This document shows, piece by piece, positions 1 to 64,000 of a stretch of DNA of 64,000 bases (its first letter is position 1; every line of letters starts with the position of its first letter). A program made the translations under genes and the position numbers. The stretch is from Rhodobacteraceae bacterium HLUCCA12 (GTDB lineage Bacteria; Pseudomonadota; Alphaproteobacteria; Rhodobacterales; Rhodobacteraceae), in contig LJSV01000002.1 in assembly GCA_001314715.1 (NCBI GenBank), forward strand, positions 186,001 through 250,000, read 5' to 3'. The notes below the pieces were generated by a model. That model saw only the letters and a list, made by a program, of their open reading frames with translations. It was not told where the DNA came from and ran no database searches.

Positions 1-1
1 G

Positions 2-1057
2 CAAGGCACGATGGGCGTCTACTACGCCCGCGCGGCGGGATTGCCCGAGCCGGTGGCGCTGGCCTGCAAGGCGCACTATCAGCCGCTGGGGCCGTCGGAT
101 GACGTGCCGACCGACCCCGTGTCCGTCGCCGTCGCGCTGGCTGACAAGCTAGATACTTTGACTTGGTTGTTTGCAAAAGATGAGCGTCCCACTGGATCGA
201 AAGACCCATTTGCTCTGCGACGGGCGGCAATTGGGGTGTTTCGTGCTGCGAATGAGAATGGCTTTCGGGTTCCACTTGCTTCAATTATCAGGAACTCGGC
301 TTTGCGTGTTGCGGCCGAACAGAATTGGCAGTCCTACATCTCGCGAGCAAATGATATTTGGGAGAAAGGCAAAGCACTCGGATTTGACAGGTCTCAAATC
401 GAGGAAACAGCGGCAAGACTGGCGACGGAAGCCGCTTCCAAAGGCATGATCATTTCTCATTATCCCGACGTTGAAGCCGCTTCCACAGGTCCCAGTTTCA
501 ACCTTCATGCAGTCGATGTTGACAGTCTGGTGGTCGACCTCCTCGCCTTCTTCCACGACCGCCTCAAGGTCCACCTCCGTGACCAGGGCATCCGCCATGA
601 CGTGATCGACGCCTGCCTCGCCATGCCCAATAGCGATGATCTCACACTGCTGGTCAAACGGGCCGAGGCCCTCGCCGCTTTCCTCAAGACCGATGACGGC
701 GAGAACCTGATCCAGGGGTTCAAGCGCGCCTACAACATCCTCACCCAGGCCGAGGCGAAAGACGGTGTCGAATACAGCTTTGGCGCCGATCCCAAGTTCG
801 CCGAGACCGACAGCGAACGCGCCCTGTTTCAGGCGCTCGATGCCGCCGACCAGGTCATCGCGCCGGCGATGGAGGCCGAGGATTTCGCCAGGGCCATGCA
901 GGCCATGGCCACCCTGCGCGCGCCCATCGACGCTTTCTTTACCGATGTGCAGATCAATACCGACAACGACATCCTGCGCCGCAATCGCCTGAACCTGCTG
1001 CACCGTATCCGCGCATCCTGCCTGGCCGTGGCTGATCTGACCCGGCTCGAAGGCTGA
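2..1057 (+). CDS. glyS: Glycyl-tRNA synthetase beta subunit, 3' part (5' end outside window)
   Basis: C-terminal ~350 residues of the beta subunit of the heterotetrameric glycyl-tRNA synthetase, which charges tRNA-Gly in the cytoplasm. The frame is open through the left edge, so the gene begins upstream and the ATG at 11 is internal. The family-typical DKLDTL block followed by PTGSKDP and LRRAA is visible near the start of the fragment, and the C-terminal helical part ends in a stretch resembling the family's RRNRLNLL segment. Bases about 150-480 are visibly poorer in GC and use other codons (TTG, CTA, GCA, AGG) than the rest of the gene, although the frame stays intact. Family assignment is firm; the origin of the patch is unknown. 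Confidence 0.93.
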
Positions 1058-1148
1058 CCCCGACCGGCGGCCCTCGGTGCCGGACAGGGCGCCTTGGGGC
1101 CGCGGCGGGCCGCCGACGCCTCTTGACGCGGGGGCCTGCCGGGGTCAG

Positions 1149-2213
1149 ATGCTGCGCATGCCCGCGCCAGAGACGCTTGATCAGATCACCCGCCGCTTCG
1201 GCTATCTCGAAGCCCTTCTGACCGAAGGGGCCGACCCCGCGCAATTGCCCGCGATCGCGCGCGAGTATGATCAGCTCAAACCCGTGGTCGCGGCGATTGC
1301 GGACTGGCGCGCGGCGCTGGCCCAGCGCGACGAGGCCCGCGCCCTGTGCGCCGACCCCGAAATGCGCGCCCTGGCAGAGGACGAGCTGGCGCGCCTGGAG
1401 GCCCAGATCCCCGATCTGGAACACCGGCTCAAGCTGGCGCTGCTGCCCCATGACGCCGCCGACGACCGCCCCGCCATCATCGAGATCCGTCCGGGCACCG
1501 GCGGCGAGGAGGCCGCGCTGTTCGCGGCCGACCTGATGCGGATTTATCAGCGATACGCTGATTCGCGGGGCTGGCGCTGCGATCTGATCAGCCTGAGCGA
1601 GACCGAACTGGGCGGCGTGCGCGATGCGGTCATGCGAATCGGCGGCGAGGGGGTCTTTGCCCGGCTCAAGTTCGAATCGGGCGTGCACCGGGTGCAGCGC
1701 GTGCCGGTGACGGAATCGGGCGGGCGGATCCACACATCCGCCGCAACCGTCGCCGTTCTGCCCGAGGCCGCCGAGGTCGATCTGACCATCGACGAGGCCG
1801 ATCTGCGCATCGACACCTATCGCTCGTCCGGGGCAGGCGGGCAGCATGTCAACACGACCGATTCGGCGGTGCGGATCACCCATGTTCCGACCGGGATCGT
1901 GGTCACCTCATCCGAAAAATCGCAGCATCAGAACCGACGCCTCGCGCTGGAAGTTCTGCGCGCGCGCCTGTTCGATCTCGAGCGGCGCAAACAGGATGAA
2001 GCGCGCGCCGCCGACCGCCGGGCGCAACTGGGCTCGGGCGACCGGTCCGAGCGCATACGCACCTATAATTTTCCGCAAGGCCGGCTGACCGATCACCGGA
2101 TCAACCTGACGCTTTACGCGCTGCCGCAAATCCTGGCGGGCGAGCTGGAGCCGGTGATCGAGGCGCTGATGGCCCATGATCAGGCGGCGCGGCTGGCCGA
2201 GCTGGAGGCATGA
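1149..2213 (+). CDS. prfA: Peptide chain release factor 1
   Basis: Class I release factor that reads UAA/UAG stop codons and triggers peptidyl-tRNA hydrolysis on the ribosome. The GGQ catalytic tripeptide lies at about residues 230-232 inside SGAGGQHVN, the universal signature. With the ATG at 1149 the protein is 354 aa, the usual RF1 length, and a GGGG stretch just upstream can serve as ribosome binding site. The frame stays open to a GTG at 1077, but that would add an Arg/Pro/Gly-rich extension untypical of the family; the ATG at 1158 is also possible. The stop overlaps the start of prmC (ATGA), whose product methylates the Gln of the GGQ motif, so the two are translationally coupled. Confidence 0.97.
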
Positions 2214-3061
2214 GCGCGCCTGGCCAGGACGGGCGCGCGGCGCTTGGCCCGGCAGTCGCGCGGCTGCGCGCCGCCGGCGTTGCGAACCCGGAACGCGACG
2301 CGCGCCTGCTTCTGGCGCATGCGCTGGGCATTGCGCCGGACCGGCTGCTGTTGCACCTGGACGCACCGATGCCGGCGGCGGCTGCGCAGACCTTTGCCGC
2401 GGCCGTGGCGGCACGCGCGCAACGCCAGCCGGTCAGCCAGATCGTGGGCGAGCGGCAGTTTTGGGGGCGCTGGTTCAGTGTCACGCGCGACGTGCTCGAT
2501 CCGCGCCCTGAGACCGAAACACTGGTCGCCGCCGCGCTGGAGGGGGATTTCGACGACGTTCTGGACCTGGGCACCGGGTCGGGCGCGATCCTGCTCAGCC
2601 TGTTGGCCGAACGCCCCGATGCCAGGGGGCTGGGCGTCGATCTGTCCGAACCCGCGCTGGCGGTCGCGCGTGGCAATGCCGTCCGCCATGCGCTGGAGTC
2701 GCGCGCGACATTCGCCATTTCGGACTGGTTCACGCAGGTCGCGGGCAGGTTCGATCTGATCGTCTCGAACCCGCCCTATGTTGCCGAATCCGAAATGGCC
2801 GGCCTCGACCCTGAAACCCGCGACTGGGAACCGATGCTTGCCCTGACACCGGGCGGCGACGGGTTGGCAGCCTATCGCCGGATCGCGGCCGGGGCGGGGG
2901 GCGCCTTGCGACCCGGCGGTCGCCTGTTGCTGGAAATCGGTCCGACCCAGGGCGCACAGGTGTCTGAACTGCTGGCCGGCGCGGGCTTTGCCGATCCGGT
3001 CGTGTTGCGCGACATGGACGGGCGGCCACGGGTGGTTGCCGCCAGCCTGCCCCATCGTTAA
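2210..3061 (+). CDS. prmC: Release factor glutamine N5-methyltransferase
   Basis: SAM-dependent methyltransferase (HemK/PrmC) that modifies the glutamine of the GGQ loop of release factors. The 283-aa product has a helical N-terminal substrate-binding part, a SAM-binding motif I (LDLGTGSGA, about residue 120) and the NPPY catalytic motif at residues 187-190, which binds the substrate amide. It overlaps prfA by four bases, the standard prfA-prmC arrangement. No features depart from the family. Confidence 0.96.
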
Positions 3062-3300
3062 CGCAAACCTATGCTTTTTGCGCAACGATTTGCCGGAAAC
3101 ATTCACTTTCCGGCGATTTTGCGCCGAATCAGGGTTGTATGCCGGTGGCTGGCATGTTTATTCGCTGTCGTGCCCGGCGGGTTGCACTATCTGTCTGCAA
3201 CCGTGGCCGCGCCCCTATCTACCCACGTCAGACCCCAAGTGACGCGCCGCAGCGGCGCCGAGTGGGTCTACAGTCCCGACCAAGGCCGGAACCAGACCTG

Positions 3301-4071
3301 ATGAGATCATCGAATAAACGTTCGCGTTCAAAGTCGAACCGCCCCAAGTCATTGGGCAATATTGTCAACCGCGTGTTCGACAGTTCCGGGCCCGAGGGCA
3401 AGGTGCGCGGAACGCCGCAGCAGATCATCGACAAGTACCTTGTGCTGGCGCGCGATGCGCAACTGGCAGGGGACCGCGTCGCGGCTGAAAACTTCCTTCA
3501 ACATGCCGAGCATTACACCCGCATGCTGAGCGAGGCGCAACGCGAACTGGCCCGCGAGGCCGAGGCGCGTCAGCAGCACCACAACAACAATTCCAACAAC
3601 CAGAATCGCCGCGCTGATCAGCGTGACGAGGACGAGGGCCAGGCCGAAGGTGCCGACGCCGAAAGCGGCGATCGCCCGTCAGAGGGGGCGAACCGCCGCT
3701 CCAACCGGCGTGACGACCGGCGCAATCCGCGCCAGCAGCGTGATCCGTCCGATCCGCGCGATGAGCGTGCAGCGCGGGACGGTGCCGACTCGATGCTGGT
3801 CGAAACGCCCGAATCGCATGGCGCGTCCGGTCTGGTAGAAGCGTCCGCCGGACATCAGACCCAGGCGGCGCGCGAGCCCGCGCCCGAAACTGCGCATGCC
3901 CCATCCGGCAACCATGACGCCCCACGCACCGAGGCAGAGCCGAGCGACGCCGAAACGCCCGCCCCCAAGCCGCGCAAACCGCGTGCTGCATCGACCGCGC
4001 ACCGCGCGCCGCGCAAGCCGAAGGGCGGCGATGGCAATGAACAGGACGGAAGCGCGCGCGTGGCCGAATAA
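3301..4071 (+). CDS. DUF4167 domain protein
   Basis: Alphaproteobacterial protein with an N-terminal DUF4167 domain (about residues 1-95) and a long disordered charged tail. The domain begins with a basic Ser/Arg/Lys-rich stretch and continues through FDSSGPEGKVRG and a helical segment containing HAEHYTR; the tail holds an HHNNNSNNQN run, Asp/Arg-rich stretches and a Lys/Pro-rich C-terminus reminiscent of nucleic-acid-binding tails. I start it at the ATG at 3301; the open frame back to 3139 reads like non-coding translation. Function is not established; the basic N-terminus suggests RNA or ribosome association, which is inference only. Confidence 0.85.
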   Translation: MRSSNKRSRSKSNRPKSLGNIVNRVFDSSGPEGKVRGTPQQIIDKYLVLARDAQLAGDRVAAENFLQHAEHYTRMLSEAQRELAREAEARQQHHNNNSNNQNRRADQRDEDEGQAEGADAESGDRPSEGANRRSNRRDDRRNPRQQRDPSDPRDERAARDGADSMLVETPESHGASGLVEASAGHQTQAAREPAPETAHAPSGNHDAPRTEAEPSDAETPAPKPRKPRAASTAHRAPRKPKGGDGNEQDGSARVAE

Positions 4072-4127
4072 GGCGGTTTCCCGCATGGGCGCCGGTTTAT
4101 GGAAAACAGGTTTCGCGCTGGCCCGGA

Positions 4128-4613
4128 TCAGTCGGGTACGAAGTTCATCGCCAGCCCGTTGATGCAGTGGCGCAGCCCCGTCGGCTCGGGACCATCCTCG
4201 AATATGTGGCCCAGATGGCCGCCACAGCGGGCGCAATGGACCTCGGTGCGACGGATCAGGAACATGCTGTAGTCATCGCGGGTTCCGACAGCACCGTCGA
4301 TCGCCTCCCAGAAGCTGGGCCAGCCCGTGCCGCTGTCATACTTGGTTTCCGAGCGGTAGAGTTCCTGTTCGCAGCCGGCACAGGTATAGGTGCCGTCGCG
4401 CGATTCCTCCAGCAACGGCGAGCGCTCGCCCATCAACTCGTTGGTATAGGCCCGTTCGGTTTCATGGTCACGCAGAACGGCATATTGTGCAGGGGTCAGC
4501 CGCTCGCGCCATTCCTCTTCGGTCAGTTCGACTTCGAACCGTTCATCGGCCAAGGCGCCCACCCCCAGCGGGACAAGACCCAGACCGATCGCAAACGCAC
4601 GCCGAGAGATCAT
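4128..4613 (-). CDS. msrB: Peptide methionine-R-sulfoxide reductase MsrB, predicted exported
   Basis: Reduces methionine-R-sulfoxide in oxidised proteins. The 161-aa product has paired CxxC zinc ligands (C78/C81 and C127/C130), the GWPS segment at 97-100, and a catalytic Cys at about 150 within RHCING. The N-terminus carries SRRAF followed by a hydrophobic stretch, which resembles a twin-arginine signal, so the enzyme probably works in the periplasm; this is inferred from the sequence. A good ribosome binding site (AAGGAG) precedes the ATG. The gene is convergent with the DUF4167 gene and divergent from dnaG. Confidence 0.94.
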   Translation of the reverse strand: MISRRAFAIGLGLVPLGVGALADERFEVELTEEEWRERLTPAQYAVLRDHETERAYTNELMGERSPLLEESRDGTYTCAGCEQELYRSETKYDSGTGWPSFWEAIDGAVGTRDDYSMFLIRRTEVHCARCGGHLGHIFEDGPEPTGLRHCINGLAMNFVPD

Positions 4614-4715
4614 CGCGTTCTCCTTTTCCCTGGAATAGGGTAAGACCTATATCACGATCATCGTTTCGCCAGCGGATGCCACTCACAACCGCGTCACCGC
4701 AACCCGGATCTGCCC

Positions 4716-6671
4716 ATGTCGCTGCCCCCCGGATTTCTGGATGAACTGCGTTCACGCATCTCGATCGCGCAGGTCGTCGGGCGCAAGGTGTCGTGGGACA
4801 TGCGCAAGTCGAATGCCGGCAAGGGCGATTTCTGGGCGCCATGCCCCTTTCATCAGGAACGCACGGCCTCGTTTCATGTCGATGATCGCAAGGGATATTA
4901 TTACTGCTTCGGCTGCCACGCCAAGGGTGACGCGCTGACCTTTGTGCGCGAGACTGAGAACATGGGGTTCATGGAAGCCGTCGAAACCCTGGCCCGCGAG
5001 GCCGGCATGCCCATGCCCGAACGCGACCCAGCGGCGGCGCAACGCGCGGACCGGCGCAGCGAACTGGCCGGCGTGATGGAGCAGGCGGCGCGATTCTTTC
5101 GGATGCAGTTGAATGGCGCGGCGGCGGTTGATGCGCGTGCCTATCTCGATCGCCGTGGCCTCAGCGATGCCCAACGCGAGCAGTTCGGAATCGGCTATGC
5201 ACCCGATCAGCGCCAGGCTCTCTGGTCGCATCTGACCGGAGCCGGCGTCGCCCCCGACCTGATCGTTGCCGCCGGCCTGTGCGCGCGCCCCGATGACGGC
5301 GGCGTGCCCTATGATCGGTTTCGCGGCCGGATCATGTTTCCGATCCGGGATGCGCGCGGGCAATGCATCGCCTTCGGCGGGCGCGCCATGGCCGAAGGCG
5401 CGCGCGCCAAGTATCTGAACTCACCCGAGACCGAGCTGTTCGACAAGGGGCGCACGCTTTACAACATCGGCCCGGCGCGCGCGGCGATGGGCAAGGATGC
5501 GCCGCTGATCGTCGCCGAAGGCTACATGGATGTCATTGCCCTGGTTGGCGCCGGGTTCGAAGGTTCGGTCGCCCCGCTTGGCACGGCCATCACCGAGGAC
5601 CAGCTGCGTCTGTTGTGGCGCCTGCACGAGGAACCGGTGATCGCGCTTGACGGTGATACGGCGGGCCTTCGGGCGGGTCAGCGTCTGGCCGATCTCGCCT
5701 TGCCGTTGCTGGCGGCGGGGCAGGGGTTGCGCTTTGCGTTGCTGCCATCGGGGCAGGACCCGGACGACCTGTTGCGCAGCGGCGGCGCCGGGGCCATGCG
5801 CGCGGTGATCGACCGCGCGGTGCCCATGGCGCGGCTGCTGTGGGAACGCGAAACGGCAGGCCAGGTGTTCGACAGCCCCGAACGCCGTGCCGCGCTGGAC
5901 CGGCGTTTGCGTGCCATCTTGCAGCGTATCAGTGATCCGGTTCTGCGCACGCATTACACCGAGGAATTCCGCACGCTGCGCCGCGCGCTGTTTGCGCCCG
6001 ACCGGGGGCAGCGGCCGGGCCCGTTTCGCCCCGGCCCGTTCCGGCCGGGGCGCCGGCCGGGTTCGCCCCCGGCCGCGCCCTTGCCGACCACGCGTGGTAC
6101 GGCACTTGCCGCAGCCTCGAACGATCAGATCGAAGAGGAGTTGCGCGAGGCCATGATTCTGGCCGCGCTCTTTTCCCATCCCCAACAGATCGCGCGGTTC
6201 GAAGATGATCTTTTCCGCCATGAATCGTTGCGCGACGACCATCGCACCCTGTTCGCGATCCTGCTGGCCGCCGCGCACGAAGCGCCGCCCCCCGATCGCG
6301 CGGATCTGGCCGCGCGTGCCGGCGACGCGCTTGACCAACTGCGCGCGCGGCCCCATATCGCAAATGCGCCGCTTTACAGGCCCGGGGCCGATCCAGAGCA
6401 GGTGGCCAATTGCATTGCCGAAGACTTCGCGATCCTGCACGCGCGCCGCGCCGCGCGCCGCGAGATCGCCGAGGCGATGAGCGATCTGGAACATCTGCCG
6501 GACGAGGGGCTGACCTGGCGCCTGAGTCAGGCGGCCGATGCGCTGCAACGTGCCGGGAAACCCCGGATGGACGAAACCACCGATCTGGGCGAAGACCGCA
6601 CCAGCCTTTCGAACCACCTGCAAAGCCTCATTGATTCGCAGGTCTGGGTGAAGAAGCGTCCGAATCGGTAA
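4716..6671 (+). CDS. dnaG: DNA primase
   Basis: Synthesises the RNA primers for replication. The CHC2-type zinc-binding module is at the N-terminus (C43, H46, C64, C67, with CPFHQ and YYYCFGCH), followed by the primase core and Toprim domain (VAEGYMDVI, about residue 266; LDGDTAG, about 310) and a C-terminal helicase-interaction region. Length 651 aa is normal for the family. A Pro/Gly/Arg-rich linker around residues 430-460 separates core and C-terminal domain. It lies directly upstream of rpoD, the conserved dnaG-rpoD order of the macromolecular synthesis operon. Confidence 0.97.
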   Translation: MSLPPGFLDELRSRISIAQVVGRKVSWDMRKSNAGKGDFWAPCPFHQERTASFHVDDRKGYYYCFGCHAKGDALTFVRETENMGFMEAVETLAREAGMPMPERDPAAAQRADRRSELAGVMEQAARFFRMQLNGAAAVDARAYLDRRGLSDAQREQFGIGYAPDQRQALWSHLTGAGVAPDLIVAAGLCARPDDGGVPYDRFRGRIMFPIRDARGQCIAFGGRAMAEGARAKYLNSPETELFDKGRTLYNIGPARAAMGKDAPLIVAEGYMDVIALVGAGFEGSVAPLGTAITEDQLRLLWRLHEEPVIALDGDTAGLRAGQRLADLALPLLAAGQGLRFALLPSGQDPDDLLRSGGAGAMRAVIDRAVPMARLLWERETAGQVFDSPERRAALDRRLRAILQRISDPVLRTHYTEEFRTLRRALFAPDRGQRPGPFRPGPFRPGRRPGSPPAAPLPTTRGTALAAASNDQIEEELREAMILAALFSHPQQIARFEDDLFRHESLRDDHRTLFAILLAAAHEAPPPDRADLAARAGDALDQLRARPHIANAPLYRPGADPEQVANCIAEDFAILHARRAARREIAEAMSDLEHLPDEGLTWRLSQAADALQRAGKPRMDETTDLGEDRTSLSNHLQSLIDSQVWVKKRPNR

Positions 6672-6755
6672 AATTCGCGCACAACCCCTGTGATTCGCCG
6701 AGGCGAGTCGCTACATCTTGATAGATTCGAATCACCGCCTTCGGCCGGAGGACCC

Positions 6756-8756
6756 ATGGTCGCCAAAGACAATGATGACGCGAAAACCGAAGATCAGGAC
6801 AGCGAATTCACCCTCGACATGAGCCAGGCGTCGGTCCGACGCATGATTTCTGCCGCGCGCGAGCGCGGGTTCATCACCTATGAGCAACTCAATCAGGTGA
6901 TGCCGTCGGATCAGGTGTCATCCGAACAGATCGAGGATGTGATGTCCATGCTCTCGGAGATGGGGATCAACGTCGTCGAAGAGGAAGAGACCGACGAGGC
7001 CGAGGCGCCGGCGGCCAATGCCGGGGCTTCGGGTGCGACTGAACTGGTCGTGACCACCAGCACATCGGAAACACTGGACCGGACCGACGACCCGGTGCGC
7101 ATGTATCTGCGCGAGATGGGCTCGGTCGAGTTGTTGTCGCGCGAGGGCGAGATCGCGATTGCCAAGCGCATCGAGGCCGGGCGCAATACCATGATCGCCG
7201 GGCTGTGCGAAAGCCCGCTGACGTTTCAGGCGATCATCATCTGGCGCGACGAACTTCTTTCCGAGGATGTCCTGCTGCGCGAGGTGATCGACCTCGACGC
7301 CACGTTCGGCACCGCGCTGGACGGCGACGAATCCGGTGCCTTTGCCGAAGAGCTTCAGGCCGCGCAGCCGCAGTCGCAAACGCAATCCGGGGACCAGACG
7401 CGCAAGAATTCCGAGCCCGAGCTCGACGCCGATGGCAACCCGATCGCCTCGAACGATGACGACGACGATGAGTTCGACCAGTCGAACATGTCGCTTGCGG
7501 CGATGGAGGCCTCGCTCAAGCCGCGCGTTCTGGAAACGCTCGATCACATCGCGGCCGATTACGAACAGCTTTCGGCTATGCAGCGCCATCGCATGAAGGC
7601 CACGCTGGAGCAAGATGCCCGGTTTTCAGCCAGCGAAGAGGCCGCCTATCAGAAACTGCGCTCGGAAATCGTCGAGCTGGTGAATTCGCTTCATTTGCAC
7701 AACAACCGGATCGAGGCGTTGATCGACCAGCTTTACGGGATCAACAAGAAGATCATGACCATCGATTCCGGGATGGTCAAGCTGGCTGACCAGGCCCGCG
7801 TGAACCGGCGTGAATTCATTGACGAATACCGCGGCTACGAGCTGGATCCCACCTGGTGCGACCGCATGGCCCGCCACAAGGGACGCGGCTGGGACACGCT
7901 GTTCGACCGCTTTGGCGACAAGGTCGACGAGTTGCGCGGCGAGATGGCACAGGTCGGCCATTTCGTGGGGGTCGACATTCCGGAATTTCGCCGGATCGTT
8001 CAGCAGGTCCAGAAGGGCGAAAAAGAGGCCCGGCAAGCGAAGAAGGAAATGGTCGAGGCCAACCTGCGGCTGGTGATTTCGATCGCCAAGAAATACACCA
8101 ACCGCGGCTTGCAATTCCTTGACCTGATCCAGGAGGGGAACATCGGCCTGATGAAGGCGGTCGACAAGTTCGAATACCGTCGCGGCTACAAGTTCTCGAC
8201 CTATGCGACCTGGTGGATTCGCCAGGCGATCACCCGTTCCATCGCCGATCAGGCGCGCACCATCCGCATCCCCGTGCACATGATCGAAACGATGAACAAG
8301 CTGGTGCGCACCTCGCGCCAGATCCTGCACGAGATCGGCCGCGAACCCTCGCCCGAGGAACTGGCCGAGAAGCTGCAAATGCCGCTCGACAAGGTCCGCA
8401 AGGTGCTGAAGATCGCCAAGGAGCCGATTAGCCTGGAAACGCCGATCGGCGACGAGGAAGACAGCCAGCTGGGCGATTTCATCGAGGACAAGAACGCGGT
8501 CCTGCCGCTTGACAGCGCGATCCAGGAAAACTTGCGCGAGACGACGACGCGCGTGCTCTCCTCGCTGACCGCGCGCGAAGAGCGGGTGTTGCGCATGCGT
8601 TTCGGGATCGGCATGAACACCGACCATACACTGGAAGAGGTCGGTCAGCAGTTCTCGGTCACCCGCGAACGCATCCGCCAGATTGAGGCCAAGGCGCTCA
8701 GGAAGTTGAAGCATCCGAGCCGGTCACGGAAGCTGCGGAGTTTCCTGGATCAGTAA
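6756..8756 (+). CDS. rpoD: RNA polymerase primary sigma factor RpoD (sigma-70)
   Basis: Housekeeping sigma factor. The 666-aa product contains region 1.1 at the N-terminus, region 1.2 ([11 protein letters not shown]), a large acidic non-conserved insert typical of group 1 sigma factors, region 2 ([15 protein letters not shown], contacting the -10 element), region 3, and a region 4 helix-turn-helix ([18 protein letters not shown], contacting the -35 element). I chose the ATG at 6756 because a GGAGG ribosome binding site sits just before it; the frame is open back to 6690. It follows dnaG by 84 bases and ends at a hairpin terminator. Confidence 0.98.
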
Positions 8757-8761
8757 GTGGG

Positions 8762-8783
8762 GGCGCCGCGCGTGGCGCCTTTT
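8762..8783 (+). terminator. Probable rho-independent terminator of dnaG-rpoD
   Basis: The inverted repeat GGCGCC / GGCGCC (8762-8767 and 8774-8779) with a six-base loop is followed by TTTT, starting five bases after the rpoD stop. The stem is short but GC-only. The remaining ~200 bases up to 8993 show no gene or clear signal to me. Confidence 0.65.
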
Positions 8784-8993
8784 GCTCTCTTGACCGTGGC
8801 GACTGATGCATGACAGTCAGTCGTGACGGGGTTTCGGTTCCGGTTTCCCTCGCTGAGATACGATCATTGCGCCACGCCGTCTTCCATTCTCGGCCGATGA
8901 CAGCCCTCGACTGTCCCTTTGCGGCGTCAATATGACCGCCCGCTGGGTGTCCGCTAACCGAAGCTCTGCCGCCGCCGCCGTTCCTGCATCGCC

Positions 8994-9530
8994 ATGACTT
9001 TCGACCAACCCGCCCCCGACCTCGCCTGCGCGCTGATCGGCGCGACAATGACGGTGCGCGGCTGCGCGGGCCTCATCACCGAAACCGAGGCCTACACCCC
9101 CGACGATCCGGCATCCCACAGCTACCCCGGCCGCACGAACCGCAATGCCAGCATGTTCGGCCCCGCCGGGCATGCCTATGTCTATCGTATCTACGGGCTG
9201 CACTGGTGCCTGAACGTGGTCGGTGCGCCGGGCCACGCGGTGCTGATCCGTGCGCTGGAGCCGATCGCGGGTCTTGCGGACATGGAATCGCGCAGGGGGC
9301 GCCAACCCCTCACCCAGGGGCCCGGCATGCTGGCGCAGGCGCTGGGGGTCACCGGCGCCGATGATGGCCGGCCCTTTGGTCCACCCGATTTCCACATCAC
9401 GCCAGGCGCGCCTCGCGGCATCGTCACCGGCCCGCGCATCGGCATAACCCGCGCCACCGACCGGCCCTGGCGCTTCGGCCTGGCGGGGTCACGCTTTCTC
9501 AGCAAACCGTTTCCCGCTGCCTCGGGTTGA
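8994..9530 (+). CDS. AAG/MPG-type 3-methyladenine DNA glycosylase
   Basis: Base-excision repair enzyme that removes alkylated purines. Family signatures are TETEAY (with the catalytic Glu, near residue 31), DDPASHSYPGRT, NASMFGPAGHAYVY and the C-terminal GPRIGI. The 178-aa product lacks part of the usual N-terminal lead-in, and an in-frame stop at 8955-8957 with no start codon after it except this ATG rules out a longer form, so it is a compact family member. No strong ribosome binding site is visible. A repeat copy follows ten bases after its stop. Confidence 0.88.
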   Translation: MTFDQPAPDLACALIGATMTVRGCAGLITETEAYTPDDPASHSYPGRTNRNASMFGPAGHAYVYRIYGLHWCLNVVGAPGHAVLIRALEPIAGLADMESRRGRQPLTQGPGMLAQALGVTGADDGRPFGPPDFHITPGAPRGIVTGPRIGITRATDRPWRFGLAGSRFLSKPFPAASG

Positions 9531-9540
9531 TCGGCCGCCC

Positions 9541-9607
9541 TTCATCTTGCCGCAAAATACGCCGGGGGTGAATTCGCGGCACGCGAAGAGGGGGCAGCGC
9601 CCCCTTT
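9541..9607 (+). repeat. Dispersed double-hairpin repeat, copy A
   Basis: Begins TTCATCTTGCC, then an AAATACG block and a GGGGGTGAA block, followed by two hairpins. Hairpin 1 is TTCGCG-GCA-CGCGAA (9573-9587) and hairpin 2 is GGGGGC-AGC-GCCCCC followed by TTT (about 9590-9607). It lies between two convergent genes and could end the glycosylase transcript. Copies B (14687) and C (47626) share the layout with different stem sequences. Confidence 0.8.
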
Positions 9608-9631
9608 CCACGCCGGCCACGGGATCGCCGT

Positions 9632-10561
9632 TCAGGCCTTGCCGCGATAGATGTCGATCAGCTTGCCCAGCATCGCCAGCGCCTCGTCGCGCGGCCGCTG
9701 AAAGCTGTTGCGCCCGATGATCGATCCGTTGCCGCCGCCGTCACGGATGGCGCGGGCATCGTCATAGACCGAATCCGCGCCCTTTTTCGCACCACCCGAG
9801 AACACCACGATCCGCCGCCCGTTGAAGCTGGCTTGCATGCAGTGGCGCACCCGTGCGGCCTGCGTGGCGATGTCGATGCCCTCGGCCTCGTAGACCTTCT
9901 TGGCCTCGGGCAGCATCAGGTGGTCGGTGGACAGCTTGATCTTGATGACATGCGCGCCCAGCAGCGCGGCGATCTGGGCGGCATAGGCGGCGACGTCGAT
10001 CCCGGTTTCGCCGTCCTTCGTCACCGCCTCGCCACGCGGATACGACCAGATCACGGTGGCGACGCCCTTGCGCGCGGCCTCTTCGCGCATCGCGCTGATT
10101 TCCTCGTACATCTCCAGTTGCGCATCCGAACCGGGATAGATGGTAAAGCCGATCGCCGAACAGCCCAGCCGCAACGCGTCATCGACCGACGCCGTGATCG
10201 CCTGGTTCTTGCCCGCGCTTTCGGCCATCAGCGAATTGGCCGAATTGGCCTTGAGGATCGTCGGGATTTGCCCGGCATAGCTGTCCGCCCCGGCTTCGAT
10301 CATGCCCAGCGGCGCGGCATAGGCGTTCAACCCTGCATCGATCGCCAGCTGGTAGTGGTACTGCGGGTCATAGGCGGCCGGGTTCGCGGCAAAGCTGCGT
10401 GCGGGCCCATGTTCGAACCCCTGATCGACCGGCAGGATGATCATCTTGCCGGTGCCGCCCAGTTTGCCGTGCATCAGCATCCGGCACAGGTTGGCCTTCA
10501 CGCCGGGGGTTTCGCCTTCGTAGTTGGAAAGGATTTTCTGAACAATTCGCGTCGCGCGCAT
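9632..10561 (-). CDS. Class I fructose-bisphosphate aldolase (DhnA/FbaB type)
   Basis: Cleaves fructose 1,6-bisphosphate through a Schiff-base lysine in glycolysis/gluconeogenesis. The 309-aa protein resembles the archaeal-type/DhnA class I aldolases: an early PVDQGFEHGP block, GFTIYPGS, HVIKIKLS holding a candidate catalytic Lys, and a VFSGGAKK phosphate-binding loop near the C-terminus. I start at 10561 because GAGGAG precedes that ATG; the upstream extension to 10621 has no such site. It lies between two DNA alkylation-repair genes; no functional link is evident. Alternative aldolases of the same fold cannot be fully excluded. Confidence 0.88.
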   Translation of the reverse strand: MRATRIVQKILSNYEGETPGVKANLCRMLMHGKLGGTGKMIILPVDQGFEHGPARSFAANPAAYDPQYHYQLAIDAGLNAYAAPLGMIEAGADSYAGQIPTILKANSANSLMAESAGKNQAITASVDDALRLGCSAIGFTIYPGSDAQLEMYEEISAMREEAARKGVATVIWSYPRGEAVTKDGETGIDVAAYAAQIAALLGAHVIKIKLSTDHLMLPEAKKVYEAEGIDIATQAARVRHCMQASFNGRRIVVFSGGAKKGADSVYDDARAIRDGGGNGSIIGRNSFQRPRDEALAMLGKLIDIYRGKA

Positions 10562-10666
10562 GGGCGGGCTCCTCTGTTGGCATGTTGGCGCAGGGATAGA
10601 TTGGGAAATGCGGCACGGCAATGGTCAAGCCATGGCGTTACCGCTCTCATGGTGAATTTCTCCCGG

Positions 10667-11362
10667 TCAGGCACCAATATGGCGCAGGGCCTCGCGCCGG
10701 GCAAAGGGTTTCAGGCGCGCGCCATGCACCGCGATCCAGTCGCGCACGCGCTGGGGATTGTGTTTCGACAGGTCGCGCAACCACCAGCCGATCGCCTTCT
10801 GGATGAACCAGTCGTGGTCGTCGGCATAGGTCTCGGCCCAGCCCAGAACGCGCTCACGCACCGCCAGATCGGCTGCCTTGGGATGTGTCAGCCGGGTCCA
10901 GGGCAGGGTCATCACCAGGGCGGCGCGGCGGGTCCACATATTGGGGTGGCGGGTCCAGGTTTCGACCGTGTCGAGCCGCGCGGGATCGGCCACAAGCCGT
11001 TTACCGCCTGCGGCGGCGGCGTGATCGGCAATTGCCCAACTGTCGAACTGCGGCACCCAGCCCGCAATCAGGGCCCAGGCCGCCTGGTCGTCAGGCCGGA
11101 TGCGCGCCTGTAACAAGAGCTTGGCAGCCGCGATCCGGGCCTCGTGAATGTCGCTTTGCCAGAGCGCCGATGCCAGTGCCAGGCGTTCGTCCAGCGTGCA
11201 GGCCGCCCGCCAGTCCTTGACCAGCGCCTCGATCTGCGGGACCGCCACCCCCAGGAACGGCCGGTCGGTCTTGTGATAGGCGGCCATTTCGGCGGCCTTT
11301 TCCGGGTCGGCCAGCGCCCGCAGCGCGGCCAGTGCCTGATCGTCCGTGGGGTTGTCGTTCAT
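10667..11362 (-). CDS. AlkD-like DNA alkylation repair protein
   Basis: HEAT-repeat-type DNA alkylation repair protein, a DNA glycosylase family for N3/N7-alkylated purines. The all-helical 231-aa product contains WVPQFDSWAIADH, TWTRHPNMWTRRAALV and a C-terminal DDHDWFIQKAIGWWLRDLSKHNP block that is typical of the family's aromatic/basic DNA-binding surface. An alternative GTG start at 11407 would overlap the glmS stop as GTGA, so the gene is probably co-transcribed with glmU-glmS. No DNA-damage operator was seen upstream. Confidence 0.87.
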   Translation of the reverse strand: MNDNPTDDQALAALRALADPEKAAEMAAYHKTDRPFLGVAVPQIEALVKDWRAACTLDERLALASALWQSDIHEARIAAAKLLLQARIRPDDQAAWALIAGWVPQFDSWAIADHAAAAGGKRLVADPARLDTVETWTRHPNMWTRRAALVMTLPWTRLTHPKAADLAVRERVLGWAETYADDHDWFIQKAIGWWLRDLSKHNPQRVRDWIAVHGARLKPFARREALRHIGA

Positions 11363-11403
11363 GGCCGTCTCGCTGCGATGCGGTGGCGCGCGCCCGTTTC
11401 GTG

Positions 11404-13221
11404 TCACTCGACGGTGACGGATTTCGCCAGGTTGCGGGGCTGGTCGACATCGGTGCCGCGCGCCAGGGCGGTGTGATAGGCCAGAAGCTGGGCGGGAACG
11501 GCATAGATCATGGGCGCGATCAGGTCCGGCACCTTGGGCATGGTTATGTGCTGCCAGACCGCGCCGGCCTCTTCCAGACCCGCCCGATCCGAGATCAGCA
11601 GCACCTGGCCATGGCGCGCCATGACCTCCTGCATGTTCGAAACGGTCTTTTCGAACAGGGCGTCGCGCGGCGCCAGCACCACCACGGGCATGGTTTCCTC
11701 GATCAGGGCGATGGGCCCATGCTTGAGTTCGCCCGAGGCATAGCCCTCGGCATGGGTATAGCTGACTTCCTTGAGCTTCAGCGCCGCTTCCAGCGCAAGC
11801 GGATACATCGTGCCGCGGCCCAGAAACAACACATCGCTGGCGGGAGCGAGTTTCTGGGCGATGGCCTCGATCTCGCCTTCACGGTCGAGGGCCCGGCGCA
11901 TCTGCCGGGGCAGGTCGGCCAGCGTTTGCAGCTGGCGGGAAACGTCGCCGGCGCTCAATGTCCCGCGATCCAGACCCGCCTTGAGCGCCAGCAACTGCAG
12001 CACCAGCAACTGGGCGGTGAACCCCTTGGTCGAGGCCACGCTGATTTCCGGCCCGGCCAGGATCGGCAGCGCAACATCGGTTTCGCGGGCGATGGACGAG
12101 GTCGGCACATTGATCACGCCGATGGTGCGGGCCACCTGATCCTTGACATGGCGCAGCGCGGCCAGCGTGTCGGCGGTTTCGCCCGATTGGCTGATGAAGA
12201 TCGCCACGCCGCGATCCGACACGACCGGCTGGCGATAGCGGTATTCCGAGGCGATGTCGGTCTCGACCGGTATCCGCGCCAATTGCTCGAACCAGTATTT
12301 CGCCACCTGCGCGGCATAGAACCCGGTGCCACAGGCGACCAGCGTGATCCGGTCGCAGTCGCGGAAATCCACGGTCTCGGGCAATGCCAGCGCCGTGCCG
12401 TCGGCATCGAGATGAAATTTCAGCGCGGCTTGCAGGATGCCGGGCTGCTCGGCGATCTCCTTGGCCATGAAATGGCGATACCCGCCCTTGTCGACCCGCG
12501 TCTGGTCCATCCGGATGCGGCTGATGGCGCGGTTGGCGCGCCGGCCCTCGGCATCGAAGATTTCGGCGCCCGCGCGGGTCAGCACCGCCCAGTCGCCCTC
12601 TTCCAGATAGGTGATCTGGTCGGTCATCGGCGCCAGCGCGATGGCGTCCGATCCCAGATACATCTCGCCTTCGCCATGACCGATCGCCAGCGGCGATCCG
12701 CGGCGCGCGGCGATCATCAGATCGTCCTCGCCCTCGAACAGGAAGGCCAGCGCGAACGCCCCTTCCAGACGTGCCAGCGTCGCGGCTGCGGCCTCGACGG
12801 GGGTCATGCCCTCGTCCAGGTGGCGGCGGGTCAGCATGGCGACGGTCTCGGTGTCGGTCTCGGTTTCGTGCACCAGACCGGCGGCGGAAAGCTCGGCGCG
12901 CAGGGTCTTGAAATTCTCGATGATGCCGTTGTGAACCACCGCGACCCGGCCGGAACGGTGCGGATGGGCATTGCTTTCGGTCGGGGCGCCATGCGTGGCC
13001 CAGCGGGTATGGCCGATGCCGGCCTTGCCGACCAGCGGATCATGCACCAGCGCGTCCGACAGGTTCACCAGCTTGCCCACGGCGCGCCGCCGTTCCAGCT
13101 TGCCGTCACTGACCACCGCGATCCCGGCACTGTCATAACCGCGGTATTCCAGCCGTTTCAGGGCCTCAAGGATCAGCGGCGCGACCTCATGCGTTCCAAG
13201 GACGCCAACGATTCCACACAT
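11404..13221 (-). CDS. glmS: Glutamine--fructose-6-phosphate aminotransferase (isomerizing)
   Basis: Makes glucosamine-6-phosphate from fructose-6-phosphate and glutamine, the first step toward UDP-GlcNAc for peptidoglycan and lipid A. The N-terminus MCGIVG supplies the Cys2 nucleophile of the glutaminase domain; two SIS sugar-isomerase domains follow (SQSGETADT and LGRGTMYPLALE), and the C-terminus ends in the family-like AKSVTVE. The 605-aa length is usual. It starts two bases after the glmU stop, so glmU-glmS form one transcription unit on the minus strand. No glmS ribozyme is present or expected in this group. Confidence 0.98.
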   Translation of the reverse strand: MCGIVGVLGTHEVAPLILEALKRLEYRGYDSAGIAVVSDGKLERRRAVGKLVNLSDALVHDPLVGKAGIGHTRWATHGAPTESNAHPHRSGRVAVVHNGIIENFKTLRAELSAAGLVHETETDTETVAMLTRRHLDEGMTPVEAAAATLARLEGAFALAFLFEGEDDLMIAARRGSPLAIGHGEGEMYLGSDAIALAPMTDQITYLEEGDWAVLTRAGAEIFDAEGRRANRAISRIRMDQTRVDKGGYRHFMAKEIAEQPGILQAALKFHLDADGTALALPETVDFRDCDRITLVACGTGFYAAQVAKYWFEQLARIPVETDIASEYRYRQPVVSDRGVAIFISQSGETADTLAALRHVKDQVARTIGVINVPTSSIARETDVALPILAGPEISVASTKGFTAQLLVLQLLALKAGLDRGTLSAGDVSRQLQTLADLPRQMRRALDREGEIEAIAQKLAPASDVLFLGRGTMYPLALEAALKLKEVSYTHAEGYASGELKHGPIALIEETMPVVVLAPRDALFEKTVSNMQEVMARHGQVLLISDRAGLEEAGAVWQHITMPKVPDLIAPMIYAVPAQLLAYHTALARGTDVDQPRNLAKSVTVE

Positions 13222-13223
13222 GT

Positions 13224-14573
13224 TCAGTCCTCGCGCGATCCTGCCTTCAAAGCCAGAAGGCGTGCCCGCAGCCTGGATGCCAGGCCCGGCTTGTTGACTT
13301 GCCGCGCCCGCGCCAGCGCCAGCGCGCCCGCGGGCACATCCTGCGTGATGACCGAGCCCGAGCCGGTCATCGCATCCGCGCCCACATGGACGGGGGCCAC
13401 AAGCATTGTATCCGATCCGATGAACGCGCCCGCGCCGATCTCGGTGCGGTGCTTCATGACCCCGTCATAGTTGCAGGTCACGGTTCCCGCCCCGATATTG
13501 GCGCCCGCTCCCAGGCTGGCATCGCCGATATAGGACAGGTGATTGACCTTGGCGCCTGCGTCCAGAATGGCGTTCTTGATCTCGACGAAGTTTCCGACGC
13601 GCACGTCTTCGGCAAGTTCGGTGCCGGGGCGCAGGCGGGCAAAGGGGCCAACCTGCGCGCCGCGGCTGACATGGCAGCCTTCGAGGTGGCAGAAAGGCCT
13701 GATGTCGGCATCGCTTTCGATCGTGACGCCGGGGCCGAACACCACATTCGGCCAGATCACCGTGTCGCGCCCAATCGCCGTGTCGAGTGCAAAGAAGACC
13801 GTCTCGGGCGCGATCATCGTCACGCCGTTGTCCAGCGCCTCGGCGCGCGCGCGCGCCTGGAAAGCGGCCTCGGCCGCGGCGAGTTCGGCGCGGGTATTGA
13901 TACCCAGCGTCTCTGCCTCGGGGCAGGTGACGACCCCGGCCGACAGGCCGCGTGCACGCGCCAGCGCGACGATATCGGTCAGGTAGTATTCGCCCGCGGC
14001 ATTGGCATTGCCCACCTCGGCGACGAGTTCGAACAAGACGCTTGCATCGGCGCAGACGACGCCCGAGTTGCACAGGGTGATCGCGCGTTCGGCCGCGGTG
14101 GCATCTTTGTATTCGACGATCCGTTCTAGCCTGTCGCCGGCCGTTACCAGCCGCCCGTAGCGCCCCGGATCGATGGCTTCGAACCCCAGCACGACCACCG
14201 CATGGTGCGCGCGCGCCGCGATCATCGCCGTCAGGGTTTGCGCGCTGACAAAGGGGGTGTCGCCATAAAGGACGATCACGTCGCCCGCCGCCCCTTCCAG
14301 CGCGTCGCGCACCTGCAAAACGGCGTGGGCGGTGCCCAGTTGTTCGCCCTGATGCACGATCCGCGCGTCTGGATCGTGGGCCAGGGCGGCCTTCGCAACC
14401 GCCTCGGCGCCATGTCCGGTGACGACCACCACGCGTTCGGGTTCCAGCGCCGCGCCTGCCTGCATCGCATGCGCCAGCAACGGCGCGCCGCCCAGAGGGT
14501 GCAGAACCTTCGGGCGATCGGAATTCATGCGGCTGCCCATACCGGCGGCCAGAATGACAAGCGAAACTGACAT
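13224..14573 (-). CDS. glmU: Bifunctional GlmU (GlcN-1-P acetyltransferase / GlcNAc-1-P uridyltransferase)
   Basis: Catalyses the last two steps to UDP-GlcNAc. The N-terminal uridyltransferase domain starts with LAAGMGSRMNSDRPK (nucleotide-binding loop), and the C-terminal half shows the hexapeptide-repeat left-handed beta-helix with NFVEIKNA, HLSYIGDA and GAGTVTCNYDG acetyltransferase motifs. Its 449 aa are near the usual length. It leads the glmU-glmS pair; its product also feeds the lpxA pathway encoded further along the window. Confidence 0.97.
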   Translation of the reverse strand: MSVSLVILAAGMGSRMNSDRPKVLHPLGGAPLLAHAMQAGAALEPERVVVVTGHGAEAVAKAALAHDPDARIVHQGEQLGTAHAVLQVRDALEGAAGDVIVLYGDTPFVSAQTLTAMIAARAHHAVVVLGFEAIDPGRYGRLVTAGDRLERIVEYKDATAAERAITLCNSGVVCADASVLFELVAEVGNANAAGEYYLTDIVALARARGLSAGVVTCPEAETLGINTRAELAAAEAAFQARARAEALDNGVTMIAPETVFFALDTAIGRDTVIWPNVVFGPGVTIESDADIRPFCHLEGCHVSRGAQVGPFARLRPGTELAEDVRVGNFVEIKNAILDAGAKVNHLSYIGDASLGAGANIGAGTVTCNYDGVMKHRTEIGAGAFIGSDTMLVAPVHVGADAMTGSGSVITQDVPAGALALARARQVNKPGLASRLRARLLALKAGSRED

Positions 14574-14597
14574 ATTTCGTCCCAGAATGATCGCCCC

Positions 14598-14625
14598 GTT
14601 CTATCCGATGGCCACGCTGTTGCAA
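14598..14625 (-). promoter_or_regulatory. Putative promoter of glmU-glmS
   Basis: On the minus strand, TTGCAA (14625-14620) and TAGAAC (14603-14598) are separated by 16 bases, about 25 bases before the glmU ATG. This fits a sigma-70 promoter of the TAGA -10 type seen elsewhere in this window. Position only; untested. Confidence 0.45.
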
Positions 14626-14686
14626 GCGCGCGCGGACTCACATCGCGTGACAGTCTGAAACAAGGCAAGAAAGCGCCGCTTTGGGC

Positions 14687-14748
14687 TTCATCTTGCCAAT
14701 CAATACGCGCGGGTGAATTGGCCGCAGGCCAAGAGGGGCGCAGCCCCT
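14687..14748 (+). repeat. Dispersed double-hairpin repeat, copy B
   Basis: Same architecture as copy A: TTCATCTTGCC, an AATACG block, a GGGTGAA block, hairpin 1 TTGGCC-GCA-GGCCAA and hairpin 2 GGGGC-GCA-GCCCC. The stems differ from copies A and C but stay fully complementary, with a conserved GCA loop in hairpin 1. It sits just downstream of the ASKHA-protein gene on the opposite strand. Confidence 0.8.
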
Positions 14749-14776
14749 GGCGCTGATGATGGCGCGCGCGCCGCGC

Positions 14777-16813
14777 TCAGCCGCGTGTCCGCCCACGCCT
14801 GCGCCCGCCACCATCGGCGCCGGTATTGTGGCTGACCACGGGCAGGGTCACCACCCGCGCCAGTTCCGGAAAGCGGTCGATGGCATGCGGTATCGCGCTG
14901 GCATTGACGAAATGTTCCTGAAAGCGTGGCTCGATCGCGGTTTCGACCTTGTGGATGCGCTTGACCTGGGCCTCGATCGCCGCGCGCGCGCCGGCATTGC
15001 ACAGCGCCAGCCGCGCGCCGGTTCCGGCGGCGTTGCCGGCGCTGGTCACCTTGTCCAGCGGGCAATCGGGGATCATGCCCAGAATCATGGCGTGGCGCGC
15101 ACTGATATGCGCCCCGAAGGCCCCCGCCAGCACGACGCGCTCGACCCGCTCGACGCCCATTTCATCCATCAAAAGCCGCGCCCCGGCATAAAGCGCGGCC
15201 TTTGCCAGCTGGATGGCCCGTATATCGCCTTGTGTCACGCTAATGCGCGGGCCGCCGGTATCGGTCGCATCATGGATCAGATATGCATGTGTCCGGCCGT
15301 CGGCGATACAGCGTTCGGTGCCGGTCTGCGCGGGGCTGCCGATCAACCCCGCCGTGTCGACGATGCCGGCAAGCCGCATCTCGGCCACCGCCTCGATGAT
15401 GCCCGAGCCGCAGATGCCGGTGACGCCGGTGCGGGCCGTGGCCTCGCCAAAGCCCGGCTCGTCCGACCACAGGTCCGAGCCGATGACCTTGAAGCGCGGC
15501 TCTTTCGTGCGCGGGTCGATGGCGATGCGTTCGATGGCGCCGGGCGCGGCGCGCTGCCCGCTGGAGATCTGCGCCCCCTCGAAGGCCGGGCCCGTCGGCG
15601 AAGAACATGCCAGAACCCGCTGCCGATTGCCCAGAAGAAGCTCGGCATTGGTGCCGACATCGACGATCAGCACCAGATCGTCGGATTGTTCGGGCGCCTC
15701 GGACAGGGCGACGGCAGCCGCATCCGCCCCGACATGCCCGGCGATACAGGGCAGGATGTAAAGCTGCGCCTCGGGGTTGAGCGCTGTCAATTCCAGCTCG
15801 CGCGCGGGCATGGCCAGGGAATCGGATGTCGCCAGTGCAAACGGCGCCTGGCCCAGTTCGACCGGGTCGATACCCAGAAACAGATGGTGCATGACCGGGT
15901 TGCAGACCAGCACGGCCTCCATGATCGCGGCGGGGTCGGCGCCGGCCTCGGCCGTGACCGATTGCGCCAGCGCGTTGACGGCAAGGCGCACCGCCGCAGT
16001 CATCTCGGCATCGCCGCCGGGGTTCATCATCGCATAGCTGACCCGGCTCATCAGGTCTTCGCCAAAGCGGATCTGGGGGTTCATCACACCGCCCGAAGCG
16101 ATGACCGCACCGTTCGACAGATCGGTCAGATGCGCGGCGATCGTCGTCGAGCCCAGATCGATCGCCAGGCCCAAAAGCGGGCCTTCGTGAAATCCGGGCC
16201 AGATTTCAAGAATCCGCGCCGGGCCGGGCCGGTGATCGGCGAAGATGGCGACCGTCACCGACCAGTTGCCTTGGCGCAGCACCGATTGGAGCTTGCGCAG
16301 AATGCCGGGGCTGGCGGTGATGCCCTCGATATTCCACTGATGCCGCAAGGCGTTGCCCAGACGTTCCAGATCGCCCGAGGGTTCGTGCATATCGGGCTGC
16401 GCAACCTCGACGAAATAAAGGCGCGTCGCCGGGTCCATGGCGATCGCGCGCGCGCTCGCGGCCTTGCGCACGACCTGCCGGTGCAACTGGCTTTCGGGCG
16501 GCACGTCGATAAGAACGTCGCCCTGGATCTGCGCCTGGCATCCCAGCCGCCGCCCGTCGATCAGGCCGCGCTTGTCCTTGTAGCGTTGTTCGACGGCGTT
16601 CCATTCGCTCAGGGCATCGGGGGCGACGGTCAGTCCGTGCTTGGGGTAATTTCCATAGCCCGGCGTGATCTGGCATTTCGAGCAGATCCCGCGCCCGCCG
16701 CAAACGGAATCGAGGTCAACCCCCAGCTGCCGCGCGGCGGTCAGAACCGGCGTGCCCAGCGGAAAGCGCCCGCGCTTGCCGGACGGCGTGAAGACCACCA
16801 ATGCGTCGCTCAT
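14777..16813 (-). CDS. ASKHA-type [2Fe-2S] protein, RACo-like corrinoid activator (DUF4445)
   Basis: A 678-aa protein with an N-terminal plant-type [2Fe-2S] ferredoxin domain (C38, C44, C47, C92) and a large ASKHA-fold ATPase domain containing GLAIDLGSTTIAAHL (about residue 220) and LIVDVGTNAELLL, plus ICGSGIIEAV. In the family such proteins use ATP to drive reductive reactivation of corrinoid proteins in methyl transfer. No corrinoid or methyltransferase gene is visible near it here, so it is an orphan activator by context. The ATG at 16813 is chosen over 16846 because the added residues are not family-like. Confidence 0.85.
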   Translation of the reverse strand: MSDALVVFTPSGKRGRFPLGTPVLTAARQLGVDLDSVCGGRGICSKCQITPGYGNYPKHGLTVAPDALSEWNAVEQRYKDKRGLIDGRRLGCQAQIQGDVLIDVPPESQLHRQVVRKAASARAIAMDPATRLYFVEVAQPDMHEPSGDLERLGNALRHQWNIEGITASPGILRKLQSVLRQGNWSVTVAIFADHRPGPARILEIWPGFHEGPLLGLAIDLGSTTIAAHLTDLSNGAVIASGGVMNPQIRFGEDLMSRVSYAMMNPGGDAEMTAAVRLAVNALAQSVTAEAGADPAAIMEAVLVCNPVMHHLFLGIDPVELGQAPFALATSDSLAMPARELELTALNPEAQLYILPCIAGHVGADAAAVALSEAPEQSDDLVLIVDVGTNAELLLGNRQRVLACSSPTGPAFEGAQISSGQRAAPGAIERIAIDPRTKEPRFKVIGSDLWSDEPGFGEATARTGVTGICGSGIIEAVAEMRLAGIVDTAGLIGSPAQTGTERCIADGRTHAYLIHDATDTGGPRISVTQGDIRAIQLAKAALYAGARLLMDEMGVERVERVVLAGAFGAHISARHAMILGMIPDCPLDKVTSAGNAAGTGARLALCNAGARAAIEAQVKRIHKVETAIEPRFQEHFVNASAIPHAIDRFPELARVVTLPVVSHNTGADGGGRRRGRTRG

Positions 16814-16942
16814 GTCCTGACCTGCCTTCCGCGGTGACAGGCGCAAGATAACCGGGCGGTTTGGCCCGGACAGGGGCAGAACGACATGACCCGGCAGAAA
16901 ACGACCCGCGAGCTGCCGTTCTGCCCGATGCCGATGCGCAGG

Positions 16943-17314
16943 TCAGCCAGGGCGGACCAGCGTGAGCCTGCGGGCAGAGGTGCCATCGGCTGTGGCAGCG
17001 TCCACCATCAGGCGCGCCTCGGCGATCAGGGCGATCATCACCTCGACATGACGCGATGCCCGCCAGGACGCGCCGGCGCATGCCTCGGGCCGCGTGCGCT
17101 GGGTTTCCAGTTCCTCTTCCAGCGCGATCAGGGTGCGCACGGTCTCGGGCCCCAGGGGCGGCGCTGCCGGCAATCGCAGCACGCGGCGCAGATCGGTCTC
17201 GCGCCGATAGTCGGCGGTGCCGATCCGCGCCGCACGCAACAGCAGACGCGGCCGTCGCGATGCTGCGATAGTTGATAAAATGGAAACAATAGGGTCGTGC
17301 GGTGGACAGAACAT
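16943..17314 (-). CDS. DUF6477 family protein
   Basis: Small 123-aa protein of the Rhodobacterales DUF6477 type. Recognised by the pattern: a hydrophilic start, RRPRLLLRAARIGTADYRR, a Glu-rich middle helix and a conserved end block SRHVEVMIALIAEARL. No catalytic motif or membrane segment is evident, and function is unknown. It is divergent from the DUF6456 regulator-like gene, with a shared, AT-richer upstream region (17315-17564). The start at 17314 was chosen because the longer frame to 17404 reads into that region. Confidence 0.75.
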   Translation of the reverse strand: MFCPPHDPIVSILSTIAASRRPRLLLRAARIGTADYRRETDLRRVLRLPAAPPLGPETVRTLIALEEELETQRTRPEACAGASWRASRHVEVMIALIAEARLMVDAATADGTSARRLTLVRPG

Positions 17315-17454
17315 GCGGCATCTCCGGCGCAGGTTTCGGATTGTGCAGGCAAGTGTTACACAACCTTTGCGGGTGTCGCGTGCGGATATTTCCAGCGTTC
17401 GCAAGGTTCAGGACGTGTAGAACTTTGTGAAACATGCTGACCGGATCGACGGGA

Positions 17455-17469
17455 TTAAGGAACCGGTAA
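17455..17469. promoter_or_regulatory. CtrA-like box upstream of the DUF6456 gene
   Basis: TTAA-N7-GTAA (17455-17458 and 17466-17469) matches the alphaproteobacterial CtrA consensus TTAA-N7-TTAA with one mismatch. It lies in the AT-richer intergenic stretch about 95 bases before the chosen start of the DUF6456 gene and about 140 bases before the divergent DUF6477 gene. Single-mismatch sites can occur by chance. Confidence 0.4.
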
Positions 17470-17564
17470 CCAATGCCGAGAATGCTCAATTGTTGAATAA
17501 TGGTAAACAATACGGTGCGAGTGAGCAGTCTGATCTGGAAGATTCAGGAAACGGTGTGTCGTCC

Positions 17565-18668
17565 ATGACCTCCAACCTCAAGCCGATTCACGCGTTGCCG
17601 GCATGGGTGCCGTCGGCGGTGCGTCTGTATCTGTCGCATACCGAGAGCGGGCGCTCGTTGCGCGATATCGCGCGCCACGAGGGGGTGCATGCCTCGACGG
17701 TCTTGCGTCAGGTCCGCCGTTTCGAAGCCCGTCGAGATGATCCATTGGTCGATTGTGCGCTGGATCGACTGTTGCGCGCGCAAATCGGCCGAAACTGTTT
17801 CCAAAATGGGGGTGATCGCGGCATGCTGAGTTCGACTGTCCAATCCTGCGCCGACCGAACCGGCGCGCCACCGCTCCATGCTTTGGACGAGACGCACCTG
17901 AACCAGGAGGCTTGCCGCGTCCTGCGACGGCTGGCCGAGCCTGGTGCATTCCTGGCGGTGGCCGTAGACATGGATCGGGCCGTGGTCTTGCGCGATGGCG
18001 CCGACGGCGCGGTGCGCCTGGCGGTTGTCGAACGCCCGGTTGCCGAGGTCTTCGCGTTGCGTGAATGGATCACCTGCAAGAAACCCGGCCGGGTCGCCCG
18101 CTACGAGATAGCACCCGCCGGCCGCGCACTCTTGCGTGGGCTTCTGGCCGCGCGTGGCGAAGGCCACGAGGCCGGGTCAAAGCCAGAGCCCGGTTCCGAT
18201 GCCTCTCGCGATGAGGGGCACCGCCCACGCCCCTACATCGGTGAAAGCCCGGTGACGGCGCTGGCCCGGCGGCGCGATCACCAGGGCAAACCGTTTCTGA
18301 CCCCCGACCTGGTTGCGGCGGCCGAACGGCTGCGCGAGGATTTCGAGATCGCGCAGATGGAACCCCGAATCACGCAGAACTGGGAGCGCTTTCTGAGCGG
18401 GGGGGCGCGGGAGTCGGGGGCACCTGCCGTGCCGGCGGGTCGGAGTCAACAGGCAGCGCGCGAGCGGGTCGCCCACGCACTGCAGGAACTGGGGCCCGGG
18501 CTTGGCGACATGGCGCTGCGATGCTGCTGCTATCTAGAGGGGCTGGAGACAGCCGAAAAGAAGTTGGGCTGGTCAGCGCGCTCGGGAAAGATCGTGCTGC
18601 GCATCGCGCTGACCCGCCTCAAGCGCCACTACGAGGAGAAGGGAGATGCGGCCAAGCTGATCGGTTGA
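17565..18668 (+). CDS. DUF6456 helix-turn-helix-like protein
   Basis: A 367-aa protein with an N-terminal helix-turn-helix-like segment (RSLRDIARHEGVHASTVLRQ, about residues 28-47) and a C-terminal DUF6456 domain recognised by GKPFLTPDLVAAAERLR, MEPRITQNW and the ending LRIALTRLKRHYE. Probably a DNA-binding regulator specific to Rhodobacterales; targets are unknown. The frame is open back to a GTG at 17427, but that stretch is AT-rich, non-family-like and contains the CtrA-like box, so I use the ATG at 17565. It is divergent from the DUF6477 gene and convergent with fabI. Confidence 0.82.
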   Translation: MTSNLKPIHALPAWVPSAVRLYLSHTESGRSLRDIARHEGVHASTVLRQVRRFEARRDDPLVDCALDRLLRAQIGRNCFQNGGDRGMLSSTVQSCADRTGAPPLHALDETHLNQEACRVLRRLAEPGAFLAVAVDMDRAVVLRDGADGAVRLAVVERPVAEVFALREWITCKKPGRVARYEIAPAGRALLRGLLAARGEGHEAGSKPEPGSDASRDEGHRPRPYIGESPVTALARRRDHQGKPFLTPDLVAAAERLREDFEIAQMEPRITQNWERFLSGGARESGAPAVPAGRSQQAARERVAHALQELGPGLGDMALRCCCYLEGLETAEKKLGWSARSGKIVLRIALTRLKRHYEEKGDAAKLIG

Positions 18669-18683
18669 GCCGTCGCGCGGCGA

Positions 18684-18704
18684 GGGCGGCAATACCGGCC
18701 GCCC
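18684..18704. terminator. Hairpin between convergent DUF6456 gene and fabI
   Basis: GGGCGGC (18684-18690) and GCCGCCC (18698-18704) form a perfect seven-base stem with a seven-base loop in the short gap between convergent genes. No clear T-run follows on either strand, so it is only a possible bidirectional terminator. Confidence 0.4.
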
Positions 18705-18711
18705 CGACTGT

Positions 18712-19500
18712 TCAGATGTTCTCGGATTGCGGCATGCCGAGGACATGATAGCCCGAATCGACCATGATCAGATCGCCGGTCGTGCAATTTCCGTAATCCG
18801 AGCACAAAAAGACCGCCGCCCCGCCAACCGCTTCCAGCGTAGCGTTATGGCGCAGCGGAGCGTTGGCCTCGGTGAAGCGGTAGGTCTTGCGTGCCCCGCC
18901 GATCGCCGCGCCGGCCAGTGTCTTCATCGGCCCCGGTGAAATCGCGTTGACGCGAATGCCCTGCGGTCCCAAATCGTTGGCCAGATACCGCACCGATGCC
19001 TCAAGCGCGGCCTTGGCCACGCCCATCACGTTATAGAACGGCGTGACACGGTTCGACCCGCCATAGGTGAGGGTGATCAGCGAACCGCCCTGCGGCATCA
19101 GTTCTGCCGCCCGCCGCGAGACATCGATGAAGCTGAAGCAGGAAATGTCCAGCGAATGCTTGAAGTTGTCGCGGCTGGTGTTGACGAAGCGCCCGTGCAA
19201 TTCGTTCTTGTCGGAATAGGCGATCGCGTGGATCAGAAAGTCGATCGTGCCCCAGCGTTCCGCGATCGCGGCAAAGGCCGCATCCAGGCTGGCATCATTG
19301 GTGACATCGACATCGACCAGCAGGTCCGATCCCACCGACGCTGCCAGCGGCGCCACGCGCTTTCCAAATGCCTCGCCCTGATAGGAAAAGGCAAGTTCGG
19401 CACCCTCGGCATGGAGCGCCGAGGCGATGCCCCAGGCGATCGAGCGGTCATTGGCGACACCCATGACCAGCCCGCGCTTGCCCTTCAACAACTCGGCCAT
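18712..19500 (-). CDS. fabI: Enoyl-[acyl-carrier-protein] reductase [NADH]
   Basis: Reduces enoyl-ACP in the last step of each fatty acid elongation cycle. The 262-aa product has the FabI-type nucleotide-binding start (LVMGVANDRSIAWG) and the catalytic pair Tyr156 and Lys163 in the YNVMGVAK motif, with the ISPGPMKTLA substrate loop. It is the third gene of a fabA-fabB-fabI unit, starting six bases after fabB, so its product removes the double bond while FabA/FabB retain it for unsaturated chains. Standard FabI with no unusual residue. Confidence 0.97.
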   Translation of the reverse strand: MAELLKGKRGLVMGVANDRSIAWGIASALHAEGAELAFSYQGEAFGKRVAPLAASVGSDLLVDVDVTNDASLDAAFAAIAERWGTIDFLIHAIAYSDKNELHGRFVNTSRDNFKHSLDISCFSFIDVSRRAAELMPQGGSLITLTYGGSNRVTPFYNVMGVAKAALEASVRYLANDLGPQGIRVNAISPGPMKTLAGAAIGGARKTYRFTEANAPLRHNATLEAVGGAAVFLCSDYGNCTTGDLIMVDSGYHVLGMPQSENI

Positions 19501-19506
19501 TCGCGC

Positions 19507-20736
19507 TTACTCCTGAAACGTGCTGAGAACCAGCGTGGCGTTGGTGCCACCAAAGCCGAAACTGTTGGACAGGACGGAATCGAACGCCACCCCTTCGCGC
19601 AGTTCAGTGACGATCTCGTGCGGGCGGATCTGGGGGTCGAGTTCGTTCACGTTGATCGAGGGGGCGATGAAGCCCTTTTGCATCATGATCAGCGAATAGA
19701 TCGCCTCGTGCACGCCGGTCGCCCCCAGCGAATGGCCCGTCAAGGACTTGGTCGATGCGATGGGCGGCACGCCGTCATCGCCAAAGACGCGGCGGATGGC
19801 CTCGACCTCGGTCACGTCGCCCGCCGGGGTCGAGGTGCCGTGCGCGTTGATATAGCTGATCTTGCGATCCTGGGGCAGGGTATCCAGCGCCAGACGCATC
19901 GAGCGTTCGCCGCCTTCGCCTGAAGGAGCCACCATGTCATGCCCGTCCGAGGTGGCGCCATAGCCCGTGACCTCGGCATAGATCTTGGCGCCGCGCGCCT
20001 TGGCGTGTTCCAGTTCCTCCAGCACCAGCATGCCGCCGCCCCCGGCGATGACGAAGCCGTCGCGGGTGGCGTCGAACGGGCGCGACGCGGTCTCAGGCGT
20101 GTCGTTGTATTTCGACGACATCGCACCCATCGCGTCAAAGAGGCATGACAGGGTCCAATCCAGCTCTTCGCCGCCGCCGGCAAAGACGATGTCCTGCTTG
20201 CCCATCTGGATCAGCTCGGTGCCGTTGCCGATGCAATGCGCCGAGGTCGAACAGGCCGATGTGATCGAATAGTTCACGCCCTTGATCCCGAACGGGGTCG
20301 CCAGGCAGGCCGAGTTCGTGGAGGACATGCACCGCGTCACCATGAACGGCCCCATGCGCTTGGGGCTGCCCTTTTCGATCACGATCTTGTGCGCGTGAAA
20401 GAAGTTGGACGTGGACGGCCCACCCGAGCCGGTGACCAGCCCCGAACGCGGGTTCGAGACATCGCTCTTCTCGAGCCCGGCATCGGCGATGGCTTGCTGC
20501 ATGGCCAGGAAATTGTAGGCCGCACCCGGCCCCATGAAACGCAGATCGCGCTTTTCCACATGATCTTCGAGAACGATCTGGGGCTTGCCGTGGACCTGGC
20601 TGCGAAAGCCGTGTTCGGCGTATTCAGGGGCAAACACCACCCCCGAGCGTCCGGCCCGCAAGCTGGCTTCCACCTCGGCGACGGTGTTGCCGATGGGCGA
20701 GATGACCCCGATCCCGGTGATGACGACGCGGCGCAT
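19507..20736 (-). CDS. fabB: Beta-ketoacyl-ACP synthase I
   Basis: Condensing enzyme that elongates cis-3-decenoyl-ACP from FabA and so commits chains to unsaturated fatty acids. The Cys-His-His triad is visible: C162 in [11 protein letters not shown]299 in NAHGTSTP and H335 in TGHSLGATG. Length 409 aa is usual. It lies between fabA and fabI, and the fabA neighbour supports FabB rather than FabF. Confidence 0.97.
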
Positions 20737-20761
20737 GTAATTCCTCCTTCGTGATCGCGGG

Positions 20762-21271
20762 TCAGGTCTCTGACAGCGCGACCTTCATGTCCTTGACGAG
20801 GTAGATGGTCTCGCCGTCGGCCTCGACCCGGCCATCGGCGACCCCCATGGTCAGGCGGCGGGTTTGCACGGCCTTGGTGAAGTCGACGAAATACCGCAAC
20901 AGCTTGCGATCGGGCCGGACCATACCTGTCAGCTTGACCTCGCCCACACCCAATGCGTAACCGCGACCCTGCCAGCCGCGCCACCCTAGGTTGAAACCGG
21001 TCAGCTGCCACAGCCCATCCAGGCCCAGGCATCCGGGCATGATGGGGTTGCCCGGAAAATGGCATTCAAAGAACCAGAGGTCGGGTGTTATGTCGAACTC
21101 GGCCACCACATGGCCTTTTCCGTGGGCGCCGCCGTCGGCGGAAATGTCGGTGATCCGATCCATCATCAGCATCGGCGGCGCGGGCAGTTGGGCATTGCCG
21201 GGGCCGAACAACTCGCCGCGCGCGCAGGCAAGCAAGGCCTCCTTGTCGAACTGCGTCGGATATGGCGCCAT
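20762..21271 (-). CDS. fabA: 3-hydroxydecanoyl-ACP dehydratase/isomerase
   Basis: Dehydrates 3-hydroxydecanoyl-ACP and isomerises the trans-2 to the cis-3 double bond, the branch point to unsaturated fatty acids. The hot-dog enzyme's active-site His71 ([11 protein letters not shown]) and Asp85 (CLGLDG) are both present in the 169-aa product. It is first of the fabA-fabB-fabI unit and divergent from irr, an arrangement familiar in Rhodobacterales. Confidence 0.97.
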
Positions 21272-21305
21272 ATGCTGCGATCCTCCTGTCTGGGGCGTGT
21301 TCCCC

Positions 21306-21335
21306 CTCTAGCACCTGCGCTTTGCGGCTGACAAG
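21306..21335 (-). promoter_or_regulatory. Putative promoter of fabA-fabB-fabI
   Basis: On the minus strand, TTGTCA (21335-21330) and TAGAGG (21311-21306) are spaced 18 bases, about 35 bases upstream of the fabA ATG. The -10 is identical to that proposed for the tRNA-Gly promoter. The GCGGC/GCCGC inverted repeat at 21325-21340 overlaps the -35 element. Confidence 0.55.
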
Positions 21336-21423
21336 CCGCGCTTTTGGGGCAGGGCGGTGGGGGTTGTGAACACCGGATCGCGATTTGCGAACGTCTCGGT
21401 GGGGGCAATCGGTGTCACAGGCA

Positions 21424-21453
21424 TTGAAACAGGGCGAAAACGCACTCTATATT
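21424..21453 (+). promoter_or_regulatory. Putative promoter of irr
   Basis: TTGAAA (21424-21429), an 18-base spacer and TATATT (21448-21453) form a near-consensus sigma-70 promoter. Transcription would begin around 21460, exactly at the first plausible irr ATG, so the mRNA would be leaderless or translation would start at the ATG at 21496. Confidence 0.6.
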
Positions 21454-21459
21454 CCAGTC

Positions 21460-21900
21460 ATGACAATAGATTTCGCCACCCAGAACGAAACCGCCATGGA
21501 CCAGGCCGCCGAATGGCTGGCCGAGGCTGGGTTGCGGCCGACACGCCAGCGGCTTGCGCTGGCCGCCCTTCTGGTGGGCGATGGGCGTGATCGCCATGTC
21601 ACCGCCGAAGGGCTTTTCGGTGCGGCAATCGAAAGCGGCGAGCGGGTGTCGCTGGCGACGGTCTACAACACGCTGCGCGCGTTTTGCGAGGCGGGCCTGC
21701 TCAACGAGATCACGGTCGATGCCACGCGAAGCTATTTCGATACCCGCATCGACGATCATCCGCATTTCTTCCTGGAAGATCAGCAGCAGTTGTCGGATGC
21801 GCCCTCGGACCAGCTTGAGATCGCGCGCCTGCCCAAGGCGCCCGAGGGGTTCGAGATTGCGCGGGTCGATGTGGTGATCCGGCTTCGGCGCAAGGGCTGA
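21460..21900 (+). CDS. irr: Irr-type Fur-family iron-responsive regulator
   Basis: Winged-helix Fur-family repressor of the Irr branch, which senses heme availability and controls iron and heme genes in alphaproteobacteria. Visible are GLRPTRQR at the N-terminal helix, VSLATVYNTLRAF recognition helix, and the DDHPHF metal/heme-binding segment (HPH where rhizobial proteins have HHH). The N-terminal heme regulatory Cys-Pro motif of Bradyrhizobium Irr is absent. The start is uncertain: ATG 21460 coincides with the predicted transcription start, and ATG 21496 gives a protein beginning near family expectation. It precedes rlmJ by 13 bases, so the two are probably co-transcribed. Confidence 0.9.
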   Translation: MTIDFATQNETAMDQAAEWLAEAGLRPTRQRLALAALLVGDGRDRHVTAEGLFGAAIESGERVSLATVYNTLRAFCEAGLLNEITVDATRSYFDTRIDDHPHFFLEDQQQLSDAPSDQLEIARLPKAPEGFEIARVDVVIRLRRKG

Positions 21901-21913
21901 GGGCCGGACACGG

Positions 21914-22696
21914 ATGTTGTCCTATCAGCACGGCTATCATGCGGGCAATGCCGCCGACGTGCACAAGCATGCCCTGCTGGCGGCGATGCTGGACTACATG
22001 ACCAGAAAGCCCAAGCCGCTGTTCTATCTGGAAACACATGCCGGGCGTGGCCTCTATGACCTGGCGGGCGAACAGGCCCGCAAGACCGGTGAGGCCGAAC
22101 AGGGTATCGGCCGCATGGCCGCGCGTTTCGCGCCGGATCACCCGTATGCGCGCGCGCTGGCGTCGGTCCGGGGGGAACACGGTGCAACGGCCTATCCCGG
22201 CTCGCCGATGATCGCCGCGCATCTGTTGCGTGAGACCGATGTTCTCCATCTGGCCGAGCGCCACCCCGCCGAACACGCTGTGCTTGCCGCAGTGATGCGA
22301 CCGCATCGCGCGCGGGTCCATTTTCGCGATGGTTTCGAACTGGCGCAGGCCCTGACGCCGCCGGAACCGCGGCGTGGCCTGATGCTGGTCGATCCAAGCT
22401 ATGAAACCGCGGAGGATTACGCGAACATGGCGCCCTTCCTGCGCCGGATCGCGCGCAAGTGGAACGTGGGCGTGATCGTCCTGTGGTATCCGTTGCTGGC
22501 GGATGCCCGGCATGCCGCGATGCTTGGGGCGCTGGAAGAGGCGCATCCGGGCGCCCTGCGCCACGAAATGCGGTTTCCGCCGGCGCGTCCCGGGCACGGG
22601 ATGATCGGTTCGGGCCTTTTCGTGATCAACCCGCCGTTCGGGCTTGAGGCCGAGGCGGCGCGACTGGCAAGGCAATGCGCCGCGCTGTCCCATTGA
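21914..22696 (+). CDS. rlmJ: 23S rRNA (adenine(2030)-N6)-methyltransferase RlmJ
   Basis: Methylates A2030 of 23S rRNA. The N-terminal block LSYQHGYHAGNAADVHKHALL and the catalytic DPSYE motif (about residue 160), together with YLETHAGRG for SAM binding, identify the family. Length 260 aa is near the usual ~280. It follows irr and is followed by a hairpin-rich intergenic repeat. Confidence 0.93.
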   Translation: MLSYQHGYHAGNAADVHKHALLAAMLDYMTRKPKPLFYLETHAGRGLYDLAGEQARKTGEAEQGIGRMAARFAPDHPYARALASVRGEHGATAYPGSPMIAAHLLRETDVLHLAERHPAEHAVLAAVMRPHRARVHFRDGFELAQALTPPEPRRGLMLVDPSYETAEDYANMAPFLRRIARKWNVGVIVLWYPLLADARHAAMLGALEEAHPGALRHEMRFPPARPGHGMIGSGLFVINPPFGLEAEAARLARQCAALSH

Positions 22697-22817
22697 CCTG
22701 GCGGACTGCTTCGCAGACGCCTCTTGCGCCGCTTCGCGGCGGTATGGGGGCTTTGCCCCCGGCCCGTCCATCTGCGATGGCCGGGCCTCCCCCAGGATAT
22801 TTCATGACAGAAAATGA
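22697..22817 (-). repeat. Hairpin-rich intergenic repeat, copy D (divergent, inverted)
   Basis: Three hairpins in a row: GCCGC-TTC-GCGGC (22728-22740), GGGGGC-TTT-GCCCCC (22746-22760) and a longer GGCCCG/CCATC stem with a TGC loop (22761-22787). They are followed by a CCCCC block and ATATTTC. Read on the minus strand it starts TCATTTTCTG, then AAATATCC and GGGGG, so it resembles copies A-C in plan but not closely in sequence. Confidence 0.55.
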
Positions 22818-22910
22818 CCATGTTCCGCGCTGCGCACCCGTTGCGTGGACGTTGCGGTGGGCCGCGATCTTCGATAGATCGGCGGCAATCGTATCGAGAG
22901 GATTATCGGC

Positions 22911-24245
22911 ATGACCGCCTCAGGCACCAAGCCGCGCAAGCTTTTCATCAAGACCTATGGCTGCCAGATGAATGTCTATGACAGCGAGCGCATGGCCGAG
23001 GCGCTTGGTGGGGCGGGATATGTGACGACCGATCGGGCCGAAGACGCCGACATGATCTTGCTCAATACCTGTCATATCCGTGAGAAGGCGGCCGAGAAGG
23101 TGTATTCGGAACTGGGACGACTGAAGCCGCTCAAGGCCGCCAATCCCGACCTGAGGATCGGCATCGCCGGTTGCGTGGCCCAGGCCGAGGGTGAGGAGAT
23201 CCTGCGCCGTGCCCCGGTTGTCGATCTGGTGGTGGGGCCGCAGACCTATCACCGGCTGCCCGCGCTGGAGGCCGCGGTGCGTGCCGGTCAACGCCCCGTC
23301 GATACCGAGTTCCCCGAAGAGGACAAGTTCGACCATCTGCCGAGAACGCCGCGCACGCGGCGTGCCCCGACCGCGTTCCTGACCGTGCAGGAGGGTTGCG
23401 ACAAATTCTGTGCGTTCTGCGTCGTGCCATATACGCGCGGCGCCGAGATCAGCCGCCCGGTCGATCGGCTGATGGCCGAGGCGCGCGACCTGGTGGAGCG
23501 CGGGGTGCGCGAGATCACGCTCTTGGGGCAGAACGTGAATGCCTATCACGGCGCGGGCCCGGATGGCCGCGACTGGTCGCTGGCGCGGCTGATCCGCGCG
23601 ATGGCCGGGATCGACGGGCTGGAGCGCATCCGGTACACCACATCGCATCCCAACGACATGGATGACGACCTGATCGCGGCGCATGCCGACACGCCCAAGC
23701 TGATGCCCTATCTGCATCTGCCGGTGCAATCGGGGTCGGACCGGATATTGAAGGCGATGAACCGCAAGCATCGGGCCGAGGATTACCTGCGTCTGATCGA
23801 ACGGCTGCGCGCGGCGCGGCCGGACCTGCTGTTGTCGGGCGATTTCATTGTCGGTTTTCCCGGCGAGACCGACGCTGATTTCGAGGACACGATGAATCTG
23901 GTCCGGGCCGTCGGCTATGGCCAGGCCTATTCGTTCAAGTATTCGGCCCGGCCCGGCACCCCCGCCGCCGAGCGCGCCGGTGTCGCGCCCGAGGTCATGG
24001 ATGCGCGCCTGCAGCGATTGCAGGCCTTGCTGGCCGAACAGCAGCGCCAGCAGCAGGAGGCGATGGTGGGCCGCGAGGTCGATGTGCTGTTTGAAAAGCC
24101 CGGTCGCATGGCCGGGCAGATGGTGGGCAAGTCCGATCACCTGCATGCCGTTCATGTCGCCGATCACCGCGCCCGCGTGGGCGCGGTGATGCGCGTCAGA
24201 ATCACCCAAAGCGCCACGCATTCGTTGAGTGGCGAACTGGTCTGA
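22911..24245 (+). CDS. miaB: tRNA-2-methylthio-N6-dimethylallyladenosine synthase
   Basis: Radical-SAM methylthiotransferase acting on A37 of tRNAs after MiaA, whose gene is at 34.3 kb. Three N-terminal Cys of the UPF0004 domain bind one [4Fe-4S] cluster (YGCQMN, NTCHIR, GCVAQ), and C163, C167 and C170 (CDKFCAFC) bind the radical-SAM cluster. A C-terminal TRAM-like domain follows. Length 444 aa is usual. The ATG follows about 200 bases of repeat-containing intergenic DNA. Confidence 0.97.
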
Positions 24246-24474
24246 GCGCCGTTGCATGAACCCCTCGTGGCGCGTTTGTGGTCGCCTTGCGTGACAAATA
24301 TGGCCTGCCGATGCCGGATTTCGTCCCTGCAGGATGGAAACACTCTTCCAAAGCGTTGTGAATTTGCTAGTGTTTCTCAATCGCTAGGGGCCTGACCCGC
24401 CCGGATTTCCGTTCTGCCCGGAAACTCGGCATGACTTGGGCAGACCCGCGCTGGGGGTAAACATAAAAAGGACG

Positions 24475-25056
24475 ATGGCTGTGGTGAAATCGATTTCCAA
24501 AGCTGTTCGGATGCTTGCTGGTGCCGCTGCCACGGCGCTGATTGCGGTCAGCATGATACCGGCCGACGCATCCGCGCAACGGCAAAGAACCATTGTCGGC
24601 GAACAGTATGTGCCGACGATCTGGGTTGATCCCGACGGGTGCGAGCACTGGGTGATCGACAACGGTATCGAGGGCTACATGACGCCCAACCGCACGCGTG
24701 ACGGGCGGCCGGTCTGCAACCGTGCGAATACCTGTCTGGTCGAAAGCGCCGATACGCTGTTTGCGACGGGCAGCCATCGGTTGCGCCCCGGCGCCACCGA
24801 GCGGCTGGGCGAGTTCTTTCGCAATAACGGCGCGTCTGCCTTCGTGGTTTATGGCCACACCGATCCGCGCGGCGGGTTCGAATACAACATGCGCCTGTCG
24901 GAAAACCGCGCGCGCACGGTTGCCAATGTCGCCATCCGCAGCGGCGGGTATGTCGCGACGGCGCGCGGCTTCGGGCCCTTGCATCCGGTTGCGTCGAACG
25001 ACAGCGCCGACGGCATGGCGCAAAACCGCCGTGTCGAAATTCTGTGTGTTCGCTGA
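24475..25056 (+). CDS. OmpA-family protein with an N-terminal IWVDPxGCxHW motif
   Basis: A 193-aa exported protein: an N-terminal hydrophobic signal sequence, a short block IWVDPDGCEHWVIDNGIEGYM (about residues 47-66), and a C-terminal OmpA-like peptidoglycan-binding domain (VVYGHTDPRGG, NMRLSENRARTVAN). It probably spans the periplasm to peptidoglycan. The start is set by AAGGA eight bases before the ATG; an upstream in-frame ATG at 24436 lacks this. The next gene carries the same block, so the two probably act together. Confidence 0.85.
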   Translation: MAVVKSISKAVRMLAGAAATALIAVSMIPADASAQRQRTIVGEQYVPTIWVDPDGCEHWVIDNGIEGYMTPNRTRDGRPVCNRANTCLVESADTLFATGSHRLRPGATERLGEFFRNNGASAFVVYGHTDPRGGFEYNMRLSENRARTVANVAIRSGGYVATARGFGPLHPVASNDSADGMAQNRRVEILCVR

Positions 25057-25070
25057 GTCCGGGGGAAGCC

Positions 25071-25385
25071 ATGACAACGATGAAAACCATCCTGCTGGGC
25101 GCGGCTGCGCTGGCGCTTGCTGCCTGCGCCTCGGGGCCTGAGGGCAACTTTGTCGAGATCAACCCCGAGGACAACACCTCGGATCGGCACCTGGGCGTTC
25201 AGAACCATGTGTCGAACATGCGCGATGCGGGCATATGGGTCGATCCTCAGGGCTGCGATCACTGGATCGTCGATGAAGGGATCGAAGGCTACATGTCTGC
25301 CCGCCTCGATCCCTACGGTAATCCCGTCTGTTCGGGGATCGCGCCACCGACGATCGCGGTCGGGCGCTATCGCCGCGGCACCTGA
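25071..25385 (+). CDS. Small lipoprotein sharing the IWVDPxGCxHW block
   Basis: A 104-aa predicted lipoprotein: hydrophobic signal with LAAC lipobox, then a short linker and IWVDPQGCDHWIVDEGIEGYM, matching the preceding OmpA-family protein nearly residue for residue, ending before a GNPVC segment also shared. It lacks the OmpA domain. It starts 14 bases after the OmpA-family gene. The family is not one I can name; the shared block may be a small disulfide-bonded domain (two conserved Cys each), an inference. Confidence 0.78.
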   Translation: MTTMKTILLGAAALALAACASGPEGNFVEINPEDNTSDRHLGVQNHVSNMRDAGIWVDPQGCDHWIVDEGIEGYMSARLDPYGNPVCSGIAPPTIAVGRYRRGT

Positions 25386-25410
25386 GGCCGCATCGCCAGC
25401 AACGACGACA

Positions 25411-25440
25411 CGCGCGGCGGCCTGGTCGGATCGCCGCGCG
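25411..25440 (+). terminator. Hairpin after the lipoprotein gene
   Basis: CGCGCGGCG (25411-25419) pairs perfectly with CGCCGCGCG (25432-25440) around a 12-base loop, 25 bases after the lipoprotein stop. There is no strong T-run, so terminator activity is only plausible. The remaining bases to 25614 hold no clear gene. Confidence 0.4.
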
Positions 25441-25614
25441 ACCTCTTACGTCGGCGTGACAATTGTCGCATTTGTGCACCGTTGAGCAGCCGGAGTCCGC
25501 CTGACTTGTGTCAGCGGGGTGAAATTCCCATATGGGTTCTTGCCACCGTCCTGCGCAGTTGGCAGCATGAGACATGGTCCGTCGTGGACCTTAACCCTGA
25601 TCGAGGAGTCCTTG

Positions 25615-26616
25615 TTGGGCATCGGCACTCTGACCACCCCGCTCAACCCCGGTGATCCGTTGCAAACGCAGATCGAGTTCGCCGACAACCGCCTTCTGAT
25701 TGATCTGTGCGGCGAATACGACCGCAATCTTGCACGGCTCGAACACGAGCTTGGCGTGCAGATCATTCGCCGTGGCAACCAGTTGCACATCATGGGCGAG
25801 GCCGCGCTGCGTGAGCGCGCGGTCGAGACCTTGCAGACGCTTTACGCCCGGCTGGCCGAGGGGCGCGAACTGGAATCCGGTGACATTGCCGGGGCGATTC
25901 GCATGGGCAGCGACCGGCTTGACGGCGAAAAGCAGCTTGAGATGTTTCGCAGCGGGCGGATCGAGATTCGCACCCGCAAGAAGACGGTCATCCCGCGCAC
26001 CAGCGCACAGCAGGACTATACGCGCGCCCTGTTCGATCAGGAGCTGAATTTCGGCATCGGGCCTGCCGGCACCGGCAAGACCTATATCGCCGTGGCCGTG
26101 GCCGTGCACATGTTCGCCGAAGGGCATGTCGATCGCATCATCCTCAGCCGTCCGGCGGTCGAGGCGGGCGAGCGGCTGGGGTTCCTGCCCGGCGACATGA
26201 AGGAAAAGATCGATCCCTACATGCAGCCGCTGTATGACGCGCTGAACGATTTTCTGCCGGGCAAGCAGTTGCAAAAGCTGATGGAGGAGCGTCGGATCGA
26301 GATTGCACCGCTGGCTTTCATGCGCGGGCGCACGCTGGCCAATGCCTTCGTGGTTCTGGACGAGGCGCAGAATGCCACCGAAATGCAGATGAAGATGTTC
26401 CTGACCCGTCTGGGCGAGGGCGCGCGCATGGCGATCACCGGCGACCGCAGCCAGGTGGACCTGCCGCGCGGCATGTCAAGTGGCCTGGCCTCGGCCGAAC
26501 GTATCCTGAAAGGGGTCGAGGGTATCCGATTCTCGTATTTCTCGGCCGAGGATGTGGTGCGCCATCCGCTGGTCGCACGGATCATCAAGGCCTATGAACG
26601 TGACGAACAGTCCTGA
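25615..26616 (+). CDS. phoH: PhoH-family ATPase (YbeZ)
   Basis: Cytoplasmic P-loop ATPase partnered with the endoribonuclease YbeY in rRNA maturation/quality control. The Walker A motif GPAGTGKT is at about residue 150, with a VVLDEAQN Walker B. I chose the TTG at 25615 because GAGGAG stands six bases upstream and the resulting start (GIGTLTTP) suits the family; ATGs at 25519 and 25567 give longer forms. It overlaps ybeY by 23 bases in the phoH-ybeY-corC-lnt order, which is conserved in proteobacteria. Confidence 0.95.
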   Translation: MGIGTLTTPLNPGDPLQTQIEFADNRLLIDLCGEYDRNLARLEHELGVQIIRRGNQLHIMGEAALRERAVETLQTLYARLAEGRELESGDIAGAIRMGSDRLDGEKQLEMFRSGRIEIRTRKKTVIPRTSAQQDYTRALFDQELNFGIGPAGTGKTYIAVAVAVHMFAEGHVDRIILSRPAVEAGERLGFLPGDMKEKIDPYMQPLYDALNDFLPGKQLQKLMEERRIEIAPLAFMRGRTLANAFVVLDEAQNATEMQMKMFLTRLGEGARMAITGDRSQVDLPRGMSSGLASAERILKGVEGIRFSYFSAEDVVRHPLVARIIKAYERDEQS

Positions 26617-27178
26617 TTGCGCGATGCCGGTCGATGTCAACACCGAGGATGACCGATGGGGCGATCTGGAACCCCTGGCCCGTCGCAGTTGCGCGGCGGC
26701 CTTGCGGTATCTGGGGTACGATCCCGCGCTGTTCGAGATCAGCATTCTGGCCTGCAACGACGCGCGTATCCAGACGCTGAACGCGCAGTTTCGCGGCAAG
26801 GACCGGCCGACCAACGTGTTGTCCTGGCCGGCCTGGGATCTGGCTGGCGAGAGCCCTGGCGCGGCGCCCGCGCCCCCTGAACCCGGAACCCCGGACATGC
26901 CCGAGGCCCTGGGCGATCTGGCGCTGGCCTGGGAAACCTGCGAAGGCGAGGCGCGCGAACAGGGCAAGAAACTGGACGATCATGTCGCCCATCTGATGGT
27001 TCATTCGGTCCTGCATCTTCTGGGCTACGACCATGAACATGCGGCCGATGCGCACTTGATGGAAGAAACCGAAGCGGCAATACTTGCAACCATGGGGATT
27101 GCCGACCCATATTCCAGCCTGGACGGCCCGCCGGATGACGCGGCGGATACCGTTGAAACATATATCGGAAAGGTCTGA
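26594..27178 (+). CDS. ybeY: Endoribonuclease YbeY
   Basis: Single-strand-specific metallo-endoribonuclease for 16S rRNA 3' processing and ribosome quality control. The zinc triad H-x3-H-x5-H appears in VHSVLHLLGYDHEH near residue 140, following the family's FRGKDRPTNVLSWP block. A Pro-rich insert (APAPPEPGTP) lies in the middle. The frame may start at 26594, inside the phoH end, or at 26624. It is the second gene of the phoH-ybeY-corC-lnt unit and shares its stop with the next start. Confidence 0.94.
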   Translation: MNVTNSPDCAMPVDVNTEDDRWGDLEPLARRSCAAALRYLGYDPALFEISILACNDARIQTLNAQFRGKDRPTNVLSWPAWDLAGESPGAAPAPPEPGTPDMPEALGDLALAWETCEGEAREQGKKLDDHVAHLMVHSVLHLLGYDHEHAADAHLMEETEAAILATMGIADPYSSLDGPPDDAADTVETYIGKV

Positions 27179-28080
27179 TGAACGATTCCCTATCCGGCTC
27201 TGAGGCGGCGCGCAGCGCGCCGGAAGAGGCCGACCCCTCGTCTGACAGTAATGGCCAGCGCGGTCTGATCGGTCGATTGATCTATGCGCTGGCATCGCCC
27301 GAAACCCAGGCCGAGAGGGACGAGCAGATCAATGCCAGCATGCGGCAGGTCTTGCCGGGTCTCACGAACCTGCGCCGGTTGCGCGTGGCCGATGTCGCCG
27401 TGCCAAAGGCCGAGATCGTGGCGGTTCCGGTCGATATCGGTCGCCGCGATCTGATCGAGATCCTGCGCGAAAGCGGATTTTCGCGCATTCCCGTCTATCA
27501 CGAGACCCTCGACAAGCCCCTTGGCCTATTGCTGCTCAAGGATCTGGTCCTGCATCGCGGTTTCGATCCGGCGCAGGACGATGTCGATCTGGCGCCGTTG
27601 TTGCGTCCGATCCTGTTCGTGCCGCCGTCGATGCCGCTGGTTGTGCTGCTGCAGAAGATGCAGACCGAGCGCACGCATATGGCGCTGGTGATCGACGAAT
27701 ACGGTGGCGTCGACGGTCTTGTCACCATCGAGGATCTGCTGGAACAGGTCGTCGGCGAGATCGAGGACGAACACGACACCGAGGATGAACGCCTGTGGCT
27801 GGAAGAGTCCTCGGGCGTGTGGCTGGTGCAGGCGCGCGCGGCGCTGGAAGATGTCGAGGCCCTGCTGGAGACCGATCTGACCGAGGGCGTCACAGATGAG
27901 GATGTCGATACGCTGGGCGGGCTGGTTTTCGTGCTTCTGGGCCGCGTTCCGGTGCGCGGTGAGGTGATTCCGCATCCCGCAGGCATCGAGATCGAGGTTC
28001 TTGAAGCCGATCCGCGGCGCGTCAAACGCCTGCGCCTGCGGCGCAACGTGACCAATACGCCCCGTTCTGACGAAAGCTGA
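27178..28080 (+). CDS. corC: CBS-pair/CorC_HlyC domain protein (YbeX/CorC)
   Basis: A 300-aa soluble protein with two CBS motifs (VPKAEIVAVP to about residue 135; ERTHMALVIDEYGGVDGLVTIEDLLE, about 160-190) and a C-terminal CorC_HlyC domain (about 215-290). Homologs are linked to magnesium/cobalt efflux or ribosome metabolism; exact role here is inferred only. It overlaps the ybeY stop by one base and is followed by lnt after four bases. Confidence 0.9.
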   Translation: MNDSLSGSEAARSAPEEADPSSDSNGQRGLIGRLIYALASPETQAERDEQINASMRQVLPGLTNLRRLRVADVAVPKAEIVAVPVDIGRRDLIEILRESGFSRIPVYHETLDKPLGLLLLKDLVLHRGFDPAQDDVDLAPLLRPILFVPPSMPLVVLLQKMQTERTHMALVIDEYGGVDGLVTIEDLLEQVVGEIEDEHDTEDERLWLEESSGVWLVQARAALEDVEALLETDLTEGVTDEDVDTLGGLVFVLLGRVPVRGEVIPHPAGIEIEVLEADPRRVKRLRLRRNVTNTPRSDES

Positions 28081-28084
28081 TCGC

Positions 28085-29665
28085 GTGGCCGGGCTCGCGC
28101 GGCGTGGATCGGGCTTTCTGCGCAAGCCACGCCTATGGGTTCCGCTGGCCGGGGCGTTGTGCGCGTTTGGGCAGGCACCCTGGGGTTGGTGGCCGCTGAC
28201 CGTACTGGGGTTGGCGGCGGTGATGCTGGCTGTCGGTCGGTCGCGCCGGCCATGGGCGGGTTTTGGGCTGGCGTGGCTGGCGGGGTTTGCGGGGTTCGGC
28301 CTGGCCCTGATCTGGATCGTCGAGCCCTTTTTCGTCGATCCCGACCGCCATGCCTGGATGGCCCCCTTCGCGCTGATCCTGATGGCGGGCGGCCTGGCAC
28401 TGTTCTGGGGGCTGGCAGGAGCCTTTGCCGCTTGGGGCGGATCGCGCCCCCTGGCGCGGATCTGGCTTTTCGCGCTGGCGGTTCTGGCGCTGGAGGCATT
28501 GCGCGGGCATCTTTTCACCGGCTTTCCCTGGGCCATGCTGGGCCATGTCTGGATCGGCACGCCGGTTGCGCAGATCGCTGCCGTGTCGGGCGCGCTGGGT
28601 CTCAGCGCGCTGACGCTGGCCCTGTCGGCGGGGCTGGCCACGGGCTGGGTTCGGGCGCGGCATGGGCGCCGCTGGCGCGCGGGCTTGTCCGGTAGCCTGG
28701 TTGTGGCCGTTCTGGCCGCCGGCTGGGGCTGGGGCAGCGCGCGGATCGCCGCGCCGATGCCGGAAGCTTCGCAGGTGCGCCTGCGCGTGGTGCAGCCCAA
28801 CGCGCCACAAGCCCTGAAATGGCATCCGGACCATGCGCAGACGTTCTTTGATCGCCATCTCGACTTGACCGGGGCGCCGGCACCGGACGGCCGTGCGCCC
28901 GATATGGTCATCTGGTCCGAAACATCGGTGCCGTTCTTCCTGGACAACGCCACGGGCGGGCTGGACCTTGCCGCCGAGGCCGCGGACGGCGCGGTTCTGG
29001 CGCTGGGCATCCAGCGCCGCGAATCCGCCCCCGGCGGGCCTGCGGCGTATTTCAACAGCCTGGCGGTCCTGGACAATGACGGCGCGGTGAGCGCGGTCTA
29101 TGACAAGCATCACCTGGTTCCGTTCGGCGAATATGTTCCGTTGCTGGGCGGGCTTGCGGGGCGCCCCGGTTTCGAATGGCTGTCCGGTTTCGCGGCGCGG
29201 GCGCTGACCGGCTATACGCCGGGGCCGGGCGCCCGCGTGCTGGAGCTTGGCGATCTGGGCCGGGTGCTGCCGCTGATCTGCTACGAGGCGATCTTTCCCC
29301 GGCATTCGCGCGCCGCGCAACGGCCCGACTGGATCTTGCAGATCACCAACGACGCCTGGTTCGGCGACTGGATCGGGCCGTTCCAGCACCTCGCGCAGGC
29401 GCGTCTGCGCGCGATCGAACAGGGCCTGCCGCTGGTGCGCGCGGCCAATACCGGGGTTTCGGCGGTGATCGACGCGCGTGGCGGCGTGGTGCAGGCGCTG
29501 GGCATGGGCCGTGCCGGCACCCTCGATGCCGATCTGCCTGCGGCACTTGAGCCAACGCCCTATGCCCGCTGGGGCGACGGACCGTGGCATATCGGCCTGG
29601 GGCTCGGCATCTTCGCCATCGCCGTATCGCGTTGGCGCCAAAACCGATTGACGCGCCGCGGGTAA
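28085..29665 (+). CDS. lnt: Apolipoprotein N-acyltransferase
   Basis: Integral inner-membrane enzyme that adds the third acyl chain to lipoproteins. The 526-aa product has several N-terminal hydrophobic segments followed by a carbon-nitrogen hydrolase domain with Glu (VIWSETSVPFF), Lys (YDKHHLVPFGEY) and Cys (LPLICYEAIFP) of the catalytic triad. GTG start at 28085, four bases after corC. Substrates could include the lipoprotein encoded at 25071-25385. Confidence 0.95.
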   Translation: MAGLARRGSGFLRKPRLWVPLAGALCAFGQAPWGWWPLTVLGLAAVMLAVGRSRRPWAGFGLAWLAGFAGFGLALIWIVEPFFVDPDRHAWMAPFALILMAGGLALFWGLAGAFAAWGGSRPLARIWLFALAVLALEALRGHLFTGFPWAMLGHVWIGTPVAQIAAVSGALGLSALTLALSAGLATGWVRARHGRRWRAGLSGSLVVAVLAAGWGWGSARIAAPMPEASQVRLRVVQPNAPQALKWHPDHAQTFFDRHLDLTGAPAPDGRAPDMVIWSETSVPFFLDNATGGLDLAAEAADGAVLALGIQRRESAPGGPAAYFNSLAVLDNDGAVSAVYDKHHLVPFGEYVPLLGGLAGRPGFEWLSGFAARALTGYTPGPGARVLELGDLGRVLPLICYEAIFPRHSRAAQRPDWILQITNDAWFGDWIGPFQHLAQARLRAIEQGLPLVRAANTGVSAVIDARGGVVQALGMGRAGTLDADLPAALEPTPYARWGDGPWHIGLGLGIFAIAVSRWRQNRLTRRG

Positions 29666-29674
29666 CGGTATAGC
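29648..29674 (+). promoter_or_regulatory. Putative metK promoter
   Basis: TTGACG (29648-29653) and TATAGC (29669-29674), spaced 15 bases, overlap the end of lnt. Transcription would begin a few bases before the riboswitch stem, consistent with a short leader that is essentially the aptamer. The spacer is short, so this is tentative. Confidence 0.5.
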
Positions 29675-29684
29675 GGCATAAGGC

Positions 29685-29732
29685 CCGTCACAACGGCTTC
29701 CTGGCGTGACGGTGTAAACCCTAATGGAGCAC
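29685..29732 (+). promoter_or_regulatory. SAM/SAH riboswitch upstream of metK
   Basis: Stem P1 is a perfect seven-base pairing, CCGTCAC (29685-29691) with GTGACGG (29706-29712). The loop AACGGCTTCCTGGC and the downstream TGGAGCA match the compact SAM/SAH riboswitch aptamer known from Rhodobacterales metK leaders. In that family the GGAGC segment, which contains the Shine-Dalgarno bases, pairs with the loop to form a pseudoknot, so ligand binding reduces metK translation. Its 3' end is eight bases before the metK ATG. Recognition is from sequence and folding by eye. Confidence 0.9.
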
Positions 29733-29739
29733 TTTCAGC

Positions 29740-30924
29740 ATGACTCGGCAGAATTACGTTTTCACCTCGGAATCGGTTTCCGAGGGCCATCCCGACAAGG
29801 TCTGTGACCGCATTTCCGATGCCATTCTCGATTATCTTCTGACCGAGGATCCCTTGGCGCGCGTCGCCTGCGAAACCTTCGCCACGACGGGGCTGGTGGT
29901 GATCGGCGGCGAGATCGGCCTGCCCGAACGCGACGGCCGACCCGGCAGCGAACGTCTGAAGGATGTGATGGGCCGCATCAGCCAGATCGCGCGCGATTGC
30001 ATCAAGGATATCGGCTATGAGCAGGACAAGTTTCACTGGAACACGTGCCATGTCCTGAACTTCCTGCACGAACAATCGGTGGACATCGCCCAGGGCGTCG
30101 AACGCGAGGGCGCGGGCGACCAGGGGATCATGTTCGGCTATGCCGTGGATGAAACGCCACAGCTGATGCCGGCGCCGATCCTGTATTCGCATGCGATCCT
30201 TCGCCGGCTGGCCGAGGCACGCAAGGCCGGCGAATTGCCGATGCTGGGGCCGGATGCGAAAAGCCAGCTGACCCTGCGCTATGCCGACGGCCGGCCAAGC
30301 GAGGTGATGCAACTGGTCGTGTCGCACCAGCACCTGGACCCGTCGCTGACCAGCGAGGATGTCAAGGCGATCATCCGTCCCTATATCGACGAGGTCGTGC
30401 CCGAGGGCTGGATCAACGGTGGCACCGAATGGCATGTGAACCCGACCGGAAAGTTTCTGATCGGCGGGCCGGATGGCGACGCGGGCTTGACCGGGCGCAA
30501 GATCATCGTCGATACCTATGGCGGTGCCGCGCCGCATGGCGGCGGCGCCTTCTCGGGCAAGGATCCGACCAAGGTCGATCGCTCGGCCGCTTACGCGGCG
30601 CGGTATCTGGCCAAGAATGTCGTTGCGGCCGGATTGGCGCGCAAATGCACCTTGCAGATTTCCTATGCCATCGGCGTGGCGCGGCCGCTGTCGATCTATG
30701 TCGATACCCACGGCACCGGCGCGGCGCCCGATGCCGAGATCGAAAAGGCGGTGGCCAAGGTGATGGACCTGACGCCATCGGGCATTCGCGCGCATCTGGA
30801 ACTCAACCGCCCGATCTATGCCCGCACGGCCGCCTATGGCCATTTCGGTCGCGAACCCGAGGCCGATGGCGGTTTCAGCTGGGAGCGCATCGACCTGGCC
30901 GAGCCGTTGAAAAAAGCGCTCTGA
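29740..30924 (+). CDS. metK: S-adenosylmethionine synthetase
   Basis: Makes SAM from methionine and ATP. The 394-aa product has [16 protein letters not shown] (ATP-binding, residues 6-21), the [12 protein letters not shown] loop and [16 protein letters not shown]. It is preceded by the riboswitch, so cellular SAM (or SAH) should repress its translation. The product serves the methyltransferases and radical-SAM enzymes encoded in this window (PrmC, RlmJ, MiaB, TrmB). Confidence 0.98.
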
Positions 30925-31072
30925 GCGCGGCGCGGCGAACCGTGCCATCGACGGGCACCGCCTTGGGATGGCATTGTCGGAAAGACGGTATCGGCGGCCG
31001 GTCGCACGGACTTGCCGCCGATTGCCGTTCCAGCCTGGTCCGGCTTCCAACTCAGGCAAAGGCGATACGATC

Positions 31073-31774
31073 ATGACCGATTCCCCGTCCGGGATTCCCG
31101 CCAAGCGCAATTTCTACGGTCGGGTCCATGGCAAGACGCTGCGGCCCAGCCAGAAGCAGTATCTGGCCGAGGACCTGGACGCCGTGCGCCTGCATGGCGT
31201 CACCCGCGATGAGAACCCGGCGCGGCGTCAACTGGACCTGTCGGTCCTGCCCGGCGACGGCCCCGTCTGGCTGGAAATCGGCTTTGGCGGCGGCGAGCAT
31301 CTGGTGCATATGGCGCAACGCTACCCCGATGTGCGGCTGATCGGCTGCGAACCTTTCGTCAACGGGATCGCCATGGCGCTGGGGCGGATGCGCAAGGTCG
31401 CGGTGCCCAACATCCGGCTGCATCCGGGCGATGTGCGCGATCTCTTCGACGTTCTGCCCGATGCCTGCCTGAAACGGGTGTTTCTGAACTATCCCGACCC
31501 TTGGCCGAAGGCCCGGCATCATCGCCGCCGGTTCGTCACGCCCGAACATCTGGTGCCGCTGGCGCGGTGCTGCGCGCCGGGGGCCGAGTTCCGGGTGGCG
31601 ACGGATATTCCGGATTACGTGCGCCAGACCCTTGAAGAGGTGCCATCGGCCGGTTTCGATCTGATCGCGCAGGGTGGAACACCCTGGCAAGACTGGATTT
31701 CAACGCGCTATGAGAAAAAGGCACTGCGCGAGGGACGGGTGCCGCACTACCTTACGTTTCGCCGCCAGGGCTGA
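31073..31774 (+). CDS. trmB: tRNA (guanine-N7-)-methyltransferase
   Basis: Methylates G46 in the tRNA variable loop. The 233-aa protein contains WLEIGFGGGEHL (SAM-binding motif I), IGCEPFVNG, and FLNYPDPWPKARHHRRRF, the TrmB signature. The ATG at 31073 is chosen; the open frame upstream to 30968 is not family-like. It is followed by tRNA-Gly on the other strand. Confidence 0.95.
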   Translation: MTDSPSGIPAKRNFYGRVHGKTLRPSQKQYLAEDLDAVRLHGVTRDENPARRQLDLSVLPGDGPVWLEIGFGGGEHLVHMAQRYPDVRLIGCEPFVNGIAMALGRMRKVAVPNIRLHPGDVRDLFDVLPDACLKRVFLNYPDPWPKARHHRRRFVTPEHLVPLARCCAPGAEFRVATDIPDYVRQTLEEVPSAGFDLIAQGGTPWQDWISTRYEKKALREGRVPHYLTFRRQG

Positions 31775-31860
31775 TCGGACAGTCCATTCGCAACCGCCTG
31801 CCCAGACCACGGCCCAAGGGTGCCGCGGGCATCGGTGCGGAACGACATTCTGAATTGGAT

Positions 31861-31934
31861 TGGAGCGGGTAGCGGGAATCGAACCCGCGCGTTCAGCTTG
31901 GGAAGCTGACAGGCTACCATTACATCATACCCGC
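31861..31934 (-). tRNA. tRNA-Gly (anticodon CCC)
   Basis: Read on the minus strand, the acceptor stem GCGGGTA pairs with TACCCGC, followed by discriminator T and an encoded CCA. The anticodon stem TCAGC/GCTGA encloses the loop TTCCCAA, which places CCC at positions 34-36. The T-arm is GCGGG-TTCGATT-CCCGC. Seventy-four bases including CCA. It decodes GGG glycine codons. Confidence 0.95.
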
Positions 31935-31945
31935 CTGTGCGCGAT

Positions 31946-31974
31946 CCTCTAGCCTTGGCGCGCCATTGCGTCAA
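31946..31974 (-). promoter_or_regulatory. Promoter of tRNA-Gly(CCC)
   Basis: On the minus strand, TTGACG (31974-31969), a 17-base spacer and TAGAGG (31951-31946) lie 11 bases before the mature tRNA 5' end. A near-ideal -35, optimal spacing and a stable-RNA position make this one of the better promoter calls in the window. Confidence 0.7.
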
Positions 31975-32002
31975 GGGTCATGCGTGCCGGCCGGGCGAAC
32001 CC

Positions 32003-32506
32003 TCAGAACGGGATTTCGTCGTCCATCTCGGGCGAGGAGCCGCCGCCAAAGCCGCCCCCTTGCGCGCCGCCACGTCCGCCACTGCCGCCGCCGTAACCGC
32101 CGCCGCCGCCAGATGAGTCACCGCCAAAGTTGCCGCCGCCACCGCCGCCATCGCCGCGACCGTCGAGCAGGGTCAGCTCGCCGCGGTAGGGGCGCAAAAC
32201 GATCTCGGTCGTGTAACGGTCCTGCCCGCTCTGGTCTTGCCATTTGCGGGTTTCCAACTGGCCTTCGATATAGACCTTGGAGCCCTTGCGCAGATACTGT
32301 TCGGCGATGCGACCCAGCGGTTCGGAAAAGATGGCGACCGAATGCCATTCGGTCTTTTCGCGACGCTCGCCTGAGGCCTTGTCGCGCCAGGTCTCCGAGG
32401 TCGCGATCCGGAGGTTCACGACCTTGCCGCCGTTTTGAAAGCTGCGCACCTCGGGGTCTCGGCCAAGATTGCCGATGATGATGACCTTGTTGACCGACCC
32501 TGCCAT
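32003..32506 (-). CDS. ssb: Single-stranded DNA-binding protein
   Basis: Binds ssDNA in replication, recombination and repair. The OB-fold core (residues 1-110) has [17 protein letters not shown] and TEWHSVAIF, followed by a Gly-rich flexible linker and the acidic C-terminal tip DDEIPF that recruits partner proteins. Length 167 aa. The start at 32506 corresponds to MAGSVNKV. It is divergent from a lytic transglycosylase gene, with a CtrA-like box in the shared region. No LexA box (GTTC-N7-GTTC) was seen upstream. Confidence 0.97.
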
Positions 32507-32571
32507 GCGCTTTGCCCTTTCGCGTGAATTCCGAATCTTCTGCGTCCCATGGGTACACCACGCGCACAAGG

Positions 32572-32586
32572 TTGAAAATTGGTTAA
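32572..32586. promoter_or_regulatory. CtrA-like box between ssb and a lytic transglycosylase gene
   Basis: TTGA-N7-TTAA (32572-32575 and 32583-32586) has one mismatch to TTAA-N7-TTAA. It is 66 bases upstream of the ssb start and 117 bases before the transglycosylase ATG. Weak on its own, because single-mismatch matches can arise by chance in AT-richer spacers. Confidence 0.35.
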
Positions 32587-32702
32587 TCGGTGTTGGCGCC
32601 GAGTGCTTGGATACGGCGCGATTCGCCGCTATAGTGTGGCCTTTGCATGTGGAAGGCAGGACGCGTTCCACGCATGGCGCCTGCAGGGGTGGGGACAGTC
32701 GC

Positions 32703-33305
32703 ATGATCCGATCGGTCTGTGCAGTCATGGGGCTGACGTTTGTTGCGCTTGTGATCGGTGCGCAGACACAGGCCAGCGGGCTTCGCCTGGGTGGTGGTGG
32801 AACGTCGCGTCAGGACGTGATGCGCAACCAGACCCGGGTGATCGACACGCGCCTGTCCAGCCAGTATTCGTCCTCGACCCGGCACCTGCCGTCATCGGTG
32901 CGCAGCGACGGTGCCATCCCGACCTATAGCGGCAGCTATCGCGGCCCCTATCTGGATCTGGCGCGCGCCGCGGCGAGGCAGCACAACGTGCCCGAAGAGC
33001 TGTTTTTGCGCCTCGTGCACCAGGAAAGCCGCTGGAATCCGGCCGCCATCTCGCGGGCGGGCGCGCGCGGTCTGGCGCAGTTGATGCCGGATACGGCGCA
33101 ACTGCTGGGGGTCAACCCGGACGATCCCCGTCAGAACCTTGAGGGGGGCGCGCGGTATCTGGCCATGATGTACCAACGGTTCGGCAACTGGCGCCTGGCC
33201 CTTGCCGCGTATAATGCCGGCCCCGAGGCCGTGCGCCGCCACAACGGCGTGCCGCCCTTTGCCGAAACGACCGACTATGTGCGCATCATCCTGGGCACCG
33301 GTTGA
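32703..33305 (+). CDS. Exported lytic transglycosylase (SLT family)
   Basis: A 200-aa periplasmic peptidoglycan lytic transglycosylase. A signal sequence ([15 protein letters not shown]) is followed by an SLT domain with the catalytic Glu in [21 protein letters not shown], then [13 protein letters not shown]. It cleaves glycan strands with 1,6-anhydro product formation. The ATG at 32703 lies after a GGGGTGGGGA stretch. It ends near an AraC regulator on the opposite strand. Confidence 0.92.
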
Positions 33306-33327
33306 CGCGGGCTGACACAAGTCGGCG

Positions 33328-34164
33328 TCAGATCCTGGGCACGACCGGGCCTTGCCCCGGCTTCTTGCGAAAGGCCGAAGGGGTCATGCCGGCGGTTTTC
33401 TGAAAGGCGCGGGTAAAGTAGCCGGGCGAATTGTAGCCCAGCATTTCGGCGATCCGGTTGATCGGCATGCGGGTTTCGGCCAGCAGGCGCCGCGCCTCGA
33501 ACAGGATGCGGTCCTCAAGCAGTTGATGGGCGCTGCGGCCACAGGTGGCGCGGCAGGCCCGCGAAAGATGGGTCGCGGTGACGCCCAACACCTCGGCGAA
33601 TTCGGCCACCGACAGGTTCGACCGGAAATCGCGCTCGAGCAGGGCGGAATAGCGCGCAACCAGGCGTTGCGCCGCCAGCGGCCGGCCGGGCAAGATGTCG
33701 ATGTTGTTCTCGCGTTCGATCTGCCGGTCAAGCCAGACGCCCAGCAGGCCCAGATGATGGTGGGCGGCGCGCGCTGCGCTGGCGCGGGAGCTTTCAAGCT
33801 CGCGCTGGATGCTTTCGAGGATCGACACCAGTTCCTTTTGCGAGATCGGGTCGCGCGGGCGCAGGAACTGCGGGGTTGCCGGCAGGTCCAGCCCGTGCTT
33901 GCGGCCAAAGAAGACGGCGGTGCCCTGGACGCGGGGCGCGACCTCGAATCCATGCATGACGCCGGGGGGGATGAAGATGGCGTTGTGCGGACCATATCCG
34001 CGTGTCGTCCCGGCCACGGTGATCCGGCCCTGGCCCTGGGTGAACCACAACAACACCGGTTCGCGCAGCGAACGCATGGCCTCGACCCGCCAGCGCCCTC
34101 CGGCGGCCAGTCTGGCAATGGGGGTCAGGCGCAGGGCCGAGGGGGCGTCTGGAATGATTGTCAT
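33328..34164 (-). CDS. AraC-family transcriptional regulator
   Basis: A 278-aa regulator with an N-terminal cupin-type sensing half (GPHNAIFIPPGVMHGFEV, about residues 57-75) and a C-terminal double helix-turn-helix AraC domain (LSVAEFAEVLGVTATHLSRACR and INRIAEMLGYNSPGYFTRAFQK). Ligand and targets are unknown. Its upstream neighbour miaA reads in the same direction but is separated by 122 bases, so co-regulation is not evident. Confidence 0.9.
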   Translation of the reverse strand: MTIIPDAPSALRLTPIARLAAGGRWRVEAMRSLREPVLLWFTQGQGRITVAGTTRGYGPHNAIFIPPGVMHGFEVAPRVQGTAVFFGRKHGLDLPATPQFLRPRDPISQKELVSILESIQRELESSRASAARAAHHHLGLLGVWLDRQIERENNIDILPGRPLAAQRLVARYSALLERDFRSNLSVAEFAEVLGVTATHLSRACRATCGRSAHQLLEDRILFEARRLLAETRMPINRIAEMLGYNSPGYFTRAFQKTAGMTPSAFRKKPGQGPVVPRI

Positions 34165-34286
34165 GGCGAACCTTCTGGCGGGCGATTATGGCCAGCCTAG
34201 GAAACCAATCCGGGCAATCCCAAGACATTTTGCACCTTTCGTGCCACAAAGCGGGCTTCGCGCGGCAGACGTTGCAGAAAGGTGAC

Positions 34287-35195
34287 TCAGTCGCCGCCAG
34301 GCAAATCCAGACGATCCCATCGCTTCATGCGGTTGCGAAACCAGCTTCGCTGGCGCTTGGCGTATTGGCGCGTGGCAAGTGTTGCGTCGGACTCGGCTCG
34401 TGCCAACGATATATTGCCCCGCAGATACGCGATCAGCTCTGCCGCGCCGATCGCGCGGGTCCAGAGCGGGGCGGTCGGCTGGCCGGCATCGTCTGGCCAG
34501 TGGGGCAGGGCGGCGCGGACCTCGTCCAGGGCGCCGTCGCGCAGCATGGCGGCGAATCGCCGTGCGATTCGCTGGTTGAGCCAATGACGTTCGGGGGCAA
34601 GGGCCAGCGCTGTGGCCCGGTCGACCGGCAGCAGCGGTGGGCCGGTTTCCGCCTGCCAGGTGGCAAGGCCCCGGCCCGTGGCCTTCAGCACTTCCCAGGC
34701 GCGCTGGACGCGGGCGGGATTTCGCCGATCGATCCGCGCGGCGGTCTCGGCGTCCAGCTCGGCCAGCAGCGCCTCCGCCCCCGCATCGCGCATCATCGCG
34801 TCGGCCTCGGCGCGGATCGCCGATGGAACGGGGGGGATGCGGGCCAGCCCCTCGGTCAGGGCGGTCAGGTACAACCCTGTCCCGCCCACGATGACGGCAT
34901 TCGGATGGCGGTCCAGAAGGGGCGCAACCTCGCGCAGCCAGTGCCCGACCGAATAGTCGGCGCCGCGTGGCACATGCCCGTAAAGACGATGCGGGGCCTG
35001 TGCCAGCTCGGCGGCCTGCGGACGGGCCGTGAGGATCGACCAGCAGGCATGCACCTGCAAGGCATCGGCATTGATGATGACGCGGCCCTGTTCGCGCGCG
35101 ATCCGCAGCGCCAGCGCCGATTTGCCGCTGGCCGTCGGCCCGGCGATCAGCACCGGCCGGTCGGGATCGGGCAGGGGGATTGGCAAGTCAGGCAT
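34287..35195 (-). CDS. miaA: tRNA dimethylallyltransferase
   Basis: Adds the dimethylallyl group to N6 of A37 in tRNAs reading codons that start with U; MiaB (22911-24245) then thiomethylates the product. The P-loop [10 protein letters not shown] and the [11 protein letters not shown] block identify the family, and the 302-aa length is typical. The ATG at 35195 is chosen over the in-frame extension to 35303. It is divergent from pyrH. Confidence 0.95.
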
Positions 35196-35335
35196 GATGT
35201 GGCCGGGGCAGGGGCGAATAGGCGTTGAACCCGGCCCCCGTTTGCGACATTTTGCGCGCGATTGAAACCATTCTGTTCGATTGCCCGATTGCCGCGTGAT
35301 CAACGGCGCGTGGATCGTGGCAATGAAAGGCCCAG

Positions 35336-36061
35336 ATGACCCAGCCAGCCCCCGTCAAGTATCGCCGCGTCCTGCTCAAGATCTCGGGTGAGGCCCTGAT
35401 GGGCGATCAGGGATACGGGCTGCATCCGCCGACCGTCCAGCGCATCGCGCAAGAGGTGAAGTCGGTGCACGATCTGGGCGTCGAGATCTGCATGGTGATC
35501 GGCGGCGGCAACATCTTTCGCGGGTTGCAGGGCTCTGCGCAGGGGATGGAACGCACGACCGCCGACTACATGGGCATGCTGGCCACGGTGATGAACGCGC
35601 TTGCGATGCAATCCGCGCTTGAGGCCCTGGGCGTCTATACCCGCGTGATCAGCGCCATTCCGATGGATCAGGTCTGCGAACCCTATATCCGCCGTCGCGC
35701 CGTTCGCCATCTTGAGAAAAAGCGCGTCTGCATCTTTGCTGCCGGCACCGGCAATCCCTATTTCACCACCGATACCGCCGCCACCCTGCGGGCCAACGAA
35801 ATGGCCTGCGAGGCGATCTTCAAGGGCACCAAGGTCGATGGTGTCTATGACAAGGATCCGAACCGGTTCGACGATGCGAAACGGTATGAAACCGTCACCT
35901 ATGATGAGGTCTTGCAAAAGAACCTTGGCGTGATGGATGCATCGGCCATCGCATTGGCGCGCGACAACAATCTGCCGATCATCGTGTTTTCGCTGAACGA
36001 GCCGGGGGGATTTTGCGGCATCCTGCGTGGCGAGGGCACCTATACCCGCGTTCAGGGCTGA
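35336..36061 (+). CDS. pyrH: Uridylate kinase (UMP kinase)
   Basis: Phosphorylates UMP to UDP; hexameric bacterial-type enzyme of the amino acid kinase fold. Signatures are [13 protein letters not shown] at the N-terminus, [10 protein letters not shown], and [17 protein letters not shown]. The 241-aa length is usual. It starts the long envelope/translation cluster pyrH-frr-uppS-cdsA-dxr-rseP that runs to lpxB. Confidence 0.96.
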
Positions 36062-36193
36062 CGCGGGGTGCGCAAGACTGCGCAAGACTGTGGCAATCCG
36101 GCGAGGGCCGGTATAAACCTGTGATGAACTGGCGTCCGGCGCGGACCGTCCACCGTGCAGGCGCAGAAGGCACAGAAAACGAAGAGAAACACC

Positions 36194-36757
36194 ATGTCCG
36201 ACGATATCGACATCGACATTGACGATCTGCAGCGCCGGATGGAAGGCGCGCTCTCTTCCCTGCGGACCGAATTTGCCAGCCTGCGCACGGGTCGCGCCTC
36301 TGGCTCGATGCTGGAGCCGATCCAGGTCGAAGCCTATGGCCAGATGACCCCGATCAACCAGGTCGGTACCGTCAATGTGCCCGAGCCGCGGATGGTGACC
36401 ATCAACGTCTGGGACAAGGGCATGGTCGGCAAGGTCGAAAAGGCGATCCGTGAAAGCGGCCTGGGGATCAATCCGCAACTCAACGGCACGATCATCATGC
36501 TGCCCATCCCCGAGTTGAACGAGGAACGCCGCCGCGAGCTTGCCAAGGTTGCGGCCGGCTATGCGGAACACGCGCGCGTCGCAATTCGCAACATTCGCCG
36601 CGACGGTATGGACCAGCTCAAGAAGGCGAAGGCCGCCGGCATGAGTGAGGACGAGAACAAGATCTGGTCCGATGAGGTGCAGGAACTGACCGACCGCTAT
36701 ATCGGCCATGTCGACAAGGCGCTTGAGGCCAAGCAGGAAGAAATCATGCAGGTGTGA
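36194..36757 (+). CDS. frr: Ribosome recycling factor
   Basis: Splits post-termination ribosomes with EF-G. The 187-aa protein shows [35 protein letters not shown] and the C-terminal [15 protein letters not shown] block of the family. ATG 36194 follows an in-frame upstream stretch from 36155 that lacks family similarity. Its N-terminus carries an acidic DDIDIDIDD run just before the conserved helix, a small peculiarity. Confidence 0.96.
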
Positions 36758-36802
36758 TCGCCCCTGCGCAGGCTTCCAGCTTTCCTTGTGAACGGAGTAT
36801 CC

Positions 36803-37522
36803 ATGCCCTCGACCGCGCCGAAAACCCCCGAACATGTTGCGATCATCATGGATGGCAACGGCCGATGGGCAACGCAGAAGGGGTGGCCCCGGCTGGTCGG
36901 ACACCGAAAGGGGGCAGAGCGGGTCAAGGCGATCGTGCGCGCGGCCCCCGATCTGGGCGTGAGATGGCTGACGATCTATGCCTTCTCGACCGAGAACTGG
37001 AAGCGCTCGACCGAAGAAGTGATCGGGCTCATGGGCCTTTTCGCGCGGTATATCCAGCGCGAGGCCGAGGATATGTCGCGCGAGGGTGTGCGCATGCGCT
37101 TCATTGGCGATCGCTCGCGCCTTGATCCCAAGTTGCAGGATCTGATGCACTGGATCGAGGACCGCACGCGCAACAACACGCATGTCAACCTGACCGTTGC
37201 CATCAATTACGGCGGGCGCAACGAGTTGGCGCGCGCCGCGCGCAAGCTGGCGCGGCAGGCCGCCGAGGCGGGGCTGGACCCCGACACGATCGACGAGGCG
37301 GCACTGTCGAACGCGCTGGACACCCAGGACATTCCCGATCCCGATCTGGTGATCCGCACCTCGGGCGAAACGCGCGTGTCGAACTTTCTGCTGTGGCAGG
37401 CGGCCTATGCCGAGTACGAGTTCACGCCGGTTCTCTGGCCCGATTTCACCCCTGAAGTGTTTTCCGAGATCCTCAGCCGTTACGGGGCGCGCGACCGCCG
37501 TTTCGGCGGTGTGGGCACATGA
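36803..37522 (+). CDS. uppS: Isoprenyl transferase (undecaprenyl diphosphate synthase)
   Basis: Condenses farnesyl diphosphate with isopentenyl diphosphate to the C55 lipid carrier of peptidoglycan. VAIIMDGNGRWA with the catalytic Asp, AFSTENW, and the RTSGETRVSNFLLWQ block are the family signatures. Length 239 aa. The start at 36803 has CGGAG just upstream; GTG 36788 is an alternative. Overlaps cdsA by four bases. Confidence 0.96.
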   Translation: MPSTAPKTPEHVAIIMDGNGRWATQKGWPRLVGHRKGAERVKAIVRAAPDLGVRWLTIYAFSTENWKRSTEEVIGLMGLFARYIQREAEDMSREGVRMRFIGDRSRLDPKLQDLMHWIEDRTRNNTHVNLTVAINYGGRNELARAARKLARQAAEAGLDPDTIDEAALSNALDTQDIPDPDLVIRTSGETRVSNFLLWQAAYAEYEFTPVLWPDFTPEVFSEILSRYGARDRRFGGVGT

Positions 37523-38322
37523 CCGACGCCCGGTTCGGCGACCTCAAGGCCCGTGTGCTCTCGGCGCTGGCCATGGTGGCTGTCGGGATCGGCGCCTTGT
37601 GGGTTGGCGGGCATGTCCTGGCGGCGCTGGCCATCGCCTTGGCCGGGCTCATGGGCTGGGAGCTTTATCGCATGGTCGTCCCCGATGCGCCGCAGGGACG
37701 CGCCGAGGCACATGGCGTGGTCGCGGCCATCCTGGTGGCGGTGTTTTCCTATACCTGGGGGGGGCTGGTTTCGGTCGCGGGGCTGGGTCTTGCCGCCGCG
37801 ATCCTGGCCATGCGGATGCCCCGCGATGCCCGCATCTTTGGCGCGTATATGGCGCTGATCCTGCTGGGTGCGCATGGTTTCATCGTCTTGCGCGGTGAAT
37901 ACGGGCTGGATTGGGTGCTGTGGCTGGTGCTGATCGTCATTGCATCCGACGTGGCGGGCTATTTCGCCGGCCGCCTGCTGGGCGGGCCCAAGTTCTGGCC
38001 GCGCATCAGCCCGAAAAAGACCTGGTCGGGCACCATTGCCGGCTGGGTTCTGGCCGGGGTGGTGGGCGCGGTGTTCATGGACATCCTGGATGTCGGCGCG
38101 GGGCTGATCGCGGTGTCGATGCTGCTGGCGCTTGCCGGGCAGATGGGCGACATCGTGGAAAGTGCGGTCAAGCGCCGCTACCGGATCAAGGACAGCTCGA
38201 ACCTGATCCCCGGACACGGTGGCGTGCTGGATCGCTTCGATGCGATGCTGGCCGTCGTGGCGCTGGCGCTTGTGTTGTCGCGCCTCGGCGTTCTGCGCGC
38301 CTTGACGGTGGAGGCGGGGTGA
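37519..38322 (+). CDS. cdsA: Phosphatidate cytidylyltransferase
   Basis: Makes CDP-diacylglycerol from phosphatidate and CTP, precursor of all phospholipids, including the phosphatidylcholine made by the pcs gene product. The 267-aa protein has multiple hydrophobic segments and the signature SDVAGYFAGRLLGG, PKKTWSG, and a C-terminal DSSNLIPGHGGVLDRFD with the Asp residues of the active site. It overlaps uppS by four bases and dxr by one. Confidence 0.95.
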   Translation: MTDARFGDLKARVLSALAMVAVGIGALWVGGHVLAALAIALAGLMGWELYRMVVPDAPQGRAEAHGVVAAILVAVFSYTWGGLVSVAGLGLAAAILAMRMPRDARIFGAYMALILLGAHGFIVLRGEYGLDWVLWLVLIVIASDVAGYFAGRLLGGPKFWPRISPKKTWSGTIAGWVLAGVVGAVFMDILDVGAGLIAVSMLLALAGQMGDIVESAVKRRYRIKDSSNLIPGHGGVLDRFDAMLAVVALALVLSRLGVLRALTVEAG

Positions 38323-39509
38323 TGCGCAGGGTTTCGGTGTTCGGATCGACCGGGTCCATCGGCGAAAGCACGCTTGATCTGATCGCGCGCCGATCCGACC
38401 TCAAGGTCGCGGTTCTGACCGGCGGGCGCAATATCGCAAGGCTGGCCGAGCAGGCGCGCGTGCATGGCGCCGAGCTTGCGGTGACGGCCTATGAGGAGTG
38501 CTATCGCGACCTCAAGGAGGCACTTGCCGATACCGAAACCGCGGTCGCGGCCGGACCCGCGGCCATTGCCGAGGCCGGAAGCCGGCCCGCGGATTGGGTG
38601 ATGTCGGCCATCGTCGGCGCGGCCGGGCTGGCGCCGGGCTTTGCGGCCCTGTCGCAGGGCAAGATCCTGGCACTGGCCAACAAGGAATCGCTGGTCACCG
38701 CCGGGCCCTTGCTGATGGCCGAGGCCCGCACCCACGGCGCGACGGTACTGCCCGTCGACAGCGAGCATTCGGCCGTGTTTCAGGCCCTGGTGGGCGAAGA
38801 CGTCACAGCCGTGGAAAAGGTGATCCTGACGGCATCGGGCGGCGGTTTGCGCGACTGGCCGCTGGAGCGCCTGGCATTGGCTGGCGTCGCCGACGCCGCC
38901 GCGCATCCCAACTGGTCGATGGGTCAGCGCATCACCATCGATTCGGCCAGCATGTTCAACAAGGCCATGGAAGTGATCGAAGCGCATGAGTTCTTCGGCC
39001 TTGCTCCGGCGCAGATCGAGGTTCTGGTCCATCCGCAGTCGATGGTGCATGCGCTGGTGGGGTTTTGCGATGGCGCCTTGATGGCGCATCTGGGCGCACC
39101 CGACATGCGGCATCCGATCGGATATGCGCTGAACTGGCCCGACCGCGCCGACCTGCCGGTTGCGCGGCTTGATCTGGCGACGGTGGCGCGGCTGGATTTC
39201 GCAATACCTGACCCGCGCCGCTATCCCGCGCTGGGGCTTGCGCAGCAGATCATGGCGACGGGCGGTGCCGCGGGCGCGGTGTTCAACGCTGCCAAGGAAT
39301 GCGCGCTCGATCAATTCATTGCCGGGCAGATCCGGTTCACCGATATGGCGGCCGTTGTCGCCGACACACTGGAAAACTTTGCGGCGCGCGCCGATATAGG
39401 CAAGGCGCCCGGGACATTGGCAGACGTTCTGGATATTGACGCCGAGGCGCGCGCACTGGCGGAGAAGACCGGGCGGGCGCGCAACCGCTCTGCCTCCGGG
39501 GCGGTTTGA
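38322..39509 (+). CDS. dxr: 1-deoxy-D-xylulose 5-phosphate reductoisomerase
   Basis: Second step of the MEP isoprenoid pathway, target of fosmidomycin. The 395-aa product starts with the nucleotide-binding VFGSTGSIGESTLDLI, then LANKESLVTAG, PVDSEHSAVFQ (metal-binding) and an SMFNKAMEVIEAH block. The ATG overlaps the cdsA stop by one base. Supplies isoprenoid units used by UppS encoded just upstream. Confidence 0.96.
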   Translation: MRRVSVFGSTGSIGESTLDLIARRSDLKVAVLTGGRNIARLAEQARVHGAELAVTAYEECYRDLKEALADTETAVAAGPAAIAEAGSRPADWVMSAIVGAAGLAPGFAALSQGKILALANKESLVTAGPLLMAEARTHGATVLPVDSEHSAVFQALVGEDVTAVEKVILTASGGGLRDWPLERLALAGVADAAAHPNWSMGQRITIDSASMFNKAMEVIEAHEFFGLAPAQIEVLVHPQSMVHALVGFCDGALMAHLGAPDMRHPIGYALNWPDRADLPVARLDLATVARLDFAIPDPRRYPALGLAQQIMATGGAAGAVFNAAKECALDQFIAGQIRFTDMAAVVADTLENFAARADIGKAPGTLADVLDIDAEARALAEKTGRARNRSASGAV

Positions 39510-39519
39510 GGAGCGAGAG

Positions 39520-40854
39520 ATGGATTTGACGGCGTTGATTCCCAGTTTCGGGAACCTGTTTTTTACCCTTGGTGCTTTTGTGGTGGCCCTGTCCATCATC
39601 GTCGCTGTCCATGAATACGGCCATTACATCGTCGGCCGCTGGTCAGGCATTCACGCCGAGGTCTTTTCAATCGGCTTCGGACCCGTGCTGTTCAGCGGTA
39701 TCGACCGGCACGGCACCCGCTGGCAGGTCGCCGCCCTGCCTTTCGGCGGATATGTCAAGTTCATGGGCGACGCCAACGCGGCCTCGGCGGCTGACAACGC
39801 CGCGATGGCGGAAATGAGCCCCGCTGAGCGCCGCCGCTCGATGCCCGGCGCACCGCTTTGGGCGCGCGCGGCGACGGTCGCGGCCGGGCCGGTGTTCAAT
39901 TTCCTGTTCTCGATCCTGATCTTCGCCGGTTTCGTCATGCTTAACGGGATCGCGGCTGAATCGCCGCGGCTGGGCACCGTCTATCCGTTGCCCGCCCCGA
40001 CGCAGGACTTGCGCGAGGGCGATCTGATCACAGCGATCGAGGGGCAGCCGACAGAAACCTTGCAGGACTATTACCAGGTCGCCGAGGATGTGCCGGGCGC
40101 CCCCACCGTCGATTACACGGTCGAACGCGACGGTGACACAATGGCGCTTGAGGGGCCGCATCCGGTTCCGGCGCGCGCCGCGGGGATCACGCTCAACTCG
40201 GCCGCGCGCGATGCGGGTATGCGCACCGGCGACGTGATCCTTGAGGTTGACGGCAGGCCGGTCTGGTCGTTCAGCCAGTTGCCGACCATCGTCAACGAAG
40301 CCGAGGGGCAGCCCTTGCAGTTGCGCGTCTGGCGCGACGGGGACGAGATGGATCTGACCCTGATTCCACGCCGCACGGATCTGCCCCTGCCCGAAGGCGG
40401 GTTCGAAACGCGCTGGCTGATCGGGTTGCAAAGCGGGGCGTTTTTCGACCACCCCACCCGCCAGCCCGCCGCATCAGAGGTGCTGCCCTATGCCGTCGAC
40501 CAGACCTGGAGCGTGATTGCCCGGTCGATGTCAGGGCTTTATCACATCGTTTCGGGGGCGATCAGCACCTGCAACCTGTCGGGACCGATCGGAATTGCGA
40601 CGACCTCGGGCGCCATGGCGGCCGAAGGGGGGTGGTCGTTCGTCTGGTTCATCGCAGTCCTGTCCACGGCGGTCGGGCTTCTGAACCTGTTTCCGATTCC
40701 CATTCTCGATGGCGGGCACCTGGTCTTTCATGCGTGGGAGGCCGTCACCGGCAAACCGCCGGGCGAGCGCGCGCTCAGCGTTCTGATGACCATTGGTCTG
40801 GTTCTTCTGGGGTCTCTGATGCTGTTTGCGCTGTTCAACGACCTGTTCTGCTGA
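39520..40854 (+). CDS. rseP: Membrane site-2 metalloprotease RseP (S2P)
   Basis: Intramembrane zinc protease that cleaves anti-sigma factors and signal peptides. HEYGH (about residue 29-33) holds the zinc-binding HExxH in a first transmembrane segment, PDZ-like domains fill the middle, and the C-terminal segment contains NLFPIPILDGGHL with the third metal ligand Asp. Length 444 aa. It lies just upstream of bamA, with a small membrane ORF between them. Confidence 0.95.
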   Translation: MDLTALIPSFGNLFFTLGAFVVALSIIVAVHEYGHYIVGRWSGIHAEVFSIGFGPVLFSGIDRHGTRWQVAALPFGGYVKFMGDANAASAADNAAMAEMSPAERRRSMPGAPLWARAATVAAGPVFNFLFSILIFAGFVMLNGIAAESPRLGTVYPLPAPTQDLREGDLITAIEGQPTETLQDYYQVAEDVPGAPTVDYTVERDGDTMALEGPHPVPARAAGITLNSAARDAGMRTGDVILEVDGRPVWSFSQLPTIVNEAEGQPLQLRVWRDGDEMDLTLIPRRTDLPLPEGGFETRWLIGLQSGAFFDHPTRQPAASEVLPYAVDQTWSVIARSMSGLYHIVSGAISTCNLSGPIGIATTSGAMAAEGGWSFVWFIAVLSTAVGLLNLFPIPILDGGHLVFHAWEAVTGKPPGERALSVLMTIGLVLLGSLMLFALFNDLFC

Positions 40855-40964
40855 AAACTGCGGCCAGGGGCGCGCATCCTCCATCGCATTGCCTCAGACC
40901 TGTCACAATCGTGCCGCATTGGCGGGCGATCAGCGTGACATGACGTCGAGACGGAGGCTTGGTC

Positions 40965-41135
40965 ATGCATCTTGTCACCCCCGCCGCCCGCGGACTGCGC
41001 ACCCTGTTCGAAGCGGGATCGGATCGGTTCTGGTTCGCCCTGGCCGTCGCATCGGGCCTGTTGCTTGCAAGCTGGCTGGGTGACATGGCGCTTCGCCATC
41101 TGTTGACGCCCAATCCCGGTTATCTGGGGTACTGA
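40965..41135 (+). CDS. 56-residue predicted membrane microprotein between rseP and bamA
   Basis: An uncatalogued-looking small ORF with an excellent ribosome binding site (GGAGG at 40953-40957, seven bases before the ATG). The product has a short basic N-terminus (TPAARGLRTLF), one strongly hydrophobic segment (FWFALAVASGLLLASWLG, about residues 22-40) and a short C-terminal tail rich in Leu, Pro and Gly that ends LGY. I know no family for it. Its position between rseP and bamA suggests an envelope-related role, which is inference. The flanks, 40855-40964 and 41136-41294, show no other gene. Confidence 0.65.
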   Translation: MHLVTPAARGLRTLFEAGSDRFWFALAVASGLLLASWLGDMALRHLLTPNPGYLGY

Positions 41136-41294
41136 TCCGCCCGGTAGGGATTTTCCCATCAAGTCCCATCTTCGACGAGCGCGGCCGGGCCATTGCCTGA
41201 GCTGCGCCTCACCGATTCAAGACCCCATGGCGCGCGCAGCTGTGTGATGCGTGCATCCCTTTTCGCGAAAGCTGTGAATAAGTGCCTCAGCGCT

Positions 41295-41323
41295 TTGACA
41301 ACGCGATCCTCAACCGATACTCA
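41295..41323 (+). promoter_or_regulatory. Putative promoter of bamA
   Basis: A perfect -35 TTGACA (41295-41300), 17-base spacer and a weak -10 TACTCA (41318-41323) lie 36 bases before the bamA ATG. This would allow bamA and the genes behind it to be transcribed independently of rseP. Confidence 0.45.
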
Positions 41324-41359
41324 GGAAAAAACAAACAGCGGTAAAAAACGGGGCTAGGA

Positions 41360-43702
41360 ATGCGCGTCTTCTGCATGAGCACCATTGCGCGCAACCTTGT
41401 GGGGGCAACCGGGCCACTGCAGCGTGTTGTGTCAATTTTCCTTTTTGTATCAATGGTTTCGCTTGGTGTTTCGGCCCCGGCCGAGGCGCAGACCTATCGT
41501 TTCGATTCGGTTACGGTCCAGGGAAATCAGCAGATCGATGCCGAAACCATCGCCGGATTCGCGAGAATCGCCCGCAACCGCAGCATGTCCGCGGCCGAGT
41601 TGAACGACGCCTACCAGCGCGTGGCCGGCACCGGCTTTTTCCGTTCGGTGGACTTTGCTCCCAGCGGGTCGCGGCTGATCATTCGCGTGCAGGAATACCC
41701 GATTCTGAACCGCGTGAATTTCGAGGGCAATCGCCGCGTTGACGACGAGGATCTGGCATCGGCGGTGCAATCGCGCTCGGGCCGGGTCTATTCGCCCAGC
41801 CAGGCCGAAGCGGATGCCAACACCATCGCCGAGGTTTATGCCGAACAGGGCCGCCTGGCCGCGCGCGTCACTCCGCGCCTGATCGAACGCGGCAACGGAC
41901 GTGTCGATCTTGCCTTCGAGATCGCCGAAGGCAGCATGGTCGAGATCGAGCGCATTAGCTTTGTCGGCAACCGCGACTTTTCCGAGCGCCGGTTGCGCAA
42001 CGCCATCGAAAGCGCGCAGGCCGGCTTTCTGAGCTGGCTGTTCCGCGTTGATAACTATGACGAGCGGCGCATTGCCGAGGATCGGCGAACCCTCCAGGAT
42101 TTTTACCTGTCGCGCGGCTATGCGGACGCGGAGGTCTTGTCGGGGGTCACCGAACTGACGCGCGAGCGCGATGGTGTCTATGTGACCTTTACCATCCGCG
42201 AGGGGCAGCAATACCGGTTCGGTTCGGCCTCGGTTCAGTCCGAGATCAGCGGCATCGACCCCGCTCCTTACGAAGAGGCGCTGACGGTTCGGTCCGGCGC
42301 GCTTTATTCGCCGGTGGTGATCGACAACCAGATCCAGCAGCTTGAGCGTGTCGCCTATCAGTCGGGCGAGCGTTTCGTGCGCGCCGAGCCCCGTCTGACG
42401 CGCAATGAACGCGAAGGCACGATCGATCTGGCGTTCGCGCTCGTGCGCGCCGATCGCGTGTTCATCGAGCGTATCGACATCGAGGGCAACACCACCACGC
42501 AAGACAACGTCATCCGGCGCGAATTCCACGTGGCCGAGGGGGATCCGTTCAACCCCCGCGAGATCCGCGAAGCGGCTTCGCGGATTCGCGAACTGGGCTT
42601 TTTCTCGGATGTGCAAGTGACGCCGCAGCCGGGTCGCGCGGACGATCAGGCCGTGGTGGATGTCGAGGTCGAAGAGACGACCACCGGCTCGCTGGGCTTT
42701 GGCCTGAGCTATGGCGCGAATGATGGCATCGGCGGCAACCTGACCTATAGCGAGGCCAATTTCCTGGGGCGCGGCCAATCGGTCTCGGCCTCCATCTCGA
42801 CCTTGGAATCGGCCCGCGCACTGGAGTTTTCGATCACCGAGCCGGCGTTGTTCGACCGCGATCTGGCGGCCAGCCTCGATATCGGGCTGAATTCGACGAC
42901 GGCCACCAGCGATGCGAATTTCGCGACCAGCGCGCTTCGGGTGTCGCCGTCGCTTGAATTCCCCCTGAGCGAGAATGGTCGCCTGTCGCTGCGCACGACC
43001 CTGATGCGCGACGACATCCGGGTCAACAACACCAGGCGCAACCCGATTTCGCCGCGAATCCGGCAGGATGCCCGGCAGGGACGGGTCATTACCTCGTCGG
43101 TCGGATACACCTATCGCCTGGATACCCGGTATCGCGGCAATACGCCCGACAGCGGTTTTGTCCTGCGCTTCGGCCAGGATATCGCCGGCCTGGGCGGCGA
43201 CCGCCGCTGGCTGCGCAGCACTGCGCTTGTCGGCTATGAGCGGCGCGTGTTCAACGGCGATGTCACCCTGCGCGCCGAGGCCGAGGCCGGCGCAGTGATG
43301 CACAATTCGGGTCCGAGCCGGATCAACGAGCGATTCAACCTGTCCAGCGACCAGATGCGCGGCTTCCGGCCCTTTGGCATCGGCCCGCGCGACCGGCGCA
43401 CCGGCGATGGGCTGGGCGGCAACTACTATGCCGTTGCCCGCCTTGAGGCCGAATTCCCGCTGGGCCTGCCGCAGGAATACGGGATCACCGGCGGCGCCTT
43501 CCTGGACGTGGGCTCGCTTTGGGGGATCGACGCCCCGACGGCCAACGTGATCGACCGCCGTGGCCTGCGCGCCACCGCAGGTGTGTCTCTGTTCTGGACA
43601 TCGCCGCTGGGCCCGCTGCGCTTCAACTTCTCGACGCCGCTGCGCCGCGATCCGCTGGATGAGGTGCAGTACTTCGACTTCTCGATCGCAACCCGATTCT
43701 GA
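41360..43702 (+). CDS. bamA: Outer membrane protein assembly factor BamA
   Basis: Central component of the BAM complex that folds beta-barrels into the outer membrane. A signal sequence (FLFVSMVSLGVSAPAEAQ), five POTRA domains (about residues 46-445; each with IEGN- or FEGN-like turns) and a 16-strand beta-barrel follow. The barrel contains the RGF motif (MRGFRPFGIGPRD) and a C-terminal aromatic residue (IATRF). 780 aa is near usual. The ATG at 41375 is an alternative start. It shares its stop with the skp start. Confidence 0.96.
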   Translation: MRVFCMSTIARNLVGATGPLQRVVSIFLFVSMVSLGVSAPAEAQTYRFDSVTVQGNQQIDAETIAGFARIARNRSMSAAELNDAYQRVAGTGFFRSVDFAPSGSRLIIRVQEYPILNRVNFEGNRRVDDEDLASAVQSRSGRVYSPSQAEADANTIAEVYAEQGRLAARVTPRLIERGNGRVDLAFEIAEGSMVEIERISFVGNRDFSERRLRNAIESAQAGFLSWLFRVDNYDERRIAEDRRTLQDFYLSRGYADAEVLSGVTELTRERDGVYVTFTIREGQQYRFGSASVQSEISGIDPAPYEEALTVRSGALYSPVVIDNQIQQLERVAYQSGERFVRAEPRLTRNEREGTIDLAFALVRADRVFIERIDIEGNTTTQDNVIRREFHVAEGDPFNPREIREAASRIRELGFFSDVQVTPQPGRADDQAVVDVEVEETTTGSLGFGLSYGANDGIGGNLTYSEANFLGRGQSVSASISTLESARALEFSITEPALFDRDLAASLDIGLNSTTATSDANFATSALRVSPSLEFPLSENGRLSLRTTLMRDDIRVNNTRRNPISPRIRQDARQGRVITSSVGYTYRLDTRYRGNTPDSGFVLRFGQDIAGLGGDRRWLRSTALVGYERRVFNGDVTLRAEAEAGAVMHNSGPSRINERFNLSSDQMRGFRPFGIGPRDRRTGDGLGGNYYAVARLEAEFPLGLPQEYGITGGAFLDVGSLWGIDAPTANVIDRRGLRATAGVSLFWTSPLGPLRFNFSTPLRRDPLDEVQYFDFSIATRF

Positions 43703-44244
43703 TGCGCCGACTTCTGTGTGTCGTTCTTTTGGCGGGGGGGCTTGCGGGCGCCCCCGCCGTTTCGTTCGGACAGACGGTCCAGTTTCGGATCCTGGACGAA
43801 GAACGGCTATTGCGCGAATCCGAACTGGGACAGCAGATCCTGTCGGATATCCGCGACGCCGAGCAGGAACTGGAAGAAGAAAATCAGCGCATTTCCGACC
43901 AGCTGGCCGAAGAAGAGCGCGAACTGACCGAAGCCCGCGCGGACATGTCGCCTGAGGAATTTCGCGAACGCGCCGATGCCTTCGACATGCGGGTCGAGGC
44001 GATCCGCACCGAACGCAACCAGCGCAGCGTCGAGCTTGGACAACAATCGGAGGCCGAGGCGCAACGCTTTTTCGACACCGTTCTGCCGGTCCTGACCGGA
44101 ATGATGGACGAGCAGGGGCTGGTGGCCCTGCTCAAGCCCGATTCGCTGATTATCGGGGTTGACGGCCTCGACATCACCGATGCCGCCATCGAACGCCTCG
44201 ACGCGGAATTCGGAAGCGGCGAGGAAACCTCCGACGATCCATGA
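43702..44244 (+). CDS. OmpH/Skp-family periplasmic chaperone
   Basis: A 180-aa exported protein with an N-terminal signal ([20 protein letters not shown]) and a long coiled coil (about residues 45-125, rich in Glu/Gln/Arg), the architecture of Skp, which escorts unfolded outer-membrane proteins to BamA. It starts inside the bamA stop codon, supporting joint expression. Residue-level identity to Skp is low, so the call rests on architecture and neighbourhood. Confidence 0.85.
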
Positions 44245-44359
44245 GCCGGTCCGGGCGCGCCCTGCGCCTTGCCGCGCGCTGGCAGAGTTGCTAGTGCTCT
44301 GCCCAGACGATCACCATCGGTGCAAAGGCCGTTGCAGCAGGTCACACAGGAGTATCGCG

Positions 44360-44851
44360 ATGCCCGATTCCGCCCCCGAACCGGAAACCGACTGGACGCA
44401 GGTGCGCTCGGCCGATCTGTCGCTGATCAAGCGTTGCATCCCGCATCGGTACCCGTTCCTGCTGATCGACAAGGTCCGCGATGTCGAGGCGCATAAGTCG
44501 GCGGTGGGGGTCAAGAACGTCACCTATAACGAACCGCAATTCCAGGGCCATTTCCCCGGCGCCCCCATCTTGCCGGGGGTGATGATCATCGAAGCCATGG
44601 CGCAGACCTCATCGGTTCTGGTCAGCCTGTCGCTTGGCTTGGTCGATCGCGAACCGCTGGTCTATTTCATGGGCATCGACAAGACCCGGTTTCGCCGCAA
44701 GGTCGTGCCCGGTGACGTTCTGGAGCTGACGGTGACGGCTTTGCGCGGCTCCAGCAAGGTCTGGAAATTCGAGGGTATCGCCCGCGTCGATGGCGAGATC
44801 GCCGCCGAGGCCGAGTTCATGGCGATGATCGACCTGTCTGGCCGGGGCTGA
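44360..44851 (+). CDS. fabZ: 3-hydroxyacyl-[acyl-carrier-protein] dehydratase FabZ
   Basis: Hot-dog dehydratase of fatty acid elongation. Shows [13 protein letters not shown] and the active-site [22 protein letters not shown], whose His and Glu are catalytic. The 163-aa product follows skp by 115 bases and precedes lpxA by three bases, the conserved order. FabZ (for all chain lengths) coexists here with FabA at 21 kb. ATG at 44360 follows CAGGAG. Confidence 0.95.
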
Positions 44852-44854
44852 TCG

Positions 44855-45652
44855 ATGGCGATCCATCCGACGGCGCAGGTGCATCCGACCGCCATCGTCG
44901 AAGACGGGGCGCAGATCGGACCCCATGCCCGCATCGGCCCCTATGCCTGCATTGGCCCTGATGTGTCGCTGGCCGAGGGCGTGGTGGTCAAGGCGCATGC
45001 GGTTATCACCGGTTGGACCGAGATCGGCGCCGGGACCGAAGTCTTTTCCTTTGCCTGTGTCGGCGAGATTCCCCAGGATCTGAAATTCGCCGGCGAACGG
45101 TCGCGCCTGGTGATCGGCGCACGGTGTCGCATCCGCGAAGGCGCGACCCTGAACACCGGCACCGAAGGGGGCGGCGGCGTGACAAGCGTCGGCGATGAGT
45201 GCCTGTTCATGACCGGGGCTCATGTCGGCCATGATGCGCGCCTGGGCAACCGGGTGATCATGGCCAACCAGGCGGCGGTGGCCGGGCATTGCGTGATCGG
45301 CGACGACGTGATCATCGGCGGGCTTTCCGGTGTCCACCAGTTCGTCCGCGTCGGGCGCGGCGCGATCATCGGCGCGGTCACGATGGTGACAAACGATGTC
45401 ATGCCCCATGGCCTCGTGCAGGCCCCGCGCGGCGAGTTGGAGGGGTTGAACCTTGTCGGGCTCAAGCGCCGCGGCGTCGACCGGGCCGAGATCACGGCCC
45501 TGCGCGCGGCCTACCAGATGCTGGCACAGGGCGACGGTACCTTTCTGGACCGGACGCGGCGGCTGGCCGAGGAATCGGAAAGCGCCCATGTGCATGAGAT
45601 CACCGATTTCATCCTGGCCGCCTCCGACCGCTCGTTCCTGATCCCGAAATGA
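44855..45652 (+). CDS. lpxA: Acyl-[acyl-carrier-protein]--UDP-N-acetylglucosamine O-acyltransferase
   Basis: First step of lipid A synthesis. A left-handed beta-helix of hexapeptide repeats fills residues 1-185 (IHPTAQV, IVEDGAQIG, VGHDARLGN), with catalytic His in MTGAHVGHDA and a helical C-terminus. Length 265 aa is usual. Located between fabZ and lpxI. Confidence 0.96.
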   Translation: MAIHPTAQVHPTAIVEDGAQIGPHARIGPYACIGPDVSLAEGVVVKAHAVITGWTEIGAGTEVFSFACVGEIPQDLKFAGERSRLVIGARCRIREGATLNTGTEGGGGVTSVGDECLFMTGAHVGHDARLGNRVIMANQAAVAGHCVIGDDVIIGGLSGVHQFVRVGRGAIIGAVTMVTNDVMPHGLVQAPRGELEGLNLVGLKRRGVDRAEITALRAAYQMLAQGDGTFLDRTRRLAEESESAHVHEITDFILAASDRSFLIPK

Positions 45653-46452
45653 GCCGGGTGGCGATCATAGCCGGGTCCGGCCGCCTGCCGGCCGAACTGG
45701 CCGCGGCGCTGGATGCGTCGGCGATGATCTGCGCACCCGACGGGATCACGCCTGACGGCCTGGCGGTAGATCTGCATTTCCGGGTCGAGCGGCTGGTGCC
45801 CTTCATGCGCCAGTTGGACGATGCGGGTATCGAAGTCGTCTCCTTTGCCGGGCCGGTTCATCGCATGGCGATGGACCCTGCGCTTTTTGATCCCGAGACC
45901 GCGACACTGGTGCCGCGCCTGTTGCAGGCAATGCACGGCGGCGACGATGCGACGCTGCGCGCGGTCATGGATGTGTTCGAGGATTTTGGCCTGCGGGTCG
46001 CGGGGCTGGCGGAACTCGCCCCCGGCCTTCTCGCCGCCCAGGGTCCGCTGTCGGCGCGCGCACCCGATCCTGCGGAAACCAGCGATGGCAGGCGCGGCAC
46101 CGCGATCCTTGAAATCCTGTCGCCCGCCGACGTGGGCCAGGGCTGCGTGGTTGCGGCCGGGCAATGCCTGGCCATCGAGGCGTTCTACGGCACCGATGCG
46201 ATGCTGGCCCAGGTGGCGGGATCGCGTGAACTGCGCGAGCCGCGAACGGGGGGCGTGTTCGTCAAGCGCGCCAAGGTGGGCCAGGACATGCGCGTCGATC
46301 TGCCCGCCATCGGACCGTCGACGATCGACGCGGCGGTGGCGGCGCGTCTGACGGGCCTGTGTCTGCAGGCCGGGCGTGTGGTCGTGCTGGAACGCGAGGA
46401 AACGCTGGCACGCGCCGATGCCGCGGGGCTCGCCCTCTGGGCGGTGCCGTGA
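45649..46452 (+). CDS. lpxI: UDP-2,3-diacylglucosamine pyrophosphatase LpxI
   Basis: Alternative to LpxH; hydrolyses UDP-2,3-diacylglucosamine to lipid X. The DUF1009 family is recognised by VAIIAGSGRLPAELA at the start, PVHRMAMDP, and GCVVAAGQCLAIEAFYGTDAML with VFVKRAK following. The 267-aa product overlaps lpxA and lpxB by four bases each, so the lpxA-lpxI-lpxB order is tightly coupled. Confidence 0.93.
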   Translation: MSRVAIIAGSGRLPAELAAALDASAMICAPDGITPDGLAVDLHFRVERLVPFMRQLDDAGIEVVSFAGPVHRMAMDPALFDPETATLVPRLLQAMHGGDDATLRAVMDVFEDFGLRVAGLAELAPGLLAAQGPLSARAPDPAETSDGRRGTAILEILSPADVGQGCVVAAGQCLAIEAFYGTDAMLAQVAGSRELREPRTGGVFVKRAKVGQDMRVDLPAIGPSTIDAAVAARLTGLCLQAGRVVVLEREETLARADAAGLALWAVP

Positions 46453-47657
46453 GGGTGTTCGTCATCGCCGGCGAGCCGTCGGGCGATGCGCTGGGGGCGG
46501 CGCTGATGGCCGCGCTCAAGACGCTGGAACCGGGGGTCATGTTCAGCGGGATCGGCGGTGCGGCAATGGCGGGGCAGGGTCTGGCCAGCCGCTTTCCCAT
46601 GAGTGAACTTTCGGTCATGGGGCTGGCCGAGATCCTTCCGAAATACCTCCATCTCAAGCGGCGCATTCGCGAAACCGCGCGCGCGATCCTGCACGCGGCG
46701 CCGGATCTGGTCGTCACCATCGACAGCCCCGATTTCTGCCTGCGGGTGCTGGCGCAGGCCCGTGCGGCGAACCCGGCATTGCGCACCGTCCACTATGTCG
46801 CCCCGACCGTCTGGGCCTGGCGGCCCGGCCGCGCCGCCAGAATGGCGCGCGTGGTCGATCATGTGCTGGCGTTGTTCCCGTTCGAGCCGCCCTATATGCG
46901 CGCGGCCGGCATGAGTTGCGATTTCGTGGGTCACCCGGTGGTGGCCGAGCCCGTCGCGACCCCCAGGCAGGCCCGGGCTTTTCGAACCGCCCATGCGATC
47001 CCGGCGCGGGCGCCGGTGCTTCTGGTGCTGCCCGGCTCGCGCGGCGGCGAGATCGAGCGCCTGGCGCCGCGGTTCGGCGCGGCTCTGGCGCGCGTGCTGG
47101 CCCAGCGCCGAGATGCCCGCCTGGTCGTGCCCACGGTCGCGGCCCAGGCCGGCCGGCTGCGCGCCCTCATCGCCGACTGGCCAGGCGCGCCGCCGATCGT
47201 ACTGGATGCGGCCACCACCGGCCCCGCCGACAAGCGCGCGGCCTTCGGCGCCGCGAATGCGGCGCTTGCCGCCTCGGGAACGGTCTCGCTGGAACTGGCG
47301 GCGGCGCGCGTGCCAATGCTGATCGCGTATGATTTCAACCCTCTGACCCGGTTCCTGGTGCGCCGCCTCGTGCGGCTCGACTCCGCGACACTGGTCAACC
47401 TGGTCTCCGGAACGCGCGCGGTTCCCGAATGCCTGCTATCGGATTGCACGCCCGATTGCATCGCCGGCAAGCTGGACCGGGTGCTTGACGACGAGGGCGC
47501 CCGCGCGGCGCAATTCGCGGCGATGGACCTGACGATGGACAGGCTGGGCCGTGGCATGGATCCTCCCGGCCTGCGCGCGGCCCGGTCGATCCTCGGCTGG
47601 TATCGCGGTGGGCCTGCGCAACCGCTTCATCTTGCCGAAAATACGCTCGGGGGGTGA
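46449..47657 (+). CDS. lpxB: Lipid-A-disaccharide synthase
   Basis: GT19 glycosyltransferase joining UDP-diacylglucosamine and lipid X into the lipid A disaccharide. VFVIAGEPSGDALGA at the N-terminus, HYVAPTVWAWRPGRA and VLPGSRGGEIERL identify it. GTG start at 46449, overlapping lpxI by four bases, gives 402 aa. The last ten codons (PLHLAENTLGG and stop) lie within the repeat copy C at 47626. Confidence 0.94.
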   Translation: MRVFVIAGEPSGDALGAALMAALKTLEPGVMFSGIGGAAMAGQGLASRFPMSELSVMGLAEILPKYLHLKRRIRETARAILHAAPDLVVTIDSPDFCLRVLAQARAANPALRTVHYVAPTVWAWRPGRAARMARVVDHVLALFPFEPPYMRAAGMSCDFVGHPVVAEPVATPRQARAFRTAHAIPARAPVLLVLPGSRGGEIERLAPRFGAALARVLAQRRDARLVVPTVAAQAGRLRALIADWPGAPPIVLDAATTGPADKRAAFGAANAALAASGTVSLELAAARVPMLIAYDFNPLTRFLVRRLVRLDSATLVNLVSGTRAVPECLLSDCTPDCIAGKLDRVLDDEGARAAQFAAMDLTMDRLGRGMDPPGLRAARSILGWYRGGPAQPLHLAENTLGG

Positions 47658-47694
47658 ATTCGGCGCAGCCGAAGAGGGGGGCAGACAGCCCCCC
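47626..47694 (+). repeat. Dispersed double-hairpin repeat, copy C, overlapping the end of lpxB
   Basis: Starts TTCATCTTGCC, then AAAATACG, GGGGGGTGAA, hairpin 1 TTCGGC-GCA-GCCGAA (about 47659-47673) and hairpin 2 GGGGGGC-AGACA-GCCCCCC (about 47677-47694). The first third encodes the C-terminal tail and stop codon of lpxB. Same plan as copies A and B. Confidence 0.8.
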
Positions 47695-47728
47695 TGCGCC
47701 GGTCTTCGTCCCTGATGAGGGATGGGTC

Positions 47729-48868
47729 TCAGTAGCCGCGCCAGATCCAGCCACCGCCAAGGACTCGCGTGCCCTCGGTGTCGTAAAAGACACAGGCCTG
47801 ACCGGGGCTCACCCCTTCCTCGGGGGTCAAGAGCGTGACCTCGGCACTGGTGGGGCCGGTCGGGCGCACGATGGCCTCGGCGGGCAGCCTGGTCGAACGG
47901 ATGCGCACCGACAGCGGCCATTCCTCGCGCGTATCGAAAGGCATGTCGCCCAGCCAGTTGATCTCGCGCACCGGCACGGTGCGTGTGGACAGTGCCTCTT
48001 TCGGGCCGACCACGACCTGGCGTTTCTCGGGGTCCAGCCGGACCACGTAAAGCGGTTCGCTCAACCCGCCGATGCCCAGCCCGCGCCGCTGGCCGATCGT
48101 GTAATGGATCACCCCGCGATGCTCGCCCAGCACACGACCCTCCATATCCACGATCGCGCCGGGATCGGCCGCGCCGGGGCGCAGTTTCTCGATCACGGCG
48201 GCATAGTCGCCGTTGGGGACGAAACAGATATCCTGGCTGTCGGGCTTGTCGGCCACCGACAACCCGTGCCTTGCCGCCAGCGCGCGTGTCTCGGCCTTGG
48301 AGGCCAGATGCCCCAGCGGAAACCGCAAATAGGCCAGTTGCTCGGCGGTGGTCGAGAACAGGAAATAGGATTGATCGCGCGCGGGGTCCGCGGCCATGTG
48401 CAATTCGGGCCCGTGCAGCCCGGTCTTGCGCTGGATATAGTGCCCGGTGGCCATGCAATCGGCATCGAGATCGCGCGCGGTCTCCAGAAGGTCGCGGAAC
48501 TTCACGCGCTCGTTGCAACGGATGCAGGGCACCGGGGTCGCGCCGGCCAGGTAGCTGTCGGCGAATTCGTCGATCACCGCATCGCGAAAGGTGTTCTCAT
48601 AATCCAGCACGTAGTGCGGAAAGCCCAGGGTCTCGGCCACGCGCCGGGCGTCGTGGATGTCGCGCCCCGCGCAGCAGGCGCCCTTTTTCGCCAGGGCTGC
48701 ACCGTGATCATAAAGTTGTAGCGTCACGCCAATCACGTCATAGCCCTGGGTGGCCAGTTCCGCTGCCACGACCGAGGAATCGACGCCGCCCGACATGGCG
48801 ACGACGACGCGGGTTTCCGCCGGCGGCTTGGCAAAGCCCAGGGAGTTCACGCCGATATCGCGCGCCAT
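47729..48868 (-). CDS. mnmA: tRNA-specific 2-thiouridylase MnmA
   Basis: Thiolates U34 of Lys, Glu and Gln tRNAs. [18 protein letters not shown] (PP-loop, about residue 22), a catalytic Cys in [11 protein letters not shown] and a second in [12 protein letters not shown] are all present; the pairing of these Cys residues is the family's sulfur-transfer mechanism. 379 aa. Divergent from sciP. Confidence 0.96.
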
Positions 48869-48954
48869 GGTGGCTCCGGGGTTGGGGGGCGATAGAAATT
48901 GCAGCGAAATATAGGAAAAAGCGGCGCAGTCTCAACCCCTGATCGCGGTTGTTT

Positions 48955-48969
48955 TCAACCGCCCGTTAA
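48955..48969 (+). promoter_or_regulatory. CtrA-like box upstream of sciP
   Basis: TCAA-N7-TTAA (48955-48958, 48966-48969), one mismatch to TTAA-N7-TTAA, 50 bases before the sciP ATG and divergent from mnmA. The spacer CCGCCCG resembles that in the ctrA-proximal box (CCGGCCG). Confidence 0.5.
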
Positions 48970-49018
48970 ACCCGGCACGCCAGTCTTGCCCCCGGGATGA
49001 AGGAAAGGGTGAAAGACC

Positions 49019-49294
49019 ATGTATCTCAAGAAGATCGACGGCCCGCGGGCCGTGACCTTGCCGGACGGCTCGATTCTCAGCCATGCCGATCTGCCGCCGG
49101 CCGGACTTCGGCGCTGGGTTGCCAGCCGCAAGGCCGTGGTCGTGCATGCCGTGGCCCATGGTCTGGTCACGCGCGACGAGGTTCTGGCGCGCTATGACCT
49201 CTCTGAAGAAGAGTTCGACGCCTGGTGCCGCGGTTTTCAGGCCCATGGACTTCAGGCGCTGAAGGTAACCGCCTTGCAAAAATTTCGACAATAA
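49019..49294 (+). CDS. sciP: CtrA inhibitor SciP (DUF1153)
   Basis: A 91-aa helix-turn-helix protein of the DUF1153/SciP family, which in Caulobacter binds promoters and blocks CtrA-activated transcription. The visible pattern is YLKKIDGPRAVTLPDG, a HTH-like RWVASRKAVVVHAVAHGLVTR, and SEEEFDAWCRGFQAHGLQAL. It is directly followed by ctrA on the same strand, a compact regulatory locus. Confidence 0.93.
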   Translation: MYLKKIDGPRAVTLPDGSILSHADLPPAGLRRWVASRKAVVVHAVAHGLVTRDEVLARYDLSEEEFDAWCRGFQAHGLQALKVTALQKFRQ

Positions 49295-49338
49295 TGAATA
49301 TCGACAATTTTGATGGATATATGGTTTTCTCAGGGGTG

Positions 49339-49353
49339 GTAACCGGCCGTTAA
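49339..49353 (+). promoter_or_regulatory. CtrA-like box upstream of ctrA
   Basis: GTAA-N7-TTAA (49339-49342, 49350-49353), one mismatch to TTAA-N7-TTAA, 53 bases before the ctrA ATG. The spacer is CCGGCCG. Consistent with autoregulation of ctrA, as in other alphaproteobacteria. Confidence 0.55.
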
Positions 49354-49406
49354 CGATTGTTGGCCAGTGTTGTCTGCATCGAAGCCATTCTGCGGAGCCC
49401 CGGCCA

Positions 49407-50120
49407 ATGCGCGTCCTGCTTGTCGAAGACGATCCGACCACCGCGCGCAGCATCGAACTGATGCTGACGCATGCCAATTTCAACGTCTATTGCACCGACA
49501 TGGGCGAAGAGGCGGTGGAACTGGGCAAGTTGTATGATTACGATCTCATCCTTCTGGATCTGGATCTGCCCGACATGACCGGCCTTGATGTCTTGCGCCA
49601 GATGCGGCTTGCGCGGGTGGAAACGCCGATCCTGATCCTGACGGGCGAGGACAGCACCGATGCCAAGCTCAAGGGGTTCGGTGGCGGTGCCGACGATTAT
49701 CTGACCAAGCCGTTTCATCGCGACGAATTGGTGGCGCGCATTCACGCCATCATCCGCCGCAGTCAGGGCCATGCGCAATCGATCATTCACACCGGGCCGA
49801 TCGCGGTCAACCTGGATGCCAAGACGGTTGAGGCCGATGGCAAGGCGGTGCATCTGACCGGCAAGGAATACCAGATGCTGGAACTTCTGAGCCTGCGCAA
49901 GGGAACCACGCTGACCAAGGAGATGTTTCTCAATCACCTCTATGGCGGAATGGACGAACCCGAGCTGAAGATCATCGATGTCTTCATCTGCAAGCTGCGC
50001 AAGAAACTGGCCGAGGCCACGGGTGGCGCCAACTATATCGAGACCGTCTGGGGCCGGGGATACGTCTTGCGCGACCCCGTTCCCGCCGAGACCCGCACGC
50101 CCAAGGCAATCAGCGCCTGA
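49407..50120 (+). CDS. ctrA: Cell-cycle response regulator CtrA
   Basis: OmpR-type master regulator of cell cycle, motility and (in Rhodobacterales) gene-transfer-agent functions. The receiver domain has VEDD (acidic pocket), the phospho-acceptor D51 ([10 protein letters not shown]) and a KPF motif; the C-terminal winged helix has [15 protein letters not shown], and a Trp-Gly-Arg-Gly-Tyr turn near the end. Length 237 aa is typical. Preceded by sciP and a CtrA-like box. Confidence 0.97.
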
Positions 50121-50252
50121 TCGACCGGCGAACACGTCGATTGTCGTAATCCTGAACGGGTTCAAATGCCCCGTGCGCCGCAACTTGGCGCTGGACCTCG
50201 ACCAGGCGCGCGCCTATCACCGGACAACCGGATAGGGCAATCGCACGGCTGA

Positions 50253-54469
<4,217 letters not shown>

Positions 54470-54487
54470 CGCGTTTTGTTCACATAT

Positions 54488-54502
54488 GTTCTTAAAAAGT
54501 TC
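54488..54502 (+). promoter_or_regulatory. LexA box upstream of a 41-codon ORF
   Basis: GTTC-TTAAAAA-GTTC (54488-54491, 54499-54502) exactly matches the alphaproteobacterial LexA consensus GTTC-N7-GTTC. A further GTTC lies at 54478-54481. A weaker inverted match (GAAC-N7-CAAC) sits at 54526-54540. The box lies 56 bases before the ATG at 54559. Confidence 0.75.
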
Positions 54503-54558
54503 TTGCATCTTTGGGCGTCGTATGAGAACAAAGCATCAACACGATGCGGAGAACACAC

Positions 54559-54684
54559 ATGCGACACTTCTTGCGCCCGAACCTGAAAAACGATGAACGC
54601 GCGGTTCTTCTGGGCGATGCGCTGGGGGCGCTTGCGCTGTTCGTGCTGTTGCTGGCTGCGCTGCATCTGCCCGTTCTGACCTGA
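54559..54684 (+). CDS. 41-residue predicted SOS-controlled membrane microprotein
   Basis: A small ORF behind a perfect LexA box, with GGAGA upstream of the ATG (six bases' spacing) and a strong terminator downstream. The product begins MRHFLRPNLKNDERA, a basic/charged N-terminus, followed by a hydrophobic segment ALGALALFVLLLAALHLPVLT that could span the membrane once. No known family recognised. Analogy with the SOS-induced membrane division inhibitor SidA of Caulobacter is by size, topology and control only, not by sequence. Confidence 0.7.
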   Translation: MRHFLRPNLKNDERAVLLGDALGALALFVLLLAALHLPVLT

Positions 54685-54767
54685 TCCGACCTGCCTCGCG
54701 GTCTGGCCCGGCGCTTTGCCTGTCCCGCGCTGAAAGCCATGAATGGCCCTACCAGACACGCCACTGA

Positions 54768-54796
54768 CCGCCGCATCCCGAATGCGGCGGTTTTTT
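54768..54796 (+). terminator. Rho-independent terminator after the 41-codon ORF
   Basis: CCGCCGCAT (54768-54776) pairs perfectly with ATGCGGCGG (54782-54790) around a five-base loop and is followed by TTTTTT (54791-54796). It ends transcription from recG or the small ORF before the convergent pcs gene. Confidence 0.9.
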
Positions 54797-54804
54797 CATG
54801 GGGT

Positions 54805-55500
54805 TTATGCGGGTTTCGGCTCGCTCAGTTGCTGCACGGCGCCGACGCACAGCAGATACACGCTGGTCACGACCAGACTCCAGGTCACCAATTGCGGTTG
54901 CTGGAAGTCCGCCCAGGCCGCCCAGCCGGCCAGAACCGTCCAGATCACCGCCACCGGCAGCGAGACCGGACGCCAGCGTTCGGTGCGCACCGGATGGATG
55001 AACTTGATCGAACGAAACATCGCCACGGACAGAACCGCGACCAGCAACAGAATGACCCAGAAATCGGGCTGCGTGGCGAATAGGACGACCGCCACCATGT
55101 TCCAGCAGCCGGGAAAGCCCCAGAACGAATTGTCGGCCGTCTTCATGCGGGTGTCGGCGAAATAGAGGACGCTGGCAAAGGTGATCACGATGATGGCAAA
55201 CCAGCCGGTCCAGCCGGGCAACAGGCCCGAGTTGAACAGCGCGAAGGCCGGAATGAACACATAGGTCAGGTAGTCGATGATCAGATCCAGCAGCACCCCG
55301 TCGATGATCGGGGCCTTGGATTTCACATGATAGCGCCGCGCCAGCGGGCCGTCGATGCCATCGACGATGAACGCCACCACCAGCCACAGGAACATCAGGC
55401 TCCACTGGGCATCGACCGCGGCCAGCATCGCCAGCATTGAAAAAACCGCGCCGGTGGCCGTGAAAAGATGAACGGAATACGCGCGCCAGGTTTCATACAT
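54805..55500 (-). CDS. pcs: Phosphatidylcholine synthase (Pcs)
   Basis: Integral membrane CDP-alcohol phosphatidyltransferase that makes phosphatidylcholine directly from CDP-diacylglycerol and choline. The motif DGIDGPLARR followed by an Asp-containing LDLIIDYLTY is the DGx2ARx8Gx3Dx3D signature (about residues 47-75). The 231-aa protein has about eight hydrophobic segments. The ATG at 55500 corresponds to MYETWRAYSV. Uses CDP-diacylglycerol from CdsA. Confidence 0.9.
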   Translation of the reverse strand: MYETWRAYSVHLFTATGAVFSMLAMLAAVDAQWSLMFLWLVVAFIVDGIDGPLARRYHVKSKAPIIDGVLLDLIIDYLTYVFIPAFALFNSGLLPGWTGWFAIIVITFASVLYFADTRMKTADNSFWGFPGCWNMVAVVLFATQPDFWVILLLVAVLSVAMFRSIKFIHPVRTERWRPVSLPVAVIWTVLAGWAAWADFQQPQLVTWSLVVTSVYLLCVGAVQQLSEPKPA

Positions 55501-55538
55501 GTCGTGTTTCTTGCGCAGTTGGGGCGGCTGTGCAACCG

Positions 55539-56513
55539 CTACTTCGCCGGGGCGCCGCCCGCACGGGGATGGGCGGCGCGATAGACCTCCATCAGCCGCG
55601 CGGCATCGACGCCGGTGTAGATCTGGGTGGTGGCGAGCGAGGCATGCCCAAGCAATTCCTGAATCGCCCGAAGATTGCCGCCCGCACCCAGAAGATGCGT
55701 GGCAAAGGAATGGCGCAGGGCATGCGGCGTCGCCGTGGCCGGCAGACCCAGACGCAGCCGCACCCCCTCCATCGCCAGGGCGATCTGGCGGGGGTTCAGC
55801 GCGCCGCCGCGCGCGCCACGAAACAGCGGCGCCTCGGGGGTCAGTGCATGGGGGCAAAGCCGGACATAGTCGGACACCGCGCGCGCCGCCGCCGGGATTA
55901 CCGGAACCAACCGTTCCTTGCCGCCCTTGCCGCGAATGCGCAGGCTTTCGGCCAGCGGCACGTCGCGCCCGCACAGCGACAACGCCTCGGAAATACGCAG
56001 CCCGCAGCCATAAAGCAGCGTGACCACGGCAATGTCGCGCACGCGCTGCCAATCGCTGTCGCGTTCTTCGCTGATCCCATCCAGGACCGCGCGCGCATCC
56101 TTTTCGCTGAGCGGTCGCGGCAAGGGCCGGCCAAAGCGCGGCGCGCGTGCCGACAGGATCATGGTCGGGTCGAAGGATGGCTCGCGCTCGGCCAGCCAGC
56201 GTGCAAACGCTTTGACCGCCGAAAGCCCCCGCGCCACCGACCGCGCCGCCTTACCGCCCGCGCGCGCCTGCGCCATCCAGGCGCGCAGATCGGACTGGGT
56301 CAGATCGCGCAGTTGCGACAGGCCGGCGGCTTCGCCGCGGTGCCGGGCAAGAAAGTCCAGAAAGCCCGCGACATCCGCGCGATAGGCGTCGATCGTATGG
56401 GGCGAGGCGTCGCGCAGCCCGCGCAGTGCGGCCAGCCAATCGGCCAGCGCCTGACGCAGGGCAGGGCTGATCGCCAGCGTGGCATCGGCCGTTTCGCCCT
56501 GTTGCCGCGTCAT
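55539..56513 (-). CDS. xerC: Tyrosine recombinase XerC
   Basis: Site-specific recombinase that resolves chromosome dimers with XerD at dif. The catalytic set is visible: Arg in GCGLRISEAL, Lys in GKGGKERLVPV, HxxR in HALRHSFATHL, His in LLGHASLATTQ and Tyr in TTQIYTGVD. Length 324 aa. It overlaps the DUF484 gene by four bases, the conserved pairing that argues for XerC rather than a phage integrase. Confidence 0.94.
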   Translation of the reverse strand: MTRQQGETADATLAISPALRQALADWLAALRGLRDASPHTIDAYRADVAGFLDFLARHRGEAAGLSQLRDLTQSDLRAWMAQARAGGKAARSVARGLSAVKAFARWLAEREPSFDPTMILSARAPRFGRPLPRPLSEKDARAVLDGISEERDSDWQRVRDIAVVTLLYGCGLRISEALSLCGRDVPLAESLRIRGKGGKERLVPVIPAAARAVSDYVRLCPHALTPEAPLFRGARGGALNPRQIALAMEGVRLRLGLPATATPHALRHSFATHLLGAGGNLRAIQELLGHASLATTQIYTGVDAARLMEVYRAAHPRAGGAPAK

Positions 56514-57232
56514 GCCAGCCAGCGGCGCAACGTGCGTTCGAAAACGCTGGTGAAAAAGGCCAGAAGATCGGTGCCCTGACCCTGCTTGAACCGATGCGGG
56601 TCTTCCGATCCCATCGCCAGAAGCGCGGGCAGGCGCCCTTCGCCCAGATCAAGGCGCATCAGGGCCTCGGACCGCAGGTCTTCGGCCCTGACGCCATAGG
56701 GGCTGTCATCGGCGGGCACGGCCTGTCGCAGGATGATCGGGCGCGGCGGGATCGTGCGCCCGGTGCTCATGTACTGGGCGACAAAGCCCGGTGGACGCAC
56801 GGTCAACACATCGGACAACTGCCCCAGCGCCCCGGTTCCCGCGCGATCGGGGCTTTCCAGCACCAGCCTAAGGCAATCCACCCGCAGGATTTCCGCCACG
56901 TCCCGTCCAAGCGCGATCACGAAATCCTCGAAACGCTCGGCATCCAGCATGCGCAGAAGGGCGCGATGGATCTGGTTGGTCGAGGACAGGTTTTCATAGG
57001 CCGCGGCGATCACCGCGCGGTGGGTCTCTTCCAGCTGTTGCAGTCGCGCCTCCAGCCGGTCCATCGCCATCGCGCGCAGATCGACGACATTGCCGCCCAT
57101 CGCGCGTTCGGCGGCGGTAACCAGCGCGCGCATCATTTCCGGGTCGTCCAGCACCAGGCCGGGGTCCGCCAGAACGCGGGCGCGCCATTCTTCCTGATCG
57201 CCCGCCTGTTTTACGGGTCCGGTGACTGCCAT
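56510..57232 (-). CDS. DUF484 family protein
   Basis: A 240-aa protein of the DUF484 family that often accompanies xerC. N-terminal helix DPGLVLDDPEMMRAL, a coiled segment LQQLEETHRAVIAAAYEN and a GAF-like C-terminal half (about residues 95-225) are visible. Function is not established. It overlaps xerC by four bases and follows the transaldolase-like gene by 43 bases. Confidence 0.9.
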   Translation of the reverse strand: MAVTGPVKQAGDQEEWRARVLADPGLVLDDPEMMRALVTAAERAMGGNVVDLRAMAMDRLEARLQQLEETHRAVIAAAYENLSSTNQIHRALLRMLDAERFEDFVIALGRDVAEILRVDCLRLVLESPDRAGTGALGQLSDVLTVRPPGFVAQYMSTGRTIPPRPIILRQAVPADDSPYGVRAEDLRSEALMRLDLGEGRLPALLAMGSEDPHRFKQGQGTDLLAFFTSVFERTLRRWLA

Positions 57233-57275
57233 CTCTGCCCCGATCTTGTTGTCGCTTGCGCGATCCTACACCAGG

Positions 57276-57929
57276 TCAGAGAATTTTCTGACCGGTTTTT
57301 TCCCAATCCTTCATGAATTGCGCCAGTCCGGCATCGGTCAACGGGTGGGCGGCCAGTTTGCGGATGACCTCGGGCGGGGCCGTCATCACATCGGCGCCGA
57401 TCAGGGCGGCCTGGGTGATGTGGTTCACCGTGCGGACCGAGGCGGCCAGGATCTGGGTCTCGTATCCGTAATTGTCATAGATCGTGCGGATGTCGCCGAT
57501 CAGGTCCATGCCGTCGATGTTGATGTCATCCAGCCGGCCGATGAAGGGGCTGATGAAGGTCGCGCCCGCCTTGGCCGCCAGCAGCGCCTGGTTCGCGCTG
57601 AAGCACAGCGTGACATTGACCATCTTGCCCTCGCCCGACAGCACCTTGCAGGCTTTCAGCCCGTTCCAGGTCAGCGGCAGTTTGACCGTGATGTTGGGGG
57701 CGATTTCGGCCAGCTTGCGGCCCTCGGCGATCATGGCATCGGCCTCCAGCGCGACCACCTCGGCCGAGACCGGGCCTTCGACCGTGTCGCAAATCTCGCG
57801 CGTCACGTCGATGATGTCGCGCCCCGATTTCAGGATCAGCGAGGGGTTGGTGGTGACGCCATCGACCATGCCCAGGTCGTTCAGCTCGCGGATTGCCGCC
57901 ACGTCTGCGGTATCGACAAAGAATTTCAT
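57276..57929 (-). CDS. Transaldolase-family protein (fructose-6-phosphate aldolase-like, TalC)
   Basis: A 217-aa small-subunit transaldolase. It begins [16 protein letters not shown] and GVTTNPSLI, with the Schiff-base Lys in NITVKLPLT (about residue 83), then [10 protein letters not shown] and TNPSL-like family blocks. Short transaldolases of this type act as transaldolase or as fructose-6-phosphate aldolase, and sequence inspection alone does not decide which. Divergent from priA across about 86 bases. Confidence 0.9.
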
Positions 57930-58015
57930 CGCGCTCTCTTCGGGTTGCGGAAGGGTCTGGCCAGCGTCATACCGTAACCGACACCCGCCCGAAACCCCCT
58001 TGCAACCGGCGCCGC

Positions 58016-60211
58016 ATGGAATCGTCCGAGGTTCAGTTCTTTCCCGCCGATGCCCCGCTGGCGGTGTTGACGACGCAGCCGCTGGATCGCGTGCTGGATT
58101 ACCGCGCCCCCGAGGGCGGTGCGCGCACCGGCGATTTCGTCGAAGTGCCGCTGGGGCCGCGCAAGGTGCTGGGCGTGGTCTGGGGGCCGCCCGAAAGCGA
58201 TCTGCCCCGCGCCCGGCTGCGGTCCGTCAACCGGGTGCTGGACGTGCCGCCCATGCGCGACGAGTTGCGCCTGTTTCTGGCGCGTGCCGCGGATTACACG
58301 CTGACCCCGCGCTCGCTGATGCTGTATCTTGCGACCCGCGCGCCGGGGCTGTTCCAAGGGCAGGCGATGCGCCGGGTCTATCAGCCCGGCGATGCGCTGC
58401 CCGAGCGCATGACCGATGCGCGCGCGCGGGTGCTGGAGGTGATGCGCGCCTTTGGCGGCGCGGCCCTGACGATCGGCGAGATCACGCGGGCGGCCGGGGT
58501 GTCGCCGTCTGTGGTGCATACGATGGCCGCGCAAGGTGCGCTGATCGAATGCGAGACCCCGCGCGATACACCCTTTCCCCGCCTGGACCCGGCGCGTGGC
58601 GGCAATGCGCTGTCGCCCGAACAGGCCGAGGCCGCGCATCGGCTGCGCGACCAGCAGGGCGCGTTCGGTGTCACCTTGCTCAAAGGTGTCACCGGATCGG
58701 GCAAGACCGAGGTTTATCTGGAGGCCGTCGCCGAATGCCTGCGACAGGGCCGGCAAGCGCTGGTCCTGCTGCCCGAGATCGCGCTGACGGCGGGGTTCAT
58801 CGAACGGGTCGAGGCGCGCTTTGGCGCGCGGCCGGGCGAGTGGCATTCGGGCGTCACCATGACCCAGCGGCGGCGGCTGTGGCGCATGGTGGGGCAGGGC
58901 GGCGTGCAACTGGTCGTTGGCGCGCGGTCGGCGCTGTTTTTGCCGTACCGCGATCTGGGCCTGATCGTCGTCGATGAGGAACATGACAGCAGCTACAAGC
59001 AGGAGGATGGCGTTCTCTACCATGCGCGCGACATGGCGGTCTTGCGGGCCTCGATCGCCGGGACGCAGGTTGTTCTGGCCTCGGCGACGCCCTCGCTGGA
59101 GACCTGGGTGAATGCCGAAAGCGGCAAATACGCGCGGCTGGACCTGCATGCGCGCTTTGGTCGGGCCGAACTGCCGGAAATGCGCGCCATCGACCTGCGC
59201 AGCGAGGATCAGCCCGCGGGAACCTGGATCTCGCCAAGCCTTGCGCAGGCGGTGCAGGCGCGGCTTGATGCAGGCGAACAATCCTTGCTGTTTCTCAATC
59301 GTCGCGGCTATGCCCCCGTGACCACCTGCCGGGCCTGTGGCCATCAGGTGCAATGCACCGATTGCGACGCGCGCATGGTCGAGCATCGGTTCATGCAGCG
59401 CCTGATGTGCCACCAATGCGGTGCGACCGCGCCCATTCCCGATACCTGCCCAGCCTGCGGTGCCGAGGGGCGCATGCACGCCGTCGGCCCCGGTGTCGAG
59501 CGGCTGGAGGAAGAGGCCCGCAACCGGTTCGCGCAAGCGCGCGTGGCGGTCCTGTCGTCGGATCTGTTCGCCTCGGCCCGCGCGCTGAAGGCGCAGATCG
59601 AGGCCATCGCCGCCGGAGAGGCCGATATCGTCATCGGCACGCAGCTGGTCGCCAAGGGGCACAACTTTCCGTTGCTGACGCTGGTCGGCGTGATCGACGC
59701 GGATCTGGGGTTGCATGGCTCGGATCTGCGCGCGGCGGAACGCACGTTCCAGCTGATGCGTCAGGTGGCCGGCCGCGCCGGTCGCGCCGAGCGGCCGGGG
59801 CTGGCCCTGTTGCAGACCCACCAGCCCGATCACCCCGTGATCCGCGCCATCCTGTCCGGCGAGGACGAGGATTTCTGGCGCGCCGAGGCTGCCGAGCGGC
59901 GCGCGCTGGGCATGCCGCCCTTCGGCCGGCTGGCGGCGATCATCCTGACCTCGCCCAAGCCCGAAGAGCTTTTCGAATTTGCGCAGGCGCTGGCATCGCG
60001 GGCGCAACCGCTTCACCGGATCGGCGCGCAGGTCTTTGGCCCGGCGCCCGCCCCGATCGCGCGCATCCGGGGGCGCCACCGCGTCCGGATGCTGATCAAG
60101 GCCGCCCGCGGGGTTCCGTTGCAGGCGGCCATTGCCCAATGGCTCGACCAGTTGAAGTGCCCGCATGACCTGCGCATCAGCGTCGACATCGACCCGCAAA
60201 GCTTCTGGTAG
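58016..60211 (+). CDS. priA: Primosomal protein N' (replication restart helicase PriA)
   Basis: Restarts stalled replication forks. The 731-aa product has an N-terminal DNA-binding part, helicase motif I ([14 protein letters not shown]), DEEH, a zinc-binding region with paired Cys ([24 protein letters not shown]) and motif VI (QVAGRAGRA). ATG at 58016 is chosen; the longer frame to 57893 antisense to the transaldolase gene is not family-like. Confidence 0.96.
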
Positions 60212-60256
60212 GCGGGTGTTGGTCATGGGCGCGGCTCGGCCCGCCCCTGGGGCGGT

Positions 60257-61036
60257 TCAAAGCGTCAGGTTCACCGCGCCACCATCCAGCAGCAGGTTCT
60301 GCCCGATGATGAAACCGGCCCGTGTGCTGCACAGGAAGGCACAGGCCGCGCCGAATTCCTCGGCCGTGCCATAGCGGCCAGCGGGGATCGAGGCTTCGCG
60401 CGCCGTGCGGGCCTCGGCCGGGGTCACGCCCTGCGCCTTGGCCGCCGCCCCGTCCAGCGCCTTGGCGCGGTCGGTGTCATGGATGCCGGGCAGCAGGTTG
60501 TTGATCGTCACGCCCTTGCCTGCGAGCTGGCGCGCGGTGCCGGCGACATAGCCGGTCAGGCCCGCCCGCGCCGAGTTCGACAGGCCCAGCGTCGCGATCG
60601 GCGCCTTGACCGATTGCGAGGTGATGTTGACGACACGACCCCAGCCGCGTTCCATCATGCCGGGCAAAAGCGCCTTCATCAACGCGATCGGCGTCAGCAT
60701 GTTGGCATCCAGCGCGCGAATGAAGTCGTCGCGGTCCCAATCCTGCCACATCCCCGGCGGCGGGCCGCCCGCGTTCGTGACCAGAATGTCCACCGATCCC
60801 GCCGCCTCTAGGACGGCGGCGCGCCCGGCCTCGGTGGTGATGTCGGCGGCAACGGCGGTGACGGAGACGCCGTAGTCCTGGCGGATCTGCGCGGCGGCGG
60901 TGTCCAGCGCGTCTGCCCCGCGCGCATTCATGACAAGGTCCACACCCGCCTCGGCCAGAGCGCGGGCGCATCCCAGGCCAAGCCCCTTGCTGGACGCGCA
61001 GACCAGCGCCCGTTTTCCCTTGATCCCCAGATCCAT
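60257..61036 (-). CDS. SDR-family protein with altered cofactor and catalytic motifs
   Basis: Rossmann-fold short-chain dehydrogenase/reductase-like protein of 259 aa. The nucleotide-binding loop is CASSKGLGLG instead of TGxxxGxG, and the expected catalytic YxxxK reads S153-NSA-R157. It resembles the FabG-like SDR subgroup known to lack a perfect NAD-binding motif and catalytic tetrad. Activity is uncertain. Convergent with priA, divergent from the Hint-domain gene. Confidence 0.85.
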   Translation of the reverse strand: MDLGIKGKRALVCASSKGLGLGCARALAEAGVDLVMNARGADALDTAAAQIRQDYGVSVTAVAADITTEAGRAAVLEAAGSVDILVTNAGGPPPGMWQDWDRDDFIRALDANMLTPIALMKALLPGMMERGWGRVVNITSQSVKAPIATLGLSNSARAGLTGYVAGTARQLAGKGVTINNLLPGIHDTDRAKALDGAAAKAQGVTPAEARTAREASIPAGRYGTAEEFGAACAFLCSTRAGFIIGQNLLLDGGAVNLTL

Positions 61037-61188
61037 CGTCTCGTCCTCCTGTTCGCGTTCCTTCCCGTATTGGCCTATTGCATTTCGGCGGGGGTTGGAA
61101 ACACCTCAAACGTCGGCGGGCTTCGATTGACGCCGAGAGGGGCGCCACTTACGATCCGGGCCAGTGCTTGTGGCAAGGGCGGGGCGGA

Positions 61189-62223
61189 ATGGACCAGGCA
61201 GGGTCACGGGGCGCGCCGGGTGCGGTCGGGGGGCATGCGGTGTCGGTTTACACGGCCGACATGCTGTTCGTTCTGTCGGGCGCGAATGCCGGTGACAGCC
61301 TGCCGTCACCGGGCACAAGCGTGACGGGCGACGACTATCGCCTGCGCGACGATGCCAGCCCATCGACGCTGATCCTGCAACTCGAACCCGGCGGCGCTGC
61401 CGGCGCGGCAGCGGTTGCCGGGCGTATCGCCGGCGGCTCGGGCATCGGCCGGCCCGGCGCGGCGGTGCATTGCCTTGGCATGTTGCGCCTGATGGCCCCG
61501 GACAGCGACATGGTCGAGGTGCTGGTGCTGGACAGTCCCGGCGCCGGGCGCATGGCCTTGCCGCTTTCCCCGCTGCGCGCGCGTGTCGTCTATTCGCTGA
61601 TCGCCATCGACGACCGACCCGGACCGATCAGGTTGGCCGCGACGGTGACGGGGGCCTTTGCGCGCGGAACGCGCATCGCCATGCAGGACGGGCGCCAGGT
61701 TCCGGTCGAGGGGCTGGAGCCCGGCATGACCGTCATCACCCGCGATCACGGCCCGCAGACCCTGCGCTGGGTCGGGTCGGTGCGCCTGCGCGCGGTCGGC
61801 GGTTTCGCGCCGGTGACGATCAAGGCCGGGGTCATGGGCAACCCCATGCCTCTGACCATCAGTCCGCATCACCGGATGTTCCTGTATCGGCGTGATGCCC
61901 GCCCGGTTGCCGGGGCCGCGGAATTGCTGGTTCAGGCGCGTCATCTGGTGAACGGGCAAGGGATCGTTCGGCAAGAGGGTGGCTTTGTCGAGTATTTCAG
62001 CCTCGTGTTCGACAGTCACGAAGTCATCTATGCCGAGGGTGTGCCGTGCGAAAGCCTTCTGGTTTGCCCCGATACGCTGATGCGGCTGCCCGCGTCCCTG
62101 GCCGAAGCCGTGCGCCAGGCGCTTCCGGGGCTTGAACAGCGCCTGCACACCGGCGCAGTATTGGCCAGCCCGCTTGTGCCCGGCGCGGGCCGCGCGCGTC
62201 ATGCGGCCGATACCGGCGGCTGA
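61189..62223 (+). CDS. Hint (Hedgehog/intein)-domain protein lacking the nucleophilic Cys
   Basis: A 344-aa protein with a central Hint-type domain. The start TGAFARGTRIA has Ala156 where Hint self-splicing/cleaving proteins carry Cys; VPVEGLEPGMTVITRDHGPQTLRWVG and PLTISPHHRMFL follow, with the N-terminal region a Gly/Ala-rich barrel-like stretch. No transmembrane segment is obvious. It is separated by 18 bases from the universal stress gene. Roseobacters carry several such proteins of unknown role. Confidence 0.82.
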   Translation: MDQAGSRGAPGAVGGHAVSVYTADMLFVLSGANAGDSLPSPGTSVTGDDYRLRDDASPSTLILQLEPGGAAGAAAVAGRIAGGSGIGRPGAAVHCLGMLRLMAPDSDMVEVLVLDSPGAGRMALPLSPLRARVVYSLIAIDDRPGPIRLAATVTGAFARGTRIAMQDGRQVPVEGLEPGMTVITRDHGPQTLRWVGSVRLRAVGGFAPVTIKAGVMGNPMPLTISPHHRMFLYRRDARPVAGAAELLVQARHLVNGQGIVRQEGGFVEYFSLVFDSHEVIYAEGVPCESLLVCPDTLMRLPASLAEAVRQALPGLEQRLHTGAVLASPLVPGAGRARHAADTGG

Positions 62224-62241
62224 AACATGCAAGGACCAAGG

Positions 62242-63138
62242 ATGCCCCGCCCCGCAATCATCGCCGCCACCGATTTCAGCAACCGGTCTGACCAGGTCGG
62301 TGCGCGGGCCGCGGTGGTCGCGGCGGCGCTGGATGCCCGCCTGATCCTGGCCCATGCCGTGGACGAGCCCGGCGATCAACCGGCCGATCTTGCGGCACCG
62401 GGACCGGATGTCGCGCTTGCCGGCGATGAGGACGGGCAGGGCCGGCTTGGCCGGATCGGCCGCGGATTGCTGCGTCGGCCCCGTGGCGGACCCCGCGACA
62501 TGGAAAGCCGGCTTCAGGCGCTGGCGCGCGCGTTGGGCCCGCAGGTCGCGTATCGGCTGCTGCATGGCCCGCCCGAGGCCGCGCTGCCGGCCCTGGCGCG
62601 GGATGAGGATGCGCTGGCGATCATTCTGGGCCTTCATCACGAGCGGCGCGTGCTGGACCTGTTGCGCCTGACCACGATGGAGCGCATCGTGCTGGAATCG
62701 CAGGTTCCCGTGCTGATCGCGCATAACCGGCCGCGCGGCGACTATCGCTGCGTGCTGGCACCGACCGATTTTTCGCTGGCTTCGGCCGCAGCCCTGCGCA
62801 TGGCGGCGCGGCTTGCGCCGAGTGCCCGGTTTCACGCCATCCACGCGTTGCAACTGCCCCTGGGCAGGCGGTTTCAGCCCGGCGATGCGACGATGATCAG
62901 GGCCGAGCAGTTGCGCGCGGCCTTTCTTGCGATGCCGGGTCTGCCCGAGTTCGCCGAGCCGCCCGAGATCGTTCCGGGCGGGGTGCATGAGGTTTTGGCG
63001 TTTCGCCAGAACGAGTTGAACGCGGATCTGGTTTGCATTGGCACGCATTCCGGGCGTGAACCCGGCCGGCTGGGCAACTATGCGCGCGATCTGATGCGCG
63101 CGCCGCCAACCGATCTTCTGGTGTCCAAGCCGATCTGA
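62242..63138 (+). CDS. Tandem-domain universal stress protein
   Basis: A 298-aa protein with two UspA-like domains, about residues 1-152 and 160-298. Domain 1 contains AIIAATDFSNRSD, domain 2 VLAPTDFSLASAAAL; the C-terminal half ends with DLVCIGTHSGREPG and LLVSKPI, the family's Gly-rich nucleotide-binding loop region. Often ATP- or AMP-binding proteins of stress adaptation. ATG at 62242 preceded by AAGGA. Likely co-transcribed with the Hint-domain gene. Confidence 0.88.
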   Translation: MPRPAIIAATDFSNRSDQVGARAAVVAAALDARLILAHAVDEPGDQPADLAAPGPDVALAGDEDGQGRLGRIGRGLLRRPRGGPRDMESRLQALARALGPQVAYRLLHGPPEAALPALARDEDALAIILGLHHERRVLDLLRLTTMERIVLESQVPVLIAHNRPRGDYRCVLAPTDFSLASAAALRMAARLAPSARFHAIHALQLPLGRRFQPGDATMIRAEQLRAAFLAMPGLPEFAEPPEIVPGGVHEVLAFRQNELNADLVCIGTHSGREPGRLGNYARDLMRAPPTDLLVSKPI

Positions 63139-63165
63139 CACCCGGCGCTGCCCGCGCCTGCCCGA

Positions 63166-63651
63166 TCAGGCCTGCATGATGATGCAGGTCGTCGAGCCCG
63201 TGGCATAAAGCTTGCCATCCTCGACCCCGCGCAGCCACCCTTCGGCGACGCCGGTTGAGCGGCCGGTGTGGGTGACGCGGGCTTCGGCCTCGACCAGGGT
63301 GCCGGGGGTCAGGCCGCGGGTGATATTCACCTTGTATTCCAGCGTCGTGTACCAGCGCCCGCGCGGCAGCGTGGTGGCAACCGCGCAGCCCAGCGCCGAA
63401 TCCAGCAGCGTTCCATACCAGCCGCCATGCACCGCCCCCATCGGGTTCAGGTGCTCAAAGCCGGGCGTGCCGCGAAAGGCCACCCGCCCTTCGTCAACGC
63501 TGTGCAGGTAGAACGACATCGGCCCGGCGATCGGCGCGCCGGCCATCTGCCCGTTCAGGATGCCGCGCATGTATTCCAGCCCCGACATCGACAGGATGGT
63601 GTCCCGGCTGGGCAGATCGGCGGGGCTTTGGGCGACGAACTGGACGGTCAT
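63166..63651 (-). CDS. PaaI-like hot-dog thioesterase
   Basis: A 161-aa acyl-CoA thioesterase of the PaaI/4HBT family. HLNPMGAVHGGWYGTLLDSALGCAV holds the catalytic Asp/Glu and His region, and TLEYKVNITRGLTPGTLVEAEARV the second strand pair. CoA-ester substrate is unknown. The ATG at 63651 has AGGAG eight bases upstream; the longer frame to 63675 adds eight residues. Confidence 0.88.
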   Translation of the reverse strand: MTVQFVAQSPADLPSRDTILSMSGLEYMRGILNGQMAGAPIAGPMSFYLHSVDEGRVAFRGTPGFEHLNPMGAVHGGWYGTLLDSALGCAVATTLPRGRWYTTLEYKVNITRGLTPGTLVEAEARVTHTGRSTGVAEGWLRGVEDGKLYATGSTTCIIMQA

Positions 63652-63750
63652 ATGCGGGTCTCCTGGTCGGGTCACGTGCGAAGCCTAGCGCTGTGCGGGT
63701 CGCGCTCCAAGCCGGAACCTGCGCATTCGACGCGGCGTCAGAACGGCGGG

Positions 63751-64000
63751 TCAGCCGGCGTCGCCTTCGGCGCGCGCCTCGGCCAGTGCCTCCGGCAGCA
63801 GGCGCGCGAATTCCGCGATCTCATCCGCGGGGCCGGTGCTGACGCGGATGCAGCGATCATGCGGCGCGACGAACGGCATCCGGATGAACACCCCGCGCGA
63901 CACCATGCCGGCCAGAACACGGCGCGCGAAATCGCCGTCGCCGCCACAGTCGATGGCTACGAAATTCGTGGCCGACGGCAGCGCCCGCAAGCCGTTCTCG
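63751..64000 (-). CDS. C-terminal end of a PLP-dependent aminotransferase (HisC-like), cut by window edge
   Basis: The 3' part of an aminotransferase gene whose 5' end lies beyond 64000. LRALPSATNFVAIDC and RGVFIRMPFVAPHDRCIRVSTG match the C-terminal small-domain blocks of histidinol-phosphate aminotransferase-like enzymes. Substrate cannot be assigned from this fragment. Confidence 0.7.
   Translation of the reverse strand, partial: ENGLRALPSATNFVAIDCGGDGDFARRVLAGMVSRGVFIRMPFVAPHDRCIRVSTGPADEIAEFARLLPEALAEARAEGDAG

Follow-up and report, generated by a model that had tools for sequence, protein, structure and literature searches.

In the dual-function RNA SgrS/SgrT one RNA supplies both a small protein and base-pairing seeds, and in the type I toxin-antitoxin system TisB/IstR a membrane microprotein is placed under LexA control; toxins of the TisB type form an amphipathic, charged membrane helix, and type I toxins are not usually encoded by syntenic chromosomal genes that are nearly universal. 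SidA of Caulobacter crescentus, as described in the accessible part of PMC4211646, is a LexA-controlled inner-membrane microprotein of 29 residues that interacts with FtsW and FtsN, and the available text of PMC13396833 presents YneA of Bacillus subtilis as an SOS-induced division inhibitor with a reported FtsW interaction. In Rhodobacter sphaeroides a single transcript holds the small-protein gene ccaF1 and, processed from its 3' UTR, the sRNAs CcsR1-4 (PMC8307010, in extract).

The locus described here lies directly behind recG and is a defined, nearly universal candidate SOS gene of the Rhodobacteraceae, a large marine and soil family, numerous in the sea, whose members also produce gene transfer agents. 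It resembles SidA in a putative LexA-type control and a predicted single-helix membrane microprotein, of 40-41 residues against 29. SidA is a division inhibitor, a role that is only proposed for the recG-locus protein, and the structured 3' UTR at recG has no counterpart mentioned for SidA in the available part of PMC4211646. YneA belongs to another phylum and is likened by description, not sequence; SidA and YneA, both described as interacting with FtsW, are the nearest working models for the protein. The closest likeness in layout within the same bacterial family is ccaF1-CcsR1-4, a small-protein gene and a 3'-UTR RNA in one transcript, which differs in its stress control by the alternative sigma factors RpoE and RpoH rather than by a LexA-type operator, in its four sRNAs as against one closed multi-hairpin element, and in its product, given in the PMC8307010 extract as a DUF1127 RNA-binding protein. 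With SgrS/SgrT the locus shares a small protein and putative base-pairing seeds on one RNA, but its operator is LexA-type, its RNA lies 3' of the ORF and its action in trans is putative. With TisB/IstR it shares a predicted membrane microprotein under putative LexA control, but its helix lacks amphipathicity, complements to its own Shine-Dalgarno (SD) sequence are avoided in the UTR and the chromosomal synteny is conserved.

Gene, operator and RNA are well supported, and add one family of microproteins and one of structured RNAs, both found in none of the libraries searched; what they do, possibly pausing cell division, is hypothetical and open to several rival explanations. The locus would stand as a clear example of a membrane microprotein and a folded, possibly regulatory RNA sharing one SOS transcript, both of them short and easily separated by start-codon and loop mutations. 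The available texts of the open-licence literature on Rhodobacter/Rhodobacterales LexA, small membrane proteins, sRNAs and ribosome profiling make no mention of the recG-adjacent locus, and in the same literature we found neither mitomycin C/lexA RNA-seq in Rhodobacteraceae nor a paper on the coupling of DNA damage to division in this family; as only open-licence work was covered, this absence is not proof of novelty.

The microprotein gene behind recG

The window, by which we mean the whole stretch of 64,000 nucleotides analysed, carries on its forward strand, as do all features below, a gene that we take from the first-pass annotation and general knowledge to be recG (52379..54469, its start set at the in-frame ATG of MSGRPETL) and that serves as upstream synteny anchor. 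Behind it a ribosome binding site, GGAG, can be read at 54548..54551, followed by the 41-residue microprotein ORF (P0001, 54559..54684). When the window was re-read, the coordinates and elements given by the first-pass annotation, namely box, 41-codon ORF, ribosome binding site and terminator, proved right.

With the 41-mer as query, 137 of the 248 genomes in the window's GTDB family gave matches at E<=0.1. The recG C-terminus was located in 240 of the 248 and its place listed for 150 of the 240; among the 95 genomes with both places listed, 90 ORF matches share the strand of recG and lie behind it by 89-657 bases. Using a profile built on 16 members, the region behind recG, up to 650 bases each, was read in 154 genomes, 146 of the 150 listed having been reached through recG regardless of the ORF and 8 through an ORF match. 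The search downstream of recG that the first-pass annotation had called for finds the ORF conserved: a relative (E<1e-3) is present in 136 of the 146 genomes reached through recG, and in 144 of the 154 regions overall, 16 of these being the profile seeds. Left out of the 154 were G086 and G002 (recG end missed by the script), G012 and G137; G086 and G002 both possess ORF and box. The ten regions without a relative comprise G058, with a weak ORF and a box, the short reads G220 and G131, where 90 and 361 bases behind recG are readable, and seven that lack the ORF there, four of which have it elsewhere. ORF length is exactly 40 codons in 112 of the 144 members, and an SD-like word precedes the chosen ATG in 135, a count biased by the choice of ATG, which itself favours such words.

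Named relatives give a concordant distribution. From 270 found in GTDB genomes 80 were kept, including Ruegeria, Sulfitobacter, Phaeobacter, Tritonibacter and Rhodovulum, all titled Rhodobacteraceae-type except one titled only Alphaproteobacteria bacterium; by a pattern-based assignment 79 of the 80 lie behind recG, and the box is present in 79 of the 80. This set overlaps the genomes read behind recG, and the two are therefore not independent. A class-wide search of 385 genomes with profile A1 returned 8 matches, five of them family members and three weak ones outside the family that fall within open frames of 200 to 720 codons, leaving no convincing relative outside the family in that search. 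The resemblance to SidA suggested by the first-pass annotation stands for size, the single helix and control; no link in sequence was found, homology with SidA being unsupported by the same A1 search of 385 class genomes.

Purifying selection acts on the ORF and is specific to its frame. A comparison of 34 independent pairs, all of 40-codon ORFs, gives an in-frame pN/pS of 0.445 against 1.10 and 1.82 in the other frames, with 395, 243 and 631 changes at the first, second and third codon positions; the frame is conserved in relatives, and the breaks in it that the first-pass annotation had named as evidence against a gene are not seen. The consensus, MxxxIKxxxxRSxxTLxxDAxGAxALxVxLxxxLHLPxLx, in which M, D, G, L, L and P are nearly invariant, derives from an alignment of 139 of the 144 members, five having been removed by hand. 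The single membrane segment proposed at the outset is upheld by two predictions: 143 of 144 members reach a 17-residue hydropathy of 1.6 or more, and an AlphaFold model shows one helix at 13-40, where mean pLDDT exceeds 90 for residues 21-40. K or R follows the hydrophobic stretch in none of the 144 members, and the residues before the helix average 2.64 K+R and 2.42 D+E, for which reason an N-in topology is only weakly indicated.

The first-pass annotation thought that the gene might be unannotated, and the protein occurs in no protein library searched. Pfam and NCBIfam (139 members) yielded scattered matches of 1 to 4 members, at best E 0.0063, and PHROGs (14 members) one weak match, with no fitting family in either case, and a PDB profile search gave nothing at E<=1. 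Phage origin is rejected, one member (L110) matching nothing in phages and plasmids and A2 nothing in viral contigs. A conserved single-helix microprotein gene is thus present behind recG.

The LexA-type operator and its promoter

Three direct GTTC half-sites make up the operator (54478..54502), at 54478-81, after N6 at 54488-91 and after N7 at 54499-502. The last two form the GTTC-N7-GTTC box 3' of the recG stop (54469), GTTCTTAAAAAGTTC at 54488-54502, which the first-pass annotation had pointed out and which is present and conserved as described below. GTTCN7GTTC is the Caulobacter LexA motif in the accessible portion of PMC12700426, and in the genome of the window the same box type precedes lexA (GAACATGCGTAGAACTTATGGTGAAC) and recA (GAACAAGATGCGAAC). 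The box alone is not significant, about one being expected per window (2 matches against 1.27 expected); in the genome the pattern occurs 155 times against 98 for the reversed pattern. Its significance comes from conservation, since it lies between the recG stop and the ORF in 139 of 144 genomes, against a mean of 0.145 and a maximum of 2 in shuffled stretches and 0 for the reversed pattern in the same stretches. The second GTTC-N7-GTTC in the window, GTTCGGCCTCGGTTC at 42222-42236, has a G+C-rich middle, and about one such match is expected by chance.

The family consensus (139 of 144 genomes aligned) reads tttGTTCnCaaATGTTCTcAaAAAGTTCTTtACa, then ataTGAGAACAAAgnggcAACA, 118 of the 139 also having the additional GTTC upstream at N6. 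It includes an inverted, imperfect second LexA-type site, GAAC-N7-CAAC, placed in the window at 54526..54540, where it overlaps the presumed -10 region. GAACN7CAAC is found in 107 of the 139 genomes and GAACN7NAAC in 20 more, 127 in total, and the GTTC-to-GAAC spacing is 23 in 114; because the inverted site is kept at a fixed distance the operator seems to hold two opposed sites. These would bracket a promoter, read in the family as -35-like TTTACA, 17 bases and GAACAA and in the window (54503..54531) as TTGCAT at 54503-08, a 17-base spacer and a -10 region overlapping GAACAA at 54526-31; a sigma-70 scan of the window called no promoter at this presumed site. Motif and placement together point to control of the locus by LexA. 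The layout GTTCTT...GAGAACA has only two sites in this genome, the recG locus and G000:C12:41505-41530 (L161).

A structured RNA in the 3' UTR and its linkage to the gene

The first-pass annotation correctly named the layout of a self-contained SOS gene and missed half of it, namely that the 3' UTR is a conserved, covarying structured RNA (54691..54790), well supported by the held-out model R2, folding and family covariation. Its last hairpin is the intrinsic terminator (54766..54792), seen in a terminator scan and part of models R1 and R2, which begins 81 bases after the ORF stop; the terminator itself was rightly called, its stem scoring 11 pairs around a 5-base loop instead of nine bases. 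In the window the element consists of single-stranded CUGCCU (54691-96), a closing stem P1 (54698-706 with 54752-757 and 54759-761), hairpins at 54709-732, with loop UUUGCCUGUCCC, and 54736-747, and then the terminator as its end; the RNA displays CUGCCUG, CUGUCCC and UGCCUC. Folding energy for 54685-54797 is -45.6 kcal/mol (z -3.6); for the whole inferred transcript stability is unremarkable (z 0.12).

Two words recur in the 180 bases after the ORF stop, CTGCCTG in 114 of 144 genomes, against 5.8 in dinucleotide shuffles and 2 of 143 in the sequence beyond, and CTGTCCC in 112 of 144, against 5.3 and 6 of 143, respectively; their reverse complements occur in none of the 144 post-ORF stretches. 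A stem-flank test that is independent of any RNA model finds the CTGTCCC loop closed by a stem scoring at least 6 pairs in 68 of 163 occurrences against 10.2 shuffled, with 65 distinct stems among those of at least 5 pairs. Over 133 transcripts the unpaired fractions of the seed words are 0.56 and 0.74, against 0.37 for the remainder of the UTR, all taken without composition control. The seed word GCCTGTCCC is not spread genome-wide, with 43 occurrences against 96 for the reversed word.

Model R1, built from 20 Ruegeria-clade UTRs, was applied to 93 loci on which it had not been trained; it matched 82 of them at E<=0.01 and missed the window's own copy, which is divergent. The covariation sample, chosen after the R1 results, comprised 85 loci, 79 of the 93 and 6 training loci, the 14 left out being weak, near-duplicates or the window; the 66 that matched at E<=1e-4 formed the alignment. 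Paired cells amount to 89.8% against 71.9% shuffled, compensatory changes occur in 38 of 43 pairs against 28.3, and covariation is 0.382 against 0.130 (at most 0.059 in slid versions; 0 of 500 shuffles), and 437 cells are changed on both sides against 126 shuffled; because the alignment was fitted to the model, these figures lean towards structure. The outer stem and terminator have 94-98% of cells paired and the inner helices 67-89%, and covariation is slight in the 20- and 27-sequence seed alignments taken by themselves. Model R2, held out from the window's copy and that of its sister species, neither being in the training set, found both, the window's at 33.9 bits and E 1.1e-6 (next best match 14.9 bits) in a search of 1,401 bases with filters off, the E-values of R1 and R2 being rough.

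Against Rfam 15, 122,313 bases from 20 of the 80 named loci yielded nothing at gathering score, L231 2800-3400 nothing at E<=1, and the window only sub-threshold matches (CC1840 at 22.9 against 50 bits, Xoo2 at 22.5 against 45). R1 found no other copy in this genome, which is weak evidence as R1 also misses the known copy, and R2 matched only two family members among 240 class genomes, again missing this genome. The terminator, said in the first-pass annotation to deserve a check for conservation with ORF and box, is conserved within the RNA model; on its own a strict terminator scan recovers it in only 44 of 144 genomes (3 to 7 in five shuffles), probably because many terminators exceed the limits of the scan, and the RNA model finds more.

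ORF, operator and RNA also move together. The ORF lies away from recG in G060, G143, G175 and G131 and further behind recG than was read in G205; the box precedes it in all five relocated copies and is absent from the first 420 bases behind recG of these five genomes (361 in G131). G195, G167 and G234 have neither box nor ORF behind recG. A box conserved without the ORF, which the first-pass annotation regarded as contrary evidence, was not seen among the regions read except in G220, whose contig ends just after the box. Of 100 loci behind recG, R2 matched 89 at E<=0.01. All 89 are among the 93 loci that have the ORF, and none is among the seven that lack an ORF at E<1e-3, which include the weak G058 and the truncated G220; 16 of the 100 are training loci, and L110 at least comes from the same genome as a training sequence. 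All but one of the 89 matches are on the sense strand with their start no more than 120 bases 3' of the ORF end, and in L139 the ORF reads on into the RNA element. R2 did not detect the RNA in four loci with an ORF, nor in the weak G058. Three of the five relocated copies carry it (L251, L252 and L254, E<=3.4e-5); R2 did not detect it in relocated L250 and L253, and L257, behind recG, reached only 0.028. Taken together, the three parts have the appearance of a single dual-function mRNA under LexA control.

Proposed mechanism, alternatives and the ftsW leader

To the gene, its selection, the operator, the RNA structure and the linkage of these parts, all computational observations, a functional reading would add membrane insertion and topology, divisome inhibition, and an action and target of the RNA. 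We tentatively prefer, at somewhat short of an even chance, a single SOS transcription unit whose microprotein holds the late divisome off and whose 3'-UTR RNA acts in trans. In the undamaged cell LexA would occupy the GTTC operator bracketing the -35 and -10 regions; upon damage RecA would trigger LexA self-cleavage, releasing a short mRNA of about 260 bases from the presumed start. Translation of this mRNA would yield a 40-residue protein whose N-terminal stretch is mildly amphipathic and which has a single inner-membrane helix, and the 3' UTR of the mRNA would fold into the closed multi-hairpin RNA exposing the C-rich seeds CUGCCUG, CUGUCCC and UGCCUC. The microprotein might keep the late divisome off at the level of FtsW/I/N, like SidA and YneA, a role that is a guess by analogy, and the RNA could pair in trans with G-rich leaders of target mRNAs, ftsW being one candidate.

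The element could instead serve its own mRNA only, in stability, termination or localisation, and have no trans targets, which we consider unlikely. It lies on the same presumed transcript and ends in a terminator, and no target is proven, all as this reading would have it; but its stems covary while the loop words are fixed, which fits loop pairing or protein binding better than simple protection. Just as unlikely in our estimate is that the RNA is the main product, an SOS sRNA silencing many mRNAs through its C-rich seeds, with the ORF a modest accessory. The strong covariation and the accessible seeds would suit such an sRNA, as would the Rhodobacter precedent of 3'-UTR-derived CcsR1-4 behind ccaF1 (PMC8307010, available extract) and the depletion of self-pairing: 7-base complements of the UTR to its own SD occur in 11 of 141 cases, against 23.7 for foreign and 25.7 for shuffled UTRs, which would fit an RNA acting in trans and sparing its own mRNA. 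Against it, the ORF is under clear purifying selection and is present in 4 loci behind recG without detected RNA. With the own-SD complements depleted, not enriched, cis-repression of the gene's own start is rejected.

A little less probable again is a TisB-like SOS membrane toxin, a protein that would depolarise the membrane and slow growth while the 3' UTR controls translation or stability. The LexA-type operator and single-helix microprotein are what such a toxin would have, but the helix is not amphipathic (mean hydrophobic moment 0.07) and holds a charged residue within its 17-residue window in only 17 of 144 members; the gene is syntenic, chromosomal and nearly universal, unusual for a type I toxin; and the depletion of own-SD complements (11 of 141 against 25.7 shuffled) is the opposite of cis-repression by seed pairing. 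That an incidental GTTC pair merely stands beside an incidental short ORF has a negligible probability and is already refuted, for although about one box is expected in the window alone, ORF, box and RNA are conserved together in well over a hundred genomes.

For the preferred reading, a divisome-directed microprotein with a trans-acting RNA, ftsW is a candidate target and no more. When the leaders of six dcw-cluster genes were compared in 20 genomes, a 7-base complement of the genome's own RNA was found in 17 of 19 ftsW leaders, against 7.5 expected from background windows, and in 6 to 11 leaders of the other five genes. In a set of 102 ftsW leaders, 15 further genomes with ORF and ftsW place having been left out, 77 have AGGCAG, which is complementary to the RNA, within their last 45 bases. 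The frequency of this motif at -40 to -14 is 5 of 299 among other genes of the named loci, 0 of 43 among those of the window and 10 of 220 in the dcw loci, where ftsW is counted in; starts for this background were picked by a rough rule. A 7-base complement of the own RNA is present in the ftsW leader of 76 of 94 genomes (shuffled-RNA mean 34.5), against 20 (shuffled 21.5) and 39 (29.7) in two control windows. Own RNA fits better than foreign (2 of 200 reshufflings), yet it also does so in one control window (4 of 200), and own and foreign RNA give nearly equal duplex energies (-40.7 and -40.3, with -37.1 for shuffled RNA). In ftsW leaders AGGCAG lies off the SD position; the ddl leader also has GAGGCA, but at the SD position.

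Tests for compensatory change did not support pairing. Where the RNA is without CTGCCT the ftsW leader still has AGGCAG in 9 of 16 genomes, against 62 of 79 (p 0.11), and GGGCAG is not clearly commoner with a CTGCCC RNA (6 of 21 against 10 of 74, p 0.18, 95 genomes). The prediction, noted before the last 60 leaders were read, was not borne out: among the 13 variant-RNA genomes read first, eight retain AGGCAG (G165, G003, G032, G107, G156, G082, G171 and G191), six have GGGCAG (G024 and G019, and beside AGGCAG G165, G003, G082 and G171), and G238, G132 and G039 have neither. The complementarity of the ftsW leader to the RNA is real, but its pairing is unsupported by these compensatory-change tests, and the AGGCAG motif may serve ftsW's own translation. 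A dual block at FtsW, in which the microprotein would bind FtsW/I/N and the RNA pair with AGGCAG of the ftsW leader and lower FtsW synthesis, we rate as improbable, below each of the alternatives above save chance. The ftsW leaders (L264-L283, L284-L373) often contain a GACCCGGAAAACGGGC-like hairpin, GAGGCAG about 20-28 bases before the ATG, and GGCGGTATCC-ATG. In the sister species G222 (L265) the ftsW leader has CAGGACAG at -10 and the RNA hairpin (L032) has CTGTCCTG, an 8-base complement that is possibly a coincidence.
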